A stretch of 63,418 bases of DNA, from the NCBI GenBank assembly GCA_004366205.1, contig SIRW01000053.1, positions 1 through 63,418 on the forward strand, written 5' to 3'. The notes beneath the pieces were generated by a model, which saw only the letters and a list, made by a program, of their open reading frames with translations, was not told the DNA's origin and ran no database searches. This DNA is from Actinomycetota bacterium. GTDB taxonomy: Bacteria; Actinomycetota; Acidimicrobiia; Acidimicrobiales; CADCSY01. Made by a program: the position numbers and the translations under genes. Below are positions 1 through 63,418 of this stretch, piece by piece. Within the stretch, counting starts at the first letter, position 1; each line of letters begins with the position of its first letter.

Positions 1-189
1 TTTCCGGACCCTCCGCGTGCACATACGACGTCGAGCGTCCGGAAAGCGCCGGCGCCGCCGGCCCCACCCCGCTTTCCGGACCCTTCGCGTGCACATACGA
101 CGTCGAGCGTCCGGAAAGCGCCGGCGCCGCCGGCCCCACCCCGCTTTCCGGACCCTCCGCGTGCACATACGACGTCGAGCGTCCGGAAA
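1..189. repeat. Tandem array of a 45-nt palindromic repeat (3 units, period 72)
   Basis: Three 45-nt units lie at 1-45, 73-117 and 145-189, separated by identical 27-nt spacers. Each unit begins TTTCCGGAC and ends GTCCGGAAA, a perfect 9-bp terminal inverted repeat, and has the internal core CATACGACGTC. Units differ at only one or two bases. The array may continue upstream of the window. The same element recurs at 16106-16294 and, inverted, at 38276-38320, always between genes. The function is unknown; a hairpin terminator or a REP/MITE-like element are possibilities. Confidence 0.9.
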
Positions 190-235
190 GCGCCGGCGGG
201 CGGGAGGTGACTGCCGGTGGGCATCGGTCGCAGGA

Positions 236-241
236 TAGGTT
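236..241 (+). promoter_or_regulatory. -10 box TAGGTT, leaderless promoter
   Basis: TAGGTT lies 9 nt before the GTG at 251, matching the start-proximal TAnnnT pattern seen across the window. There is no Shine-Dalgarno sequence before that GTG. Confidence 0.5.
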
Positions 242-250
242 CGCCGGGTC

Positions 251-1156
251 GTGACTCCCCACCAGCCGCGCCCCCACCGCCTCACCCGGCGGTCGCTCCT
301 CGCCGGCGCCGCCGCGGCGGCCGTCCTCGCCGCCTGTGGGGACGGCGGCGCCGGGCCCGTCGCCGGGCCCGGCGAGAACGGCGACCGGCCGCCCGGCGGC
401 GACAGCGACGTCGGTGGGCTCGTGCGGATGTTCCGAGACGGGCTCGTGCCCGCGGGCCGGCCCGGCCGGCTGCCGTTCGCCCTGGCCGACGCCGCCGGCA
501 TCCCTCTCGCCAGCGGGCCCGCCCGCCTCCCCTATGAGGTGCTCGACGCCGGCGACGCGGTCGTGGCGGCGGGCGAGCTGGCGCGGCACGGGGCCGGCAT
601 CCCCCGGGCCTACTACCCGCTGCGGTTCGAGCTCGCCGAGGCGGGCGTGTACGACCTGCGGGTCGACCTGGGGGCCGAGGTGGCCGCCGCCGCCTTCACG
701 GTCGCCGAGCCCGGCGCCGTGCCGGGCACGCCGTTCCCCGGTGACCCGATGTTCTCGGTGCCCACGCCGACCGACGCCGACCCTCGGGGCGTCGACCCGA
801 TCTGCACCCGGCAGCCGGCCTGCCCGTTCCACGACGTGAGCCTCGACGAGGCGCTCGAGGCCGGCCGGCCGCTCGTGCTGCTCATCTCGACGCCAGCGTT
901 CTGCCCGACGGGCATCTGCGGCCCGACCCTCGACCTGCTGCTCGAGCAGGAGGGCGCAGCCGGTGACGCCGCTGTGATCCACGCCGAGGTGTACGACGAC
1001 GAGACCGCCACCCAGGTCGCGCCCGCCGTCGCCGCCGCCGAGCTGCAGTACGAGCCGAGCCTGTTCGTGGTCGACGCCGGGGGGACCGTGCTCGACCGCC
1101 TCGACTACATCTACGACGCCGACGAGCTGGCCGGGTCCCTCGCCCTGCTCACGTGA
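251..1156 (+). CDS. Secreted lipoprotein with thioredoxin-like domain
   Basis: This 301-aa protein has a twin-arginine-like signal (RR at residues 13-14, an Ala-rich core and a lipobox Cys near residue 29), so it is probably exported and lipid-anchored. A beta-rich region at about 60-155 is followed by a C-terminal domain with the pattern PLVLLISTPAFCPTGIC. C218 and C223 form a CX4C pair in the position of a thioredoxin/peroxiredoxin-type active site, and C185/C191 form a second pair. A role in extracytoplasmic thiol redox or metal delivery is an inference. The GTG start is supported by the TAGGTT box 9 nt upstream. The 3' end overlaps the convergent SCP2-like gene by 8 nt. Confidence 0.75.
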   Translation: MTPHQPRPHRLTRRSLLAGAAAAAVLAACGDGGAGPVAGPGENGDRPPGGDSDVGGLVRMFRDGLVPAGRPGRLPFALADAAGIPLASGPARLPYEVLDAGDAVVAAGELARHGAGIPRAYYPLRFELAEAGVYDLRVDLGAEVAAAAFTVAEPGAVPGTPFPGDPMFSVPTPTDADPRGVDPICTRQPACPFHDVSLDEALEAGRPLVLLISTPAFCPTGICGPTLDLLLEQEGAAGDAAVIHAEVYDDETATQVAPAVAAAELQYEPSLFVVDAGGTVLDRLDYIYDADELAGSLALLT

Positions 1157-1616
1157 GGGCGGGCTCGGGGAACTCGGTGGGGACGGTGCCGATGACCGCG
1201 AGCATCTCGACAAAGAAGTACACGCGGTTGAAGAACGCCAGCAGGTGCCCCTGCTCGAGGAGCAGGCGCCGGTACATCACGACCTTGCCGGCCTCGTAGC
1301 CAGCGGCGAGGTCCACGTAGGCGTCGCGGTCGCCGGCGAGCACGAACGTGGCGTCGCGGGCGGCGTCGGGAGCGACGATCGCCGCCTCGGTGCACGTCCC
1401 GCCCGAGAACCGCAGCAGGAGCGCGCGGTCCTGCAGCGCCTCGGGGTCGTGCCCGGCCCGCACGGCGAGCGCCACGCTGCCCTCGAAGCCTTGGCGGGCG
1501 TTGTCGATCCAGCTCCAGTACTCCTCGAGCTTGCCCGCCCGGTAGTCGGGGTCCGGCCCGCGGTTGACCGCGTCGCGCACCGCCTCGGCCCACTCCGGGG
1601 TCATGAACGCCGGCAC
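1149..1616 (-). CDS. SCP2-like sterol/lipid-binding domain protein
   Basis: This 155-aa protein resembles single-domain SCP2-like proteins. It has an alpha/beta N-terminus, a central stretch ending FVLAGDRDAYVDLA, and a C-terminal helix with the GYEAGKV region that usually lines the lipid cavity. No catalytic residues are expected. It starts 4 nt after the stop of the upstream R2-like oxidase gene and is probably translated from the same mRNA. R2lox proteins bind long-chain fatty-acid-like ligands, so a lipid-carrier partner is plausible. An alternative ATG lies four codons further in. Confidence 0.65.
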   Translation of the reverse strand: MPAFMTPEWAEAVRDAVNRGPDPDYRAGKLEEYWSWIDNARQGFEGSVALAVRAGHDPEALQDRALLLRFSGGTCTEAAIVAPDAARDATFVLAGDRDAYVDLAAGYEAGKVVMYRRLLLEQGHLLAFFNRVYFFVEMLAVIGTVPTEFPEPALT

Positions 1617-1620
1617 GCCG

Positions 1621-2583
1621 TCACCCCCCTGCCAGCTGGGGCGAGATCATCTGGACCATGCCCCGGATGTCGTCGGGCAGGTCGAAGCCGACGGTCACCA
1701 GCTTGCGGTTCAGCTGGGTGATCAGCATCTCCAGCACGGCGTCGCGGGTGAGGCCGAGCGGCTCGAAGTAGACGAGGCGGCTGGTGGTGCTGCTCATCAA
1801 CAGGATCGTGCGCAGCGTGTCGAAGATCTCGTTGAGCATCGTGGGATCGCGGTCGACGGCGTCCCGCAGGAAGCGCATGCCGCCCTGCACGTGCCGGGCT
1901 TCGTCGCGGGCGGTGGCGGTGAACCCCGTGTAGTACGCCGGCAGGAACCCCCGCCGCCGGGCGTAGCCGAGCGTGATCTTCATCACGGCCAGGGCGAGCA
2001 CGCCCTCGATCCACAGGAAGTAGTTGGTGGCGTACCGCACCCGGGCCCGCTCGTCGAAGGGGTTCCGGCGCAGCTCCTCGGCCTGGTAGGCGAGCAGCCC
2101 GAAGGGCCCCACGAACGTCTCGGAGATCCACTGGTACGAGGCGTCGAGGGTGCCCATGATGTCGCCCTCGAGGCCGACGACCTCCCGGTAGAAGCGGTCG
2201 AAGAACACGACGTGGCGGGCCTCGTCCTCGATCTGGCTCGAGATGAAGATCTTGTGGTCCTCGTCGCAGCCGACCATGAAGATCGGCAGCTCGATCTCGA
2301 CCTGGCGCTCGCCGTGGTGGAAGCCCGAGGCGATGGCGAGGAACGAAGCGCGCTCGTCCTCGGTCATCGCTTCGGTCCAGTCGGTCCTGTCCCGGGTGAA
2401 GTCGAGCTCGTTCACGTTCCAGCGCTGCCGGAGGTAGCGGTCGTAGAGCTCGAGGTAGCCGGGCAGGTCGCGCAGCCCGGAGTGGACGTACTCGAGCATG
2501 TCGTCGATGTGGATGTCGAGGATGCCCCGCAGCTGGGCGTCCTCCACCAGCCGGAAGGTGTCCGGCGCCAAGGTGTCGGTCAT
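1621..2583 (-). CDS. R2-like ligand-binding oxidase (R2lox type)
   Basis: This 320-aa ferritin-like di-metal protein shares the R2lox signature. All six metal ligands are visible: E92, E121, H124 (EARH), E193 (WIEG), E228 and H231 (EARH). It also keeps V95 and Y188, at the positions of the Val-Tyr ether cross-link described for Mycobacterium Rv0233-type R2lox. The segment DFTRDRTDW (61-69) also matches that group. The family uses a Mn/Fe cofactor and is not a canonical nucleotide-reductase subunit. No large R1 subunit gene is nearby, which supports R2lox over NrdB. A Shine-Dalgarno GGGGGAGG precedes the ATG. Confidence 0.85.
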   Translation of the reverse strand: MTDTLAPDTFRLVEDAQLRGILDIHIDDMLEYVHSGLRDLPGYLELYDRYLRQRWNVNELDFTRDRTDWTEAMTEDERASFLAIASGFHHGERQVEIELPIFMVGCDEDHKIFISSQIEDEARHVVFFDRFYREVVGLEGDIMGTLDASYQWISETFVGPFGLLAYQAEELRRNPFDERARVRYATNYFLWIEGVLALAVMKITLGYARRRGFLPAYYTGFTATARDEARHVQGGMRFLRDAVDRDPTMLNEIFDTLRTILLMSSTTSRLVYFEPLGLTRDAVLEMLITQLNRKLVTVGFDLPDDIRGMVQMISPQLAGG

Positions 2584-2604
2584 GTCCTCCCCCGATCACG
2601 GCGA

Positions 2605-2630
2605 CTGACGCCGCCGTCAGCACCAGGCTA
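2605..2630 (-). promoter_or_regulatory. Promoter and leader hairpin of the R2lox operon
   Basis: On the minus strand TAGCCT (2625-2630) lies about 42 nt before the ATG. Between them is the small hairpin CTGACG-gcgg-CGTCAG (2605-2620), followed by a strong Shine-Dalgarno. This is one of the few leadered promoters in the window. Confidence 0.4.
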
Positions 2631-2737
2631 CCGAGGTGGGCGGCGGTCTTGCCGGCGACGCAGGAACGGAGCGGGGTCGCGCCGAACCCCTGGCTGTGGC
2701 ACGGGACGCGACGGTGCCGGAGGACCACCCGCAGGCG

Positions 2738-4294
2738 ATGGGGCTCGACCCCGGCGTGCACGTGCTGGTCAGCCCCGACCCGGTCAACGACGCCCTGCGG
2801 CTGGCGCGCGCCGCCCGGGCCGACCTGGCCACCACAGCCATCGAGGCCGAGCTCGCCATCGACCGCCGCCGCCGCTGCCTGCGGGCCCGCACGCTGGCCC
2901 GCACCGCCAGCGAGGCGGGCCGGCTCACCGACCTGATCGCCGCCGGCGACCCGCAGGCCGACGACGCGCTGCTCGGGTGCGCCGAGGAGCTGCGGGCCCT
3001 CGCCGCCGAGCCCGACCTGCGGCCCCGGGCGGACGCGCTGCGAGCGGCCGCGGCCGAGGTCCAGCGCGCCGAGGCCGTCGTGGCCGCGGCGGCCGCGGCG
3101 CGGGACCGGGCCCGCGCCGCACACGCCGACGCGACCCGCCGGCTCGAGCACCACCCCGCCCGGGGAGCGGCCGCCGACCCCGATCGGGCGCGGCTGCTGG
3201 CGGCCCGCGTCCACGACGCCGCAGACACGGTGCGGCGCCTCGAGCAGGACCAGCCCGCGGCGCCGCCACGCGATCCTGGCGCGTCGCGTGAGCTGCACCG
3301 CGCGTCGGTGCAGCTCGAGGCGGCACGGGACCAGGCCGCTCGGCTCCGCCGGCGAATCGCCATCCGGCTGCTCCAGGGCGCCGGCGCCGGGCTCGTCCTC
3401 GCCGGGTTCGCGCTCGACAACGAGCTGTCGACCACCACGGTCCTCGCCGCCATGCTGCTCCCCGTGCTCGTGGTCGCCCTGGCGATGGCACGCGCCCGCC
3501 AGCGCGTGCGCGCCGACCTCGACGCCGCCGGCCGCGCCGCCACAGCCGTGGCCGTGCGGCTGTTCCCCGACGCCGTGCCCCCCGAGGCGATCGGCGCCGC
3601 CCCGGGGTTCGTCATCGATCCGCTCGAGCTGCACCAGATGATCGAGGAGGCGAACGAGGAGCACCGGCGGCGCCTGAACGCGGCGACGGCGGCGCTCGAG
3701 GAGGCCATGGCGGCGTGGATCGACCTGGCCGGCGTCCACGCCGACGTGGACACGCTCGACGAGGTGCTGGGGCTGGCGGCGGAGGTGGCCACGACGGCCG
3801 AGTCGCTGACGGCCGCGGAGGTGGCGCTGGCGACCGGCGACCGGGAGCGGGAGGCCGCGCTCGACGCCTGGCGCCGCGCCGTCGACGCCGCCAGAGGCGC
3901 GCCCGACAGCGCCCCCGAGCGGCTGCCCGTCCTCCTGGCGGGCCTGCGGGAGCGCCAGGCCCGGCAGCGGGTCGCGGCGGGGCGCCTCGATGCGCTGCGG
4001 GCCGCCGAAGCGCGCGCCGAGGCGCGCGCCCGGCTCGCCGAGCTCCTGGCCGGCCGGTCCCTCGGCGAGCTCGACCGGGCGGCCCGGCACGCCGCCGCCG
4101 ACGCCGACCCCGAGCCCGAGCCCCGGCCGCTGGTGGTGGTCGACGCCGGCGAGGGGACGAGCGCCGTCCGGCGCCGGGCCCTGCGCCGCCTGCTCGACGA
4201 CCTCGACGGGGCCCTGCCCGTGGCGGTGGTGACCAGCGACGTCACGGCCCCGGAGTGGGACCGGGCGAAATCAGCCGGTCAGCTGAAGGACTGA
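2738..4294 (+). CDS. Coiled-coil membrane protein, function unknown
   Basis: I do not recognise this family. From the ATG at 2738 the product is 518 aa. It is dominated by Ala/Arg/Glu-rich helices likely to form coiled coils (about 30-210 and 300-460). They flank one hydrophobic hairpin of two membrane segments (about 215-265; GAGAGLVLAGFAL and AAMLLPVLVVALAMA). A short alpha/beta tail (PLVVVDAGEGTS, then VAVVTSD) follows. The frame is open from 2636; ATG 2738 is preferred because GGAGGA lies 13 nt before it and the upstream residues have no family character. Its 3' end overlaps the convergent erpA by 16 nt. Confidence 0.6.
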   Translation: MGLDPGVHVLVSPDPVNDALRLARAARADLATTAIEAELAIDRRRRCLRARTLARTASEAGRLTDLIAAGDPQADDALLGCAEELRALAAEPDLRPRADALRAAAAEVQRAEAVVAAAAAARDRARAAHADATRRLEHHPARGAAADPDRARLLAARVHDAADTVRRLEQDQPAAPPRDPGASRELHRASVQLEAARDQAARLRRRIAIRLLQGAGAGLVLAGFALDNELSTTTVLAAMLLPVLVVALAMARARQRVRADLDAAGRAATAVAVRLFPDAVPPEAIGAAPGFVIDPLELHQMIEEANEEHRRRLNAATAALEEAMAAWIDLAGVHADVDTLDEVLGLAAEVATTAESLTAAEVALATGDREREAALDAWRRAVDAARGAPDSAPERLPVLLAGLRERQARQRVAAGRLDALRAAEARAEARARLAELLAGRSLGELDRAARHAAADADPEPEPRPLVVVDAGEGTSAVRRRALRRLLDDLDGALPVAVVTSDVTAPEWDRAKSAGQLKD

Positions 4295-4599
4295 CCGCAG
4301 CCGCAGGTGCGCTGGGCGTTGGGGTTGTCGATGGAGAAGCCCGCCTGCTGCAGGCCGTCCCGGTAGTCGAGGGTGGCGCCAGTGAGGAGCTGGGCGCTCG
4401 AGGGGTCGACGACGACCTTCACCCCGCCGAAGTCCTCGGTGACGTCGTCGGCGCCGACCTCACGGTCGAAGAACATCTCGTAGCTGAACCCCGAGCAGCC
4501 GCCGGGACGGACCGCCACGCGCAGCGCGAGCGCGTCGTCGCCCTCGGCCTCGATGAGCTCCTTCACCTTCGTCGCGGCGCTGTCGGTGAGGGTGATCAC
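4279..4599 (-). CDS. erpA: Iron-sulfur cluster insertion protein, HesB/IscA/ErpA family
   Basis: This 106-aa A-type carrier has the usual family length. The three cluster-binding cysteines are C35 (GGCSGF), C99 and C101 (TCGCGQSF). It receives Fe-S clusters from the SUF or ISC scaffold and passes them to apo-enzymes in the cytoplasm. The GTG start has GAGGAGG upstream, and a TATCCT box lies further back at 4631-4636. Its neighbours are a cysteine-rich SufR-like regulator and mrp, so this stretch is a small Fe-S homeostasis cluster. The ErpA versus IscA distinction cannot be made from sequence alone. Confidence 0.9.
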   Translation of the reverse strand: MITLTDSAATKVKELIEAEGDDALALRVAVRPGGCSGFSYEMFFDREVGADDVTEDFGGVKVVVDPSSAQLLTGATLDYRDGLQQAGFSIDNPNAQRTCGCGQSFS

Positions 4600-4668
4600 C
4601 TGTGCCTCCTCGTCCTCGGTCGCTCCTTCAAGGATAGCGGCGACGGGCCCTCGCCCCCCACCGCAAAC

Positions 4669-5355
4669 TCACCCGGCGGCCAGCTCGACCCGGCAGGGGT
4701 CCCGGTCGACGAGCGTGCGGAACCGCACGACGCGCCCGCCGCCGTGCTCCTCGACGAAGCCCTCGACCATGCCCCGGTGCAGGTGGCAGACGACCTCGGG
4801 GTGCGCCTGGGCGACCTCGCCGAACGGGCAGTGCGTGAAGGCGATCGTGGTGCCCTCGGCGTCGGTGGCCACGGCGGGGTCGAAGCCGAGGCGGGCGAGC
4901 TCAGCGGTGAGGGCTTCGACGCAGGGAAGGCGGCGCGTGCCGTGCGCCGTCGAGCGACCGAAGGACGCTCCGGCGGCGGCCACCTCGTCCTCGCCGGGGC
5001 GGGCGGCGGCGGCGACGTCGGCGAGCAGCGACGCCAGCACGGGGTAAGCGGGCGGCTCGAGCCCCAGGGACGGGGCGTCGGGCGCCGGGAAGTAGCGGTG
5101 CTGCGGGCGGCCCACCACCCCCCGGGCGTCGGCGCGCACCTCGAGCAGGCCGACCTCGCGCATGCGCTCGAGGTGCGGGCGGACCGTGTTGGGGTGCAGG
5201 CCGAGCGTCTCGGCGACGTCGGCGGTGCTCAGCGGCACCGGTGACCGCACCAGCTCGAGGTAGATGGCGTAGCGGGTGTTGTCGCCGAGGGTCTTGAGCA
5301 CCTCGAGCCGGGCCTGGGGTGCGGGATCCGCCGCGTGCTCGTGTGGGTCGGCCAC
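4669..5355 (-). CDS. ArsR/SufR-like HTH regulator with C-terminal cysteines
   Basis: This 228-aa protein has a winged HTH at about 20-85 (STADVAETLGLHPNTVRPHL is the recognition region). The C-terminal domain carries four cysteines, C145, C176, C190 and C221. That spacing resembles SufR-type repressors, which bind an Fe-S cluster and control suf genes. It is divergent from mrp and upstream of erpA, which fits an Fe-S sensing role. The GTG start follows a TAATCT box by 6 nt, so the message is probably leaderless. The cluster-binding role is inferred from cysteine pattern and context. Confidence 0.75.
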   Translation of the reverse strand: MADPHEHAADPAPQARLEVLKTLGDNTRYAIYLELVRSPVPLSTADVAETLGLHPNTVRPHLERMREVGLLEVRADARGVVGRPQHRYFPAPDAPSLGLEPPAYPVLASLLADVAAAARPGEDEVAAAGASFGRSTAHGTRRLPCVEALTAELARLGFDPAVATDAEGTTIAFTHCPFGEVAQAHPEVVCHLHRGMVEGFVEEHGGGRVVRFRTLVDRDPCRVELAAG

Positions 5356-5361
5356 ACCGCG

Positions 5362-5367
5362 AGATTA
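5362..5367 (-). promoter_or_regulatory. -10 box TAATCT for the SufR-like regulator
   Basis: TAATCT on the minus strand is 6 nt from the GTG at 5355. It is back-to-back with the mrp promoter, so the 39-nt divergent gap holds both leaderless promoters. Confidence 0.6.
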
Positions 5368-5382
5368 CCCGGTGAGCGCCGG

Positions 5383-5388
5383 TAGAAT
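5383..5388 (+). promoter_or_regulatory. -10 box TAGAAT for mrp
   Basis: TAGAAT lies 6 nt before the GTG start of mrp, with no Shine-Dalgarno sequence. Confidence 0.6.
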
Positions 5389-5394
5389 CCTCCC

Positions 5395-6579
5395 GTGGCC
5401 GACCGCCGCACGCCCCCGACACCCGAGGAGGTCATCGAGCTGCTGCGCGGCGTGATGGACCCCGAGCTCGGCAGCAACATCGTCGAGCTGGGCATGGCCC
5501 GGTCGGCGACGGTCGACGAGGACGGCGAGGTCACCATCCAGGTTGCGCTGACCACCGCCGGTTGCCCGCTGCGCGCCCAGATCCAGAAAGACGTGCGCAC
5601 CCGGGTCGAGTCCCACCCCGGGGTCACCCGGGCGCGCATCGACTGGACCGAGATGACGGCCGAGCAGCGCTCGGCGGCCATGGACCGGGCCCGGCGCAAC
5701 GCCGCCGAGCGGGCACCGGACACCGAGATCCCCGCCACGGCGCGGGTCGTGGCGGTGGCCTCCGGCAAGGGCGGCGTGGGCAAGTCGTCGGTCACCGTCA
5801 ACCTCGCCGCCGCCCTGGCCGCCCGGGGCTTCACCGTCGGCGTCCTCGACGCCGACATCTGGGGCTTCTCGGTGCCCCGCATGCTCGGCGTGGAGGGCCG
5901 GCTGCAAGGGACGGTCGAGGACACCGAGGGTGGCGAGCGCAAGATCCTGCCCATCGAGAAGCCCGTCGGCGCGGGCCTGCTGAAGGTCGTGTCGATGGGC
6001 CTGCTCGTCGACGACGAGGGCACGGCGCTGATGTGGCGGGGCCTCATGCTCAACCGGGCCGTGCAGCACTTCCTCGAGGACGTGCGCTGGGGACCCATGG
6101 ACTACCTGCTCATCGACATGCCGCCCGGCACGGGCGACGTGCAGATGGGTCTCGCCCGCATGCTGCCCCGGGCCGAGATGGTCATCGTGACCACGCCGGC
6201 GGTCAGCGCCCAGAAGGTGGCGATCCGGGCCGCCGACATGGCTCGGCGGAGCTACCTGCGGGTGGCCGGCGTGATCGAGAACATGAGCGCCTTCACGTGC
6301 GCGCACGGCGAGCGCTACGCCTTGTTCGGCGAGGGGGGTGGCGCGGCCCTCGCCGCCGAGATCGGCGCGCCGCTGCTCGGCCAGCTTCCGCTCGAGCCGT
6401 CCGTCGCCGCCGGCTCCGACGCCGGCACGCCAGTGGCTCTGGGTGCCGGTCCGGCCTCCGAGGCGTTCAGCGCGCTGGCGGACCGGATCACCACCGACGC
6501 CGTGCCTCCCGTCGAGATGGCCGGGTGCACGGCCCGCATCCTCGAGGCCGCCGAAGCGGCGCTCGGTCCCCCGAAGTGA
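5395..6579 (+). CDS. mrp: Mrp/NBP35-type P-loop Fe-S carrier (ApbC)
   Basis: This 394-aa protein has two domains. An N-terminal MIP18/DUF59 domain (about 10-85, with C57 in TTAGCPLR) is followed by a MinD-like ATPase with the deviant P-loop SGKGGVGKSS at about 123-132 and the switch segments DADIWGFS and DMPPGTGD. Mrp proteins bind and transfer Fe-S clusters using ATP. The C-terminal CxxC found in many relatives is here only C-A-H (SAFTCAHGERY), so cluster binding may differ. It is convergent with the sortase gene, 18 nt away. Confidence 0.9.
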   Translation: MADRRTPPTPEEVIELLRGVMDPELGSNIVELGMARSATVDEDGEVTIQVALTTAGCPLRAQIQKDVRTRVESHPGVTRARIDWTEMTAEQRSAAMDRARRNAAERAPDTEIPATARVVAVASGKGGVGKSSVTVNLAAALAARGFTVGVLDADIWGFSVPRMLGVEGRLQGTVEDTEGGERKILPIEKPVGAGLLKVVSMGLLVDDEGTALMWRGLMLNRAVQHFLEDVRWGPMDYLLIDMPPGTGDVQMGLARMLPRAEMVIVTTPAVSAQKVAIRAADMARRSYLRVAGVIENMSAFTCAHGERYALFGEGGGAALAAEIGAPLLGQLPLEPSVAAGSDAGTPVALGAGPASEAFSALADRITTDAVPPVEMAGCTARILEAAEAALGPPK

Positions 6580-6597
6580 CGCCCGCCCCGCCCGGGG

Positions 6598-7287
6598 CTA
6601 AGCCTGCTCGGGGCCCTCCAGGGCGGCGCGCACGACGTAGCGGTAGCGGGCCGAGCCCGGCGGGTGGCAGGCGAACAGGGTGGCGATCGCCTCCGGGCCC
6701 TGGTCGACGATGTGCAGGGCGCTGGGAGGCACGACCATGTGCTCGGTCACCCGGTAGACCCAGCGCACCCCGCTGATCTCGAAGATGATCGGGTCGCCGG
6801 GCTGGAGCTGGTCGATGTGGCGGAACGGGCGGGTGCGGGTGACCCGGTGCCCGGCGACGACCACGTTGCCGGTCTGGCCGGGCAGGGCCGTTCCCGGCCA
6901 GTGGGAGGGCCCCCGGTCGATCATGGTGAGCGAGATGCCCTGCCGCAGCGGGGCGGCGAGCCCGATGCGGGGGATCTCGATCGACCCGATGATCACGTCG
7001 GGATCGGCCTTGTACGGGTTGCGCGGCGGGTCGACCGGCGTGTTGGTGTTGGGCGGCGGCGGGGGCGGCGGCTCGGTGGTCGTGGTGCTGCTCGCCGGCG
7101 GCGCCGGGGCGGCCGCCGCGGCCAGGCTGTGGAAGTCGGGGACCTCGGCGGGAGGTGCCGCTGGCTCGCTCGAGCGGACGGCGGCGCCGGCGCCCAGCAC
7201 CACGAGGGCGAGGGCGGCGACGAGGAGGGCGGCGTGCGCCCGTCGTGTGCCCGGCTCGCGCTGGCTCCGCTGCCTCGGCTCGTCCAT
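6598..7287 (-). CDS. srtE: Class E sortase
   Basis: This 229-aa protein has an N-terminal membrane anchor (about 19-37), a Pro/Thr-rich linker (about 40-95) and a sortase barrel. Visible catalytic residues are the His in VVAGHRVTRT, the Cys in TLFACHPPG and the Arg in SARYRYVV. Class E enzymes cross-link housekeeping surface proteins to the peptidoglycan of high-GC Gram-positives. No substrate with an LAxTG-type tail was noticed in this window. The alternative reading as class D/F sortase is less likely given the actinobacterial context. Confidence 0.85.
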   Translation of the reverse strand: MDEPRQRSQREPGTRRAHAALLVAALALVVLGAGAAVRSSEPAAPPAEVPDFHSLAAAAAPAPPASSTTTTEPPPPPPPNTNTPVDPPRNPYKADPDVIIGSIEIPRIGLAAPLRQGISLTMIDRGPSHWPGTALPGQTGNVVVAGHRVTRTRPFRHIDQLQPGDPIIFEISGVRWVYRVTEHMVVPPSALHIVDQGPEAIATLFACHPPGSARYRYVVRAALEGPEQA

Positions 7288-7370
7288 CGCGTTCTACTTC
7301 TTCCCCGAGCGGCCGAATCCCTCCCCACCGTATCGGCAGGACGACGGTTCGGGTCGAGCGCGGATCCCGG

Positions 7371-10298
7371 CTACTCGGCGATGCGGAGCGCGACCGCCGG
7401 GCGGATGCGCGACGCCTGACCCGCCGGCCACGCCGCCGCGAGCAACGAGGCGCCGAGCGGGACGGCGAGCAGGACGGCGAGGCCGGCCCAGGGCACGAGG
7501 AACCCGAGGTCGGAGTCACCGAAGGTGCTCGAGTTGGCGAGCAGCTGGTAGCTCGTGACGAGCCCGAGGGTCACCCCGATGAGGATGCCCTGCAGGGCGA
7601 TGAAGGTGGCCTCCAACAGGAAGGCGCCGCGCACGGTCCGGGCCGGGAACCCCATGGCGCGCAGCATCCCGATCTGGCGGCGGCGCTCGCGCACGGCCCG
7701 CACCATCACCACGCCGAGCCCGGCGATGCCGATGAGCAGCCCCAGGCCGAGGAACCCCTCCATGAGCCCGATGAAGCCCTCCTGCTGCGACAGGTTCGAG
7801 CGGATGATCGTCTCGAACGACCGGGCGTCGGCGCCGTTGGCCAGGAACCGCCCCGTGAGCGCGACCCCCGCCTCGTCGGGTTCGACGCCCGCTGCCAGCC
7901 GCACGTAGTGGCGGGTGGGGACCGCCTGCGGGCCGAGCAGGTCGACGAGGCCACCCGCGCCGACCATCGGGCCGGTGAACATCCAGTCGGCGCTGAGCAC
8001 TCCGACGACGGTGAGCTCGCGGGCCTCGCCGCTCGCGGGGTTGATCATCGTGAACGTCTGACCGGACCGCAGGCGGTCGATGGGCGGACCGCCGCCGCGC
8101 TGGAGGAAGAACTCCGAGACCACCGCGAGGCCCGGGTCGGCCAGCACCGCCCGGAACGCCTCCTCGTCGGTCGCGTACTCGGGCACGCGGCTGGCGAGGA
8201 CCGGGACCCCGTGGGCGAGCAGGCGCTCGTCGATGCCGGTCACGGCCCACGGCATCGGCTCGGGCTGGTAGTGGGCCGTGAAGTGGGGAAACGCCCGCAG
8301 GATCGGGGCCACGGCCTCGACCTCGGGTTGCTCGAGCAGCGCCTCGGTGGACACGGGGTTGCCCGGGTTCGACTCGACCAGCAGGTGGTGACCCGCCCGC
8401 ACCTCCTCGGTGAACCGGGGGGCCTGCTCGGCGAAGAGGCGGCTGAAGACCGCCATGAACGTGAGGGTGAAGATGACCAGCGCGTACATCCCGAGCAGCA
8501 GGGCGGTCCGGAACCGCCGGGCGAGGGGGTACGCCAGACCCAGCCGCATCGAGAGGCCCCGACCCGCGACCGAGAGCCGCTCGGCGAGCTGTCCGAACGC
8601 TTCGTCGTTGACGGTGACGAGCGTGACGGCGGCGGCGACGAGCAGCACGCCCTGCACCACGAACAGGGCGATGTCGGCGCCGTCCATGACGCCGGGGAGG
8701 ACGGAGAACACGGCGATGGGCCACACGAGCGCGACGGCGCAGAGCACGTTGACGGCCAGCCGGCGCGGCAGGAGGCGAGCGAGGAGCGGGATCGCGGAGA
8801 AGGCGGCGATCGGGAGCCCGGCCAGGGCGCCGGCTCGGGCCCCGGCGAGGCCCGCGGCGAACAGGAGGCCGCCGGCGACGACGCCGGCGGCGCCCAGGGC
8901 GAGCGAGCGGGTCCGGTGGCTCACGCCGGGCGGGTCGGGGAGGTCGCGGATGGCGGCGATCACGTTGAGCCGCGAGATGCGCAGGCTGGTGGCCCACACC
9001 GTCACGAGCGAGATCACCAGGCCGATCGCAAGACCGGTCAGGATGCTGGCGGGCTCGGCCGCGAACCGGAACGTGACGTCGATGCCGAGGTCGCCCCGGC
9101 TGAACAGGCCCTCGGTCACGTACACGATCACCCGGCCCACGCCGATGCCGACGAGCGCGCCCGCCACCGCGGCCGCCGTGGCGTAGGCGGCGCCCTCCAT
9201 GCCGAAGCCCCGCACGAGCCGGCCGCGCTTCATGCCGACGGCCCGCAGCATCCCCAGCTCGACCTTCCGCTCCTCGGCGAGCATCACGAAGATGTTCACG
9301 AGCAGCAGGACACCCGCGATGACGCTGAAGCCCCCGACGGTGCTGAACAGCTCGGTGAACTGCCGGCCGACGGCGTCGGCCTGCTCCAGCAGGTCCTGCT
9401 TCACCGGGGTGACCTGGACGCCGGCGACCCCCTGCAACCGGCGCTCGACCTCGGGCAGCACCGTGTCGATCCGCCCCGCCGACTCGTACACGCCCCCCTC
9501 GACCGACACCAGCACGAAGCCCGTCGGCGGCGCGGCGCTGCCGGCGGGGCCCGGAGCGCCGCTCGGCGTCGCCCTGAGGGCGGCGAGCGTCCCGGGGGGA
9601 ACGAGCACGCTGCGCGCCCCGGCCTGGGCAGCGCCGAACACACCCCGCCCGCCGCCGCCGCCGAAGCCGGCCACGCCGACGCTCTCGATGACGTCGCGCA
9701 CCCGGAAGGCCCGCTCGGTCCCGTAGGCGTACACCTCGACGGTGTCGCCGACGCCGAGCTGCAGGTGGTCGGCGAGCGCCGCGGTCAGGACGGCCTCGTC
9801 GCCCGTGGGCGTGGGGCCCGCCCCGGCGAAGCCCGTGATCGCCGGGTCGGACCCGAGCCGCCGGGCGGCCTCGAAGTCGACCTCGACGAGCACGCCGTGA
9901 GGCTCGGCCCGGCGCTCACCGGCGGCGTCCGCCGGCGTGGCCACCGGGGCGCGGGCGATCACCAGGGGGAGCACGCCGTCGGTCCCCGCGACCGGCGGGT
10001 CGGCCAGGCGCGCCGCCAGCTCGGCGAGCTGGCCCACATCGAGCGTCTGCACCGATACGTCGGCGGGACCGAGGGTGGTCCGGGCGGTGTCGCGGATCGA
10101 TGCGCCGAGCGTGTCGCCCACGACGAACGCCGAGGTGATGATGGCCGTGCCGAGCATGGAGCCGGCCACGACGAGCACCGCCTCGCCCCTTCGACGGTTG
10201 ATGTTGCGGATCGCGAGGCGCCGTAGCTCGCCGTGGCGCACCGCGTCGACCACGACGGGGAGCAGCAGCAGGCCGAGCAGCACCGCCAGGACGACCAC
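7371..10298 (-). CDS. ABC transporter permease with two FtsX domains
   Basis: This 975-aa MacB/LolC-like permease has an N-terminal membrane segment followed by a large extracytoplasmic region. A first FtsX-type membrane domain (about 320-450, containing ERKVELGMLRAVGMKRG) and a duplicated C-terminal FtsX domain (about 850-970, containing RRRQIGMLRAMGFPARTV) follow. The double FtsX layout is typical of actinobacterial permeases that act with a MacB-type ATPase in lipoprotein or peptide export, or in mechanotransmission. Its ATPase gene starts upstream and ends 9 nt before this start, so the two form one transcription unit. Confidence 0.9.
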   Translation of the reverse strand: MVVLAVLLGLLLLPVVVDAVRHGELRRLAIRNINRRRGEAVLVVAGSMLGTAIITSAFVVGDTLGASIRDTARTTLGPADVSVQTLDVGQLAELAARLADPPVAGTDGVLPLVIARAPVATPADAAGERRAEPHGVLVEVDFEAARRLGSDPAITGFAGAGPTPTGDEAVLTAALADHLQLGVGDTVEVYAYGTERAFRVRDVIESVGVAGFGGGGGRGVFGAAQAGARSVLVPPGTLAALRATPSGAPGPAGSAAPPTGFVLVSVEGGVYESAGRIDTVLPEVERRLQGVAGVQVTPVKQDLLEQADAVGRQFTELFSTVGGFSVIAGVLLLVNIFVMLAEERKVELGMLRAVGMKRGRLVRGFGMEGAAYATAAAVAGALVGIGVGRVIVYVTEGLFSRGDLGIDVTFRFAAEPASILTGLAIGLVISLVTVWATSLRISRLNVIAAIRDLPDPPGVSHRTRSLALGAAGVVAGGLLFAAGLAGARAGALAGLPIAAFSAIPLLARLLPRRLAVNVLCAVALVWPIAVFSVLPGVMDGADIALFVVQGVLLVAAAVTLVTVNDEAFGQLAERLSVAGRGLSMRLGLAYPLARRFRTALLLGMYALVIFTLTFMAVFSRLFAEQAPRFTEEVRAGHHLLVESNPGNPVSTEALLEQPEVEAVAPILRAFPHFTAHYQPEPMPWAVTGIDERLLAHGVPVLASRVPEYATDEEAFRAVLADPGLAVVSEFFLQRGGGPPIDRLRSGQTFTMINPASGEARELTVVGVLSADWMFTGPMVGAGGLVDLLGPQAVPTRHYVRLAAGVEPDEAGVALTGRFLANGADARSFETIIRSNLSQQEGFIGLMEGFLGLGLLIGIAGLGVVMVRAVRERRRQIGMLRAMGFPARTVRGAFLLEATFIALQGILIGVTLGLVTSYQLLANSSTFGDSDLGFLVPWAGLAVLLAVPLGASLLAAAWPAGQASRIRPAVALRIAE

Positions 10299-10307
10299 GG
10301 CCGGCTC

Positions 10308-11111
10308 CTACCGGGCCCGGAGGGGGCGGGTGCGCCGCGGGCGCGGCCCTCGCCGGCCGCCGGCGGCCGGATCATGGCCGTTGCCGTCGGGAAGGCCGCC
10401 CAGGATGTCGCGGGGAGCGCCGTCGGCGGTGACCCGGCCGTCCCGCACCTGCACCAGGCGCTGGCCCGAGCGGCCGATCGTGGGGTCGTGGGTGACGACG
10501 ACGAGCGTCTGGCCGGCGTCGTGCACCTCGCGCAGCAGGTCGAGGACGGCGGCGGCGGTCTCGCTGTCGAGGTTGCCGGTGGGCTCGTCGGCCCACACGA
10601 TGGCGGGCTCGCTGACGAGCGCCCGGGCGATGGCGACCCGCTGCTGCTCGCCGCCGGACAGCTCGGTCGGGCGGTTCTTCAACCGCTGCGAGAGCCCGAC
10701 CCGGGCGAGCATGGCGGCGGCCCGCTCCCGCGCCTCGGCGGCGGGCACCCCGGTCACCAGGAGGGGCAGCTCGACGTTCTCGAGGGCGGTGAACACCGGG
10801 ATGAGGTTGAAGCTCTGGAAGATGAAGCCCATGCGGCGCGCCCGGTGCTCGGTGCGCCGGGCGTCGTCCATGGTGTGGATGTCCTCGCCGTCGACGAGCA
10901 CCGTCCCCGCGTCGATGCTGTCGAGCCCGGACAGGCAGTTGAGCAGGGTGGTCTTGCCGTTGCCGGACGGCCCCATCACGCACACGAGCTCGCCCGCGTG
11001 GATGCGCAGGTCCACCCCTCGCAGCGCTTCCACCTCGAGCGCACCCGTGCGGTACACCTTCCGCACCCCGGTCGCTTCGAGCATCGGTTCCGTCGTCGCC
11101 ACCCCGCTCAC
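10308..11111 (-). CDS. MacB/LolD-type ABC transporter ATPase
   Basis: This 267-aa ATPase has Walker A GPSGNGKTTLLN, signature LSGGEQQRVAIARAL, Walker B IVWADEPTGNLDS and the switch His in VVTHD. It powers the FtsX permease encoded directly downstream. The GTG at 11111 is chosen because GGGAGG sits 8 nt before it; an in-frame ATG nine codons on lacks a Shine-Dalgarno sequence. The tail after about residue 235 is basic and low-complexity. The frame stays open upstream, but that part has no family similarity. Confidence 0.9.
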   Translation of the reverse strand: MSGVATTEPMLEATGVRKVYRTGALEVEALRGVDLRIHAGELVCVMGPSGNGKTTLLNCLSGLDSIDAGTVLVDGEDIHTMDDARRTEHRARRMGFIFQSFNLIPVFTALENVELPLLVTGVPAAEARERAAAMLARVGLSQRLKNRPTELSGGEQQRVAIARALVSEPAIVWADEPTGNLDSETAAAVLDLLREVHDAGQTLVVVTHDPTIGRSGQRLVQVRDGRVTADGAPRDILGGLPDGNGHDPAAGGRRGPRPRRTRPLRAR

Positions 11112-11196
11112 CCTCCGATCCTCCCCCTGCGGTGCCCCTTCGGTCCATCGGGGACAACCCCGGCGCGACCCCCGGTCGTTCCCCGGGTGACCGACG

Positions 11197-12915
11197 TCAC
11201 GTCCGCGACCGATCGCTCCGGTACAGCTGGGGCGTCGGCAGCGTGAGCCGGAAGCAGCCGCCGCCGTCCTCGCTCGCCTCGTACCAGACCCGCCCGCCCA
11301 TCGCCTCGACCAGGCCGCGCACGAGCGCCAGGCCGAGCCCGGTCCCGCGGGCCCGGTCCCGGTCCCGGCGACCGATCGTCCGCAGCCGGGAGAACAGCGT
11401 GGGCACGAGTGGTTCGGGCACGCCGGGGCCGTGGTCGACGACCGAGAGCTCCACCGACCGCCCGCTCGGTCGGGCCTCGACGACCACCGGCGGGGCGCCG
11501 TGGACGAGCGCGTTCTCGACGAGGTTGGCGACCACCTGCTCGACGCGGCGCGAGTCGGCGTGGACCACCGTGCCGGCGGGGATCCGAACCTCGACCTGGC
11601 TGCTGTCGAACACCGATGCCAGCGCGGCGTCCACGGTGCCCGCCAGGTCGACCTCGCGCGGGCTGAGCATGAGCGACTGCGCCTCGATGCGGCTGATGTC
11701 GTACAGGTCGTCGGCCAGGCGCGAGATGCGCTCGGCCTGGTGCCGGATGGACCCGCCCATCCGGCCGACCCGGTCGGCCGGCAGCTCGCTGGCATAGCCC
11801 TCGAGCGTCACGCCGAGCCCGAGGATCGTCGTCAGCGGCTGGCGCAGGTCCTGGGTGATCAGCGCCAGGAACTCGTTCTTCTGGGCGTCGAGCTCGCGCT
11901 GGGCGGTCACGTCGCGCACGACGCCCTGGAAGCCGACGAGCTCGTTACCGGCCCGGCGGGCGAGGGTGCGGATGTCGAGCGTGCGATGCACGCCGTCGCG
12001 CCGGATGACGGTGAGCTCGACCCGCTGCGGCCCGATGTCGGCGGTGAGCGCCTCGAGGCTGGTGGCGGGACCGACCGGCGACAGCACGTCGGCGAGGCGC
12101 GCGCCGTCGAGCTCGTCGATCGGCCGGCCGAGGATGACGGCGAACGAGGGGTTGGCGTACTGGATGCAGCCGTCGAGGTCGACCTCGTAGATGCCGTCGG
12201 AGCTGTGCTCCACGACGTTCTCGTAGCGGTCGCGGCTCTCCTCCTCGCGGTGGACGACGGCGTTCCAGTACCCGCGGGCGATGGCGTCGGTAAGGCGGTC
12301 GATGGCGGGGAGCACCCGGGTCAGGAGCAGCGACAGGGCGAGGCCCCAGTGCCGGCCCCGCTCCTCGGCGACCTCGACGGCCGTCTGCACCACGAGGTCC
12401 CGCGAGATGCGCAGCACGACGAGCAGCTGGGGCAGCGACGAGCCGGTGGAGGCAGCGGCCGCCCCGACGGTCTCGAGCTCGCCGACGAGGGCGTCGTCGA
12501 CGGCCTCGCCCTGGCCGGTGACGGCGAGGATCGCCTCGAACCGCTTGCGCGCCTGGTCGATGAATCGGGCTTGCTCGCTCAGGCTCCAACCGGCCGTCTC
12601 GGGGAACACCGACTGGAACACGTCGAAGGCCCGGCGCGCCATCTCGTCGGCCCGGCCGTCGAGGGCGTCGAGCAGCGCCTGGGGGTCGACGCTGTCGGGG
12701 TCGCCGAGGAACACGTCGTCGGGGCCCTCGTCGGAGACGCGGGCGAGGAACGCCTTGAGGTCGCCGAGCGCGAACGCCGGGCGCTCGGGGCCACCGGCGG
12801 CGGGCCGCAGGTACCCGGCGTCGGCGAGGGCCCGGACGCCCTCCTCCGTGAGCGCGAGCAGCTCGGCCGCCTCCGGCAGCCCGACCACGCGCGGCCCTCC
12901 AGGCTGGTTGCTCAT
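11197..12915 (-). CDS. PAS sensor histidine kinase-like protein lacking the phospho-acceptor His
   Basis: This 572-aa protein has a short MerR-like HTH-type N-terminus (about 8-60), a helical sensor region (about 75-220), a PAS domain (about 228-345), a dimerisation helix region and an HATPase_c domain. The ATPase motifs are intact: N-box NLVENALVHG, G1 DHGPGVP and G2 GTGLGLALVRG. The H-box reads FLALITQDLRQPL, so residue 355 is Gln (CAG at 11851-11853) where the phosphorylated His should be. It cannot autophosphorylate in the usual way and may act as a pseudokinase or ATP-dependent switch. It lies upstream of the ABC exporter genes on the same strand. Confidence 0.85.
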   Translation of the reverse strand: MSNQPGGPRVVGLPEAAELLALTEEGVRALADAGYLRPAAGGPERPAFALGDLKAFLARVSDEGPDDVFLGDPDSVDPQALLDALDGRADEMARRAFDVFQSVFPETAGWSLSEQARFIDQARKRFEAILAVTGQGEAVDDALVGELETVGAAAASTGSSLPQLLVVLRISRDLVVQTAVEVAEERGRHWGLALSLLLTRVLPAIDRLTDAIARGYWNAVVHREEESRDRYENVVEHSSDGIYEVDLDGCIQYANPSFAVILGRPIDELDGARLADVLSPVGPATSLEALTADIGPQRVELTVIRRDGVHRTLDIRTLARRAGNELVGFQGVVRDVTAQRELDAQKNEFLALITQDLRQPLTTILGLGVTLEGYASELPADRVGRMGGSIRHQAERISRLADDLYDISRIEAQSLMLSPREVDLAGTVDAALASVFDSSQVEVRIPAGTVVHADSRRVEQVVANLVENALVHGAPPVVVEARPSGRSVELSVVDHGPGVPEPLVPTLFSRLRTIGRRDRDRARGTGLGLALVRGLVEAMGGRVWYEASEDGGGCFRLTLPTPQLYRSDRSRT

Positions 12916-13016
12916 CTTCTCGACACCCTCGGCACTCCCCAGCGGGGCACCGACCCCTGCCGATCGGCGCCCACCGGGAGAGATTCGACGTCGGGGCCCG
13001 TCCCTCCTACCCGCTC

Positions 13017-13841
13017 CTACCCGGCGGTCCAGGTCGCGTCGAGGCCCTCACCGTCGCGCTGGGCCCGACCCTCGGCCACCAGCTTCTCGAGGTGGGCCCA
13101 CACCGAGTACCGGGCCACGGGGTGGAGGTGCTCGGGGACGTCGGTGTAGACACGCTCGACGATCCGGGCGACGGTGGTCGGCCCGATCGCCTCGAGGGCG
13201 GCGTGCACGGCGGCCTCGCGCGCCCGGCGGTGGGTGAGGTAGCCGTCGACGACGCCCCGCGGGTCGTCCATGAGCTCGCCGTGGCCGGGGGCGATCGCCC
13301 GCAGGGGCAGCTCCCGGATGCGCTCCAGTGACTCGATGTAGTGGCTCATGTCCCCGTCCGGTGGTGCGATCACGACCGTCGAGCCCGACATGACGTGGTC
13401 GCCCGAGAACAGGAGGCGCTCCTGTTCGAGCAGGAAGCACAGGTGGTTCGAGGCGTGACCCGGGGTGTGCAGGGCGGTGAGGCGGAACTCGGTGCCCTCG
13501 AGCACGTCGCCGTCGGCCAGCGGGCGGTCGATGCGCAGATCGTCGCGCGCGTCGAAGGCCAGGACCTCGGCCCCGGTCGCCTCGGCCAGGGGCCCCGCGC
13601 CGGGAGCGTGGTCGGCGTGGGTGTGGGTGACGAGGATCCAGCGGATGCGGTCGCCGCCGCAGCCGAGGATGGCGTCGCGGTGGGACGGGTCGTCGGGACC
13701 GGGGTCGATGACCGCTACCTCGTCGATGCCCACGAGGTAGGTGTTGGTGCCCGGCCCCGTCATCACCCCCGGGTTGGGGGCGAGCACCCGGCGGACCAGG
13801 GGCGACAGCGCCCGGGCGACGCCGGGGACGAGCTCGCTCAC
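13017..13841 (-). CDS. MBL-fold metallo-hydrolase (LACTB2-like)
   Basis: This 274-aa metallo-beta-lactamase-fold hydrolase has the zinc motif THTHADHAPG, a downstream HTPGHASNH, the bridging Asp region LLFSGDHVM and the terminal His in APGHGE. A C-terminal winged-helix-like tail (about 215-270) is typical of the LACTB2/RNase-like group, members of which cleave RNA or thioesters. The start overlaps the stop of the NUDIX gene by 4 nt (ATGA), so it is the third gene of the fxsA-NUDIX-MBL operon. The substrate is unknown. Confidence 0.85.
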   Translation of the reverse strand: MSELVPGVARALSPLVRRVLAPNPGVMTGPGTNTYLVGIDEVAVIDPGPDDPSHRDAILGCGGDRIRWILVTHTHADHAPGAGPLAEATGAEVLAFDARDDLRIDRPLADGDVLEGTEFRLTALHTPGHASNHLCFLLEQERLLFSGDHVMSGSTVVIAPPDGDMSHYIESLERIRELPLRAIAPGHGELMDDPRGVVDGYLTHRRAREAAVHAALEAIGPTTVARIVERVYTDVPEHLHPVARYSVWAHLEKLVAEGRAQRDGEGLDATWTAG

Positions 13842-14710
13842 CGCCGGCTCCCCAGCGCCGGGCCGCCGGGCCGGCCTGGCAGGGGCGCCCCGTCGGGGAT
13901 GGCGTCGCCGGCGTCGTCGTAGCCCGGGTCACCGGGCAGCAGGATCCGCATGCCACCTCCGTCGTCGACGATCCGGGGTAGCACGGCCGGCACGTCGCCC
14001 GCCGCCTCCTCGGCCGCGGTGAGCAGCTCGTCGGCGGTGGCGAAGCGACCGATCGCCTCGAGGTTCTTGATGGTCGGCAGGATCAGGTCGAGCTCGCCCT
14101 TGGCGTGCCGGGCCAGGGCGTCAGCCGGCGTGATCCAGCGGGTCTCGATGGTCTCCCGCTCGTCGTGCAGCGGCGTCTGGCGCTCGGGGGCGGCGGCCAC
14201 GAAGAACCGGGTGTCGTAGCGGCGGGGCGGGCCCTCGGGGGTGATCCAGTGGCTGAAGTAGTGGATGCGGTCCACCGCGAGGCGCAGGCCCTCCTCAGCA
14301 CACACCTCGACGAGCCGGCGCTCACCCCGGTCGACGGCCCGCCGGTGGGCGGCGAAGCGCTCGGTGGTGCCGGGCTCGTCGAGTCGGACGATGTCGCCGT
14401 CGGGTTCGTAGGCGAGGAGCACGCCGGCCTCCTCGAAGCACTCGCGGATCGCCGCCACCCAGAACGCCAGGCCTCCGGGCCCGTCCAGGTGCAGCAGCGC
14501 GCTGGCCTCGGCGTCGCTGCGGCCCCGGCACACGGGGTCGAGGTCGTCGTGGCGGTCGCCGTCGTCGACGGCGCCGCCCGGGAAGACGTACGCCCCGCCG
14601 ACGAAGACGGCGTCGAGCGCCCGGCGGAGCATGAGCACCTCGAGGCCGGCCTCGCCGTCGCGCACCAGCATGACCGTGGCCGCGTCCCGCGGCACCAGCC
14701 CGCTGGTCAC
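13838..14710 (-). CDS. NUDIX hydrolase
   Basis: This 290-aa protein has a NUDIX fold. The region FPGGAVDDGD leads to the split box AIRECFEEAGVLLAYE, which keeps the RExxEExG core. The insertion between the two halves is larger than usual, as in actinobacterial NUDT19-like (acyl-CoA diphosphatase) members, so CoA-ester hydrolysis is possible. The GTG at 14710 overlaps the fxsA stop by 4 nt (GTGA), and the gene in turn overlaps the MBL gene by 4 nt, giving tight translational coupling. Confidence 0.8.
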   Translation of the reverse strand: MTSGLVPRDAATVMLVRDGEAGLEVLMLRRALDAVFVGGAYVFPGGAVDDGDRHDDLDPVCRGRSDAEASALLHLDGPGGLAFWVAAIRECFEEAGVLLAYEPDGDIVRLDEPGTTERFAAHRRAVDRGERRLVEVCAEEGLRLAVDRIHYFSHWITPEGPPRRYDTRFFVAAAPERQTPLHDERETIETRWITPADALARHAKGELDLILPTIKNLEAIGRFATADELLTAAEEAAGDVPAVLPRIVDDGGGMRILLPGDPGYDDAGDAIPDGAPLPGRPGGPALGSRR

Positions 14711-15102
14711 GGTTCGAGCCGGCCTTCGCCGACCCGCACCGTGAGCCGGCTCCGGAACCGGGCGAGCAGCAGGGACCGGACGACGGCCCGGCCGGGGGGC
14801 AGCACGAGGAGCAGGCCCACGCCGTCGGTCACGAAGCCGGGCGTGAGCATCAGGGCACCGCCGAGGAGCACGAGGGCGCCGTCGACCACCTCGCGGCCGG
14901 GCATCTCGGCCGCTTCCAGCCGGTGCTGCAGCCGCCGCCACACGCCGATGCCCTCGCGCTTGACGAGCCACGCTCCCACCAGGCTGACCAGCAGCAGCAG
15001 CACGATGGTGTCGCCCATGCCGATCACGTCGCGCACCGCCAGGATGACGACGAGCTCGACCACCGGGACGAGCACGAACGCGAGCAGCAGGAGGGGCAGC
15101 AC
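14707..15102 (-). CDS. fxsA: FxsA-family membrane protein
   Basis: This 131-aa inner-membrane protein has an FxsA-like arrangement: two N-terminal hydrophobic segments (about 1-22 and 29-45), the conserved basic REGIGVWRRLQHRL stretch, and a third hydrophobic region with GALMLTPGFVTDGVG. The family is named for relief of phage T7 exclusion by F in E. coli, and its normal role is unclear. It is the first gene of a three-gene operon. The GTG start is 6 nt from a TAGGAT box. Confidence 0.85.
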   Translation of the reverse strand: MLPLLLLAFVLVPVVELVVILAVRDVIGMGDTIVLLLLVSLVGAWLVKREGIGVWRRLQHRLEAAEMPGREVVDGALVLLGGALMLTPGFVTDGVGLLLVLPPGRAVVRSLLLARFRSRLTVRVGEGRLEP

Positions 15103-15108
15103 CCGGCC

Positions 15109-15114
15109 ATCCTA
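15109..15114 (-). promoter_or_regulatory. -10 box TAGGAT for the fxsA operon
   Basis: TAGGAT on the minus strand lies 6 nt from the GTG start at 15102. Confidence 0.55.
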
Positions 15115-15169
15115 CCGGGACGGGCCCGGGCGGCCCGGGGCCCGCTCCGGCGCGAACCACGGTGGCCGC

Positions 15170-15175
15170 TACCCT
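15170..15175 (+). promoter_or_regulatory. -10 box TACCCT for the pseudo-protease gene
   Basis: TACCCT lies 8 nt before the ATG at 15184. It fixes the start well inside a longer open frame. Confidence 0.5.
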
Positions 15176-15183
15176 CGCGGCCG

Positions 15184-16083
15184 ATGCACGGGACCACCGG
15201 TCGTCGACGCGACCGCATCCTGCCTCGCTCCGTCCTGGGGATCTCGGCGCTGATGCTGTCCGCCTCGCTGGGTGCGGCGTTCAGCGGCGCCGTCCTGTAC
15301 GCGTTCTACGAGTTCCGCCAGAACCGGACGGTCACCGAGGTGGGCAACTTCGTGACCGGCTTCGACGAGCGGCTCGAGACCGCGCTCGAGATCATCCAGG
15401 CCGAGGGCGAGGAGGCCCGCAACCAGATCCGGGCCGAGCTCGAACCGCTGCAGGAGCTCGCCGCCGGCGAGGAGACCCTGGCCGGGCTCCTGGGACGGGT
15501 GGCGCCGTCGATCTTCTTCGTCTCCACGCTCGATGAGGCGGGCCAGCCCTCGGTCGGCTCGGCGTTCGTGGCGTTCTCCGACGCCGAGCAGTCGTTCCTG
15601 CTCACGTCGTTCACGACCGTGCGGGCCGCCACCGCCCAGCCCGGCCCTCCCATCCGCATCCGCCAGGGCGGCGAGGAGCTCGGCGCCAGCCTCCACACCT
15701 GGGACGAGGCCCGGGACCTGGCGCTGCTCGTCGTGGCCCGCGGCGGGCTCGAGCGCCTGCCGTGGGCCGACGCCAACCCGCCCGTGCGGCTCGGCGAGCG
15801 GGTGTTCGCGGTTTCGGGCCTGGGCTCGGCCGGGGGCGCCATCAACCAGGGCAACGTCGCCGACGTGTCGAGCGCCGGCATCCAGCACGACGCCGCCGTC
15901 GGACCCCACTTCCAGGGGGGGCCGCTGCTCAACAGCCGGGGCGAGGTCGTCGGCGTGGCGTCGCGCCGGTACGCCCCGCTGGGGTTCGTCCCCGAGGACG
16001 TGTGGTTCGGCGTGCCGATCCGCGGGGCGTGCGAGCAGGTCGTGCGCTGCCCCGACGGCGAGGCCGAGGCCCCCGGCGGCTGA
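15184..16083 (+). CDS. Membrane-anchored trypsin-fold protein lacking catalytic residues
   Basis: This 299-aa protein has one N-terminal membrane segment (about 17-42), a helical linker (about 55-100) and a trypsin/HtrA-like double barrel. The fold is recognisable from DEARDLALLVV (which includes D178), RLGERVFAVSGLG and QGGPLLNSRGEVVGVAS. The nucleophile motif GNSGGP is replaced by HFQGGP, with Gln at residue 244, and the usual LTNAHVV is LTSFTTV, so both Ser and His are missing. It is probably an extracytoplasmic binding or scaffold protein, not a protease. The downstream gap to the convergent PBP gene holds repeat array B. Confidence 0.75.
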   Translation: MHGTTGRRRDRILPRSVLGISALMLSASLGAAFSGAVLYAFYEFRQNRTVTEVGNFVTGFDERLETALEIIQAEGEEARNQIRAELEPLQELAAGEETLAGLLGRVAPSIFFVSTLDEAGQPSVGSAFVAFSDAEQSFLLTSFTTVRAATAQPGPPIRIRQGGEELGASLHTWDEARDLALLVVARGGLERLPWADANPPVRLGERVFAVSGLGSAGGAINQGNVADVSSAGIQHDAAVGPHFQGGPLLNSRGEVVGVASRRYAPLGFVPEDVWFGVPIRGACEQVVRCPDGEAEAPGG

Positions 16084-16105
16084 GCGGGCGGCGGCCCCGC
16101 AGCGC

Positions 16106-16294
16106 TTTCCGGACCCTCCACGTCACATACCAGCGTCGAGCGCCCGGAAAACGAGCGCACGGGCGGCCCCGCAGCGCTTTCCGGACCCTCCACGTCACAT
16201 ACCAGCGTCGAGCGCCCGGAAAACGAGCGCACGGGCGGCCCCGCGGCACTTTCCGGACCCTCCACGTCACATACCAGCGTCGAGCGTCCGGAAA
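16106..16294. repeat. Tandem array of the 45-nt palindromic repeat (3 units, period 72)
   Basis: Units lie at 16106-16150, 16178-16222 and 16250-16294, again with period 72 and 27-nt spacers. The core here is CATACCAGCGTC. In units 1 and 2 the right end reads GCCCGGAAA, one base off a perfect arm; unit 3 ends GTCCGGAAA. The array fills the 234-nt gap between two convergent genes. Unit length and period match the array at 1-189, while the spacer sequence differs. Confidence 0.9.
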
Positions 16295-16317
16295 GCGGGG
16301 GGTGGGCCGGGCGCGCC

Positions 16318-18570
16318 TCAGCCGGGTGGGCTGCGACCGGGGCCGGCGTCGCTCCCGGCCTGGTCGACGCCGCTGTCGCCCCCGGAGCCGGTGCCGCCGC
16401 CGAACAGGCCGCCGCCACCCCCACCCTCGCCCTCGTCCCGGGGGCCGCCGGGTTCGCCGCTCGGCACGGTCGTGGTGGTGGTGGTCGTCGGGGGGTCGCG
16501 TGGCTCGGGGGGTGGGAGCCGGCTGACGTAGTCGCCGCCGTTGCCGGTCGAGCGGGGCTGGCGGGCCGGGCCCGGGGCGAAGCCCCGCCGCTGCTGGGCC
16601 CGGAGCTGGTCGACGATGGGCTGGATCGGCGCGGGCTCGGTGAACTCGGTGGGCTCGACGCCGGCCAGCGCCGCCCGCATGAACGCCTGCCACGTGCGGG
16701 CCGGCCACGAGCCGCCGGTGACCCGGGCCACGCCCTTGATGTTGCGCATCTCCTGGGGCCGGTCCCGGTAGCCCATCCACACGGCGGTCGACAGGGTCGG
16801 GGTGTACCCGACGAACCAGGCGTCCTTGTGGTCCTGGGCCGTGCCGGTCTTGCCGGCGGCGGGCCGGCCGATGTCGCGGCCCGAGGCGGTGCCGTTGAAC
16901 ACGCCCCGCATGACGTCGTTCACGTTGTCGGCGGTGATCTCCTCGAGCACCCGCTCGGAGCGGGGCTCCGGGTCGAGGTTGTCCTCGACGATCTGACCGT
17001 CGGCGTCGAGCACCCGCCACACCGGGACGGGGTCGACCCGCACGCCCCGCGCCGCGAACACCCCGAACCCCACGGCCATGTCGTGGGGGCTGGTGTCGAG
17101 CGCGCCCAGCGCGATGGGCACGCCGCTGCCGTGCACGGCCGGGTCGAACGGCGCCGTGCGCACGCCCATCCGGTTCGCCAGCTTCACCGTGTCCTCGACG
17201 CCGACGTCCTGGATGAGCCGGGTGAACACGGTGTTGACCGACCGGATCGTCGCCTGCCGCAGATCCATCGTGCCGTAGCTCGCGCCGCCGTAGTTGCGGA
17301 ACGTGTGGTTGCCGACCGTGTGGGGGGCGCCTGAGTAGCGCTTGCTGGGGGCGATGCCCTTCTCGAAGGCGTTGGCGAGCACGAACGCCTTGAAGGCCGA
17401 GCCCGTCTGCCGCCCGGTGCCGCCGCCCTGGGCGCCCAGGGCGAGGTTCACCTTGCCGCCGGGCGCGTTGAAGTCGCGGCCGCCGACGAGCGCCCGCACG
17501 AACCCGGTGGGGGGCTCGACCGCCACCAGCGCCATCTCGAGGGGCGGCTCGGTGCCGGCCAGGGTGTCGTTGACGGCGGCCTCGGCGTGCAGCTGCGTCG
17601 CCCGGTCCATCGTCGTGTAGATGTGGTAGCCGCCCCCGTAGATGTCGTACCCCTTGGCCTCCATGTACCGCCGCACGTAGTCGACGAAGTAGGGGTGGGC
17701 GGTCTCGACCCGGGGCGGGGGGAACACGATCGTGACGGGCTGGCCCTCGGGCGGCGGGCCGGCGAAGGCCAGCAGCCACAGCTCCTGGCTGCGGGCGTCG
17801 GCGTGCTCCTCGGGGGTGATGAAGCCGACCTCGAGCATCAGGTCGAGCACGAGCTTGCGGCGCGCCTCGGCCACCTCGGGGTTGCCCCGGGGCTCGTAGC
17901 GGCTGGGCGCGGGGATGAGCCCGGCCAGGAGCGCCGACTCGGACAGGCTCAGGTCCCGCACGTGCTTCCGGAAGTAGGTCTGGGCGGCCGCGCCCACGCC
18001 GTAGGCGCCCTCGCCGAAGAACACCTGCTGCAGGTAGCGGTAGAGGATCTCCTCCTTCTCCACCTGGCGGTCGAGCTGGCTGGCGAGGATCGTCTCGCGG
18101 ATCTTGCGGACGATGGTGCGGTCGCGCCCGATGTAGGCGTTCTTCACGTACTGCTGGGTGATCGTCGAGCCGCCCTGGACGATCTCACCCTCGGTGATGT
18201 TGGCCCACAGCGCCCGCATGGTGCCGCGGGGGTCGACGCCCCCGTGGGAGTAGAAGTTGCGGTCCTCCGAGGCGATCACCGCCTGCTTGAGGACCTCGGG
18301 GATGTCCTCCGGGCGGATGGGGATGCTGAGGTCGAACTGCCGGAACACCCCGATCTCGTTGCCCTGCGCGTCGTAGACGATGCTCGGCTGGCTCTCCATC
18401 GGCGGGCGGGGGTCGGGCAGGGCCGCTGGGAGCGGCAGGAACACGAGCGAGGCCAGCACGGTGCCGGCGGTGACCACCGGCACCGACAGCGCCGTGATGA
18501 CGCAGATCGCGAAGACCTTCACCGTCCGCCGGAGCACCGCCACAGTCTCGCAGGGCGAGGTCCGGTCCAC
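16318..18570 (-). CDS. Bifunctional penicillin-binding protein (class A PBP)
   Basis: This 750-aa class A PBP has an N-terminal membrane anchor (about 17-45). A GT51 transglycosylase domain follows (ASEDRNFYSHGG and GGSTITQQ, about 95-270), then a transpeptidase domain with SxxK (TGSAFK), SxN (SVN) and KTGT. It polymerises and cross-links peptidoglycan. The C-terminus ends in a Pro/Thr- and Gly-rich disordered tail. The GTG at 18570 gives a short cytoplasmic N-terminus; in-frame GTG codons about ten residues on could also be used. Its neighbours whiB and the ArsA-like pair recall mycobacterial ponA2. Confidence 0.9.
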   Translation of the reverse strand: MDRTSPCETVAVLRRTVKVFAICVITALSVPVVTAGTVLASLVFLPLPAALPDPRPPMESQPSIVYDAQGNEIGVFRQFDLSIPIRPEDIPEVLKQAVIASEDRNFYSHGGVDPRGTMRALWANITEGEIVQGGSTITQQYVKNAYIGRDRTIVRKIRETILASQLDRQVEKEEILYRYLQQVFFGEGAYGVGAAAQTYFRKHVRDLSLSESALLAGLIPAPSRYEPRGNPEVAEARRKLVLDLMLEVGFITPEEHADARSQELWLLAFAGPPPEGQPVTIVFPPPRVETAHPYFVDYVRRYMEAKGYDIYGGGYHIYTTMDRATQLHAEAAVNDTLAGTEPPLEMALVAVEPPTGFVRALVGGRDFNAPGGKVNLALGAQGGGTGRQTGSAFKAFVLANAFEKGIAPSKRYSGAPHTVGNHTFRNYGGASYGTMDLRQATIRSVNTVFTRLIQDVGVEDTVKLANRMGVRTAPFDPAVHGSGVPIALGALDTSPHDMAVGFGVFAARGVRVDPVPVWRVLDADGQIVEDNLDPEPRSERVLEEITADNVNDVMRGVFNGTASGRDIGRPAAGKTGTAQDHKDAWFVGYTPTLSTAVWMGYRDRPQEMRNIKGVARVTGGSWPARTWQAFMRAALAGVEPTEFTEPAPIQPIVDQLRAQQRRGFAPGPARQPRSTGNGGDYVSRLPPPEPRDPPTTTTTTTVPSGEPGGPRDEGEGGGGGGLFGGGTGSGGDSGVDQAGSDAGPGRSPPG

Positions 18571-18606
18571 ACCGCGCCGGCCGCCCGCCCGCCCGTGCGG
18601 GGGACG

Positions 18607-18612
18607 TAGCCT
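18607..18612 (+). promoter_or_regulatory. -10 box TAGCCT for selA
   Basis: TAGCCT lies 7 nt before the GTG start of selA. It sits in the 49-nt divergent gap with the PBP gene. Confidence 0.55.
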
Positions 18613-18619
18613 CGGTCCG

Positions 18620-19876
18620 GTGACGGAGGAGCGACCCCCCAGCGTCGACGCCCTGGCCCGTTCGATCGCCGACGTGGGCCTGCCTCACCCGCTGCTCGTC
18701 GACGCCGCCCGGGCCGCCATCGCCGCCGGGGTCCCCGGCTCGGCCCGGGCCCGGGCGCAGGCAGCCGCCCGGGCCCTGCTGCGCCGGGTGGTGAACGCCA
18801 CGGGCGTGCTGCTGCACACCAACCTCGGCCGGGCACCGCTCGGGGCCACCGGTGCGCTGGGAGCGACCAACCTCGAGCTCGACCTCGACACCGGCCGCCG
18901 CGGCTCGCGGCGGGCGCACGCGGGGCGCCTGCTGGCCCGGGCGGGCGGGGCCGAGGACGCCCTCGTGGTCAACAACGGGGCCGCCGCGGTGCTGCTCGCC
19001 TTGGCCGCCCTCGCCGCCGGCCGGTCGGTGGTGGTGAGCCGGGGCGAGCTCGTTGAGATCGGCGGCGGCTTCCGGATCCCCGACGTGCTGGCCCAGTCCG
19101 GGGCCCGCCTGGTCGAGGTCGGCACGACCAACCGCACCCGCCTGGCGGACTACGAGCGGGCGCTGGCCCACGATCCTGCGCTGATCCTGAAGGTGCACCG
19201 CTCGAACTACCGGATCACCGGGTTCACCGAGGAGGTGGAGGTCGCCGAGCTCGTCCGGCTCGGGCGGCCCGTCGTCGTGGACCTGGGCTCGGGGCTGCTC
19301 GACGCCGCCTGCCCCTGGCTGGCGGGCGGACCGCCGGCGTGGCTCGCCGGTGAGCCCGCCGTCCGCCAGACCCTCGCCACCGGCGCGACGCTCGTCACCT
19401 TCTCGGGCGACAAGCTCCTCGGGGGCCCGCAGGCGGGCGTGCTGGCCGGCGCGCGCGTCGCGGTGGAGGCCTGCGCCCGCCACCCGCTCGCCCGGGCCCT
19501 GCGCCCCGGCGGCCTCGTGCTCGGGGCGCTCCAGGAGGCCGCGCTCGCCTACCTTCGCCGGCAGGGGGACGCCATCCCGTTCTGGCGGATGGCCACCCTC
19601 ACCGTCGAGCAGCTGCGGGATCGGGCCGCCGCCCTGGGGGTGGGCGAGGTGGTCGAGCTGGCCGCCGTGCCGGGTGGCGGGACGCTACCCGGGGTGGAGA
19701 TCCCCTCGGCGGGCGTGGCCGTGCCGGGTGACCACAGCGCCGCCCTGCGCGCCCACGAACCACCCGTGATCGCCCGGGTCGCGGAGAACCGGACGCTGTG
19801 CGACCTGCGCACGGTGGACCCGGCCGACGACGGCGTCGTCGCCGCCGCCCTCAGGTCGGCGGGCGCGACCGCGTGA
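18620..19876 (+). CDS. selA: L-seryl-tRNA(Sec) selenium transferase
   Basis: This 418-aa PLP enzyme converts Ser-tRNA(Sec) to Sec-tRNA(Sec) using selenophosphate. It shows the family segments NATGVLLHTNLGRAPL, VVNNGAAAVLLAL and the PLP lysine in FSGDKLLGGPQAG. It is slightly shorter than the usual 450-470 aa, mainly at the N-terminus. Its stop overlaps the selB start (TGATG), so the two are translationally coupled. The pair implies selenoprotein synthesis, but no selC, selD or obvious selenoprotein gene was found in the window. Confidence 0.92.
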   Translation: MTEERPPSVDALARSIADVGLPHPLLVDAARAAIAAGVPGSARARAQAAARALLRRVVNATGVLLHTNLGRAPLGATGALGATNLELDLDTGRRGSRRAHAGRLLARAGGAEDALVVNNGAAAVLLALAALAAGRSVVVSRGELVEIGGGFRIPDVLAQSGARLVEVGTTNRTRLADYERALAHDPALILKVHRSNYRITGFTEEVEVAELVRLGRPVVVDLGSGLLDAACPWLAGGPPAWLAGEPAVRQTLATGATLVTFSGDKLLGGPQAGVLAGARVAVEACARHPLARALRPGGLVLGALQEAALAYLRRQGDAIPFWRMATLTVEQLRDRAAALGVGEVVELAAVPGGGTLPGVEIPSAGVAVPGDHSAALRAHEPPVIARVAENRTLCDLRTVDPADDGVVAAALRSAGATA

Positions 19877-21654
19877 TGCCCGGGACAGGCCCCGACGGGG
19901 GGGCCGGGCGGGCGGCGGGTCACGTCGTCGCCACCGCCGGTCACGTCGACCACGGGAAGTCGACGCTGGTGCACGCCCTCACCGGCATCGACCCGGACCG
20001 GTTCGCCGAGGAGAAGGCGCGGGGGCTCACGATCGACCTGGGGTTCGCCTGGACGACCCTGCCCGACGGACGGACCCTCGCCTTCGTCGACGTGCCGGGC
20101 CACGTCCGCTTCATCCGCAACATGCTGGCAGGCGTGGGCGCCGTGCAGGCGTGCCTGTTCGTCGTAGCGGCCACCGAAGGCTGGAAGCCGCAGTCCGAGG
20201 AGCACCTGCGCATCCTCGAGCTCGTCGGGGTCCGACACGGGGTGGTCGCGCTGACCAAGGTCGACGTCGCCGACCCCGAGCTGGTCGCCCTGGCCCGGGC
20301 GGAGGTGGCGGAACGGGCGGCGGGCTCCTTCCTCGAGGCCGCCGAGGTCGTCGAGGTCGCGGCGCCGGGCGGGGTCGGGGTGGACGCCCTGCGGGCCGCG
20401 CTGGGCCGCCTGCTCGACCGGGCGCCGGCGGCGGCGGACCGGGACCGGCCCCGCCTGTGGGTCGACCGCTCCTTCAGCGCCCACGGCGCGGGAACCATCG
20501 TCACCGGCACCCTCGAGGGCGGGCGCCTCGCCGTCGACGACCAGCTCGTCGTCGTCCCCCGAGGGGGTGGGGTCCGGGTTCGGGGCATCCAGCGCCACGG
20601 CGCCCCGGTGACCGCCGGCGTGCCCGGCTCGAGGGTCGCCGTGAACCTCGCCGGCATCGGCCGTGAGGAGGTCGAGCGGGGCCACGCGCTCGTCCGCCCG
20701 GGGCAGTGGCACCTCACCCGGCGGTTCGACGCCTCGCTGCGGGTCCTCGACGCGCTCGGCCACGACGTGTCGCGCCGGGGCGCGTACGTGGCCTATGTCG
20801 GGTCGGGTGAGCACCCGGTTCGGCTGCGCATCCTCGGGCCCGATCGCCTGGCGCCCGGATCGACGGGCCTCGTGCGGCTGCACCTCGACGCGGCCCTGCC
20901 CCTCGTCCCGGGCGACCGCTACGTGCTGCGGGAGTGGGGTCGGGCCGAGACCGTGGGCGGGGGCGAGGTGCTCGACGTGGACCCCGCGCTCCCGGCGGCT
21001 CGTGCCCGACCCGACCGCTCGGTCGAGCGGGTCGTGGCCGAGCGCGGGTGGGTCGCCGCCGACGACCTCGAACGCCTGACGGGCGAGCGGCGGGCGCCGA
21101 CGGTCGGGCCGTGGGTTGTCGACCCCGCCGTGCTCGACGCGGCCCGCGCCCACCTCGCCGAGCGCGTGGCGGGCGCCGGACCCCTCGGGCTGGACGTGGC
21201 CGCGCTCGACGATCGGGACCGGGCCCTGCTCGGGACGCTCGACGGTGTGGTGGTGGAGGCCGGCCGGGCCCGCCTCGCCGCCGCCGGGCCGGACCGGCTC
21301 GCCGAGCACCCCTACCTGGCGGCGCTGGCGGCCGACCCCTTCTCGCCCCCGGGCCCCGAGGGGGTCGACCGGGCCGAGCTGCGGGCCCTCGTGCAGCGGG
21401 GCCTCGTCGTCGAGCGCGACGGCGTGTGGTTCGCCCCGGCGGCCGTCGAGGCCGCCGCCGGGCTCGTCGCCCGGTTGCTCGCCGAGCGACCCGAAGGCAT
21501 CACCGTGTCCGCCGTGCGCGAGGCGCTGGGCACGACCCGCAAGTACGTGCTGCCGCTGCTCGCCGAGCTCGATGCCCGGGGGATCACCCGCCGCCGGGGT
21601 GACGTGCGCGTCGCCGGTCCCCGCATGACCGGCGTGCGCCCGAGCCGAGCGTGA
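19876..21654 (+). CDS. selB: Selenocysteine-specific elongation factor
   Basis: This 592-aa translational GTPase carries Sec-tRNA(Sec) to UGA codons with a SECIS element. G1 is GHVDHGKST, G3 is DVPGH in FVDVPGHVRFI, and G4 is TKVD. EF-Tu-like domains II/III (about 175-340) and C-terminal winged helices (about 350-590; the last includes TVSAVREALGTTRKYVLPLL) that bind the SECIS follow. The ATG at 19876 shares one base with the selA stop. The tandem selA-selB layout is common in bacteria that use selenocysteine. Confidence 0.92.
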   Translation: MPGTGPDGGAGRAAGHVVATAGHVDHGKSTLVHALTGIDPDRFAEEKARGLTIDLGFAWTTLPDGRTLAFVDVPGHVRFIRNMLAGVGAVQACLFVVAATEGWKPQSEEHLRILELVGVRHGVVALTKVDVADPELVALARAEVAERAAGSFLEAAEVVEVAAPGGVGVDALRAALGRLLDRAPAAADRDRPRLWVDRSFSAHGAGTIVTGTLEGGRLAVDDQLVVVPRGGGVRVRGIQRHGAPVTAGVPGSRVAVNLAGIGREEVERGHALVRPGQWHLTRRFDASLRVLDALGHDVSRRGAYVAYVGSGEHPVRLRILGPDRLAPGSTGLVRLHLDAALPLVPGDRYVLREWGRAETVGGGEVLDVDPALPAARARPDRSVERVVAERGWVAADDLERLTGERRAPTVGPWVVDPAVLDAARAHLAERVAGAGPLGLDVAALDDRDRALLGTLDGVVVEAGRARLAAAGPDRLAEHPYLAALAADPFSPPGPEGVDRAELRALVQRGLVVERDGVWFAPAAVEAAAGLVARLLAERPEGITVSAVREALGTTRKYVLPLLAELDARGITRRRGDVRVAGPRMTGVRPSRA

Positions 21655-21714
21655 GCGCCCGTCCCCGAGGACGAGCGCGCCGGAACCCGGCGCGGGGTGC
21701 CTCGAGCTTCGCGG

Positions 21715-22227
21715 TCAGTACTCGCCGAAGACGCCGGTGACGGCTCCGTCCGCGATGGTGTGCACCACGAACGGCTCGACCTGCTCGCCGGGCATGCCCG
21801 GCGAGCCGGCGGGCATGCCCGCCAGGGTGATGCCGTCCACGGCGGGCCGCTGGGCCAGCAGGTCGCGCAGAGCCGCGGCGGGCACGTGGCCCTCGACGAC
21901 GTAGCCGCCCACCTCGCTCGTGTGGCAGCTCTGCTCGGCGGGCGGCACGCCGAAGGCCGCCTTCACCGCCTCCATGTCGGCGTGCACCTCGGCCCGCACG
22001 GCGAAGCCGGCCGCCACCATCTCGTCCTCCCAACCGGCGCAGCACCCGCACGTGGCGCTGCGGTGCACGACGATCTCGGTGCCGGCGCCGCGGGTGGGCG
22101 CGACCGAGCCGCTGCTCGCCACCGACCCCGTGCCCGCTCCCCCGCACGCCGCCACCAGCGCGACGATGAGCAGCAGGGCGAGGGCCCGCTGCGGGGTGAC
22201 CGACCGGGCATCGGCGAGGGTCGGCAT
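21715..22227 (-). CDS. DUF411 family metal-binding lipoprotein
   Basis: This 170-aa protein starts with a signal peptide ending in a lipobox Cys at about residue 28. The DUF411 domain follows, with SATCGCCAGW (C60, C62, C63), SCHTSEVGGYVVEGHVP and a C-terminal GMPAGSPGMPG. Members are often linked to copper or other heavy-metal resistance and probably bind metal on the outer face of the membrane. It follows selB on the opposite strand, 60 nt away. The function is assigned from family features only. Confidence 0.8.
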   Translation of the reverse strand: MPTLADARSVTPQRALALLLIVALVAACGGAGTGSVASSGSVAPTRGAGTEIVVHRSATCGCCAGWEDEMVAAGFAVRAEVHADMEAVKAAFGVPPAEQSCHTSEVGGYVVEGHVPAAALRDLLAQRPAVDGITLAGMPAGSPGMPGEQVEPFVVHTIADGAVTGVFGEY

Positions 22228-22349
22228 GGCGCCTCCTGGGTCTCGGGTTCGTCCCAGGATCGGTCGGCAGGGCCGCGACGGTCAGGGTCCTCGGTCACCT
22301 CGCGCGCGGCCTTCCGACCCACCTCGGCGTCCGCCGAGCGGCCGCCCGC

Positions 22350-22610
22350 TCAGCTCTGCCGGGCGAGCAGCTGCTTGCGCTCGAGCTCGTTCAGGCCGCC
22401 CCAGATGCCGTGCGGCTCGCGGATCCGGATGGCGTACTCCAGGCAGGGCTGCTTCACCGGGCAGTCCCTGCAGATGGCCTTGGCCCGCTCTTCGCGCTCG
22501 AGCTTTTCGTCCTTGCGCTCGAAGTGCGACGGCGGGAAGAACACCGACGCGTGCGGGCCCCGGCACGCGGCCTTGACCTGCCACAGCTCCTCGGTACGTA
22601 CCGCGCTCAT
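22350..22610 (-). CDS. whiB: WhiB-family Fe-S transcription factor
   Basis: This 86-aa protein shows all WhiB hallmarks. C16, C47, C50 and C56 (CX2CX5C in ICRDCPVKQPC) ligate a [4Fe-4S] cluster, followed by GIWGG (68-72) and a basic C-terminus. WhiB proteins are actinobacteria-specific redox or NO-sensing regulators that bind the primary sigma factor. The ATG at 22610 has AAGGGGGGTT upstream, and a TAGGGT box lies at 22633-22638. Its position next to the ArsA-like pair resembles whiB4 of Mycobacterium, but the paralogue cannot be assigned with certainty. Confidence 0.93.
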   Translation of the reverse strand: MSAVRTEELWQVKAACRGPHASVFFPPSHFERKDEKLEREERAKAICRDCPVKQPCLEYAIRIREPHGIWGGLNELERKQLLARQS

Positions 22611-22673
22611 GCGCAACCCCCCTTCGGCGGTGACCCTACCGCCACCCCCGGAGCCCAACAAGGGGTGAGATTT

Positions 22674-22692
22674 CGCGAGCAGAGTGCTCGCG
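22674..22692. terminator. Hairpin between nfeD and whiB
   Basis: CGCGAGCA and TGCTCGCG form perfect 8-bp arms around GAG. The hairpin lies 45 nt after the nfeD stop on the minus strand and upstream of the whiB promoter. There is no T-run. It could end nfeD transcription or act as a regulatory site for whiB. Confidence 0.4.
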
Positions 22693-22737
22693 GAAAGCAA
22701 AGAACCGCAGGTCACACAGGGTGCTGGGACCGGCGGC

Positions 22738-23961
22738 TCAGCGGCGGTAGTCCTTGGCGCCGCCCTCCTCGGGCTCGACCTCGAGCAGCAGCCCGTCGAT
22801 GCCCACGACGCGGACGCGGGCGCCCGCGTCGATCGGCGTGGCCCGGTTCGTGCGGGCCCGCCAGAGCGCGCCACGCACCCGCACGACGCCGTCCGGACGG
22901 ACCGGGACGGTGGCGTCGCCGAGCTCGCCGATCATCGACTCGCGCCCGATCGTGGGGGTGGCGAACCGGGTGCGGACCATCGACGGCATGCCCGACAGCA
23001 TCATCAGCAGCATCCCCGCCGTGCCCACGGCGAGCGCGAGCCAGGGCCGGGGGACCCCGGTGAAGAGCAGCACCGACCCGACGACCCACCCGGCGGCGCC
23101 GGCGGCGGTCCAGAACCGGCTGATGCCGGCCTGCACGTCGATGGCGAAGGCGACGGTCGAGGCCACGAGGAGCACCACCGCGACGGTCGACACGGGCAGC
23201 ACCGCCAGGCCGTACGCCGCCAGCACCAGGCTGCCCGCCCCGACCACCCCGGCGATCCCCACGCCCGCCGTGTACAGCTCGAAGAGCAGCAGGGCGAGCC
23301 CGGCGGCGAGCAGCAGGTAGGCGACGGGCGGGCTGGCGACGGTGTGCATGAGCTGCTCGAGCAGACCGGGCTTGGCGAAGCTCACCTGGAGGGGCTGGCG
23401 GCGGGGCCCGTCGTCGGTCGCCACCACCTCGGCGGTGCGCAGCGTGCGACCCCCGACCTCGCGACCGTCGAGCTGGACGATGAAGTCCCCGATCGTCGGT
23501 GCGTCGACGTCCACGACCCCTCGGGCGAGGGCGGCGCGGGCCCCGAGGCGCTCCCCGTCGACCTCGATCGTGCTGCCGGGCGAGATGCCGGTCACACCCG
23601 TGGCCGCAGCGAGCCGCTCGGCGCCGCCCGCGGCGGTCGCGCCGCTGGGTCCGATCCAGGCCCCGACCGGCACAGGGGCGTTGGTGAGCCGGCGCTGGAG
23701 GGCCTCGAGCGTGGCGCCGTCGACGACCACTCCCGGGCTGTCGAGCTGCAGCACCAGGGCCTCGGCCCCGGCGCCGGCCGCGACGTCGATGCTGCGGGTG
23801 ACGACGTCGACGAGCACGGGGTCGACGAGGCCGTCGACCTCGATGACGTGCACGGGACCGGGCCGTCCGGCCTCGTCAGGGCGGTCGCCCTGGGCGGCAG
23901 CCGCCGAGCCGAGGAGCGCCAGTGTCCCGGCGACCAGGGACGCCATGGCTAGCCTACGCAT
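22738..23961 (-). CDS. NfeD-like membrane protein with degenerate ClpP-type domain
   Basis: This 407-aa long-form NfeD homologue has a signal peptide (about 1-23), a ClpP/SppA-like domain (about 35-200), several membrane segments (about 225-345) and a C-terminal OB-fold NfeD domain (about 345-405; RPDGVVRVRGALWRARTN). The catalytic Ser motif GAxAASAG is GATAAGGA, with Gly at about residue 112, and the Lys-bearing region is shortened, so peptidase activity is doubtful. ATG 23961 is preceded by GGAG. It is divergent from the ArsA-like operon, with a 21-nt gap. Confidence 0.8.
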   Translation of the reverse strand: MRRLAMASLVAGTLALLGSAAAAQGDRPDEAGRPGPVHVIEVDGLVDPVLVDVVTRSIDVAAGAGAEALVLQLDSPGVVVDGATLEALQRRLTNAPVPVGAWIGPSGATAAGGAERLAAATGVTGISPGSTIEVDGERLGARAALARGVVDVDAPTIGDFIVQLDGREVGGRTLRTAEVVATDDGPRRQPLQVSFAKPGLLEQLMHTVASPPVAYLLLAAGLALLLFELYTAGVGIAGVVGAGSLVLAAYGLAVLPVSTVAVVLLVASTVAFAIDVQAGISRFWTAAGAAGWVVGSVLLFTGVPRPWLALAVGTAGMLLMMLSGMPSMVRTRFATPTIGRESMIGELGDATVPVRPDGVVRVRGALWRARTNRATPIDAGARVRVVGIDGLLLEVEPEEGGAKDYRR

Positions 23962-23982
23962 CGGATCTCCAGAGGGGAACGA

Positions 23983-25020
23983 GTGGATCCTGTCCAGTTC
24001 CTGACAGCATCCCGGGTCGTCATCGTGGCCGGGAAGGGTGGCGTCGGCAAGACGACGGTGACCGCTGCCCTGGCCCGCATGGCGGCGGCCGAGGGGCTCG
24101 CCACGCTGATCGTCGAGGTCGAGGGCAAGAGCGGGCTCGCGGCGGTGTTCGGCCGGGAGCCGCTCACCTACCGCGAGGTCGTGCTCGCTCCCGGTGGCGG
24201 GCCCGACGGTGCTGCCGACGTGCGGGGCCGGACGGTGACGCCCGACGACGCCCTGCTCGAGTACCTGGAGGACCACGGGCTGCGGCGGGTGTCGAAGCGG
24301 CTGGTGGCCACCGGCGCGCTCGACATCGTCGCCACGGCCGCACCCGGCATCAAGGACATCCTGATCTTGGGCAAGGTCAAGCAGCTCGAGCGGGCGGCCG
24401 CCGCCGGGCAGCCGACCGAGGACGGCGGCGAACCCGCTGACCTGATCGTGCTCGACGCCCCCGCCGCGGGCCACGCCATCACGTTCCTGCTCGCCGCCCG
24501 GGGGTTGCTCGACGCCGTGCGGGTCGGGCCGATCCACACGCAGGCCCGCGACGTGCTCGAGCTGCTCACCGATCCGAGCCGGTGCCAGGTGCTGCTCGTC
24601 ACCCTCCCCGAGGAGACCCCGGTCAACGAGCTGACCGAGACGGCGTTCCACCTGGAGGACCGGGTGGGGGTCAGCCTCGGGCCGGTCGTCGTCAACGGCG
24701 TCTACCCGCCGCTCGACGGCCTCGACGCCGACCCCGAGGAGGCGGCTGCCGCGGCCGGCACCAGCCTCCGGCCGGGTGAGGCCGAGGCGCTGCGGGCGGC
24801 GGCTGCGTTCCGGCTCGCCCGCCAGCGCCTGCAGGCCGAGCAGGTCGCCCGGCTGGCCGACCGGCTGCCGCTCCCCCAGCTGCACCTCCCCTACCTGTTC
24901 AGGGCCGAGCTCGGCCCCGACGACGTCGCCGAGCTGGCCCGGGCCCTGCGCGGGCAGGTGGTGGCGCTGGACGCGCTCCCGGCCGCCGCTCCGGCCGAGA
25001 GCGGGGCGGAGCCGCGGTGA
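23983..25020 (+). CDS. ArsA/Get3-like ATPase, first of a pair
   Basis: This 345-aa P-loop ATPase has the deviant Walker A AGKGGVGKTTVTAAL (about 16-30) and the switch segment DLIVLDAPAAGHAITFLLAARG. It resembles the actinobacterial Get3-like pair Rv3679/Rv3680. In mycobacteria that pair lies beside whiB4 and ponA2, as here whiB and a PBP gene lie nearby. No arsenite metallochaperone genes adjoin it, so arsenic transport is unlikely. GTG 23983 follows a GAGGGG Shine-Dalgarno; a TAGCCT box lies at 23950-23955 inside the nfeD coding start. The gene overlaps its partner by 4 nt. Confidence 0.85.
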   Translation: MDPVQFLTASRVVIVAGKGGVGKTTVTAALARMAAAEGLATLIVEVEGKSGLAAVFGREPLTYREVVLAPGGGPDGAADVRGRTVTPDDALLEYLEDHGLRRVSKRLVATGALDIVATAAPGIKDILILGKVKQLERAAAAGQPTEDGGEPADLIVLDAPAAGHAITFLLAARGLLDAVRVGPIHTQARDVLELLTDPSRCQVLLVTLPEETPVNELTETAFHLEDRVGVSLGPVVVNGVYPPLDGLDADPEEAAAAAGTSLRPGEAEALRAAAAFRLARQRLQAEQVARLADRLPLPQLHLPYLFRAELGPDDVAELARALRGQVVALDALPAAAPAESGAEPR

Positions 25021-26123
25021 GCGACGACGGCCGGAGAGCCGCCAGCGCGATGCGCGCCGTCGTGCGCGACAGCCGCATCATCGTGTGCTGCGGCACAGGC
25101 GGAGTGGGCAAGACCACCACCGCCGCCGTCCTCGCCCTCGAGGGCGCCCGCCAGGGCCGAAAGTCGGTGGTCGTCACCATCGACCCCGCCAAGCGGCTCG
25201 CCGACGCGCTGGGCCTCGCCAGCCTCACGAACGCGCCGAGCCGCATCGACGGCGACTGGCCGGGGGAGCTCTGGGCGCTGATGCTCGACACCAAGAGCAC
25301 CTTCGACGACCTCGTCACGACCTACGCCGAGAACGAGGCGCAGGCCCAGCGGATCCTCGACAACCGCTTCTACCGCAACATCTCCGGAGCCCTCTCGGGC
25401 ACCCAGGAGTACATGGCGTCCGAGAAGCTCTACGAGCTCCACGAGGAGTCCGGCTTCGACCTCGTCGTGGTCGACACGCCACCCACCCGCCACGCCCTGG
25501 ACTTCATCGACGCCTCGCGCCGGCTCGTCAACTTCCTCGACCACCGCCTGTTCCGCATGATCATGGCGCCGACCCGCGCGTACCTGCGGGCGGTGAACGT
25601 GGCCGCCCAGGCGTTCCTGCGGACGGTCTCGAAGGTCGTCGGCGGCGAGGTCATCGACGACGCCATCGCCTTCTTCAACGCCTTCGAGGGCATGGAGGAC
25701 GGGTTCCGCGAGCGGGCCGAGCGCGTGCAGGAGCTGCTGGCCGACCCCGCCACCTCGTTCGTGCTCGTGGCGTCGCCCCGGCGCGACACCGTGGAGGAGG
25801 CCCGCTTCTTCGCCCAGAAGCTGGCCGAGTCACAGATCCCGGTGCGGGCCCTGATCGTCAACCGCATGCACCCACGGTTCGGCGAGGGGCTCGCCGAGGC
25901 CGACCGCGAGCGGGCCGCGACGCTCGCCGGCACCCCGCTCGGCGCCCTCTACGAGAACCTGGCCGCGTTCCGCTCGGTCGCCGACCAGGAGGAGCACCAC
26001 CTGGCCGAGCTGGCCGGCGAGGTGGGCGACGCGCCGATCACGCGCGTCCCGTTCCTGTCCGACGACGTCCACGACCTTCACGGCCTCGCCGAGGTCGCGA
26101 GCCACCTGTTCGCCGCGTCCTGA
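25017..26123 (+). CDS. ArsA/Get3-like ATPase, second of a pair
   Basis: This 368-aa partner ATPase has P-loop CGTGGVGKTTT at about 25-35, where the signature lysine of GKGGVGKT is Thr. The segments VVTIDPAKRLADALGL and LVVVDTPPTRHALDFIDA are the switch regions. Loss of the signature lysine in one subunit suggests an obligate heterodimer with the upstream ATPase, in which one active site differs. The start overlaps the upstream stop (GTGA). The paired architecture matches Rv3679/Rv3680; the client proteins are unknown. Confidence 0.85.
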   Translation: MSDDGRRAASAMRAVVRDSRIIVCCGTGGVGKTTTAAVLALEGARQGRKSVVVTIDPAKRLADALGLASLTNAPSRIDGDWPGELWALMLDTKSTFDDLVTTYAENEAQAQRILDNRFYRNISGALSGTQEYMASEKLYELHEESGFDLVVVDTPPTRHALDFIDASRRLVNFLDHRLFRMIMAPTRAYLRAVNVAAQAFLRTVSKVVGGEVIDDAIAFFNAFEGMEDGFRERAERVQELLADPATSFVLVASPRRDTVEEARFFAQKLAESQIPVRALIVNRMHPRFGEGLAEADRERAATLAGTPLGALYENLAAFRSVADQEEHHLAELAGEVGDAPITRVPFLSDDVHDLHGLAEVASHLFAAS

Positions 26124-26150
26124 CCCCGATCGGCCCCCCGAGGGTGCCGC

Positions 26151-26363
26151 TCAGGCGTCGGAGCGGCGAGCGCCGTTGGGCGCCCCTGGCGCCCCGGCGG
26201 GGTCCGACGACGACTCGGCGGCCTCCTCGGCCTCGGCGCGCTTGCCGGCGATCACCAGCAGCACGCCCAGCACGGCCAGCGTGACCACCACCATCACCGC
26301 CGCGCTGGCGGGATGGTGCGCGAGCACGCCCGGGCCCGATCCCACGGCGGCCAGGAACCGCAC
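26151..26363 (-). CDS. Small membrane protein, function unknown
   Basis: This 70-aa product has one hydrophobic segment (about 18-40; SAAVMVVVTLAVLGVLLVIA) and an acidic, then Pro/Gly-rich tail. It starts with GTG 6 nt after the stop of the STAS gene and is probably co-transcribed. No family is recognised. Because it is short and GC-rich coding can be accidental, the call rests on the clear membrane helix and operon position. Confidence 0.45.
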   Translation of the reverse strand: MRFLAAVGSGPGVLAHHPASAAVMVVVTLAVLGVLLVIAGKRAEAEEAAESSSDPAGAPGAPNGARRSDA

Positions 26364-26369
26364 CCCGGC

Positions 26370-26714
26370 TCAGTCCTCCCGCGAGGCCAGCGCGGCGGCG
26401 GCCTCCTCGATGGTCTCGGCGACCATCGCCACCCGGTCGAAACCCGTGGTGTGCAGCAGGCGGCTGACCGACGTACGGGCGCAGCACACGGCGACGTCGC
26501 CCCCGCCCTCGCGGGCGCGGCGGACGCCGCCGATGAGCGCGCCGAGGCCCGCGGAGTCGAGGAACGGCACGCCCGAGAGGTCGATCAGGAGCCGCCGGGT
26601 GTCCGACAGGTCGCTGAGCGCCTCGCGGAACTGGCCCACGGTGTAGGCGTCGAGCTCGCCGACCGGCCGGCAGACCGTGTAGTCGTCGGTTCGGTCGATC
26701 TCGATCTCGAGCAC
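26370..26714 (-). CDS. STAS-domain anti-sigma factor antagonist
   Basis: This 114-aa single STAS domain has the conserved segment LLIDLSGVPFLDSAGLGAL; the Ser in FLDSAGL is the site usually phosphorylated by an anti-sigma kinase. Such proteins release a sigma factor by binding its anti-sigma factor when dephosphorylated. The GTG at 26714 has AGGAGG at ideal spacing, which decides the start inside a longer open frame. No anti-sigma kinase adjoins it. A second STAS protein is encoded at 35610-35945. Confidence 0.85.
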   Translation of the reverse strand: MLEIEIDRTDDYTVCRPVGELDAYTVGQFREALSDLSDTRRLLIDLSGVPFLDSAGLGALIGGVRRAREGGGDVAVCCARTSVSRLLHTTGFDRVAMVAETIEEAAAALASRED

Positions 26715-26833
26715 GGCTCCTCCTGGGGTCGCGTCGCGAAGCGCGCATCGTACCGGACGGGTGCGCGGCACCCAACGGTCCGGCGGCCGGCGCCCCACCG
26801 ACTGCCGTGTGGCCGTCGCTCCGGCGCCACGGC

Positions 26834-26839
26834 TAGCCT
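26834..26839 (+). promoter_or_regulatory. -10 box TAGCCT for the receiver-domain gene
   Basis: TAGCCT lies 8 nt before the GTG at 26848, with no Shine-Dalgarno sequence. Confidence 0.55.
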
Positions 26840-26847
26840 CGCCCGCC

Positions 26848-27318
26848 GTGACCGACGTGCTGATCGCCACCGACGCCGAGTGGGTGCACGACGACGTGGT
26901 CGCCGCCGTCGGCGGCCCCGACGTGACGGTCCGCTGGGTGCGCCGTGGGGCCGACGTCCTGCCCGCCGTACAGGATCGGGTGCCCGACATCGCCGTGCTC
27001 GACCTGCAGATCGGCAACATGGGCGCCATGGCCGTGTGCCTCGAGCTGCGCCTGGAGGAGAGCGCCGACCGCCTCCCGCACGTGCCCGTGCTGATGCTGC
27101 TCGACCGAATCGCCGACGTGTTCCTCGCCCGCCGCTCCCAGGCCGAGGGGTGGCTGGTCAAGCCGGTCGACCCCATCCGCCTGCGCCGGGCCGTCCAGGC
27201 GGTGCTGACCGGCGAGACCTACGCCGAGCGCCTGCCGGGCGTCGTCACCGACCTGGCCGCCACCGGCCCGGCCGCGGCGCCCGCGCCGACCGGGGGGACC
27301 GGCGCCGGCGTCGGGTAG
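26848..27318 (+). CDS. Stand-alone response-regulator receiver protein
   Basis: This 156-aa protein has a CheY-like receiver (about 3-122) with the phospho-acceptor D52 (VLDLQIGNMG) and the conserved Lys in WLVKPVDP (K104). The usual Thr/Ser after strand 4 appears replaced (VPVLMLLDR). A short Pro/Ala/Gly tail follows and there is no output domain. It may serve a phosphorelay or a kinase encoded elsewhere. It is divergent from the STAS gene and ends just before tRNA-Pro. Confidence 0.8.
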   Translation: MTDVLIATDAEWVHDDVVAAVGGPDVTVRWVRRGADVLPAVQDRVPDIAVLDLQIGNMGAMAVCLELRLEESADRLPHVPVLMLLDRIADVFLARRSQAEGWLVKPVDPIRLRRAVQAVLTGETYAERLPGVVTDLAATGPAAAPAPTGGTGAGVG

Positions 27319-27333
27319 CATCGGCGGCTGCAC

Positions 27334-27411
27334 CGGGAAGTGGCGCAGCTTGGTTAGCGCGCAGCGTTCGGGACGCTGAGGTCGCGGGTTCAAATCCCGC
27401 CTTCCCGACCA
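27334..27411 (+). tRNA. tRNA-Pro (anticodon CGG)
   Basis: A full cloverleaf is visible. Acceptor CGGGAAG pairs with CTTCCCG. The D-arm is GCGC/GCGC, the anticodon stem CAGCG/CGCTG encloses loop TTCGGGA (anticodon CGG), and the T-arm is GCGGG-TTCAAAT-CCCGC. The discriminator is A, and CCA is encoded at 27409-27411. Confidence 0.97.
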
Positions 27412-27465
27412 CCGAGGGCGACGGCCGAGTCCCGCCGGGGGGTCGCCCCCTCCCCCGGGGCCCCG

Positions 27466-27471
27466 TAGCCT
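27466..27471 (+). promoter_or_regulatory. -10 box TAGCCT for the NUDIX-flavodoxin operon
   Basis: TAGCCT lies 7 nt before ATG 27479. Confidence 0.55.
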
Positions 27472-27478
27472 CTCCCGC

Positions 27479-27970
27479 ATGGGGTTCGGTCGTGCCGGGG
27501 ATCGTGGCGGGTCGGGCGACGGGTTCGTGACCGTCGCCGACGGCACCCGCCGCTGGGGGCGGTTCGGCGCCGCCGGGGTGCTCGCCCGCCACGTGTGCGA
27601 GGAGGGCCACACCTGGTTCTTCCTCGCCCGCCGCTCGCAGTGGTGCCACCAAGGGGGGTGCTGGGCCATCCCCGGGGGCGCCATCGACCACGGCGAGGAG
27701 CCGCTGGTCGCCGCCCTGCGGGAGCTGACCGAGGAGGTCGGGGTCACCGTCGAGCACTACGAGGTCGCCGAGCTCCACGAGGACGACCACGGCGGCTGGT
27801 CGTACTGGACCGCGGTGATCGACGTCGCCCACCGCTTCGCGGTGCCCGGCGAGCTCCACTGGGAGACGGCCGAGGCCCGCTGGGTGCGGGCCGACGAGGT
27901 GCCCACCCTGGAGCTGCTCGACGCGTTCCGGGCCACGCTCGACCGCCTCGGCCTGCTGCCCGCCGGCTGA
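27479..27970 (+). CDS. NUDIX hydrolase
   Basis: This 163-aa protein has a complete NUDIX box, GGAIDHGEEPLVAALREL followed by TEEVGV (about 60-84). It resembles bacterial 8-oxo-dGTPase/ADP-ribose pyrophosphatase-like members of about 150 aa, and HWETAEARWV is the typical late strand-helix. The substrate cannot be told. Its stop overlaps the start of the flavodoxin-like gene (TGATG), so the two are co-translated. Confidence 0.88.
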   Translation: MGFGRAGDRGGSGDGFVTVADGTRRWGRFGAAGVLARHVCEEGHTWFFLARRSQWCHQGGCWAIPGGAIDHGEEPLVAALRELTEEVGVTVEHYEVAELHEDDHGGWSYWTAVIDVAHRFAVPGELHWETAEARWVRADEVPTLELLDAFRATLDRLGLLPAG

Positions 27971-28428
27971 TGGCCACGCTGCTGTTCGTGCACCACACGG
28001 CGTCACCCGCGATGCACGACCTGTACGAGGCGGTCCTCGCCGGCGCCACCGACGACGCCATCGAGGGCGTCGACGTGGTCGTGCGCCCGGCCCTGGGCGC
28101 CACCGTCCCCGACGTGCTGGCCGCCGACGCCTACCTGCTCGGCACGCCCGCGAACTTCGGGTACATGTCCGGCGCCCTCAAGCACTTCTTCGACACGGTG
28201 TACTACCCGTGCCTGGAGGCGACGACCGGCCGGCCCTACGCCCTGTACGTGCACGGCAACAACGACACCGCCGGGGCGGTCCGGGCCGTCGAGACCATCG
28301 CCACCGGCCTGCGCTGGAAGCGGGCCCGGCCCGCCCTCACGGTCATCGGCAGCCCGTCGCGCGAGGACCTCGACGCCTGCTGGGAGCTGGGCGCCGCCCT
28401 CGCCGCCGGCCTCACGCTCGACCCGTAG
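27970..28428 (+). CDS. Flavodoxin-like / NADPH-dependent FMN reductase family protein
   Basis: This 152-aa flavodoxin-fold protein has an N-terminal strand and phosphate loop (LLFVHHTASPAMHDLYEAV) and the FMN-contact region LLGTPANFGYMSGALKHFFD. Proteins of this kind are FMN-dependent oxidoreductases or electron carriers. It starts on the last base of the NUDIX stop. The downstream 228 nt hold the second palindromic repeat family and then asd. Confidence 0.82.
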   Translation: MATLLFVHHTASPAMHDLYEAVLAGATDDAIEGVDVVVRPALGATVPDVLAADAYLLGTPANFGYMSGALKHFFDTVYYPCLEATTGRPYALYVHGNNDTAGAVRAVETIATGLRWKRARPALTVIGSPSREDLDACWELGAALAAGLTLDP

Positions 28429-28462
28429 GGCCGGCCGGCGTGCCCGCTCCGCCCCCACCACC

Positions 28463-28576
28463 CCGCGAGCTCGAGGCCCAGCGCACCGGAACCCGCCACG
28501 CCCAGCCTCGAGAACGCGCAGCACCGCGAGCTCGAGGCCCAGCGCACCGGAGCCCGGCACGCCCAGCCTCGAGAAC
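28463..28576. repeat. Tandem 53-nt repeat with CTCGAGG inverted ends (2 units, period 61)
   Basis: Two nearly identical 53-nt units lie at 28463-28515 and 28524-28576. Each contains CTCGAGG and, 29 nt further on, CCTCGAG, a 7-bp terminal inverted repeat spanning 43 nt. The architecture resembles the 45-nt repeat family, but the sequence is unrelated. The units fill most of the 228-nt gap between the flavodoxin-like gene and asd. Confidence 0.85.
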
Positions 28577-28644
28577 GGGAAGGGTGGCGGGAAGGGGGGA
28601 CCGGAGCGGGGTGGAATCGTCGGGGCCGGGGCGAGGGGGGCCGG

Positions 28645-29682
<1,038 letters not shown>

Positions 29683-29709
29683 GCCCCGCCGTCCACGTGC
29701 GGGCGAGCC

Positions 29710-29991
29710 TCAGGCGCAGGCGCACGGCAGCCGCCCGCAGGCCGGGCACCCCGCGGCGTAGCGGTGGGCCGCCTCGTCCAGCGAGAGGTCCAGCTGGTCG
29801 GCGAGCGACGCCAGCCACGCCAGCACGTCGCCGAGCTCGTGCAGCTGGTCCTCCCGGGTGCCCTTCCGCACCGCTCGGGCCAGCTCGCCGAGCTCCTCGG
29901 TGAGCCACGCGACCGTCGCGGGCACACCCCGGGCCCGGTCCCGGGCGCCGTAGGTGCGGGCCATGAGGGCCTGGAACTCGGCGAGCTGCAT
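29710..29991 (-). CDS. MazG-like nucleotide pyrophosphohydrolase
   Basis: This 93-aa all-alpha NTP pyrophosphohydrolase has metal-binding motifs WLTEELGELARAV (EExxE) and ELGDVLAWL (ExxD). The C-terminus carries a small cysteine cluster (GCPACGRLPCAC) that may bind zinc. Single-domain MazG-like enzymes clean up non-canonical nucleotides. The ATG at 29991 removes an upstream extension without family similarity. It converges on asd with a 27-nt gap. Confidence 0.8.
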   Translation of the reverse strand: MQLAEFQALMARTYGARDRARGVPATVAWLTEELGELARAVRKGTREDQLHELGDVLAWLASLADQLDLSLDEAAHRYAAGCPACGRLPCACA

Positions 29992-30101
29992 GCCGCCAGT
30001 CTGGCGCGCCGCCGGTGGGCCGCCGATCGTCACGCGTTCGTAACGTGCCGGACGCGACCCCGACACGTGCAGGGGTACGGACGGGTACGGAGGTGGACCA
30101 G

Positions 30102-30287
30102 ATGGATCGCTCCGGACGGCAGGTGATCGACGGCGCGGCGGCGGTGGTGTTCGGCAGGCGCCACCTGCGACGGCACCTCCTGCTGAACCACCCGCTCACC
30201 GCCGACCGGGTCCGGTGGGTGCTCCTGCTCGCCGAGCGGCGGGCCGCCGCGGCCGAGCGGCAAGCGGAGGCGCGCTCGACGGCCTGA
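30102..30287 (+). CDS. Small basic helical protein, unknown
   Basis: This 61-aa product is Arg/Ala-rich and predicted helical; no family is recognised. The start is well supported by a strong Shine-Dalgarno GGAGGT (30089-30094), 7 nt before the ATG. It sits between the divergent mazG-like gene and the convergent lysC, so it is a single-gene unit. Confidence 0.5.
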   Translation: MDRSGRQVIDGAAAVVFGRRHLRRHLLLNHPLTADRVRWVLLLAERRAAAAERQAEARSTA

Positions 30288-30324
30288 GCCCGGCCGGCCC
30301 ACCAGCGACGCGGCGGCGCCGCCG

Positions 30325-31554
30325 CTACGAGGTGACGACGCGGTCGAGCTCGAAGGCCCGGTGCAGGGCCTGCACGGCTTCGTCGACGGCCTCGCCCCGC
30401 ACGACGCAGGAGATGCGGATGGCGCTGGTGGAGATCATCTCGATGTTGATGCCGGCGGCGGCGAGGGTCTCGAACATGGTGGCGGCCACACCCGGATGGG
30501 TCTTCATGCCGGCCCCCACCACCGAGACCCGGGCGATGTCGGGATCGGCGGTGACGCCGCTGGCGCCGACCTCGGGCCGCAGCGCCTCGCTGACCTCGAG
30601 GGCGGCATCGAGGTCCTCCCGGGGGACGGTGAAGGAGATGTCGGTGGTGCCCTCGAGCGAGACGTTCTGCACGATCATGTCGACGTTCACGTCGCGCTCG
30701 GCGAGGGCCCGGAACAGCTGGCCGGCGACGCCGGGCTTGTCGGGCACGCCCGCCACGGTCACCTTGGCCTCGGACGTGTCGTGGGTGACGGCGGAGATGA
30801 TCGCCTGCTCCATGGTGGGGTCCTCCTCGGTGGCCCAGGTGCCGGGCTCCCAGGTGAAGCTGGAACGGATGTGGAGGGGCACGTGGTGGTTGCGGGCGAA
30901 CTCCACGGCCCGCATGGCGGGCTTCGGGCAGCCCGTGGCCGTCATCTCCAGCAGCTCGTCGAAGGACAGGCGCTGGAGGCGGCGGGCGTCGGGCACGATG
31001 CGGGGATCGGCCGTGAAGATGCCCGACACGTCGGTGTAGAGCTCGCAGGCATCGGCCTGGAGCGTGGCGGCGAGCGCCACGGCGGTCGTGTCGGAGCCGC
31101 CGCGACCGAGGAACGTGACGTCGTGGGTCTCGTGCGACACGCCCTGGGCGCCACCGACGACGGGGACCCGCCCCGCGGCCAGGGCGGCGCGTAGCCGATC
31201 GCCCCGCACCTCGAGGATCTTGGCGTTGCGGTGGGTGGTGTCGGTGATGAACCCCGACTGGCTGCCCGTGAAGGACACGGCGTCGACGCCGACGTCGGCG
31301 AGGGCCATGGCCACCAGGGCGGCGGCCTTGCGGTCGCCGGCGGTGATCAGCATGTCGAGCTCGCGCCCCGGCGGCCGGCGGCTGACCTGGCTGGCGAGGT
31401 GGAGGAGCTCGTCGGTCTCGGACCCCATGGCGCTGACGACGAGCACCACGTCGTCGCCGCGCCGGCGGGTGCGAGCGACGTGGTCGGCGACGGCCCGCAT
31501 GCGCTCGGGGTCGGCGACGGACGTGCCGCCGTACTTCTGGACGATCAGGGCCAT
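30325..31554 (-). CDS. lysC: Aspartate kinase
   Basis: This 409-aa enzyme phosphorylates aspartate, the first step toward Lys, Thr and Met. It has the N-terminal VQKYGGTSVA, a kinase core with GRGGSDTTAVALAA and ELYTDVSGIFTADPR, and two C-terminal ACT domains (from about 265) that usually bind lysine and threonine for feedback control. The length matches actinobacterial alpha-type LysC. No internal beta-subunit start was examined in detail. A TAGGTT box lies 10 nt from the ATG. Confidence 0.95.
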   Translation of the reverse strand: MALIVQKYGGTSVADPERMRAVADHVARTRRRGDDVVLVVSAMGSETDELLHLASQVSRRPPGRELDMLITAGDRKAAALVAMALADVGVDAVSFTGSQSGFITDTTHRNAKILEVRGDRLRAALAAGRVPVVGGAQGVSHETHDVTFLGRGGSDTTAVALAATLQADACELYTDVSGIFTADPRIVPDARRLQRLSFDELLEMTATGCPKPAMRAVEFARNHHVPLHIRSSFTWEPGTWATEEDPTMEQAIISAVTHDTSEAKVTVAGVPDKPGVAGQLFRALAERDVNVDMIVQNVSLEGTTDISFTVPREDLDAALEVSEALRPEVGASGVTADPDIARVSVVGAGMKTHPGVAATMFETLAAAGINIEMISTSAIRISCVVRGEAVDEAVQALHRAFELDRVVTS

Positions 31555-31564
31555 GGTCCGGCCA

Positions 31565-31570
31565 AACCTA
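31565..31570 (-). promoter_or_regulatory. -10 box TAGGTT for lysC
   Basis: On the minus strand TAGGTT lies 10 nt before the ATG at 31554, giving a leader of only a few bases or none. Confidence 0.45.
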
Positions 31571-31629
31571 CCGCTTGGCGGTCGGGCCGCCGCAGTGGCG
31601 GACGGGGCCCCGGCCCGGGCGCAGGCGGG

Positions 31630-32127
31630 CTAGGCGACGCCGACGGGCTGGTCGCTGGCGCTCACCAGCGCGCCCCAGGCGTTCAGGCGCTCGACGAGCT
31701 CGCGCTCGTCGAGGTGCATGATCGACGCCAGAGCCCGCAGGTCCTCCCGCCGCACCGAGAGCACCCGGCCGTTCCAGTCGCCGCGCTCGACCACGATGGC
31801 GTGCGCGTACCGGGCCACCGGCGCCGCCTCTCCCACGGCGTCGAGGGCCTCGAGGTCGAGCACGAGCTTGCCGGGCGGGTCGGTCGGGATCCGGTCCCGC
31901 AGGTCGATCTCGCCCAGCAGCACGGACATGGGCACCCCGTAGAACTCCGCCAGCTCGCGGAGCCGGGGCAGCGTGAGGTTCCGGAACCCCCGCTCGTAGG
32001 CGCCCACCGCCGAGGCGCTCCACCGCCCTCCGGAGATGCGCTCGACCTCATCGAGCGACAACCGGCGCTGGCGCCGGACCGCTCGGAGCCGGCGGCCCAC
32101 CTCAGCAGAGAAGCTGTTGTCGGACAT
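31630..32127 (-). CDS. bldD: BldD-like XRE regulator with c-di-GMP-binding motif
   Basis: This 165-aa protein aligns along its length with Streptomyces BldD. An N-terminal XRE helix-turn-helix (about 8-72; VGAYERG and LAEFYGVP) is followed by a C-terminal domain containing PGKLVLDLEAL. The BldD c-di-GMP motif RxD-x8-RxxD is intact: R115, D117, R126, D129 (RGDWNGRVLSVRRED). In Streptomyces, c-di-GMP drives BldD dimerisation and represses developmental genes. Here it implies c-di-GMP control of transcription, though the regulon is unknown. Confidence 0.9.
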   Translation of the reverse strand: MSDNSFSAEVGRRLRAVRRQRRLSLDEVERISGGRWSASAVGAYERGFRNLTLPRLRELAEFYGVPMSVLLGEIDLRDRIPTDPPGKLVLDLEALDAVGEAAPVARYAHAIVVERGDWNGRVLSVRREDLRALASIMHLDERELVERLNAWGALVSASDQPVGVA

Positions 32128-32297
32128 GGTCTGTCGGACCCCTTGTGCGTTGTCGGTCCCGGCCACACCCCGGGACGATGTTTCGAGCAGGTGACGTATT
32201 CGACACGCAGGGTCGGGATTCCCCCTCAGAACGTGAAGGAATTGGGTCGTTCGGCCTATGCCCCGCCCCCGACGGGCGCGCGGGACGGAGCGGCCGG

Positions 32298-32303
32298 TAT
32301 GGT
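32298..32303 (+). promoter_or_regulatory. -10 box TATGGT for the cyclophilin gene
   Basis: TATGGT lies 9 nt before ATG 32313. The 185-nt gap to the divergent bldD gene shows no other clear element; I could not see a convincing BldD box. Confidence 0.45.
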
Positions 32304-32312
32304 CCTGCCCCC

Positions 32313-33149
32313 ATGGGCACCGCCAAGCGCGAGCGCAAGAAGCAGGCACGCCAGGCCCGGCTCGAAGCCGAGCAGGCCGCCGCCCGGCGCGCCAACCGCC
32401 TCCGGCGCCTCATCGCCCTGGCCGTCGGCGTGGTGGCCGTGTTCCTGCTCCTGGTCCTCATCACCCGCGGAGGCGGCGACGACCAACCCGTCGAGACCGG
32501 CGACGACAACGGCGTGGTGGACGACGACGGGGCGCCCGGCGACGATCCCGACGCCGAGCCGGCGGCGTTCGAGTACGGCACGGGCGCGTGCCCGCCTGAG
32601 GACCCGGGCGAGCTCGACGAGCCCCGCCGCCAGTTCGACGACGCCCACCAGCTGTGCATCGACCCGGAGAGGTCGTATCAGGCCGTCATCGAGACCACCC
32701 TGGGCGACATCACCGTCGAGCTGCATCCCGACCGCGCCCCCGGCACGGTCAACAACTTCGTCGCCCTGGCGCGCTGGCGGTTCTACGAGGGCGCCACCTT
32801 CCACCGGGTGATCGCCGGGTTCATGGTGCAGGGCGGCGACCCCGTCGGCGATCCCCCCGGCACCGGCGGGCCCGGCTACACGATCGCCGAGGAGGAGCCC
32901 GCCCCGGGCGACTACCAGGTGGGGTCGGTGGCCATGGCGAAGACGGCCGCGCCGAGCTCGACCGGCAGCCAGTTCTTCATCGTCACCGGGCCCCAGGGGG
33001 TGGCGCTGCCCCCGGAGTACTCGCTGTTCGGCACCGTGATCGACGGCATGGACGTGGTCGAGCAGATCGAGGCGGCCGAGACCGACGCCCGGGACAAGCC
33101 CGTCGAGGACATCGAGATCATCTCGGTCACGATCATCGAGGGCGACTAG
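32313..33149 (+). CDS. Membrane-anchored cyclophilin-type peptidyl-prolyl isomerase
   Basis: This 278-aa protein has a basic cytoplasmic N-terminus, one membrane segment (about 30-50), an acidic linker (about 55-85) and a cyclophilin domain (about 125-275). Family motifs include FHRVIAGFMVQGGDP and STGSQFFIVTG. The single-copy secreted or membrane-bound cyclophilin is common in actinobacteria and assists folding outside the membrane. Its start is set by ATG 32313 with the TATGGT box upstream. It converges on the sensor kinase gene 15 nt downstream. Confidence 0.88.
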   Translation: MGTAKRERKKQARQARLEAEQAAARRANRLRRLIALAVGVVAVFLLLVLITRGGGDDQPVETGDDNGVVDDDGAPGDDPDAEPAAFEYGTGACPPEDPGELDEPRRQFDDAHQLCIDPERSYQAVIETTLGDITVELHPDRAPGTVNNFVALARWRFYEGATFHRVIAGFMVQGGDPVGDPPGTGGPGYTIAEEEPAPGDYQVGSVAMAKTAAPSSTGSQFFIVTGPQGVALPPEYSLFGTVIDGMDVVEQIEAAETDARDKPVEDIEIISVTIIEGD

Positions 33150-33164
33150 CCCGGTCAGCGGCGG

Positions 33165-34826
33165 TCAGTCGCCGCGGCGCGCCTCGGCGGATACCGGCCG
33201 GCGGACCGCTCGCGCCGGCGCCCGCCGGCTGTGCACCGGCAGGCTGAACCGCAGCACGGCCCCGCCGTCGGCACCGCCCTCCGCCGCGATCCGCCCGCCC
33301 ATGGCCTCGACCAGGCGGCGGGCGACGTACAGCCCGAGGCCGGCGCCGCCCTCGGGTCGCGTGAGGTGGTCACCCAGGCGGGTGAAGCGCTCGAAGACCC
33401 GCTCGCGGTCGCTCGGCGGGATCCCCGGGCCGTGGTCGGTGACGGTCGTGACGACCGACTGGCCGCGGCGCTCGACGAGCACCTCGACGGGGCTGCCGGG
33501 AGGCGTGAACTTGCAGGCGTTGGAGAGCAGGTTGGCGAGCACCTGCTCGGCACGCGCCGGGTCGGCCACGACGCGCGGGACGCCGCGCCGCACCACGACC
33601 TCGAGCTCGCGGCTGGGGTCCTGGCGGCGGAACTGGTCGACGACCCGCTCGACGGCCTCGCCCCAGTCGACGGCCTCGGGCAGCAGGAACCCGATGGTGT
33701 CGTCGAGGGTGGTGGCCTCGAGCAGGTCCTTCACCAGGCGCTCCATCCGGTGCGACTGCTGCAACATGAGCTGGTAGATGCGCCGGCGCTCGTCGTCGCC
33801 GAAGCGGGCGTCCTGGCGCAGCAGGGTGTCGAGGAATCCCTGGATCGGCGTGAGGGGGGTGCGCAGCTCGTGGCTGATGTTGGCGAGGAAGTCGGCCTTG
33901 GCGTCCTCCACCTTCTTCTGCGCGGTGACGTCGCGCGCCACGACCACGTAGCCGCCGTCGGACATCGTCGACCAGGTGCAGGTGAGCCATCGCTCCTCGC
34001 CGTCCAGGTCGGTGAGGCGCACGGCGAGGTTCTCGGTCGGCCGTCCCATCCGGCCCGGACAGGCCACCCCGAACAGCGGGGTGCCGTCGGCGTCGAAGGG
34101 TCGGAACACCGAGCAGCAGGCCTCGTCGAGGGCCTTGCCCGCCGGGATGCCGGTGATGCGCTCCATGGCGGGGTTCCACGAGCGGATGCGGTGCTCGGGC
34201 CCGGCCGAGAAGATGCCGTCGGACGACGAGCCCAGCACGTCGGCGAGCGTCTGGCGCTCGGCGCGCACCTCCTCGAACAGCGCCAGCCGGTGCAGGGCCG
34301 ACGACACCCCCTGCCCGAGGGCGTCGAGGATGCGCTCGTCCCGCTCGGTGTAGGGAGCGCCGTCGGTCCGGGCGCCCACGGCGATGGAGCCCACGGGCAC
34401 ACCGTCGACCTCGAGCAGGCGCATCCGCGACCCGTCGGCGTACACCGAGCCCAGCCGCTCGTCGGCCTCGCCGGCCGTGACGCGGATCGTGTCGTCGGGG
34501 CCCTCGATGAGCACCACGGCGCTCGACGCGCCGAGCAGCGCCATGGCGTGGTCACACAGCTCGCGAGCGGCCGTCTCGGTGCTCTCGGCGGCGGCGAGCG
34601 CCACCTCGGCCCGCCTCAGCCGGTCGATCTGCTCGACCTGCAACCCGAGCGAGCGCTCCGCGCCCCGGCGCCACGACGAGACCGGCAGGGCGACCATGGC
34701 GAGGACGGCCGGAACCACCGCGAGCGGGTGCACCCACGCCAGGCCCACGCAGAGCGCGCCGAGCGCGGCTTCGGCGGCCATGAGGCCCACTCGGGGCCGG
34801 ACGGGGGGCGTTCGGGATCGCTGCAT
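33165..34826 (-). CDS. GAF/PAS sensor histidine kinase
   Basis: This 553-aa kinase has two N-terminal hydrophobic segments (about 15-50), a GAF-like domain (about 75-190), a PAS domain with several cysteines (about 200-315) and a HisKA-HATPase core. The H-box FLANISHELRTPL, N-box NLLSNACKF, G1 DHGPGIPPSD and G2 GAGLGLYVARRL are all intact, unlike the sensor at 11197-12915. No cognate response regulator adjoins it. ATG 34826 is the first start before the hydrophobic segment; the open frame extends further but looks non-coding. Confidence 0.88.
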   Translation of the reverse strand: MQRSRTPPVRPRVGLMAAEAALGALCVGLAWVHPLAVVPAVLAMVALPVSSWRRGAERSLGLQVEQIDRLRRAEVALAAAESTETAARELCDHAMALLGASSAVVLIEGPDDTIRVTAGEADERLGSVYADGSRMRLLEVDGVPVGSIAVGARTDGAPYTERDERILDALGQGVSSALHRLALFEEVRAERQTLADVLGSSSDGIFSAGPEHRIRSWNPAMERITGIPAGKALDEACCSVFRPFDADGTPLFGVACPGRMGRPTENLAVRLTDLDGEERWLTCTWSTMSDGGYVVVARDVTAQKKVEDAKADFLANISHELRTPLTPIQGFLDTLLRQDARFGDDERRRIYQLMLQQSHRMERLVKDLLEATTLDDTIGFLLPEAVDWGEAVERVVDQFRRQDPSRELEVVVRRGVPRVVADPARAEQVLANLLSNACKFTPPGSPVEVLVERRGQSVVTTVTDHGPGIPPSDRERVFERFTRLGDHLTRPEGGAGLGLYVARRLVEAMGGRIAAEGGADGGAVLRFSLPVHSRRAPARAVRRPVSAEARRGD

Positions 34827-34947
34827 CGGTGTCCAACGGTCGGGTTCGAACCTTCCGCACCATCGTCGGTGCTGCGACCATCGGAGTAAATGGCCGGATC
34901 GGGCCATTCCACCCTGGCCCGAACGGGTGGTGCGCCCGGGGGGCCCG

Positions 34948-35613
34948 TCAGCCGGGGAGGGCGTCGAGGCCCGCTTCGGCCCCGTCAACGAAGACGACCA
35001 CGTCGCCGGCGCCCGCCGTGCGCCAGGTGCCGTCGGGATCCCGGATCAGCGCGGCGCGCTCGGAGATGCCGGCCACCGCCACACCGTGGGGCGCGAGCGA
35101 CACGGCGCGGCCCGCTTTGTCCTCGGACCACTTGTCGTGGTGCGGGATCACCGCCAGCTGGGCGACCAGGCCGAGCCCGACCGTGACCGCTCCGCCCCGC
35201 GGGTCGACCATCGGGTCGCACAGCACCATCGCGCCCGCGCCCGATCCCGCCACGACCGTCCCGGCGTGCCACGCCGCTGACAGCGCGTCCCACAGGGGGG
35301 CGTCCTTCAGGACGGACCGGAGGTGCAGGGGCGACCCGCTGGCGAGGTAGACGAACCGGGCGGACCGCACCGCGTCGGCGTGGGCGGGGTCGCACGCGCC
35401 GGCGCGGTCGAGCACCGGCAGCGCCCGGACGCCCGCGCCGAGGCCCTGGAACCAGGCCGTGGCGCGCTCGACGGCGCGCCGGGGGTTCTCGTAGGCGGCG
35501 GCGGTCGGCAGCACGAGCACCTCGTCGGTGCCCGCGGCCTCGAGGAGCGACGCGTCGAAGTCGCAGCCCTCCGTCCACTCGCTCCCGCCGACGAGAGCGA
35601 GCGGGCCGGTCAC
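34948..35613 (-). CDS. Peptidase S51-like (class I amidotransferase fold) protein without the Ser nucleophile
   Basis: This 221-aa protein has the cyanophycinase/dipeptidase E-like fold: LALVGGSEW, VLVLPTAAAYENP, FVYLASGSPLHLRSVL and the nucleophile elbow. The usual GxSAGA elbow is AGSGAGAMVL, with Gly at residue 125 (codon at 35239-35241), so the Ser nucleophile is lost unless the neighbouring S124 substitutes. Later parts (VIPHHDKW) keep the family pattern. GTG 35613 overlaps the stop of the upstream STAS gene by 4 nt. The role is unknown. Confidence 0.75.
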   Translation of the reverse strand: MTGPLALVGGSEWTEGCDFDASLLEAAGTDEVLVLPTAAAYENPRRAVERATAWFQGLGAGVRALPVLDRAGACDPAHADAVRSARFVYLASGSPLHLRSVLKDAPLWDALSAAWHAGTVVAGSGAGAMVLCDPMVDPRGGAVTVGLGLVAQLAVIPHHDKWSEDKAGRAVSLAPHGVAVAGISERAALIRDPDGTWRTAGAGDVVVFVDGAEAGLDALPG

Positions 35614-35945
35614 GTGCCGACCGCCGTGTCCAGTGAGTCGTGGACGGAGAAGACGCCCGCCAGCCCGGTGATGTCGAGCACCCGGCGGATCGACCGTTGG
35701 GTGCAGACGAGCGCCAGCCGCTCGCCGCTGCGCAGCAGGCGCTTGTGCGCCCCGACCATCACGCCGAGCCCGGTGGAGTCGAGGAACTCGACGCCTTCGA
35801 GGTCGACGACGATGTTGGTGCGGCCCTCGTCCAGCAGCCGGCTCAGCGTCCCCTGGAGCTCGGGCGCGGTGGACATGTCGACCTCGCCGCGGACGGTGAT
35901 CACCGCCGCCCCGGCCTGGTCCTCGACGTCGACCTCGATGCTCAT
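35610..35945 (-). CDS. STAS-domain anti-sigma factor antagonist
   Basis: This 111-aa STAS domain has VRGEVDMSTAPEL and VVDLEGVEFLDSTGLGV, where the Ser of LDSTG is the likely phospho-site. It resembles SpoIIAA/RsbV-type antagonists, which free a sigma factor from its anti-sigma factor. It overlaps the S51-like gene and is co-transcribed with it. A TAGAAC box lies 12 nt before the ATG on the minus strand. No partner kinase gene is nearby. Confidence 0.88.
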   Translation of the reverse strand: MSIEVDVEDQAGAAVITVRGEVDMSTAPELQGTLSRLLDEGRTNIVVDLEGVEFLDSTGLGVMVGAHKRLLRSGERLALVCTQRSIRRVLDITGLAGVFSVHDSLDTAVGT

Positions 35946-36032
35946 GATCGGTCGCAGGTTCTACCCCAGCAGGCGGGCGCGTGCACACCATGGGCCGGCC
36001 GCCCGCCTTGGGAGCCGGGCCCGGCCCTCCGC

Positions 36033-36038
36033 TAACCT
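36033..36038 (+). promoter_or_regulatory. -10 box TAACCT for the 3-hydroxyacyl-CoA dehydrogenase gene
   Basis: TAACCT lies 8 nt before ATG 36047. Confidence 0.55.
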
Positions 36039-36046
36039 CGGCGGCC

Positions 36047-36901
36047 ATGAGCATCAAGCGGGTGGGCATCGTCGGTTCGGGGATCATGGGATCGGGCATC
36101 GCCGAGGTCGCGGCCCGCACCGGCCACGAGGTGGTGCTGCGGTCCCGGCGCCAGGAGACGGCCGACGCCATGCTCGACTCGCTCGGGCGCTCGCTCGCCC
36201 GGCAGGTCGAGAAGGGCCGCCTCGAGGAGTCCGAGCGCGACCAGATCCTGGGCCGGGTGAGCACCACGGCCGACATCGCCGACCTCGCCGGGTGCGACCT
36301 GGTCATCGAGTCCGTCGTCGAGGACCTGGCCGTGAAGAAGGAGCTCTTCGCCGAGCTCGACCGGGCCTGCCAGGACAGCGCGATCCTCGCCACCAACACC
36401 TCCACGCTGCCCGTCGTGGAGATGGCCGTGGCGACGGGCCGGCCCGAGCAGGTGTGCGGCGTCCACTTCTTCAACCCGGCGCCCATGATGTCGCTGGTGG
36501 AGATCGTGCGTCCGCTCACGGCCAGCGACGACACGATCGCCGCCGCCCGGGCCTTCGCCGAGGCGTGCGGCAAGGAGCCCGTCGAGGTCAAGGACCGGGC
36601 GGGGTTCATCGTCAACGCCCTGCTCTTCCCGTACCTGAACAACGCCGTGCGGATGCTCGAGAACGGGACCGCCAGCCGCGACGACATCGACGCCGCCATG
36701 AAGGGCGGCTGCAACTTCCCGATGGGCCCGCTGGCGCTGCTCGACCTCGTCGGCCTCGACACGTCGGTGGCGATCCTCGACGCGCTCTACCAGGAGTTCG
36801 CCGACCCCAACTACGCCGCCGCGCCCCGTCTGCGCCGCATGGTCGCGGCCGGCCACCTGGGCCGCAAGACCGGCCAGGGCTTCTACGACTACCGCACGTA
36901 G
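36047..36901 (+). CDS. 3-hydroxybutyryl-CoA / 3-hydroxyacyl-CoA dehydrogenase
   Basis: This 284-aa NAD(P)-dependent enzyme has the Rossmann motif GIVGSGIMGSGIAEVAA and the catalytic His in VHFFNPAPMM. The C-terminal dimerisation domain includes DRAGFIVNALLFPYLNNA and GRKTGQGFYDY. The length fits the single-function bacterial FadB2/PaaH/Hbd type that oxidises or reduces 3-hydroxyacyl-CoA. No other fatty-acid or butyrate genes adjoin it, so the pathway (beta-oxidation or polyhydroxybutyrate turnover) is not clear. Confidence 0.92.
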   Translation: MSIKRVGIVGSGIMGSGIAEVAARTGHEVVLRSRRQETADAMLDSLGRSLARQVEKGRLEESERDQILGRVSTTADIADLAGCDLVIESVVEDLAVKKELFAELDRACQDSAILATNTSTLPVVEMAVATGRPEQVCGVHFFNPAPMMSLVEIVRPLTASDDTIAAARAFAEACGKEPVEVKDRAGFIVNALLFPYLNNAVRMLENGTASRDDIDAAMKGGCNFPMGPLALLDLVGLDTSVAILDALYQEFADPNYAAAPRLRRMVAAGHLGRKTGQGFYDYRT

Positions 36902-36987
36902 CGCGCCCGGCGCGCCGGGGCCGTCACGTTTCCGGTTGCGGCCCACGGGTGAGAACACGGGGGACCCCCCACCGCAAGGAGGACCCC

Positions 36988-37536
36988 GTGGACGCGATCA
37001 AGCTCTTGGAGCAGGACCACCGGACCGTCGAGAAGTACTTCAAGGACTTCGAGAAGCTCACCCCGCAGGCCCACAAGACCATGGCCGACCTGCGCGAGAA
37101 GATCGTCCGCGAGCTCTCGATCCACGCCGCCATCGAGGAGCAGGTCTTCTACCCCGCGTGCCGTGAGGCGCTGCCCGACGACTCGCTGGTGCTCGAGGCA
37201 CTCGAGGAGCACCACGCCGCCAAGGTGATGCTCGCCGAGATCGAGCGCACGCCGGTCGACCACGAGCGCTTCCGGGCGAAGATGACCGTGCTCATCGAGA
37301 ACGTGCGCCACCACGTCGAGGAGGAGGAGCAGGACCTGTTCCCGGCGCTGCGCAAGGAGCTCGACGCCGACGTGCTGCGCGAGATGGGCGAGGCGATGGA
37401 GAAGGCCAAGGAGACCGCCCCGACCCGACCCCATCCCCACGCACCCGACGAGAGCCCGCTCAACCTCATCACCGACACGGTGGCGGCCACCCTCGACCGG
37501 GTCCGCGACGCGGTGCAGGGCCTCGCCCGGCGCTGA
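36988..37536 (+). CDS. Hemerythrin-like HHE-domain protein
   Basis: This 182-aa four-helix protein has a di-iron ligand set: EQDHRTVEKYF, IHAAIEEQVFYP, LEEHHAAK and RHHVEEEEQDLFP. After about residue 145 there is a Pro/His-rich linker and an amphipathic tail. HHE proteins sense or carry O2, NO or iron. A strong Shine-Dalgarno AAGGAGG precedes the GTG at 36988, which sets the start inside a longer open frame. The gene ends in a clear hairpin terminator. Confidence 0.88.
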   Translation: MDAIKLLEQDHRTVEKYFKDFEKLTPQAHKTMADLREKIVRELSIHAAIEEQVFYPACREALPDDSLVLEALEEHHAAKVMLAEIERTPVDHERFRAKMTVLIENVRHHVEEEEQDLFPALRKELDADVLREMGEAMEKAKETAPTRPHPHAPDESPLNLITDTVAATLDRVRDAVQGLARR

Positions 37537-37571
37537 CGGGAGAGCGGGCGGGCCATCGGCCGCTCTCCCGT
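37536..37571 (+). terminator. Strong hairpin terminator after the hemerythrin gene
   Basis: ACGGGAGAGCGG (37536-37547) and CCGCTCTCCCGT (37560-37571) form perfect 12-bp arms with a 12-nt loop starting on the stop codon. There is no U-run, as is usual in high-GC actinobacteria. Confidence 0.8.
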
Positions 37572-37582
37572 GCGGGCGGCGG

Positions 37583-37588
37583 TAGGTT
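37583..37588 (+). promoter_or_regulatory. -10 box TAGGTT for aat
   Basis: TAGGTT lies 8 nt before GTG 37597. It favours that start over an in-frame GTG at 37570, which falls inside the upstream terminator. Confidence 0.55.
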
Positions 37589-37596
37589 CGGCGGGC

Positions 37597-38262
37597 GTGC
37601 CCGTCGAACCGCCGCCGACGCCGTGGGTGTTCCCGCCGGTCGAGGAGGCCGACGAGGACGGGGTGCTGGCGGTCGGCGCCGACCTCGAGCCCGGAACCCT
37701 GCTCACCGCCTACCGGCAGGGGGTCTTCCCCACCCCGCTGGATGACACCGGTCCCGTCGTGTGGTGGTCGCCGGACCCGCGCGGCATCGTGCCGCTCGAC
37801 GGGCTGCGCGTCAGCCGGTCGCTGCGGCGCTCGCTGCGCCGGTACGAGACGACGCTGGACACCGCGTTCGAGGCCGTGATCGAGGGCTGCCGCGACCCGG
37901 CGCGGGGCTCGACCTGGATCCGTGAGGACATCGTCGCCGCCTACACGCGCCTGCACCGCATGGGGTGGGCGCACAGCGTGGAGGTGTGGGACGGCGACGT
38001 GCTGGCCGGCGGGCTCTACGGGGTCGCCATCGGCGGGCTGTTCGCCGGCGAGTCGATGTTCCACCGGAGGACGGACGCGTCCAAGGTGGCGCTCGTCGCG
38101 CTCGTCGAGCTGCTCCGCGAGGGCGGCGCGACCCTGCTCGACGTGCAGTGGACGACCGAGCACCTGAGCAGCCTCGGCGCCGTCGACGTGCCCCGCGCCC
38201 GCTACCTCGAGTTGCTGGCCGACGCACTGGCCCGCCCCCTCCCCAAGGTGTTCGCGGCCTGA
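37597..38262 (+). CDS. aat: Leucyl/phenylalanyl-tRNA-protein transferase
   Basis: This 221-aa N-end-rule enzyme adds Leu or Phe to proteins with N-terminal Arg or Lys, marking them for ClpAP/ClpS. Family motifs are LLTAYRQGVFP, WWSPDPRGIVPL, GSTWIREDIVAAYTRLH, AHSVEVWDGDVLAGGLYGVAIGG (split here for length as AHSVEVW and LAGGLYGVAIGG), FAGESMFHR and DVQWTTEHLSSLGA. The length is normal. It stands alone between a terminator and a repeat unit. Confidence 0.93.
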   Translation: MPVEPPPTPWVFPPVEEADEDGVLAVGADLEPGTLLTAYRQGVFPTPLDDTGPVVWWSPDPRGIVPLDGLRVSRSLRRSLRRYETTLDTAFEAVIEGCRDPARGSTWIREDIVAAYTRLHRMGWAHSVEVWDGDVLAGGLYGVAIGGLFAGESMFHRRTDASKVALVALVELLREGGATLLDVQWTTEHLSSLGAVDVPRARYLELLADALARPLPKVFAA

Positions 38263-38275
38263 GGCGAACCTGGTC

Positions 38276-38320
38276 TTTCCGGACCGCAGACGTCGTATGC
38301 CGACCTCGATCGTCCGGAAA
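38276..38320. repeat. Single inverted copy of the 45-nt palindromic repeat
   Basis: The unit is exactly 45 nt with perfect TTTCCGGAC/GTCCGGAAA ends. Its centre reads GACGTCGTATG, the reverse complement of the CATACGACGTC core in the 1-189 array, so this copy is inverted. It lies between the convergent aat and flavin oxidoreductase genes. Confidence 0.88.
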
Positions 38321-38359
38321 GCGCCGCGCTCCCCTGCCGTCGTCCCGGACCGGACGGGA

Positions 38360-39790
38360 TCATCGGCGGCGGGGCGGGCCGAAGCGGGCCTTGGCGGCCC
38401 GCTTGGCCCGAGCGAGCGCGGCCCGCTCCGGGCGCTGCTTGTAGAAGGGGTCGAGGGGGTAGCAGCCCGACACCAGGCCGTTGCGCGGGGCGGTGGTGCA
38501 GTCGCTGAACGTGCGGCAGATCGCTCGGGTACGTAGCGGCCGGCCGGCCAGCACGTCGGCGGGGAGCTCGGGGTACGACAGCACCATCCGGCCGAGGCCG
38601 ACCAGGCCCGCCCCGCCGCCGGCGACCACCGCCTGGGCCACGTTCGGCAGCCACTCCTGCAGGTACGAGTACCCCGAGCCGACGATCGTGACGGCCGGGT
38701 GGCGCCGGGCGAGCTCGGCGGTGACCGCCAGCTGACGGCTCACCCCCACCAGCGGATCCTCGGGGGGCAGGTAGCCGTCCGACGGCGGGAAGTAGGCCGG
38801 CCGCTGCACGTGCGGGACGTAGTAGGGGCTCCCGGCCGAGACGCACACCAGACCCACGCCCAGCTCGACGAGCAGGTCGAGCAGCTCGTGGACCTCGGCG
38901 AGGTCGATGCCGGTGCCCGTACCGTCGCCGCCGAAGGCGTAGGGGTACGCCCCGGTCGACGCCGGCACGCCCACGCCGTCGGGTCCGGCGACGAAGGGGA
39001 CGAGGTCGAACGCCGAGAGGCGCACGGCCACGGCGAGGCCCGGCGCCCGCTGGCGGATGCCGGCCACCACGGCGCGCAGGAAGGCGGTGCGGCCCGCCAG
39101 GTCCCCGCCGTAGCGCCCGGGGCGGTCACGCGCGCTCAAGAGCTCGTGCAGCAGGTAGCCGTGGCAGTGCTTGACGTCGACGAAGTCGAAGCCGGCCTGG
39201 TGGGCGAGCACGGCACCGGCCACGAAGCGCTCGACGAGCTCGTCGAGCTCACCGTCGCTGAGCACAGCGGCGCCGGTCGCCCCGACCCGGGCGTCGAGGA
39301 GGGGGTGCTCGTAGGCGGTGCGGGGCGCGGGCTCGCCCTCAGGGCGCGACCAGCGGCCGGAGTGGGTGAGCTGGAGGCCGGCGACCTGGCCGGCGGCGAG
39401 CAGCGAGCGCAGCCCGGCGAGGTCGTCGACGGTGCGCTCGTCGACGACGAGCTGGTTGGGGTTGGCCCGGCCGTCGGGGCGCACTGCGGTGGCCTCGCCC
39501 CACACGAGCCCGGCGCCGCTGCCTCCGATGCGCGCCCACCGGCGCCGGACGAGCTCGGTCGGCCGGCCGTCGACGTCGCCGTCCCAGCCCTCCATCGGGA
39601 GCACGGCGAACCGGTTCGGCACGGTCAGCGTGCCCGCCCCGGCGTCGCGCACCGGGACCGGCGACGCCAGCACGCCTGCGGGGTCGACGTGCTCGTCGAA
39701 CGGGAGGTCGACGCCCAGGGCGGCGACGTGGTCGAGGAACGCCGCGGCGGTGGCCAGGCTCTTGACCTGGGGGATCCGCAGGGAGCTCAC
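38360..39790 (-). CDS. NADH:flavin oxidoreductase (Old Yellow Enzyme family)
   Basis: This 476-aa TIM-barrel flavoenzyme has OYE-type segments: [36 protein letters not shown], the substrate-pocket pair in [28 protein letters not shown] and [13 protein letters not shown]. The C-terminal part contains cysteines ([13 protein letters not shown]) but no Fe-S or second flavin domain. GTG 39790 overlaps the stop of the DapA-like gene by 4 nt. The two probably act in one catabolic route for a carbohydrate-acid or aromatic compound, an inference from coupling only. Confidence 0.85.
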
Positions 39791-40740
39791 GCCAGGACGC
39801 CCAGCCGCTCGGCGATGTCGGCGAGCACGGCCCGGTCCGCCGCGGGCCGGCGGGGCACGCCGGGCGGGGTGACGTCGCTCGCCGCCCACCCGCGGAGCTG
39901 CAGGAAGATGGCGGCGTCGTGCCGGTAGGCCGGAACGGGCGGCCGGAACGCGAACTGGCCGAGGTACTGCAGCAGGTCGTTGAGCTCGAAGAACCCCGGG
40001 TCGCCCTCGGCCCACAGCCGGTCCCGCTCAGCGAAGCGGTCCGGCGCGAACGTGGCCAGGCCGAGCAGGTAGTCCGAGCCGTACATCACCATGTCGATGG
40101 CGAGATCGTTGCCGGTGAGGACCAGGAAGTCGGGGCGCACCTCGTCCCGCAGCGCCAGCCGGTCCCACTCGGCGACGCGGCTCAGGCTCGAGTGCTTCGC
40201 CCCGATGCAGGCGGGGATGTCGAGCAGCCCCCGGTAGGCGTCGAGCGAGACGATGCGGCCGTAGGGGACGAACATCGGCCCCAGCTCGAAGCCGATGAAC
40301 CGGTCGAGGTCGGCGCCGATGGCGGCGAGGGCGGCGACCCAGTCGGGCTCGGGCAGGGCGTTGAGCCCGTGCGAAGGGAACACCACGGGCGTGGCGCCCC
40401 GCTCGGCGACGGCGGTGGCGGCCGTGACGTAGGTCCGCAGGTCGAAGGCGTCGGCGGGCTCGTCGGCGACGAACGCACCAGCCACGAACGCGCCACCCGT
40501 CACCGCCGCCGCGACCTCGAGGGCGCGCTCGCGGTCGGCGCGCCGGAGGAGCTGCACGTAGCCGGTGTCCATGTTGACCGCGGGCGTCAGGCCGGCTGTC
40601 GCCGTGCGCGCCACGTGGGCCTCGAACGCGTCCCAGTCGATGGCGCCGTCGATGCTGTAGGGCAGCAGCACCGCGGCCATGCCGGTGACGGTGCGGCGCG
40701 GGCGGATCCGGCTGGTCACGTCCCGCGCGGCTGCCGCCAT
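39787..40740 (-). CDS. Dihydrodipicolinate synthase-family (DapA/NAL) aldolase
   Basis: This 317-aa class I aldolase-fold protein has [21 protein letters not shown] at the start of the barrel (first half [10 protein letters not shown]) and the Schiff-base Lys most likely in [11 protein letters not shown]. The usual GTTGE loop is [10 protein letters not shown] and the family Tyr is not obvious, so it is unlikely to be the true DapA. It may be a 2-keto acid aldolase or hydratase. ATG 40740 follows a TACGCT box by 6 nt. It is translationally coupled to the flavin oxidoreductase gene. Confidence 0.8.
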
Positions 40741-40746
40741 GGCCAG

Positions 40747-40752
40747 AGCGTA
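40747..40752 (-). promoter_or_regulatory. -10 box TACGCT for the aldolase-oxidoreductase operon
   Basis: On the minus strand TACGCT lies 6 nt before the ATG at 40740. Confidence 0.5.
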
Positions 40753-40771
40753 GGCGGCGCCTCGCCGCGCG

Positions 40772-41578
40772 ATGCTGCGGGTCGTGGCCACCTCCGACGC
40801 CCGCCCGATGCCGACACGCCGCGAGCCCCCGCCGTTCCGGCGCGTCGAGGTGGCCCGGGTCGAGGATCGCAGCCCGCGGTTGCGGCGGGTGACGTTCACG
40901 GGCGCCGAGCTCGAGGGCTTCCAGGTCGACGAGCCGGCGGCCAGCGTCCGGGTGCTCCTGCCCGGCCCTGACAGCAGCGAGCTGGTGATCCCGACCTGGA
41001 ACGGCAACGAGTTCCTGCTGCCCGACGGCCGCCGCCCGGTGATCCGCACGTTCACCCCCCGGCGGTGCGACGAGCCGGGCCGCGAGCTCGATGTCGAGAT
41101 CGTCGTGCACGGAGGCGGGGCGGCCTCGGCGTGGGCGACCGGCGCCGGCGAGGGCGACCCCGCGGCCGTCTCCGGCCCGGGACGGGGCTACGAGATCGAC
41201 CCGGCGGCCACCGGCTTCCTGCTCGCCGGCGACGAGACGGCCCTGCCCGCCGTCGGCCAGCTCCTGGAGGCGCTGCCGGCCGGCGTGCCCGTCGCCGTGC
41301 ACGTCGAGGTCGCGACACCCGAAGGCCGGCTTGACCTACCCGATCACCCCGGGGCGACCGTCGAGTGGCACGAGCTGCCGGCCGGCGCGGGGCCCGGCGA
41401 CGCCCTGGTCGCCGCCGTCATGGACGCCGAGATCCCCGACGGGACCCGGGTCTGGGTCGCCGGTGAGGCCGCGGCCGTGCAGCGCATCCGCAAGCACCTG
41501 TTCGACCAGCGCGGCCTCGACCGCTCGCAGGCGACGGTCCGCGGCTACTGGAAGCGCGGCCGGGCCGCCAGCAGCTGA
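40772..41578 (+). CDS. Siderophore-interacting FAD-binding protein (SIP/ViuB family)
   Basis: This 268-aa flavin-dependent ferric-siderophore reductase-like protein has an FAD-binding barrel with [11 protein letters not shown], a NAD(P)-binding C-terminal domain ([17 protein letters not shown]), and the family ending [13 protein letters not shown]. It should reduce siderophore-bound Fe(III) in the cytoplasm. No siderophore uptake genes adjoin it. The first start is ATG 40772; ATG 40808, just before the conserved part, is an alternative, and neither has a strong upstream signal. Confidence 0.88.
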
Positions 41579-41619
41579 GCGGCGCGAACGGGGCCCGCGC
41601 AGTACCGTCCGGCACGGGG

Positions 41620-42807
41620 ATGAGCATGGAACCGACGCCCGACGACAAGTTCTCCTTCGGCCTCTGGACGGTCGGCTGGCCCGCACGGGACCCGTTCGGC
41701 GACGCCACCCGCCCCCCGCTCGACCCGGTCGAGACCGTCCACCGCCTGGCCGCCCTCGGCGCCTACGGGGTCACCTTCCACGATGACGACCTCGTGCCGT
41801 TCGGAAGCGACGACGACGCCCGCACGAAGGTCGTCGCCCGGTTCCGGGAGGCGCTCGACGCGACCGGCCTGGTCGTGCCGATGGCGACCACGAACCTGTT
41901 CACCCACCCGGTGTTCAAGGACGGGGCGTTCACCAGCAACGACCGCGACGTCCGCCGGTACGCGCTGCGCAAGGTGATGCGCAACCTCGACCTCGCCGCC
42001 GAGCTGGGCGCCCGCACCTACGTGTTCTGGGGCGGCCGGGAGGGGGCGGAGTCGCCCGCCGGCAAGGACGTGCGAGCCGCACTCGACCGCTACCGCGAGG
42101 CGATCGACACGCTGGCCGCCTACGTCGTCGATCGTGGGTACGGCATCCGCTTCGCCCTCGAGCCCAAGCCGAACGAGCCCCGCGGCGACATCCTGCTGCC
42201 CACCATCGGCCACGCCCTGGCGTTCGTGGCCTCCCTCGAGCACCGCGATCGGGTGGGGCTCAACCCCGAGGTCGGCCACGAGCAGATGACCGGGCTGAAC
42301 TTCGTGCACGGCATCGCCCAGGTGCTGTGGCACGGCAAGCTGTTCCACATCGACCTGAACGGTCAGCGGGGCGTCCGCTTCGACCAGGACCTCGTCTTCG
42401 GCCACGGCGACCTGCTCGACGCCTTCGCCCTGGTCGACCTCCTCGAGCACGGCGGGCCCGGCGGGGGTCCCGCCTACGACGGGCCCCGGCACTTCGACTA
42501 CAAGCCCCGACGCACCGAGGACCTCGCCGGGGTGTGGGAGTCGGCGGCGGCGAACATGCGCACCTACCTGCTGCTCCGCGAGCGGGCCCGGGCCTTCCGG
42601 GCCGACCCCGAGGTGCAGGAGGCCCTGGCGGCCTGCCGCACCGCCGAGCTGGCCACGCCCACGCTCGCCGACGGCGAGACGGTCGACGACCTGCTGGCCG
42701 ACCGCTCCGCGCTCGAGGACTTCGACGTCGACGCCGCGGGCGAGCGGGGCTACGGCTACAGCCGCCTCGACCAGCTCATGGTCGAGCACGCCCTCGGCGC
42801 CCGGTGA
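41620..42807 (+). CDS. xylA: Xylose isomerase
   Basis: This 395-aa class I (actinobacterial-length) enzyme converts D-xylose to D-xylulose. Diagnostic segments are [31 protein letters not shown] (catalytic His), the [12 protein letters not shown] region, [12 protein letters not shown] (metal Glu and Lys), [16 protein letters not shown] and [11 protein letters not shown]. It is followed 31 nt later by xylB on the same strand. The lack of a XylR-type repressor or a sugar transporter nearby is notable. ATG 41626 is an alternative start. Confidence 0.95.
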
Positions 42808-42838
42808 ACGGGGTCAGCGCCAACGGGGCAGACGCGGC

Positions 42839-44260
42839 GTGACGCTCGTCGCCGGCGTCGACTCCTCGACGCAGTCGTGCAAGGTGGTCGTGCGCGACGC
42901 CGCCAGCGGCGCCCTCGTGCGCAGCGGCCGGGCGCCCCATCCCGACGGGACCGAGGTCGACCCGGCGGCATGGCGGTACGCCCTGGCCAACGCCCTCGAC
43001 GACGCCGGCGGCCTCGAGGACGTGGCGGCGGTGGCCGTCGCCGCCCAGCAGCACGGCATGGTCTGCCTGGACGAGCACGGCGCCGTCGTGCGCCGGGCGC
43101 TGCTGTGGAACGACACCCGCTCCGCCGCTGCCGCCACGGCCCTCATCGACGAGCTCGGCGGCCCCGGCGCCTGGGCGGCCGCCGTCGGGTCCGTGCCGGT
43201 GGCGTCGTTCACCGTGACCAAGCTGCGGTGGCTCGCCGAGCACGAGCCCGAGGCCGCGGCCCGTACGGCCGCCGTCTGCCTGCCCCACGACTGGCTCACC
43301 TGGTGCCTGGGCGGTGCGCCCGGCATCGAGACCCTCGTGACCGACCGCAGCGACGCCAGCGGCACCGGCTACTGGTCGCCGACGGACGACGAGTACCGGC
43401 CCGACCTGCTCGAGCGGGCACTGGGCCACGTGCCCCTCGTGCCCGCCGTGCTGGCGCCGAGCGAGCGTGCCGGCACGACTCCCGACGGCGTCGTGCTGGG
43501 ACCAGGTGCGGGTGACAACGCCGGCGCCGCCCTCGGGCTGGGCGCCGGCCCGGGCGACGTGGTCGTCTCGATCGGGACCTCGGGCGTCGTCACGGCCGTG
43601 TCGCCCGCACCGGTCGCCGACCCGTCGGGCACCGTGGCCGGCTTCGCCGACGCCACGGGCCGCCACCTCCCCCTCGTGGCCACGCTCAACGCCGCCCGGG
43701 TGCTCGACGCCGCCGCCGCCCTCCTGCGAGTCGACCTCGACGAGCTCTCCCGGCTCGCGCTGTCGGTCCCCGCCGGGGCGGAGGGACTGGTGGTGGTGCC
43801 CTACCTCGAGGGCGAGCGCACGCCGAACCGACCCGACGCCACGGGAGCGGTGCACGGCCTGCGGCTGGCCACCTCGACCCCCGCCCACCTGGCGCGCGCC
43901 GCGGTCGAGGGCATGCTGTGCGCCCTCGCCGACGGCCTCGACGCCATCGTGCGCCTCGGCGTCCCGCTCGAGCGGGTCCTCCTCGTCGGTGGCGGCGCGG
44001 CGTCCGAGGCGGTGCGCCGGCTCGCGCCCGCGGTGCTCGGTGTGCCCGTCGACGTGCCCGCCCCGGGTGAGTACGTGGCCGACGGCGCCGCCCGGCAGGC
44101 GGCGTGGGTGCTCGGCGGCGAGGCCGATCCCCCGGCGTGGAAGGTCGGGGGCACCGTCCGGTTCGAGGCTGCGTCCACCCCCCACGTGCGGGCGCGGTAC
44201 GCCGAGGTGCGCGACCTCGTGGCTGCCCGGCCCGGAGCACCAGGGGCGCCCGGCGGGTGA
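42839..44260 (+). CDS. xylB: Xylulokinase
   Basis: This 473-aa FGGY-family kinase phosphorylates D-xylulose for the pentose phosphate pathway. The N-terminal ATPase motif is [16 protein letters not shown], the substrate region is [13 protein letters not shown] and LLWNDTRS, and the C-terminal half has [22 protein letters not shown] and [15 protein letters not shown]. The GTG start lies 31 nt after xylA, with a short unmarked gap. It ends 40 nt before the convergent MMPL gene. Confidence 0.93.
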
Positions 44261-44276
44261 ACCTCGGCACGGGACC

Positions 44277-44294
44277 GGCCGGGCTGCACCGGCC
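44277..44294. terminator. Hairpin between convergent xylB and MMPL genes
   Basis: GGCCGG and CCGGCC arms flank GCTGCA. The site is the centre of the 40-nt convergent gap and could serve both directions. Confidence 0.45.
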
Positions 44295-44300
44295 GGCCGC

Positions 44301-46742
44301 TCAGACGGGCTCCGGTGTGCGCTCGGACGGCGAGGCCGTCGCCGGGGTCGTACGGACGGCCGTCGAGCCCCGCCGCTCGGCCCACAGCTTCAGGCAGGCG
44401 GGCTGCACGAGGACGGCGGCGATGAACGAGTAGACGATCGTGATGGCGATGATCGTGCCGAACTGGCGCATGGGCGCGAGGGACGCGATGACGAGCACAC
44501 CGAACCCCGCGGCGGTCGTGGCCGCCGAGCCGGCCATGGCGCCGCCGGTGTGGGTGACGGTCTCGCGGATCGCCTCGTCGGCCGTGGCGTAGCGACGCCG
44601 GTCCTCCAGGAACCGATGCGTCACGTGGATGCCGAAGGGCACGCCGATGCCGATGCCGATGCTCGCCACCATGGCGGTGAGCACGTTGAACGAGATGCCC
44701 AGCACCCACATCGTGCCGAGCACCCAGGTCACGACGGCGAGCGACGGGATCATCGTGATCACCCCGATGGCGGGGGCGCGGGCGGCGAGCCCGTAGTAGC
44801 TCGCCAGCAGGACCAGGGCAGCGAGCAGGGTGACGGCGATGCCCCGCGTCTGGCTGGCCGTGAGGGCGTCGAGCGCCTCCTCCATCACAAGGGGCTCGGA
44901 CGTGACGGACGGGACCAGGCCCGCGGCCCGAAGCGGCTCGAGCGCGGCGGCCAGGTCGTCGTAGAGCGCCCGGGCCCCGTCCTGACCGGCGTTGGTCGCC
45001 ACCGCCACCACGCCGGCCCGACCGTCCTGGCGGACGAGCTGGGCGATCTGCGCTGGCGTGGCACGATGGGCAAGCGCGTAGAGGGCGCCCATGTCGGCGT
45101 CGGGCCGGAACCCGGCACCCGGCGCGTACCCGAGCCTCTCGGCCTCGGCGGCGATGTCAGGGGCGGCGGCGACGGCGGCGGCCACCGCCGCGGCCGGTGA
45201 GCTCACCTGGGCGACCCCGTCAGCGACCCGCACGCCATCGACCGTCGCCAGGTCGCGACCCAGGGCCAGCAGGGCGTTGGCGGCGTCCGGGTCGGTGATG
45301 TCGCCGTCGACCACGACGAACGTGACCTCCTCGAGGTCGCCGGCGAACAGGACATCCATGCGGTCGAGCAGGCGGCCGATGTCGGAGTCGGCGGGCACGA
45401 ACTCGTCCTGGCTGAACGTCGTGCCGACCTGGGTGGCGGCACCGACGGCCAGCAGGCTCACGCCGAGCGCGGCGGCCAGCGTCACCCGCGGGAGCCGTTC
45501 GGCGAGGACGGCGAGGTGGCCGACGGCGCGGGCCAGGCCGCGCGGTCCGGCGACGACGAGTGGGCCGGGGCGGATGCGCCGGCGGCGGGTGCGCCCGTCG
45601 ATCAGGCTGCGCGCCGAGGGTACGAGCACCGACATCACCACGAAGGCGCAGAGCACGCCGACGGCGGTGAACACGCCGAAGTCGGCCATCGGCGGCAGGG
45701 GAGACACCACGTTGGTGAGGAAGCCCAGCATGGTGGTCACGGTGGCCAGGGTGAGGGCACCGCCGACGGTCCGAACCGAGATGGCCGCGGCCGCCCGCGG
45801 GGCGGCGCGCCCGGCCCGCTCCTCGCGGTACCGGGCCGTCAGGTGGATGGCGTAGTCCACGCCGAGGCCCACCAGCAACACGGGCACGATCATCGAGATC
45901 TGCGAGAACGGTCCGACGAGGCCCAGGTAGCCGGGGCCCAGCAGCACGCTGATGCCGGTCATCCAGGTGATGGTCACGACGAGGCCGGCTACGGCCACGG
46001 CCACGTCGCTGACCCGCCGGAACTGGATCGCGAGGATCACCACGATCAGGAGCATCGACAGGCCGAGGAGGCGGGGCATCTCGGTCATCGACTCCCGCTC
46101 GAGGGCATCAGTCATCACCGCCCAGTTGAACGGGGCGATCTCCAGGCCGCCGGCGTCCACGGCCCGGACGCGCTCGGCGAGCAGGACCGACGCCTCCTCG
46201 ACCTCGCGCTCGGGCATCGTCGGCGGGAACGACACCATCACCAGCCCGGCGCGAGCGGTGCCTGCCGCCAGGTTGGCGTCGACCGACAGCATCCGTGCGG
46301 TCTCGGGGCCGAGGGCTTCGCCGACCAGCCGGTCCACCTCGTCGACTGTCAGGGTCGTGGCGTCGACCCCCGTCCCGGCCAGCGCCGCCAACAACGGCGA
46401 GGCGAACGACCGGACCGCACCGTCGGGAAGCGCCACGCCCGCGCCGGTGACCGCCTTGTGCACGGCGGCGGCCACGGTGACGCCTTCGGGGCTGAGCACG
46501 TCGCCGCCCGGCCCGGCGTCGAGCACGACCTGCAGCGAGCGGCCGCCCGCGCCGAACTCGTCCTGCACCCGCCCGAGCGTGTCAGCCAGCTCGCTCTCCG
46601 GTGCGAACGAGCTGAAGTCGGTGTCGGTCCTCTGCTCGGACGCAAAGGAACCCAGCACGACGGTGAGCACCGCCAGCGCGGCGACCGCCAATGCCGGGCG
46701 GCGGCTCGCCACGGCAGCGAGTACGGACAGGAAGGTGTGCAC
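44301..46742 (-). CDS. MMPL/RND-family membrane exporter
   Basis: This 813-aa exporter has a duplicated RND layout. Each half has one membrane helix, an extracytoplasmic domain, then five or six helices (about 210-370 and 640-790). GLGVDYAIHLTARYREER and ASIGIGIGVPFGIHVTHRF (the GxxxDYxxxxxxRxREE-type motif) mark TM4 of each half. MMPL proteins export lipids or small molecules by proton motive force. GTG 46742 with GAGGG upstream is preferred; an in-frame GTG at 46799 lies inside the operator. The divergent TetR gene likely represses it. Confidence 0.85.
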   Translation of the reverse strand: MHTFLSVLAAVASRRPALAVAALAVLTVVLGSFASEQRTDTDFSSFAPESELADTLGRVQDEFGAGGRSLQVVLDAGPGGDVLSPEGVTVAAAVHKAVTGAGVALPDGAVRSFASPLLAALAGTGVDATTLTVDEVDRLVGEALGPETARMLSVDANLAAGTARAGLVMVSFPPTMPEREVEEASVLLAERVRAVDAGGLEIAPFNWAVMTDALERESMTEMPRLLGLSMLLIVVILAIQFRRVSDVAVAVAGLVVTITWMTGISVLLGPGYLGLVGPFSQISMIVPVLLVGLGVDYAIHLTARYREERAGRAAPRAAAAISVRTVGGALTLATVTTMLGFLTNVVSPLPPMADFGVFTAVGVLCAFVVMSVLVPSARSLIDGRTRRRRIRPGPLVVAGPRGLARAVGHLAVLAERLPRVTLAAALGVSLLAVGAATQVGTTFSQDEFVPADSDIGRLLDRMDVLFAGDLEEVTFVVVDGDITDPDAANALLALGRDLATVDGVRVADGVAQVSSPAAAVAAAVAAAPDIAAEAERLGYAPGAGFRPDADMGALYALAHRATPAQIAQLVRQDGRAGVVAVATNAGQDGARALYDDLAAALEPLRAAGLVPSVTSEPLVMEEALDALTASQTRGIAVTLLAALVLLASYYGLAARAPAIGVITMIPSLAVVTWVLGTMWVLGISFNVLTAMVASIGIGIGVPFGIHVTHRFLEDRRRYATADEAIRETVTHTGGAMAGSAATTAAGFGVLVIASLAPMRQFGTIIAITIVYSFIAAVLVQPACLKLWAERRGSTAVRTTPATASPSERTPEPV

Positions 46743-46775
46743 GGCGAGAGCCCTCGGGACGGCGGCGGGACGGTG

Positions 46776-46808
46776 TGACACCAAGTGCCACAGTGACACT
46801 CAGTGTCA
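46776..46808. promoter_or_regulatory. Tandem TetR operator palindromes
   Basis: TGACACT-C-AGTGTCA (46794-46808) is a perfect 15-nt palindrome. The adjacent TGACAC-CAA-GTGCCA (46776-46790) is the same palindrome with mismatches, offset by 18 nt. The pair lies in the gap between tetR and the MMPL gene and abuts the tetR -10 box, so one regulator can control both directions. Confidence 0.8.
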
Positions 46809-46810
46809 TG

Positions 46811-46816
46811 TACGCT
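46811..46816 (+). promoter_or_regulatory. -10 box TACGCT for tetR
   Basis: TACGCT lies 7 nt before ATG 46824 and 2 nt after the perfect operator palindrome. Confidence 0.5.
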
Positions 46817-46823
46817 ACCCGGG

Positions 46824-47531
46824 ATGACCGCGGCCACACGAACCGGTGGTGCCGGCGTCGCCCAGCGAAACCTCGAGCGCAACCGCGCCGCGGTGGCGGA
46901 GGCGGCGCTCACGCTGTTCGCCGAACGGGGCTTCGACGCCGTGACGGTCGACGAGATCGCCGAGGCGGCGGGCATCTCGCGCCGTACCTTCTTCCGCTAC
47001 TTCGCGTCGAAGGAGGACGCCCTGCTCCCCGACGAGACCGACCGCCTGGAGGAGCTGCGCGAGGCCCTGGCATCCCGGCCCGCCGGCGAACCCGTGCTCG
47101 CCACCATCCGGCGGGTCACCCTGGCCGCCGCCGAGGGACCAACGGCGATGGACCGGTCCGACACCCTGGCCCGCCTGCGGGTGATCGACGCCAGCCCCTC
47201 CGTCAACGCCCGGCGCCTCGAGCTGCAGCGCCGGTGGGAGGACGCCATCACCGAGCTGGTGGCCGAGCACCTCGGAGACGATCCCGCCACCTCCGTCACG
47301 GCGCGGGTCGTCGCCGGCGCCAGCGTGGCCGCCGCCCGCGCCGCCCTCGACGTGTGGCTCGCCACCGGCGGCGAGCGCGACCTGGCCGGGCTGCTCGAGG
47401 AGGCCTTCGCAGTCCTCACGGGCGGCATCGACGTCCGAGCGGGCGCCGGCCGACCTCCTCGCCGCCAGGCCCGCCGGTCCCCGGGCTCACCGTACCGCCA
47501 GGGGTGGGGAGCGGCGTCGACCCTCACCTAG
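46824..47531 (+). CDS. TetR/AcrR-family regulator
   Basis: This 235-aa regulator has the TetR HTH at about 18-65 (TVDEIAEAAGISRRTFFRYF, with SKEDALL following) and an all-helical ligand domain. The C-terminal 25 residues are basic and low-complexity. It is divergent from the MMPL exporter and has a tandem operator in between, so it probably represses both genes and responds to an exported compound. The ATG at 46824 is chosen over one seven codons upstream that overlaps the operator. Confidence 0.88.
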   Translation: MTAATRTGGAGVAQRNLERNRAAVAEAALTLFAERGFDAVTVDEIAEAAGISRRTFFRYFASKEDALLPDETDRLEELREALASRPAGEPVLATIRRVTLAAAEGPTAMDRSDTLARLRVIDASPSVNARRLELQRRWEDAITELVAEHLGDDPATSVTARVVAGASVAAARAALDVWLATGGERDLAGLLEEAFAVLTGGIDVRAGAGRPPRRQARRSPGSPYRQGWGAASTLT

Positions 47532-47534
47532 CCT
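47529..47534 (+). promoter_or_regulatory. -10 box TAGCCT for the SDR gene, built on the tetR stop codon
   Basis: TAGCCT lies 6 nt before ATG 47541. Its TAG is also the tetR stop codon. Confidence 0.5.
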
Positions 47535-47540
47535 CCCCAG

Positions 47541-48302
47541 ATGCGGCTCGAGGGGAGGCACACGCTCGTCACGGGTGCGGGGTCCGGCATCGGCCGGGCC
47601 GCGGCCCGGTTGTTCGGGGCCGAAGGTGCCTCGGTCACGGCGATCGACCTCGACGGGGACGGCCTCGCCGAGACGCTCGCCGGTGCGGGTGAAGGCCACC
47701 GCGCGGTCGTCGGCAGCGTGGCCGATCCCGCGTGCTGGTCGCGCGCCCTCGACGAGCTCGACCGGCTCGACATCGCCTGCCTGAACGCCGGCGTGTACGG
47801 GTTCAACGGCAGCATCGACGAGCTGCCGCTCGACGTCTACCGGCGCACGATCGACGCGAACGTGGACGGCGTGGTCCTCGGCGTGCGGGCCGTGGTGCCG
47901 GTCATGCGGGCGGGCGGCGGAGGTGCCATCGTGGCCACGGCGTCGGTCGCGGGCATCGTCGCCTTCGAGGGCAACCCGGTGTACACGCTCACCAAGCAGG
48001 CCGTCACCGGGTTCGTCCGGGCCGTCGCTCCCAGCCTCGCGGCCGACGGCATCTCGATCGACGCCGTCTGTCCCGGCATCGTCGACACGCCGATGACCGT
48101 CGAGGCCGCGGCCGGGCTCGACGTCGGCTCGCTGCCGCTCATCGCGCCCGAGACCGTCGCCACCGTCGTGCTCGACCTGGCGACCAGCGAGGGTACCGGC
48201 CGGTGCCGGGCGGTCCGCCGCGACGCCGACCCGGTCGACTGGTCCTTCCCGGGTTGGGCCGATCTCGCTCGCGCCGGCAGCGACGCGGGTAACGGTGGCT
48301 GA
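47541..48302 (+). CDS. Short-chain dehydrogenase/reductase
   Basis: This 253-aa classical SDR has the cofactor motif TGAGSGIG, LNAGVYG (NNAG variant), catalytic Ser in TASVAGIVAF and YxxxK in VYTLTKQ, then CPGIVDTPM. The substrate is unknown. An Asp (IDLDGDG) after strand 2 suggests NAD(H) preference. The next, decayed gene starts inside its last codons, so the two probably formed one operon. Confidence 0.88.
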   Translation: MRLEGRHTLVTGAGSGIGRAAARLFGAEGASVTAIDLDGDGLAETLAGAGEGHRAVVGSVADPACWSRALDELDRLDIACLNAGVYGFNGSIDELPLDVYRRTIDANVDGVVLGVRAVVPVMRAGGGGAIVATASVAGIVAFEGNPVYTLTKQAVTGFVRAVAPSLAADGISIDAVCPGIVDTPMTVEAAAGLDVGSLPLIAPETVATVVLDLATSEGTGRCRAVRRDADPVDWSFPGWADLARAGSDAGNGG

Positions 48303-48857
48303 CGTACGGGGGGATCCGGCCGCGATCGACGGGCCGTGGCACACCGACGCCCTCGAGGAGGCCGGTGTCGCTCGCGGCGCCAGGGGTCGTCGACGTGGAG
48401 TTCCTCGGCTTCGTGGGCACGGGCCAGACCGGCGCGAACGGGCGCCTCCGGCTGAGCTGGGACCAGCCCGACGACCGGCCCCGGACGTTGATGGGCAAGT
48501 TCCCGTCCCGGGGCGACACCGCCCGGGCCACGGCCTTCGCCAACGGAGAGGAAGGAACGGGGAGGCGACGTCGCCTACCTGATCAGCGGCAGCTTCCCCG
48601 ACCCCGCCGACCGGGCAGCCGTCGAGCGCGACCTGGTGGAGGAGCACCGCGGCCGCATGGCCGCCGCCGGCGTGGATCAGCGGGCGGAGGACTGCTGGCG
48701 TGACTACCGGTTCGGCAGCCTCTGGGGGATGATCATCACGGTCGTCGCCACCATGCTCGCCACCCGCACCGAGCGGGGCGACGACATCTTCGTCGCCATG
48801 GCCCAGCGGCACGGCCGCCATGCCCTCGACCTCGACGCCCTCGCGCTGCTGACCTGA
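48295..48857 (+). pseudogene. Decayed phosphotransferase (aminoglycoside/ecdysteroid-kinase-like) gene
   Basis: Fragments in three frames belong to one kinase-fold family. The N-terminal part first follows the GTG at 48295, then shifts near 48362 to VEFLGFVGTGQTGANGRLRL and MGKFPSRGDTARA. Near 48550 it jumps to a third frame with GDVAYLISGSFPDP, CWRDYRFGSLWGMI and RHALDLDALALL. The middle of the kinase, including the catalytic loop, is missing, so this is an internal deletion plus at least one frameshift. It begins inside the SDR stop, as expected for a former operon partner. Confidence 0.75.
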
Positions 48858-48887
48858 GCGGGCCGACCACGCCGCCGGCCCAGCGCG

Positions 48888-48893
48888 TAGGTT
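48888..48893 (+). promoter_or_regulatory. -10 box TAGGTT for the FAH-PQQ dehydrogenase operon
   Basis: TAGGTT lies 7 nt before ATG 48901. Confidence 0.55.
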
Positions 48894-48900
48894 CACGGTC

Positions 48901-49833
48901 ATGCGCTGGGTGACGTACCGGACGGTTCACGGCGAGCGCGCCGGCCTCGTGGTCGGTGACCGCCTCCACGGGCTGCCCGCGGGCGAGACCGTGCTCGGCC
49001 TGCTCGGCGACGACGGCACGCGGATGGCCGAGGCGGCCCAGCGGGCCCGCGACGAGCCGGCCGAGGTGCTCGACCTCGCGGCCGCCGACCTGGCGCCGCC
49101 CCTGCGCCCACCGCAGGTGCGGGACTTCCTCACGTTCCTCGACCACCTGCGCAACGCCCGGGGCGGGCCCGACGCCCAGATCGACCCCGTGTGGCACGAG
49201 ATCCCGATCTTCTACTTCTCCAACGCCTTCGCCGTCGTCGGGCCCAACGACGCCGTGCCCATCTCACCGGGGTGCACGTGGTGGGACTACGAGCTCGAGG
49301 TCGCCGCCGTCGTCGGCCGTGAGCTCGTCAACCCCACGCCCGAGGAGGCCGCCGGCGCCATCGCCGGGTTCGCGATCCTCAACGACTGGAGCGCCCGCGA
49401 CCTCCAGTACCGCGAGATGGCCGGCAACCTCGGTCCCGCCAAGGGCAAGGACGGCGCCACCACGCTCGGCCCGATGCTGGTCACGACCGACGAGCTCGAG
49501 CCGTACCGCAGCGGGAGCTCGTACCACCTCGAGATGAAGGGCTTCGTGAACGACGAGCTCGTCAGCCACGGCTGGATGGACCAGATGGACTGGTCGTGGG
49601 CCGACATGATCGCCTACGCCGGGCGCGGCACCCGCCTCGTGCCCGGCGAGGTCATCGGCTCGGGGACGGTGCCGACCGGCTGCCTGGTCGAGCACTTCCG
49701 GACCAAGGGCGACGACTTCCGCGGCTGGCTGCGACCCGGCGACGTGGTCCGCCTCGAGGTGCAGGAGCTCGGCGCCACCCGCCAGGAGGTCCTGCCCCCG
49801 CCCCCGCTCCACCCCCTCACCCGCGACACCTGA
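48901..49833 (+). CDS. Fumarylacetoacetate hydrolase-family protein
   Basis: This 310-aa protein has an FAH-type C-terminal domain with the metal ligands in WDYELEVAAVVG, the AGFAILNDWSARDLQ motif, LGPAKGKDGATTLGPM, and the late GSGTVPTGCLVE. It follows the layout of bacterial FAH-domain hydrolases, which cleave C-C bonds or decarboxylate 2-oxo acids in aromatic or sugar catabolism. The substrate is unknown. The downstream sugar dehydrogenase gene starts 12 nt after its stop, so the two probably share an mRNA. Confidence 0.88.
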   Translation: MRWVTYRTVHGERAGLVVGDRLHGLPAGETVLGLLGDDGTRMAEAAQRARDEPAEVLDLAAADLAPPLRPPQVRDFLTFLDHLRNARGGPDAQIDPVWHEIPIFYFSNAFAVVGPNDAVPISPGCTWWDYELEVAAVVGRELVNPTPEEAAGAIAGFAILNDWSARDLQYREMAGNLGPAKGKDGATTLGPMLVTTDELEPYRSGSSYHLEMKGFVNDELVSHGWMDQMDWSWADMIAYAGRGTRLVPGEVIGSGTVPTGCLVEHFRTKGDDFRGWLRPGDVVRLEVQELGATRQEVLPPPPLHPLTRDT

Positions 49834-49845
49834 CCGAAGGACCCG

Positions 49846-51081
49846 ATGACCCGCACGACACACCTGCCCGCCATCCTCGTGGCCCTCGTCCTGGTGCTCG
49901 CCGGGTGCCCGGCCGGCGACGACGCCGACACTCCGCCACCGACGCCCGCCCCTGGGGAGCCCGACGCGGCCGACACGCCCGACCCCACCCCCGGTGACGA
50001 GCTCGCCGCCCCGCCACCCCTCGACGTCGAGCTGGTCGTCGACGGGCTCGACGAGCCCACCGATCTCGTCGCCCCCCAGGGTGACGACCGGCTGTTCGTG
50101 GTCGAGCGCCACGGCACCGTCCGGGTCGTCGAGAACGGGCAGGTGGCCGATGAGCCGTTCCTCGAGCTCGGCGACCGCCTCACCTCCGACGGCCTCGAGC
50201 AGGGGCTGCTCTCGATCGCGTTCCACCCGGACGACCCCGGCCGGGTGTTCGCCCACTACACCGGTCAGGACGGCCGGACCGTGCTCGCCGAGTACGAGGT
50301 CGCCGACGGCCGCAGCCGCGCCGACCCGGACAGCGAGCAGGTGCTGCTCACCGTCGAGCAGCCCGCGGCGAACCACAACGGCGGCAAGATCGACTTCGAC
50401 CCGGACGGGAACCTCCTGCTCGCCATCGGCGACGGCGGCGGCGCCAACGACCAGTTCGGCCAGGGTCAGGACCCGACCACCCTGCTCGGCGCAATCGTCC
50501 GCCTCGACGTGTCCAACCCGGGCGAGGCGACCGTGCCGGACGACAACCCCTTCGCCGACGGCGGGGACGGCGCGCCCGAGCTGTGGGCGTACGGCCTGCG
50601 CAACCCGTACCGGATCAGCGTCGACCCACCGACGGGCCTGCTCTACATCGCCGACGTGGGCCAGAACAGCTGGCAGTCCGTGAACGTGGTCCGGGCCGAC
50701 GAGGGCGGCCTGAACCATGGCTGGCCGATCGTCGAGGGCTCACACTGCTTCCAGCCGCCCGAGGGCTGCCCGACCGACGGGCTCGTCCTGCCCACCCACG
50801 AGTACCCGCACCCCGGTTCGCCATCGGCGATCATCGGCGGCTTCGTGTACCGCGGCGACGCCATCCCCCAGCTCCGAGGCACCTACGTCTACAGCGACTA
50901 CGGCCACGGCTGGCTGCGCAGCTTCACCTACGACCCGGAGGCGGGCGAGGTCATCTCCACCGACGAGCACCTCCCCCCGAGCTCGCTCAGCCAGGTCTAC
51001 GCCTTCGGCCGGGACGGGCACGGCGAGCTGTACGTCCTCACCGGCGGCGGCGAGGTGTACCGGATCGTCGAGGCCTCCTAG
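49846..51081 (+). CDS. PQQ-dependent sugar dehydrogenase-like lipoprotein
   Basis: This 411-aa protein has a lipoprotein signal (lipobox LVLAGC, Cys near residue 21), a Pro/Asp-rich linker and a six-bladed propeller of the soluble aldose sugar dehydrogenase family. Typical segments are LVAPQGDDRLFVVERHGTVR, GLLSIAFHP, NHNGGKIDFDPDGNLLLAIG, ELWAYGLRNPYRIS, LYIADVGQNSWQ and GGFVYRGDAIP. It should oxidise sugars outside the membrane using PQQ, if PQQ is available. A Shine-Dalgarno-like AAGGAC precedes the ATG. Confidence 0.9.
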   Translation: MTRTTHLPAILVALVLVLAGCPAGDDADTPPPTPAPGEPDAADTPDPTPGDELAAPPPLDVELVVDGLDEPTDLVAPQGDDRLFVVERHGTVRVVENGQVADEPFLELGDRLTSDGLEQGLLSIAFHPDDPGRVFAHYTGQDGRTVLAEYEVADGRSRADPDSEQVLLTVEQPAANHNGGKIDFDPDGNLLLAIGDGGGANDQFGQGQDPTTLLGAIVRLDVSNPGEATVPDDNPFADGGDGAPELWAYGLRNPYRISVDPPTGLLYIADVGQNSWQSVNVVRADEGGLNHGWPIVEGSHCFQPPEGCPTDGLVLPTHEYPHPGSPSAIIGGFVYRGDAIPQLRGTYVYSDYGHGWLRSFTYDPEAGEVISTDEHLPPSSLSQVYAFGRDGHGELYVLTGGGEVYRIVEAS

Positions 51082-51107
51082 CGCGCCCCTAGCCATTCGG
51101 GTCGTCT

Positions 51108-51138
51108 CCGGGGCCCGACGCGCCCGTCCGGGCCTCGG
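51108..51138. terminator. Hairpin between convergent PQQ-dehydrogenase and PIN-toxin genes
   Basis: CCGGGGCCCG (51108-51117) pairs with CGGGCCTCGG (51129-51138), 9 of 10 positions, across an 11-nt loop. Confidence 0.5.
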
Positions 51139-51171
51139 GGGGAAGACGCCTGCGGTCCTGCGGCGCGATCG

Positions 51172-51576
51172 TCAAGGCGTCGCCAGCTCGGTGGGACCGA
51201 TGACCAAGCCGGTCCGGTCGGCCCCGCGGCGCAAACGCGAATCGGTGGTGAGCACCACCGCGGCCTCGAGCCGCGCGAGAGCCAGGAACTCAGCGTCGTA
51301 GGTCTTCGCCCAGCCGAGCTCGGTCGAGATCGCGAAGGCCTCCGCGTAGAGCGTCGACGGCGAGCGGCGCCGCACGCGGAGCGCACGGAACCGGTCGAGG
51401 ATCTCGCTCGCCACCGCCTCCGTGACGTCGCGGCGCCACACCGCTTCGTGAACAGCGGAGTGGACCTCCGACCAGAGCAAGGGTGGCCCCAGGAGCTCAT
51501 GTGCTGCGAGCTCCCGGCCAGCGGCCGTCGAGGACGCAGCTCGCAGCGCGGCGGACGAGTCGAGGACCAGCCGCAC
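51172..51576 (-). CDS. PIN-domain toxin (VapC-like)
   Basis: This 134-aa PIN nuclease has acidic active-site residues in RLVLDSSAAL, LWSEVHSAVHEAV, KTYDAEFLALA and VVLTTDSRLRRGA. VapC toxins cleave tRNA or rRNA. GTG 51576 lies 2 nt after the stop of the upstream antitoxin gene, giving the usual antitoxin-first operon. An in-frame GTG at 51618 would overlap the antitoxin and is less likely. This is the first of four toxin-antitoxin modules in the last 12 kb. Confidence 0.82.
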   Translation of the reverse strand: MRLVLDSSAALRAASSTAAGRELAAHELLGPPLLWSEVHSAVHEAVWRRDVTEAVASEILDRFRALRVRRRSPSTLYAEAFAISTELGWAKTYDAEFLALARLEAAVVLTTDSRLRRGADRTGLVIGPTELATP

Positions 51577-51578
51577 CT

Positions 51579-51824
51579 TCAGTGCGACGTCCGGGCGTCC
51601 CGGACGAGCTGCTCCCACGGCGGCATCGGCCCGAAGTCGCCCGTCTGCCAGGTCGGCGGGAGCTCGACGGGCCGATCGTCGATCAGCGCGTCGAGCTGGT
51701 CCTGGTCGACGAGGTGCTGCGTGCCGGCCTTCTCGGACCGCAGACGCCCCGAGCGGATCCAGCGCCGGATGGTCTCGGGGTTGCGCCCCGCCCGTCGGGC
51801 CGCCTCCGGCACAGTGATCAACAT
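51579..51824 (-). CDS. Excisionase-type HTH antitoxin
   Basis: This 81-aa protein has an N-terminal MerR/excisionase-like HTH (TVPEAARRAGRNPETIRRWI then GRLRSEKAG) and a Pro/Trp-containing tail likely to block the toxin. It is the first gene of the toxin-antitoxin operon and should autoregulate it. The ATG at 51824 is 6 nt from a TAGCAT box. Confidence 0.8.
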   Translation of the reverse strand: MLITVPEAARRAGRNPETIRRWIRSGRLRSEKAGTQHLVDQDQLDALIDDRPVELPPTWQTGDFGPMPPWEQLVRDARTSH

Positions 51825-51830
51825 AGTCGC

Positions 51831-51836
51831 ATGCTA
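51831..51836 (-). promoter_or_regulatory. -10 box TAGCAT for the excisionase-type/VapC module
   Basis: On the minus strand TAGCAT lies 6 nt before the ATG at 51824. Confidence 0.5.
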
Positions 51837-51887
51837 CAACATCGTGCCGAACACAGACTGGTCCGCGGCGGCACCGGGCCGCGCCGG

Positions 51888-51893
51888 TAGGGT
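51888..51893 (+). promoter_or_regulatory. -10 box TAGGGT for the serine hydrolase gene
   Basis: TAGGGT lies 9 nt before ATG 51903. Confidence 0.5.
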
Positions 51894-51902
51894 CACCGGG
51901 CC

Positions 51903-53303
51903 ATGGGGGAAAGCTTGCTCGGCCGGGTCGGCGAGATCCGGGACGCGTTCGAGCTGCTGGTTCGCAAGCACCGGGTGCCGGGCGCGGCCCTGGCCGTGAG
52001 CCACCGCGGCGAGCTCGTCGACGTCGCCACCGGGGTGCTCAACGTCCGCACCGGGCAGCCCGCGACACCCGACTCGGTGTTCCAGATCGGGTCGAACACG
52101 AAGCTACTGACCACCACCCTCGTCATGCAGCTCGTCGATGAGGGCGAAGTCGACCTCGACGCGGCCGTCGTGACCTACCTGCCGGACTTCCGCCTGAAGG
52201 AGCCCGGCGCCGAGCACGTCACGATCCGCCACCTCCTCACCCACACCTCGGGGCTGCCCGGCGACCACTTCGAGGACTACGGCCGGGGCGACGAGGCGAC
52301 CGGCGCCTATGTCGCGTCGCTGGCCGAGCTGCCCTTCGACCACCCCACCGGGGCGCTGTTCTCGTACTGCAACGCCGGGTTCACGACTGCCGGGCACGTG
52401 GCCGAGGTGGTGACGGGCTCGCCGTTCCGGCAGCTCCTCGTGGAGCGGATCGCCCGGCCGCTGCGCCTTCGATCCCTCACCACGGCCCTCGACGAGATGT
52501 TCGCCCTGCCGACTGCGGTCGGGCACGTGCTCCTCGACGGTGAGATCCGGGTCCACCCGCAACCCGTCTTCGGCTGGTCGTCCACCCCGGCGGGGTCGAT
52601 GACGGTCGCGACGGCCGCCGAGCTCGCCCGCTTCGCGGCCGTGCTCCTGGCCGGTGGGGTGGCACCTGACGGGTCCACCCGGCTCCTGTCAGCCGAGTCG
52701 GCGGCGGCGATGCTGCGTCACGAGGTCGACCGCCCGCTGTCGACCGACGCCACGGCGATGGGCCAGGGCCTGGGGTGGCGGCTCGAGACGTGGACGGGCA
52801 AGCAGGCCGCCGGTCACGGCGGGGCGACCATGGGCCAGCTGTCGTTCCTGCAGACGATCCCCGGGGACGAGCTCGTCGTCGTGCTGCTGACGAACTCGGG
52901 CTCGACGTCGTTCGCGCTCTGGGACGAGCTCGGCAACTGGCTGTTCGACGAGCTGGCCGGTGTGCGCATGGCCGGCAACCCCCCGGCCGCCGACCCGCCG
53001 CCCGATCTGGACCTCGACCGCTACGTCGGCACGTACCGGCGGGCTGGCGTCGAGTACGAGGTGCGGGCCGACGACGAGGGCCTGCTGCTCGACCAGCACC
53101 TTCGCACTCCGATGGCTCGACCCGCCGAGGATCCCTCCGGCCTGCGGCTCCGTCCGGTCGACCCCGAGCGGTTCCTCGTGACGCTCCAGGGCCGGACGTT
53201 CACGCTCGTGTTCGTCGACTTCGTGCGGGGCCGCCCCCGCTACCTGCACGACGGCCGCGCCGCCCGCCGGGCCCGCACCCGCCGACAGCGCCGGGGTGCT
53301 TGA
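51903..53303 (+). CDS. Class C beta-lactamase-family serine hydrolase
   Basis: This 466-aa protein has the penicillin-recognition fold. SxxK is SNTK (IGSNTKLLTTTLVMQ), YxN is YCN (FSYCNAGF), and the third motif is HGG (AGHGGATMG), used in place of KTG in many esterases of this family. A lipocalin-like C-terminal domain (about 370-455) follows. There is no signal peptide, so it is likely a cytoplasmic esterase or peptidase and not a secreted lactamase. Its stop codon overlaps the MerR-type promoter of the next gene. Confidence 0.88.
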   Translation: MGESLLGRVGEIRDAFELLVRKHRVPGAALAVSHRGELVDVATGVLNVRTGQPATPDSVFQIGSNTKLLTTTLVMQLVDEGEVDLDAAVVTYLPDFRLKEPGAEHVTIRHLLTHTSGLPGDHFEDYGRGDEATGAYVASLAELPFDHPTGALFSYCNAGFTTAGHVAEVVTGSPFRQLLVERIARPLRLRSLTTALDEMFALPTAVGHVLLDGEIRVHPQPVFGWSSTPAGSMTVATAAELARFAAVLLAGGVAPDGSTRLLSAESAAAMLRHEVDRPLSTDATAMGQGLGWRLETWTGKQAAGHGGATMGQLSFLQTIPGDELVVVLLTNSGSTSFALWDELGNWLFDELAGVRMAGNPPAADPPPDLDLDRYVGTYRRAGVEYEVRADDEGLLLDQHLRTPMARPAEDPSGLRLRPVDPERFLVTLQGRTFTLVFVDFVRGRPRYLHDGRAARRARTRRQRRGA

Positions 53304-53330
53304 CTTCAAGTTCGCTTGAAGTCGTAGGTT
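53300..53330 (+). promoter_or_regulatory. MerR-family-type promoter with 19-bp spacer and dyad
   Basis: TTGACT (53300-53305) and TAGGTT (53325-53330) are separated by 19 bp. GACTTCAAG-TTCG-CTTGAAGTC (53302-53323), a perfect dyad with 9-bp arms, sits across the -35 and the spacer. The overlong spacer with a centred dyad is the hallmark of promoters twisted by MerR/SoxR-family activators. No MerR gene adjoins it. Confidence 0.75.
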
Positions 53331-53337
53331 CCTGGCC

Positions 53338-53385
53338 GTGAGCCGGCATCTCCGGGTTGCGGTCCGCCAGCGCAGGACACGCTGA
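53338..53385 (+). CDS. Possible leaderless 15-aa upstream ORF
   Basis: A GTG 7 nt after the -10 box opens a 15-codon ORF (MSRHLRVAVRQRRTR) that ends TGATG, overlapping the oxidoreductase start by one base. Its placement suggests a leaderless leader peptide that couples translation to the downstream gene. It is Arg-rich and lacks the Cys run of known actinobacterial attenuators. It could also be chance. Confidence 0.35.
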   Translation: MSRHLRVAVRQRRTR

Positions 53386-54278
53386 TGCGTGCGATCGTCC
53401 AGCGGGCCTTCGGCGGTCCCGAGCAGCTGCGCCCCGAGACCGTCGACGACCCGGTCCCGGACGCCGGGGAGGTGCTCGTGGACGTCGAGGCTGCCGGCGT
53501 CCACGTCGTCGACACCTGGATCCGCGCCGGCGAGCCGTTCGGGCCGACCGGTGCGGCTGAGCTGCCCACGGTCCCGGGTCGGGAGGTGGCCGGGCAGGCG
53601 GCGGGCCGCCCGGTGGTGGCGCACCTCGGGTTCGCCGGCGGCGGCTACGCCGAGCGCACCGCTGTCCCCGTCGAGGCCCTCCACGAGCTACCCTCGGGCA
53701 CCGACCCGGCCGATGCCGTCGCCATGATCGGCACCGGTCGCACAGCCCTGCTCCTCCTCGAGCAGGCCGAGCTCACCAGCGACGACGTCGTCGTCGTGAC
53801 GGCGGCAGCTGGGGGGCTGGGCGTGCTGCTCCTGCAAGCGGCCCGCAACGCCGGCGCGGCTGCGATCGGTTTGGCCAGCACCGCCAAGCTGCCCGTCGTG
53901 GCCGCCTTCGGGGCCCGCCCCGTCGACTACACCGATCCCGCCTGGCCGCGCCTCGTGCACGAGAAGCCCACGCTGCTGTTCGACGGTGTGGGCGGCGCGG
54001 CCGGCCGCGCCGCCGCCGAGTTGCTCACTCCCGGAGGGCGTGTGGTCTCCTACGGGTGGGCCGCCGGGGATCCCGCCGACTACGACGGGCTGGAGTTGGA
54101 CGTCCGGCGGCTGCAGAGGCCCGCCGATCTTCGTCCCTACGAGTCCGCCGCTCTGGCGGCGCTGGCCACCGGCGAGCTGCGCCCCCTCGTCACCAGCTTT
54201 CCCCTGGAAGCCGCCGGCGCCGCCCACGCCGCCTTGGAGGCACGGGCGACGGTGGGCAAGGTCGTCCTCCGGGCCTGA
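53385..54278 (+). CDS. Zinc-type alcohol dehydrogenase-like quinone oxidoreductase
   Basis: This 297-aa MDR-superfamily enzyme has a GroES-like N-terminus (PDAGEVLVDVEAAGVHVVDT, then TVPGREVAGQAAG) and a Rossmann domain with VVVVTAAAGGLGVLLLQAA. It lacks the structural-zinc cysteine cluster, so it belongs to the NADPH:quinone reductase group. Control by a MerR-type promoter with a dyad suggests induction by a reactive compound or redox stress. ATG 53385 overlaps the stop of the small upstream ORF. Confidence 0.85.
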   Translation: MRAIVQRAFGGPEQLRPETVDDPVPDAGEVLVDVEAAGVHVVDTWIRAGEPFGPTGAAELPTVPGREVAGQAAGRPVVAHLGFAGGGYAERTAVPVEALHELPSGTDPADAVAMIGTGRTALLLLEQAELTSDDVVVVTAAAGGLGVLLLQAARNAGAAAIGLASTAKLPVVAAFGARPVDYTDPAWPRLVHEKPTLLFDGVGGAAGRAAAELLTPGGRVVSYGWAAGDPADYDGLELDVRRLQRPADLRPYESAALAALATGELRPLVTSFPLEAAGAAHAALEARATVGKVVLRA

Positions 54279-54347
54279 AGGCCCACCGCCCTGGCCCTGC
54301 GGCCCCGCCTGGCCGACGGCGGTGCCACCCCGGTGGGTGCCCCCGGT

Positions 54348-54764
54348 TCAGGAGTGGACGGTGAAGGCCTGGCGGCGCTGGTGACCGAACCGGTAGATCG
54401 AGTAGTCGCGGTCGAAGGAGAGCGCCTCGTGGACGCCGAGGCGCACCATGACCGACCAGCTTGTTCGGTCCACGATGGAGAAGTCCTGGTCGGGGAGCGC
54501 TGCCCTCGTCGCCGCCGCGACCTCCAGATCGGACAGCAGCGTGCTCTCGATGCGTGCGATGCCGGTGCGGATCCCGTCGACGAGTTGTTCCGCGACACGT
54601 ACTCCGAGACGGTTGGCCGCGAGGTACCAGGTCTCCACGAGGACGTGATCCGTCGTCAGGAGTCGTCCGGCATGCTGCTCGAGGAGCGCCGCCGCCCGCT
54701 CGTGGCTGCGGTCGTCACGATCGGCAGCGGCATACCACACCGACGTGTCGACGAAGACCGTCAT
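54348..54764 (-). CDS. vapC: PIN-domain toxin (VapC)
   Basis: This 138-aa PIN-domain ribonuclease has TVFVDTSVWYAA, TTDHVLVETWYLA, IVDRTSWSVMVRLGV and LSFDRDYSIYRFG, which supply the acidic metal-binding residues. It starts 4 nt inside the upstream RHH antitoxin stop, typical of vapBC. It converges on the quinone oxidoreductase gene. The codon use is less GC-saturated than in the metabolic genes to the left. Confidence 0.9.
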   Translation of the reverse strand: MTVFVDTSVWYAAADRDDRSHERAAALLEQHAGRLLTTDHVLVETWYLAANRLGVRVAEQLVDGIRTGIARIESTLLSDLEVAAATRAALPDQDFSIVDRTSWSVMVRLGVHEALSFDRDYSIYRFGHQRRQAFTVHS

Positions 54765-55006
54765 CCCACGGCCGGCGACCGGCTCGCGAACGCCTCGGCC
54801 ACGGCACGCTTGCCTTCCGCCGCGATGTCGCTGCCACCGGAACCACCGATCCCGACGATGGCGTGCGGTGACGCCGCCGGCGCGACGCCCGCAAGGTCCT
54901 CGTCGACCAGCCGGCGGATGTACTCGGCCAGCGTGATGCCGAGGCTCGCCGCCTTCTGCTTCGCACGGGCGTGCTGCTCGGCGGTGAGCGCAATCTGCGT
55001 TCTCAT
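54761..55006 (-). CDS. vapB: Ribbon-helix-helix antitoxin
   Basis: This 81-aa protein has an RHH/CopG-like N-terminus (MRTQIALTAEQHARAKQKA, then LAEYIRRLVDED) and a Gly/Ala-rich tail that would wrap the toxin. It is first in the vapBC operon and overlaps vapC by 4 nt. The ATG at 55006 follows a TATGCT box by 8 nt. Confidence 0.85.
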   Translation of the reverse strand: MRTQIALTAEQHARAKQKAASLGITLAEYIRRLVDEDLAGVAPAASPHAIVGIGGSGGSDIAAEGKRAVAEAFASRSPAVG

Positions 55007-55014
55007 GATGGAAC

Positions 55015-55020
55015 AGCATA
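55015..55020 (-). promoter_or_regulatory. -10 box TATGCT for vapBC
   Basis: On the minus strand TATGCT lies 8 nt before the ATG at 55006. Confidence 0.5.
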
Positions 55021-55090
55021 ACAGCACCGGCGCGCCGAGCCTCAGGCCGGTCGCCGGGCTACGGCGGTGGAAGGCCGGTCGCCGCCTGGA

Positions 55091-55186
55091 CATCTGGTCA
55101 ACAACGCCGGGATCGGCGGCACCGAGCCCCTCGAGGTGACGGTCGACACCTGGAACAAGCTCGTCGCCGTCACCCAGACCAGCGTG
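55091..55186 (+). pseudogene. Fragment of a short-chain dehydrogenase gene
   Basis: A 32-codon stretch reads HLVNNAGIGGTEPLEVTVD and then TWNKLVAVTQTSV, the NNAG motif and following helix of a classical SDR. Nothing before or after it belongs to the family. The 372-nt gap between the RHH antitoxin and the Phd-like antitoxin holds only this remnant and the promoter of the latter. It marks past insertion or deletion in this accessory region. Confidence 0.65.
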
Positions 55187-55348
55187 CCGAGCGAGTCGCA
55201 GGGCCCAGATGTTGGGGGCACGTGCCTGCCAGGCGGACCGGGGCGTGCAATGGGGACGATCACGTGATCGCCACGACGGTAGGAGGCGACGATCTGTCGC
55301 CGAGCCCAGCGGCGTTCAGCAGTGCGCCTCCGCTCGCTCTTGGGGCGG

Positions 55349-55379
55349 TGTGGTCACGATTGCTAGTAGAGTGACCACA
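55349..55379 (+). promoter_or_regulatory. Operator and leaderless promoter of the Phd/VapC module
   Basis: TGTGGTCAC (55349-55357) and GTGACCACA (55371-55379) form perfect 9-bp inverted arms around 13 nt containing the -10 region. TAGAGT (55367-55372) lies 6 nt before ATG 55379. The dyad overlaps both the -10 and the start, as expected for autorepression by the antitoxin. Confidence 0.7.
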
Positions 55380-55636
55380 TGGACGTCGCCGTGCGTGAGC
55401 TGAAGGCGAAGCTGTCCGCGTACCTCCAGCGCGCGGCTGCCGGGGAGCTCATCACGGTCACCGACCGCGGGCGGCCGGTGGCGGTCCTGGGACCGCCCAT
55501 CAACGCTGTCGATCTGGACGCCGCCGCAGCGGCGGGCTGGCTGACTCGAGCGAGCAGGAAGGGCCTCCGTCCGATCCGTCGCTTCGAGGCGGCCCGTCCG
55601 GTGCAGGACGCATTGGACGAGGATCGTTCCGAGTGA
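55379..55636 (+). CDS. Phd/YefM-family antitoxin
   Basis: This 85-aa protein has a Phd-type N-terminus, VAVRELKAKLSAYLQRAAAG then ITVTDRGRPVAVLGP, which dimerises and binds the operator. The C-terminal half is the toxin-binding tail. It overlaps the downstream PIN toxin gene by 4 nt (GTGA). Confidence 0.9.
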   Translation: MDVAVRELKAKLSAYLQRAAAGELITVTDRGRPVAVLGPPINAVDLDAAAAAGWLTRASRKGLRPIRRFEAARPVQDALDEDRSE

Positions 55637-56034
55637 CGACCTACGTCGACACAAGCGCGCTGCTCAAGCGCTACGTCGACGAAGCGGATTCGGAGCGGGC
55701 GGTCGAGCTGCTCATGAGCGATCCCGAGCTGGTGACGGGGCGGCACACGGTCGTCGAGGTGCGTCGCAACCTCTCCCGCTTGCTGGCGGCAACGGCCGCG
55801 ACCGCAGCGCGCAAGGCCTTCGCCGAAGACCTCTCGGCGGTGTCGATCGTCGAGCTCGACGCGGCCACGTGCGAGCTGGCGGCGACGATCGCGGAGCAGA
55901 CCGGCGTTCGGACACTCGATGCCCTCCACCTCGGCGCCGCGCGACGCATCGGGACTGCGATCACCTTCCTCACCTTCGATGCTCGTCAGGCACAGGCCGC
56001 GCGCTCGCTCGGCTTCGCGGTCGCCGGCGCCTGA
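55633..56034 (+). CDS. vapC: PIN-domain toxin (VapC)
   Basis: This 133-aa PIN ribonuclease has active-site segments TTYVDTSALLKRYVDEAD, VVEVRRNLSRLL, RTLDALHLGAAR and FLTFDARQAQAA. It is translated from GTG 55633 inside the antitoxin stop. It is the third toxin-antitoxin module in 5 kb and directly precedes the integrase remnant. Confidence 0.9.
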   Translation: MTTYVDTSALLKRYVDEADSERAVELLMSDPELVTGRHTVVEVRRNLSRLLAATAATAARKAFAEDLSAVSIVELDAATCELAATIAEQTGVRTLDALHLGAARRIGTAITFLTFDARQAQAARSLGFAVAGA

Positions 56035-56141
56035 ACCGATCGCAGCGTCAGCCTTGGACACATTGGTGTGCGTGAGCGCCGCCTTCTACCGATCCTTCCA
56101 CCGGCGTCGCGACCGTCGCGAGCGCCGAGAGGAGGACACCG

Positions 56142-56795
56142 ATGAAGGGCTACGTCACCCGAAAGGGCAACCGCTGGTGCGCAGTGGCCTACGAGGGCAC
56201 CGATCCGGTGACCGGCAAGGAACGCCACAGCTGGCACGCTGCTGGTCCGAACCGAGCCGACGCTGAGCGCTTGGCCGCCCGACTCGCAAGCGAGCTCGAA
56301 GGGCGCAACGACGAGGTGCGAGGCCTCACCTTCGGCGCGTTCCTCACGTCGCGATGGCTTCCCGGCAAGCGGCTCGTGCTCGCCGAGACGACCTACATCG
56401 GGTACCGACGCAACGTCGAGAACCACGTCCTGCCGACGCTCGGCCGGATCCGTCTCCGGCGCCTGCGCCACCACCGGGGCCTGGTCGGCGTCGACTACGA
56501 GCTGCGCGAGACGCGCGGCAAGACGCCGCGCTCCCGCAGGCGCATCCACCTCGACACCACCACGGTCGGCGTCCTGATCGCGTGGCGGGGCTGGCAGCGC
56601 GCCGAACAAACTGCAGCGGGCATCGAACACCGCCGGAGAGGATGTCCTGCTGGTCGTGGAACTTGGTGGCGGCCTCCTGATGGATCATACGGTCAGGCTG
56701 TAACAGCCATGGTGGACGGGTTCTCGGTGCCGACGGTGTGGCGGAGGGTTGCGGCGAGCTGGGGGAAGGTGGGGACGGCATGCTCTGAAACGTGA
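56142..56795 (+). pseudogene. Internally deleted tyrosine-recombinase (integrase) gene
   Basis: The ATG at 56142 follows GAGAGGAGG. Residues 1-111 match the N-terminal arm-binding and core-binding region of actinobacterial phage/ICE integrases (KGYVTRKGNRWCAVAYEG and TYIGYRRNVENHVLPTLG). At about residue 112 the sequence jumps to a segment from the catalytic domain (VDYELRETRGKT, RRRIHLDTTTVGVL). The intervening 150 or so residues and the whole C-terminus with the RHR-Y residues are absent, and residues after about 163 have no family similarity. It cannot be active. Confidence 0.8.
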
Positions 56796-57175
56796 CAGCC
56801 GATTGCCTCGTCGACACCTATCAGGAGGTCATGGGCGGCGCGCCGTCCAGGGTCGCGCAGCACGAACCACGCCTCGTTGGCGAGGGCCATCTGGCGTTGG
56901 ACACCGCCTTCGCGAGCAAGGTCGCGTACTTCGCTTCCTTCGACCGTGATCGAGGACGTGGACCACTCATCGCCGACCTCAATACGGCATGGGCCCTCTG
57001 GGCGCTCGCTGCGATCTGGGACAGCCGGAGCCGCGCTGCTCTGTACGCGGACTACGTGGCGTGGGCGGAACGGTGGGCCGCCGACCTGAACTGTCGACCC
57101 GACGACGTCGAACGCGCGCTCTTCATCATCGGGCCTTCGATCCGCCGCATCTGGAAGCAGCTGCGCCGCGCTTGA
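56792..57175 (+). CDS. Possible truncated OGG-fold-like protein
   Basis: This 127-aa product starts at a GTG that overlaps the end of the integrase remnant. The stretch LALDTAFASKVAYFASFDRD followed by GRGPLIADLNTAWALWAL recalls the helix-hairpin-like core of 8-oxoguanine-glycosylase-fold (OGG) proteins found in accessory gene islands. The match is weak. Such proteins are usually over 200 aa, so this may be only a C-terminal fragment joined to foreign sequence. Whether it is expressed is uncertain. Confidence 0.4.
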   Translation: MTADCLVDTYQEVMGGAPSRVAQHEPRLVGEGHLALDTAFASKVAYFASFDRDRGRGPLIADLNTAWALWALAAIWDSRSRAALYADYVAWAERWAADLNCRPDDVERALFIIGPSIRRIWKQLRRA

Positions 57176-57199
57176 CGAGTAGCGGACTCGACGTACGTT
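57172..57199 (+). promoter_or_regulatory. Promoter of the four-gene cassette
   Basis: TTGACG (57172-57177) and TACGTT (57194-57199) are separated by 16 bp. ATG 57208 follows 8 nt later, so transcription would be leaderless or nearly so. The -35 begins on the last base before the stop codon of the upstream gene. Confidence 0.55.
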
Positions 57200-57207
57200 C
57201 CCTCACT

Positions 57208-57396
57208 ATGCGGAGGGCAACCGGGCTCACCGACGAGCGGCTCGCATCGCTCTACCAGGCCGATGGCTTCGGCGGTGAGAAGACGATGCGCGCCAAGGTC
57301 ATCCGCGAGTTGATCGACGAGATCCGGGCCCTGCGACACGAACTCGAGAATCGTCACCTCGCCACAGGTCAACAAGGTATGGAGCGTCCGCCGTAG
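57208..57396 (+). CDS. Small helical protein, first gene of the cassette
   Basis: This 62-aa product is not a recognised family. It has a short N-terminal helix region (TGLTDERLASLYQADG) and a charged amphipathic helix (VIRELIDEIRALRHELENRH) suitable for coiled-coil contacts. A good promoter sits directly before its ATG, and the next gene starts 54 nt after its stop on the same strand. It could be a regulator or small antitoxin-like partner of the cassette. Confidence 0.45.
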   Translation: MRRATGLTDERLASLYQADGFGGEKTMRAKVIRELIDEIRALRHELENRHLATGQQGMERPP

Positions 57397-57450
57397 CGGT
57401 CGAACGTGCCCCACGAACTTCGTCACACCGCCTGCGTACGGTGGTTGGTG

Positions 57451-58167
57451 ATGGAGTGGACCGACCGATCGGTGCTCGAAGCGGCTTCGTGGCGCCTCGC
57501 GAGTGAGTTGGCGCGCCGTCATCCCGACACCCTCCGTCTGATCCGAGCGCACCCTGGTGGCGGCCAGTACGACTGCCTGTGGCTCCTGCCAACGGCCGGA
57601 GACAAGGGCGACGTGCAGCTGAATCGGCACGGAACGATCCATGTGATCGAACGTTTCGACGGACGCCCCGTCGAGGAGTTCACGTCGGTGGAGTGGGACG
57701 AGTACCTGCGAGCTGACCCCCGTGAGTTCCTGCACCGCTTGGAGACCGCAGCGGGGCTGCCTGTTCCACAGCACGTCCCGGCCGCCACGCCAGCCACCCT
57801 CACCTATCGCCTGCTCGCGGCCATCGCCGCGACCGCGGTGAAGTCGGTGCACCCGATCGACATCCAACTCGGCTTCATCGACTCTTCCGGTTATGGCGCC
57901 GGACCGAACGACGCACTCACCGCCTTCGCGGCGATCCCCGCCGAACTGTTGCGACCTCGGGATGACGACCTGTTCGGCGAGGCTGGCTACCGGTTCTGGA
58001 TCGTCCTCCGCGACGGCGTGCCCGTTCTCGCGTTCGAGCAGCGCGAGGGACTCGCCTGGACGCCACATCACGCCGTGGGGTTCCCGCTGATGAGCCTCTA
58101 TGAGGAGTCACGTCGGCACCTGCTCGTGACCGCGCTCAAGCTCCTCCGGAAGGTGGATCACGTGTGA
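57451..58167 (+). CDS. Uncharacterised 238-aa protein, possibly a TY-Chap-like chaperone
   Basis: The N-terminus (SWRLASELARRHPDTLRLIR, then HPGGGQYDCLWLL) recalls putative peptide chaperones (TY-Chap type) noted in actinobacterial conflict-system loci. This is from memory and should be treated as tentative. The C-terminal half (about 110-235) is an alpha/beta region with no recognised motif. There are no membrane segments or signal peptide. ATG 57451 is used; 45 nt of open frame upstream lack a better start. Its stop overlaps the start of the metallo-hydrolase gene (TGATG), so the two are translationally coupled. Confidence 0.6.
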   Translation: MEWTDRSVLEAASWRLASELARRHPDTLRLIRAHPGGGQYDCLWLLPTAGDKGDVQLNRHGTIHVIERFDGRPVEEFTSVEWDEYLRADPREFLHRLETAAGLPVPQHVPAATPATLTYRLLAAIAATAVKSVHPIDIQLGFIDSSGYGAGPNDALTAFAAIPAELLRPRDDDLFGEAGYRFWIVLRDGVPVLAFEQREGLAWTPHHAVGFPLMSLYEESRRHLLVTALKLLRKVDHV

Positions 58168-59409
58168 TGCAGGTACGGATCCATCGCGGCGCACACGAGA
58201 TCGGCGGCAACTGCATCGAGGTTGCCGCGGGCCAGGACCGGATCGTGCTCGACCTCGGACGCCCGCTCTCCGCAGGATGGGACGACGTCGTGCCGCTCCC
58301 GGACGTGAGTGGGTTGGCAGCACCGGATCCGACGTTCCACGGCGTCGTCCTCAGCCATCCACACCTCGACCACTACGGCTTAGCGGAGTTGCTCCACTCG
58401 GACGTCTCGGTGTTCCTCGGAGCCGAGGCCGAGCGCGTTCTCAAGGCAGCCGCGTTCTTCTCGCCCATTTCCAAGAGCCCGCGCCTGGCGGGCACGCTCC
58501 AGGACAAGGTCCCGCTCAAGCTTGGACCGTTCACAGTCACGCCCTACCTGACCGATCACTCCGCCTTCGACGCCTACTCGCTGCTCGTCGAGGCAGCGGG
58601 ACGACGCCTCTTCTACACCGGCGACATCCGCGGCCACGGACGCAAGTCGCGGCTGTTCGACCGTCTCGTCGCCGCTGCCCGGGACGTCGATGTCCTGCTG
58701 ATGGAAGGCACCAACGTCCGGGCCGAGGCAACGCCGGCACAGCGGACGACCGAGACCGACGTCGAGAACGATCTCGTCAACACCCTCGCATCGACGCCCG
58801 GACTCGTGGCGGTCTTCTCTTCGGCCCAGAATCTCGACCGCTTGGTCACGGTGTTCCGAGCAGCTCGCCGGTCGGGGCGGACCCTCGTGGTGGATCTCTA
58901 CACCGCGACGGTGGCGACTGCCACGGATCGCCCGTCGATCCCGCAGCCAGGGTTCGAAGGCTTGGCCGTCTACGTGCCGCAACGTCAGCGCCGGCTCGTG
59001 GCAGACTCCAAGGAGTTCGAGCGGGTTGCCGCGGTGGCGGACGTTCGAATGTTCCCAGAGGACCTCGCGACGGAACGAGGGAAGCTCGCCTTCCTCGGAA
59101 CTTCGTCGACTGCGGCCGAACTGGTCGACGCGGGTGGGCTACGCGACGGCGCAGTCGTCTGGTCGCTCTGGGAGGGCTACCTGAAGCAGCCAGCCGGTAC
59201 GCGGCTACGTGACCTGCTCGCCGAGGCCGAGGTCCCGTTGCTTCACCATCACACCCTCGGGACACGCACACGTCGACGATCTCGCTCGGCTCGTTGCTGC
59301 CTTTCCGTCAGCGCGGGTCGTGCCGATTCACTCCGAAGCGACCGATCGGTTCGCTGACCACTTCCCGCGCATCGAGCGCCACGCCGACGGCGAATGGTGG
59401 GCCGTCTGA
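58167..59409 (+). pseudogene. MBL-fold beta-CASP-like hydrolase with a one-base frameshift
   Basis: Up to about residue 363 the frame encodes an RNase J/beta-CASP-like metallo-hydrolase: IHRGAHEIGGNCIEV, LSHPHLDHYGL (H64, H66, D68, H69), YTGDIRGHG (D153) and the beta-CASP-type AVFSSAQNLDRLVTVFRAAR. At the CCC run 59254-59256 one base too many shifts the frame. Removing one C restores HTSGHAHVDDLARLV and PIHSE, the remaining metal ligands, to a stop at 59409 (413 aa). The gene is therefore broken, a sequencing error is present, or the site is a slippery frameshift. It lies between coupled partner genes. Confidence 0.8.
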
Positions 59410-59410
59410 C

Positions 59411-60676
59411 ATGGAGACCGAGGAACTCGCTGCATGGGCAGCGACGCAGGCAGTCGGGCCGGTCGACCGCACCCGCGACATGGCGCTCTCGCTCACGTCG
59501 ACGCTCGTGCGGTTCCGCTGGAACGGTGGGATGGCGGTCGGCGTCGGGGCGGATGCGCCCGGGAAGGTGCGCATCAACGCCCTCCTCGACGGAGTGGCGT
59601 GGTTCCTCGCTCGACGAGAGCCGGGCGAGGACACCCTGCATCTCGTTCTCGGCTGCTCGGACCACGCTGAGGCCGTCGGCTCGACGCTGAAGGAGCAGCT
59701 TGGTGCGATCGGAACGCTGACCGCCGAGCTCGCATCGGGCCCGAGAATCCGAACCTGGCTCCTCTCACCCGACGGCACGACGGAGGTCGCTACCAGCAAG
59801 CCGGAGTTCACCACGTCGACGCCGCCCCGATGGAACACACTCCTCATGACAGCGTCGGCCACCTCGGTGAAGGGCATGGCCGCCGAGATCGTCGCCGCGG
59901 TCGACCACCCGTCGTTCGCCCTGTACCCGAAACTCTCGTCACAGAAGGAGGCCGAGCCCTGGCAGATGCGACTGGATGGCCTCGAGATCGGCCGAGTCGG
60001 AACGTCAACGGCGACGTTGCGTCTTGCGACCAGGAAGCCCGATGCGCCCGGCGAGCCGCGCGACACCTGGCGGCAAGTCGTCGGGCAGCCAGCACGAACA
60101 TACGCACCGGAGACGCTCGACGAGCTTGTCGCGCTCGTGCACTCGCTCATCGCCGCTTGGTCGACCCCGCACGCCCCTAAGGCCGTTCTGCGGCACGGTC
60201 AGCCAGAGCACGCGCTCGAGATGCACGTCCTCAGCGGACGACTTCACCTCATGGCCGGCGCAGATGAGCTCATGCCTGCAGTGCCATCTCGCGGCGGCGT
60301 GCTGGCGGCGGCGCAGTTCCCGACGCTCTGGGGCGACGTAACCCGGCCTGCGCGCTACCTCGACGCCCTGCTGGCCGACGCCGATCGGCGGCCATGGGCA
60401 GTTGAACTCAAGGACCAGGACGCAGGCGGCGGTCACGGCGCTTACCTCCGCCACGGTGTGGGCCAAGCCGTCCTGTACCGGCACTTCATCAGGTCCGCAA
60501 GCCCACTTGATCCGTGGTTCTCCAAGCACGATCTCCGCCGCCCCGCCTGTCGTGCGGCGCTGGCCTTCCCCACGGCAGCAACCGGCGCAGGGAAAGCGAT
60601 CGAGCGCCTACGCGACCTCGCCAAGCGCTACGCCGTCGAAGTCATCGAGTTCTCAAGGCCAGGCGCCGAGCCATGA
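59411..60676 (+). CDS. 421-aa protein with PD-(D/E)xK-like C-terminal domain
   Basis: The first 290 residues are unrecognised alpha/beta sequence. The C-terminus (about 310-415) has a nuclease-like arrangement: Asp residues at 318 or 323-325, then WAVELKDQ (E332-x-K334), a helix with GQAVLYRHFIR (Q352), and a final strand VEVIEFSRP. This resembles PD-(D/E)xK restriction-type domains, but the assignment is from motif spacing only. It begins 2 nt after the restored stop of the metallo-hydrolase, so it belongs to the same operon. It is the last gene before the tRNA-Met remnant. Confidence 0.65.
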   Translation: METEELAAWAATQAVGPVDRTRDMALSLTSTLVRFRWNGGMAVGVGADAPGKVRINALLDGVAWFLARREPGEDTLHLVLGCSDHAEAVGSTLKEQLGAIGTLTAELASGPRIRTWLLSPDGTTEVATSKPEFTTSTPPRWNTLLMTASATSVKGMAAEIVAAVDHPSFALYPKLSSQKEAEPWQMRLDGLEIGRVGTSTATLRLATRKPDAPGEPRDTWRQVVGQPARTYAPETLDELVALVHSLIAAWSTPHAPKAVLRHGQPEHALEMHVLSGRLHLMAGADELMPAVPSRGGVLAAAQFPTLWGDVTRPARYLDALLADADRRPWAVELKDQDAGGGHGAYLRHGVGQAVLYRHFIRSASPLDPWFSKHDLRRPACRAALAFPTAATGAGKAIERLRDLAKRYAVEVIEFSRPGAEP

Positions 60677-60827
60677 CGGACTCCTGAGGCTTCGTCATCG
60701 ACGACGAACACGGGGCATCCGTCCTCCGACGTGGGCGAGGAGGGCGCTGCCACACCTGCTTGCGCACACATCGCCTGGGCACCGCATGTTTGAGAAATGT
60801 TTGACAAACTGCCCGGACAGCAGAAGA

Positions 60828-60847
60828 GCCGGTGCTCTCGCACCGGC
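60828..60847. terminator. Hairpin beside the tRNA-Met remnant
   Basis: GCCGGTGC and GCACCGGC form perfect 8-bp arms around TCTC. On the minus strand it follows the tRNA 3' end by about 20 nt and is trailed by CTCTTCT, so it looks like the terminator of the original tRNA-Met gene. It may also end the cassette on the plus strand. Confidence 0.55.
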
Positions 60848-60865
60848 CCTGACCTGCGGTTTCGT

Positions 60866-60910
60866 TGGTGGCGGGGGCGGGATTTGAACCCGCGACCTTC
60901 GGGTTATGAG
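60866..60910 (-). other. 3' half of a tRNA-Met (CAT) gene, probable attachment-site remnant
   Basis: On the minus strand the sequence runs from anticodon loop CTCATAA through CCCGA, AGGTC, the T-arm GCGGG-TTCAAAT-CCCGC, acceptor CCCCGCC and A-CCA. There is no D-arm or 5' acceptor strand beyond it, and the 27-31 side no longer pairs perfectly. This is the pattern left when an element integrates at the 3' end of a tRNA gene. The 397-nt gap 60677-61073 holds this fragment, its hairpin and no gene I can support. Confidence 0.75.
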
Positions 60911-61073
60911 CCGGATGGTCAGGCTCGTTTCCTGTCCCGTCCTGTCCCTTCCAGTACCTGAGAGCTGGGGTTTCGCGCATTCGAGGTGCCGGTCCGTGCC
61001 ACTGCGGACCAGCTGATACCAGCCCGCGGTGTAGAAGAAGTGTAGAAGTCCTGTCCGCTCGAGGTAGCCGCGA

Positions 61074-61394
61074 TCAGGCGACTTGGACGGCGTCCTTGAG
61101 CTTGGCGGGGACCTTCTCGGGGAACGACACGACGAGGTGACGGTCGAGGGCGGTGGCTACTCGGGCGAGCGTGTCGATGCGGTTGCGGGCTCCCCCGCCT
61201 TCCTCGAGCCGGGAGATCACCGATTGGGTGGTGCCCATCCGCTCAGCGAGCTCGCGCTGGCTGAGGCCGGCTTCGGTGCGCAGGTCGTAGATGAGCTGGC
61301 CGAGCGCGAGGTCTTGCTCGACCCCGGCGCGGGTGTCGGCGTCGGGTGCGGGGCGCTTCTTCTTGACGTCTTCCCAGCGGGAGTAGTTGGCCAT
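61074..61394 (-). CDS. higA: XRE-family antitoxin (HigA-like)
   Basis: This 106-aa protein has a central XRE HTH (ALGQLIYDLRTEAGLSQREL, then MGTTQSVISRLEEGG) and a short C-terminal tail with VATALDRHLVVSFP. It is encoded downstream of a RelE-type toxin, the toxin-first order typical of higBA. It should bind the palindrome upstream of the toxin gene. Confidence 0.88.
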   Translation of the reverse strand: MANYSRWEDVKKKRPAPDADTRAGVEQDLALGQLIYDLRTEAGLSQRELAERMGTTQSVISRLEEGGGARNRIDTLARVATALDRHLVVSFPEKVPAKLKDAVQVA

Positions 61395-61407
61395 CGTCGT
61401 CTCCTCT

Positions 61408-61731
61408 TCAGGGGTACTGCTCGGCGCAGGCTTCGGCGACCTTGCGGGCCCGGATGATCTCGTTGCGTTCGTTGTTGCGTTGCTTGCGGAACGTGGTCAG
61501 CAGGATGATCCGGCCGTCCTTGGTGAACCGGTAGGTGATCCGTCGGGCCGTCGAGCCGAGCGTGAACCGCAACTCGAACAGCCCCTCGCCGAGGCTCTTC
61601 GACTGCGGCATCCGTGCTGACGACCCGAGCGCGGCCAAGCGGTCGATCACTACGACAGTCCGATCCCACTCGGCGTCATTGAGCGTGTCCATCCACTCGG
61701 CGACCTCGTCGTGCAGCTCCAGGTCGGCCAC
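61408..61731 (-). CDS. higB: RelE/HigB-type toxin
   Basis: This 107-aa protein has the RelE/HigB fold with KSLGEGLFELRFT, ARRITYRF and IILLTTFRKQRNNE, followed by basic residues of the mRNA-cleavage surface. It would cut mRNA on the ribosome. The GTG start is 6 nt from a TAGTGT box and a long palindrome lies just upstream. It is the first gene of the module, with the antitoxin 13 nt downstream. Confidence 0.88.
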   Translation of the reverse strand: MADLELHDEVAEWMDTLNDAEWDRTVVVIDRLAALGSSARMPQSKSLGEGLFELRFTLGSTARRITYRFTKDGRIILLTTFRKQRNNERNEIIRARKVAEACAEQYP

Positions 61732-61737
61732 ATGCGG

Positions 61738-61743
61738 ACACTA
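61738..61743 (-). promoter_or_regulatory. -10 box TAGTGT for higBA
   Basis: On the minus strand TAGTGT lies 6 nt before the GTG at 61731 and next to the operator palindrome. Confidence 0.5.
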
Positions 61744-61749
61744 TCGCAT

Positions 61750-61785
61750 CAATACGATGATCGCACAAGAGCGATCATCGCATTG
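61750..61785. promoter_or_regulatory. Long palindromic operator of the higBA module
   Basis: CAATACGATGATCGC (61750-61764) and GCGATCATCGCATTG (61771-61785) are inverted arms matching at 14 of 15 positions with a 6-nt centre. The site lies just upstream of the -10 box and is the most AT-rich stretch nearby. Confidence 0.75.
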
Positions 61786-61813
61786 ACGGCCTACTAGCAC
61801 CGACGAGGAGCTG

Positions 61814-62278
61814 CTACAACGCGTGGCGCCGAAGACGGCGGGCTCCTGCCGCGAGGAGGATCACGGCGACCAACGTGAAGGTCGGGATGTCGGTGGCAGG
61901 CTTGCCGCCGAGGTCGTGCCCGATGACATGGGACACGACATGGGCGGCGGCGCCGATTCCGCAGCCGACCAGCGCGACGCCGAGGGCGTCGGTGGTAGGG
62001 CGGAGAGCGGCGATCAGGAGGACGACACCGAGGCCGAGTTGGAATGCGCCGATGTCTTGAACGAGGTGCTGGTTGTACGGATGGAACGTTGCCACGGCGT
62101 CGAAGAACGAGCGGGGCGCAACCATCGCCCACGCCCCGAATGGCAGGAACGCAACCGCTCCGATCGCTGCGGCGACGCGTCCGGCGGTGTCGCTCACTTG
62201 CGAGCGGGAAGCCGGCTGGTGGTCATGCGGGTTGCGTTCGTCGGACAGCGGCGTGGAACCCGAGGCAGCCGATCCCAT
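61814..62278 (-). CDS. Small multi-pass membrane protein, unknown
   Basis: This 154-aa protein has about four membrane segments (about 35-55, 74-92, 97-118, 130-147) and a hydrophilic N-terminus. The pattern FLPFGAWAMVAPRSFFDAVA, with HPYNQHLVQDIGAFQLGLG, recalls a widespread family of small uncharacterised membrane proteins with conserved His and Asp residues. The ATG shares one base with the sodC stop (TGATG), so the two are coupled. Its function is unknown. Confidence 0.7.
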   Translation of the reverse strand: MGSAASGSTPLSDERNPHDHQPASRSQVSDTAGRVAAAIGAVAFLPFGAWAMVAPRSFFDAVATFHPYNQHLVQDIGAFQLGLGVVLLIAALRPTTDALGVALVGCGIGAAAHVVSHVIGHDLGGKPATDIPTFTLVAVILLAAGARRLRRHAL

Positions 62279-62847
62279 CAGCGGGTGACGACGCCGCAGG
62301 CGTAACGGCCCCCGGCGTCACCGGTGTTGAGGGTCCCGCCCACCGCGCCACCGTAGGGGTCCACCGGGATGTTGGCGAAGTTGTCCCGGCCAACGTGGAG
62401 GACCACGGCCGACCCGTCGGCGTCGAAGAGGTCCGCCACCGCGAACCGCGGGGTCTCGACGTCGAGGAACGCGCGCCCGGTCGCACTGAGCAGCACGCTG
62501 GGCAAGTCCCCGACGTGCTGGCCGTGCGCGGCCCCCGTGGGGTTCCAGTGTCCTCCGGCCGAGGTGAATCCCGGCGCGACGCAGCTGCCGGCGGTGTGGA
62601 CGTGCAGGCCGTGGAAGTCGCCGAGACCGGGGGCGGCGGGGGCATCGACGGTGATCGTTGCCCGATCGGCGTGCGCTCCGTAGCCCTTGAACACGACCTC
62701 GCCGACACGGGTTCCGTGCTCGTCGAGCAGTACCGCCCGCGCCAGCGGGCGGGACGCGCCCGCCGGAGGGCTCATCACCAGAGCCGCTGCCCCGATCGTG
62801 ACTGCGGCGAGGGCACCGGCCAGGACCGCTCGTGTCAGCTTCGTCAT
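62278..62847 (-). CDS. sodC: Secreted Cu/Zn superoxide dismutase
   Basis: This 189-aa protein has a signal peptide (about 1-32) and a Cu/Zn SOD barrel. HGLHVHTAGSC supplies two copper His and a disulfide Cys, SAGGHWNPTGAAHGQHVGDLP supplies the bridging and zinc His residues (quoted in part as SAGGHWNP and HGQHVGDLP), VVLHVGRDNFANIP supplies the last copper His, and GRYACGVV holds the second Cys. It removes superoxide outside the membrane. A Shine-Dalgarno CAGGAGGAAG precedes the ATG. It forms an operon with the small membrane protein. Confidence 0.88.
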   Translation of the reverse strand: MTKLTRAVLAGALAAVTIGAAALVMSPPAGASRPLARAVLLDEHGTRVGEVVFKGYGAHADRATITVDAPAAPGLGDFHGLHVHTAGSCVAPGFTSAGGHWNPTGAAHGQHVGDLPSVLLSATGRAFLDVETPRFAVADLFDADGSAVVLHVGRDNFANIPVDPYGGAVGGTLNTGDAGGRYACGVVTR

Positions 62848-62971
62848 GTTCTTCCTCCTGGTCAGTCGCCGACCGAGGTTCGCCCGACGTGTGGGCACGG
62901 CGGCCCGAGGTGGTTCAGTCAGCCATCTGTCGTCGGTAGCGACTCGAACGGTTCACGCGACGGCCGGGAGC

Positions 62972-63304
62972 TCAGGGGCCAGCTGTGCCGTCGTCGCTCC
63001 ACGCTGGTGAGCGCACCGCTGACGGGCAGAAGCTCTCGGATCCCTCACCCGCGCTCGAGCGCGCGCTCAGGGGCCATTCGGCGCGGTGGGCCGATCCGGA
63101 CTCGCGCTGGTCGAGGCGAACCGTCAGAGCCTGTCCGGCCATCTCGACGGAATAGCGGTCGAGGCCACGGGGGGCGGGACCGCCGAGCACGTGACCGGCT
63201 CGATTAAAGGTCTCGCCGTGGTAAGGCGACACGAACACTTCCTGGACCGGGCACCACCACAGCGACTCGCCGGGCAGGTGGTTGGGGTCATTGAGAGCGG
63301 ACAT
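62972..63304 (-). CDS. Rieske-like protein without cluster ligands
   Basis: This 110-aa product contains a Rieske C-terminal subdomain signature, VSPYHGETFNRAGHVLGGP then APRGLDRYSVE. The ligand boxes are altered: CPVQEVF replaces a C-x-H box and SPYHGE replaces CxxCHG, so a [2Fe-2S] centre is unlikely. The tail after about residue 60 is low-complexity. ATG 63304 is preferred because AGGGAG lies just upstream, but the frame stays open to the window edge, so a longer protein cannot be excluded. Confidence 0.5.
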   Translation of the reverse strand: MSALNDPNHLPGESLWWCPVQEVFVSPYHGETFNRAGHVLGGPAPRGLDRYSVEMAGQALTVRLDQRESGSAHRAEWPLSARSSAGEGSESFCPSAVRSPAWSDDGTAGP

Positions 63305-63418
63305 CAGATACTCCCTGTAGGCGGACACGACAGTCCTCGCTGACGGACAGGAGAATTCCTGGCCGGCGGACAGCTGGTCTCTGTGCCGGGTCCACCACGA
63401 CGGCCCCTCCGACGGGTT

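Follow-up and report, generated by a model that had tools for sequence, protein, structure and literature searches.

Palindromic repeats of an acidimicrobial genome and their pairing with genes for predicted AbiEi-nuclease fusion proteins

Palindromic repeats in the window and its genome

The window, by which we mean the whole stretch of 63,418 nucleotides analysed here (contig SIRW01000053.1 of an Actinomycetota genome, order Acidimicrobiales), carries seven units of a palindrome, each of exactly 45 nt, that we refer to as family 1. Three of them make up array A at the start of the contig (1..45, 73..117 and 145..189), three make up array B (16106..16150, 16178..16222 and 16250..16294), both with a period of 72 nt, and a solo, inverted copy lies at 38276..38320. 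All seven are intergenic by codon-usage gene calls, array B and the solo copy lying between convergent genes. In each of these respects the original prediction, which was made from the letters of the window, proved accurate. Its description of shared ends and a common core also holds, with small exceptions: all units have the end boxes, two of those in array B having one mismatch each (GCCCGGAAA), and exact copies of the core CATACGACGTC are confined to array A and the 38.3-kb unit (minus strand), the units of array B carrying CATACCAGCGTC in its place. The contig end at base 1 of the window cuts array A, and contig C119 of the same genome also starts with a family-1 unit (C119:41-85); the true array is probably longer than seen, the assembly having broken within it. 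An Rfam scan of the window returned tRNAs only.

A second family in the window was missed by the original prediction. Family 2 (CTCGAGG...CCTCGAG, 43 nt) occupies 28470..28512 and, as a second tandem unit, 28531..28573, with a degenerate copy at 21664..21706 (one end-box mismatch, 14 of 21 pairs). Its cognate nuclease gene, on contig C91 (locus L173), is bracketed by the same family, and the period of 61 nt in the window equals that of the nuclease's own pair. The period-61 tandem repeat as a whole (28463-28582) lies between two same-strand genes, the downstream one of which looks like aspartate-semialdehyde dehydrogenase.

The genome from which the window comes (G000, 3.44 Mb) contains 36 exact units of the form TTTCCGGAC-N27-GTCCGGAAA, with end boxes of 9 nt, and none at the other spacers from 22 to 30; the reversed control for the exact form gives none. 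When up to three mismatches are allowed in the end boxes there are 68 matches, against one in the reversed control, or about 67 units, and the abundance of the repeat in G000 is not due to chance. The 56 copies that were fetched fall into 47 distinct sequences, in which the end boxes are nearly invariant, one half (TCGACGTCGCATG) is conserved and the other is variable; the outer flanks are mostly CRC and GYG around the ends. Gene context at 33 loci, from the codon-usage caller, is convergent at 12, divergent at 8 and tandem at 9, with three loci at contig ends and one over a called gene. A dispersed, intergenic repeat with a species-specific sequence, present singly and in tandem arrays, supports the amplified, REP-like element that had been proposed.

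The exact family-1 sequence is absent from the 297 other genomes of the order and, among 84,980 species genomes, appears only as 13 singletons in unrelated taxa, which we reject as chance matches, most of them having non-palindromic interiors. Within G000 we found no compensatory changes in the inner arms: the inner pairs number 248, fewer than the 277 +/- 10 of shuffled sequences. A hairpin kept by base pairing is therefore rejected there, and the full hairpin is not the conserved thing in this genome. Between genomes the arms strongly co-vary; this co-variation follows subfamilies and so is not taken as proof of an RNA hairpin. Flanks of the solo units, read by eye, show no target-site duplication.

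Tandem loci of family 1 have a period of 71-73 nt in 15 of 18 cases, the exceptions being 79-88 nt. A single ancestral spacer does not lie behind this regularity, since the spacers of different loci are close to unrelated (core 8.8 against 8.4 +/- 0.15 matches). In the clearest arrays (L046 and L051) the spacer joins part of the downstream flank to part of the upstream flank (16+11 nt in the one, 18+8 nt in the other), so that array growth is by duplication of a segment of about 72 nt that surrounds the palindrome and is nearly constant in size. Periods in other families are different: 61 nt in family 2 and about 60 nt in the genome G145.

A nuclease gene between palindromes

The original prediction suggested a search for a REP-associated (TnpA-REP) transposase, and the result was negative: PF01797 has no matches in G000, the control genomes being positive, and a RAYT/IS200 transposase is rejected. 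The single gene found between two nearby copies of the palindrome instead encodes the same protein family in G000 (contig C80), G027 (C10) and G145 (C226). On C80 this gene occupies 18793-19713 (306 aa), with two palindromes on each side, at 18593 and 18666 before it and at 19755 and 19843 after it. One gene only lies between the palindromes here and at the other loci inspected, with no adjacent AbiEii nucleotidyltransferase toxin gene, and the nuclease genes are free-standing rather than contained in a group I intron, an intein or a conserved host target.

PADLOC AbiEi models match residues 7-179 of the C80 protein (E=3.6e-32), and among the Pfam models AbiEi_4, MTES_1575 and DUF559 weakly match the proteins of G145 and G027. 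A profile of 46 homologues matches 3hrl, the mobile-intron endonuclease 3r3p and Vsr. In Foldseek comparisons using an AlphaFold model (pLDDT 94.6, pTM 0.87), the N-terminal part resembles the AbiEi antitoxin 6y8q and the C-terminal part I-Bth0305I (3r3p, probability 1.00). Among the conserved residues, D238 and E249 are invariant in the 46 homologues and E208, H256, D265 and R268 are present in at least 91%. By profile and modelled structure, the partner protein is a predicted fusion of an AbiEi-type DNA-binding domain (residues 1-180) to a Vsr/I-Bth0305I-like PD-(D/E)XK nuclease of the EDxHD type (about 200-300).

Further genes of this kind were noted at individual loci. Two G000 paralogues are bracketed by palindromes of their own, TTTCCGGGCACTT... 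at L152 (C93:1408-2283) and GTTCTGTGAGG... at L172 (C37:8538-9416). Stand-alone palindrome-flanked nucleases at L143, L144, L141 and L208 are matched by the PADLOC AbiEi defence models, with E down to 1e-32.

Pairing of nucleases and palindromes in related genomes

The original prediction would have been refuted had the element been missing from the rest of the genome and from relatives, and it is not: copies abound in G000, and relatives have palindromes of equal length whose sequences differ from the window's. With relaxed end boxes the latter come to light both in the same taxonomic family and in a second one of the order, and a covariance model places palindromes in 47 of 298 genomes, in multiple copies in about fifteen and nearly always of 45 nt. 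This length is partly set by fixed-length patterns; the gap-allowing covariance model and a free-length flank search agree with it, the latter giving mostly 45 nt, and 41-49 nt for other nucleases. The sequence is private to each genome, even between two species of one genus (G027 and G145). Dispersed cognate palindromes comprise the copies of family 1 in G000, the families of G027, G298 and two G145 nucleases, and the C91 family in the window, per-genome copy counts for families other than family 1 being lower bounds. In G145 each of the two nucleases has scattered copies of its own palindrome, and at one site a solo element of G145 is missing from the orthologous position in G484, where 7 nt rather than 70 separate the same genes (flanks about 77% identical). 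Locus L103 of G145 (1563-1607) is a solo copy of another palindrome, TTTGTACAG...CTGTACAAA, which is cognate to the L153 nuclease and scattered in several copies in G145 and G487, two genomes with 97% identity at the locus compared.

Homologues of the nuclease number 2-11 per genome in the 11 palindrome-bearing genomes of the order. In nine of these, one homologue adjoins the genome's own dispersed palindrome. It has a copy on each side at every such locus with two clearly readable flanks, apart from G271, where only one side is convincing; no nuclease adjoining the dispersed palindrome was found in G005 or G253. Further homologues have other palindromes on both sides, of 41-49 nt, for example CTTTCGTGCGTCAATGCCCAATAGTTGGGCATTGACGCACGAAAG in G197. 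Scoring as repeated any pair of 220-nt flanks that agree at 25 or more positions of a 30-nt stretch, we find repeated flanks at 28 of 43 homologues in the 11 genomes and at 2 of 116 control genes (Fisher p=4.6e-18); of the two positive controls, one is the C80 nuclease and the other a gene between two copies beside the G027 nuclease, so that the figure for other genes is about 1 in 115. The 15 homologues without repeated flanks include some in G000 (C93b, C93c and C59). The pairing recurs across the phylum, 9 of 24 homologues outside the order having repeated flanks (p=1.3e-6). It was also reached independently, in that the flanking palindromes at G298 C88 and G197 C100 had been listed before a nuclease was sought, and again at G103 C88.

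Palindrome sequence varies from gene to gene, is shared by the two sides of any one gene and is often seen again in solo copies. Where the two flanks of a gene are compared, identity stops within a few bases of the palindrome edge. Gene and palindrome also change together. At the sucCD locus, an orthologous nuclease is found in eight species of one genus, including G027, with 47-56% identity to the G027 protein, and it is flanked by palindromes of about 45 nt that start with TCTGTG and differ from species to species in their inner sequence, on either side of the gene. Nuclease distance correlates with palindrome-arm distance (Mantel r=0.21, p=0.0006, 32 pairs). The gene at sucCD is inherited vertically and so need not itself be moving now. 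At L108 of G027 (2759-5309) two palindromes beside the nuclease enclose a pyridine-nucleotide reductase-like gene, and the syntenic relatives inspected have dinB-palindrome-nuclease only; the arrangement looks like a gene and a palindrome inserted by recombination at a palindrome. In the open-access papers, of which coverage was incomplete, we found no link between DUF559 and flanking palindromes.

A proposed two-part element and its alternatives

These findings point to a repeat-spreading gene of a kind previously unreported in bacteria. The pairing of gene and palindrome is shown; that the protein binds the palindrome, cuts there and thereby causes its spread is what we infer. Recognition of the palindrome by the protein is the firmer part of this and is probable; that the enzyme drives the spread is, in our judgement, somewhat more likely than not. 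The reading that we favour, with reserve, is that homing-type nucleases flanked by palindromes spread and maintain their cognate palindromes and would form with them a selfish system of two parts, the repeats in cis and the AbiEi-nuclease fusion of about 300 aa in trans. A dimer of the nuclease would bind the two-fold symmetric palindrome of about 45 bp via its AbiEi modules and would cut or nick at or near it; repair might then copy, duplicate or lose the palindrome and, at times, the bracketed gene. Solo palindromes would in this way spread as non-autonomous, REP-like elements and expand into tandem arrays, and both flanks of the gene could change sequence together with the scattered copies. 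Nucleases of this fold hydrolyse DNA and have no known strand-transfer activity, so spread to non-homologous sites would need host repair. The widest form of the claim, on which we are evenly divided, is that of a new class of prokaryotic mobile element across Actinomycetota, in which AbiEi-EDxHD nucleases recognise, cut and disperse their own palindromes of about 45 bp as a hydrolytic counterpart of REP/RAYT, with many orthogonal pairs and several per genome.

The constituent parts have precedents. The catalytic domain is like I-Bth0305I in fold and sequence, and that enzyme dimerises on a long DNA target, nearly 60 bp in length (PMC3943268), to which the 45-bp palindrome is comparable; the gene here differs in standing outside any intron or intein, in its AbiEi-like DNA-binding part, and in being bracketed by dispersed palindromes instead of located in a conserved host gene. 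The first 180 or so residues resemble the antitoxin of AbiE type IV toxin-antitoxin systems, and AbiEi binds inverted repeats (PMC7319586); unlike those systems, a nuclease domain follows here and the space between the palindromes holds no partner toxin gene.

This last resemblance underlies the main rival, an operator model in which the palindromes bind the AbiEi-like domain, autoregulate the nuclease and perhaps mark or protect the chromosome, the dispersed copies being regulatory or decoy sites whose spread is not the work of the protein. Inverted repeats in the promoters of AbiEi antitoxins are bound by the antitoxins themselves (PMC7319586), the nuclease start codon usually has one palindrome 50-130 nt ahead of it, and conservation within the genome resembles that of protein boxes and not of base pairing. 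The model nevertheless leaves unexplained the second copy past the stop codon, the identity that ends at the palindrome edges, the dozens of solo copies between ordinary genes, the tandem arrays and the empty orthologous site, and we consider it unlikely.

Far less probable is that the repeat is an ordinary REP/BIME or MITE mobilised by a transposase of conventional type (RAYT, IS200/IS605 or DDE), and that nucleases merely insert at or near palindromes. REP/RAYT 'REPtrons' are alike in that these too are short intergenic palindromes in dozens of copies, species-specific, single or in regular arrays, with an enzyme gene that is bracketed by cognate palindromes and co-varies with the repeat (PMC2817692, PMC3733652). 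The enzyme here is, by contrast, an AbiEi/PD-(D/E)XK fusion instead of a Y1 HUH transposase; its palindrome, 41-49 nt and of near-fixed length, has no GTAG/CGTC foot; and the flanking copies are direct, each a full palindrome. Membership of REP/RAYT is rejected, and RAYT contradicted in G000, on the missing Y1_Tnp and GTAG foot. Each nuclease, moreover, has its own palindrome with which it co-varies, and insertion of a gene would split a palindrome rather than leave an intact copy on each side. MITEs and solo LTRs share with these repeats the short non-coding copies alongside a gene-bearing unit with matching ends, and differ in that each end here is a complete palindrome; by eye, no target-site duplication is visible at solo units. 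CGTC-tagged REPs are likewise scattered short palindromes for which no dedicated transposase or other candidate enzyme was found (PMC3733652); theirs have stems of 8-9 bp and loops of 4-5 nt, there is no CGTC tag at one end here, and the phyla listed for them do not include Actinobacteria (PMC3733652).

A bidirectional terminator or mRNA 3'-end hairpin, spread through its usefulness, had been one of the roles offered by the original prediction, and is very improbable. Units often begin within 10-60 nt of stop codons, and the neighbouring genes converge at 12 of the 29 loci that can be classified. Against this, they diverge at 8 of the 29, the inner arms do not co-vary within G000, and the stem reads 5'-TTT...AAA-3' in either direction with no U-tract after it, a wrong polarity that, with the many divergent sites, leads us to reject an intrinsic terminator; bracketing of one gene family and the change of sequence between species would also go unexplained. 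Sites for a nucleoid-organising or chromosome-segregation protein that sets the tandem spacing would fit a constant period with mostly varying spacers, and are equally improbable given sequences that differ even within one genus, are tied to individual nuclease genes and coexist as several unrelated families in one genome. The interpretation originally offered is, as a whole, partly supported.

Should the proposal of nuclease-driven spread be right, it would account for a class of species-specific repeats, and the enzymes known to spread short repeats would come to include a hydrolytic nuclease. No candidate enzyme had been available for REP-like repeats that lack a RAYT; a specific, testable enzyme family now pairs with them phylum-wide, one enzyme per palindrome family, and would supply many natural pairs of a nuclease and its long, symmetric target site. 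Many genes that match 'AbiEi' defence models may then be selfish nucleases, and actinobacterial AbiE defence calls may include many palindrome-flanked nuclease genes.

A minor observation concerns gene ends in G145, where the palindromes at L100 (986), L102 (2406), L104 (2179) and L107 (2149) overlap the end of the upstream gene and provide its stop codon (TTTG-TGA-GC).
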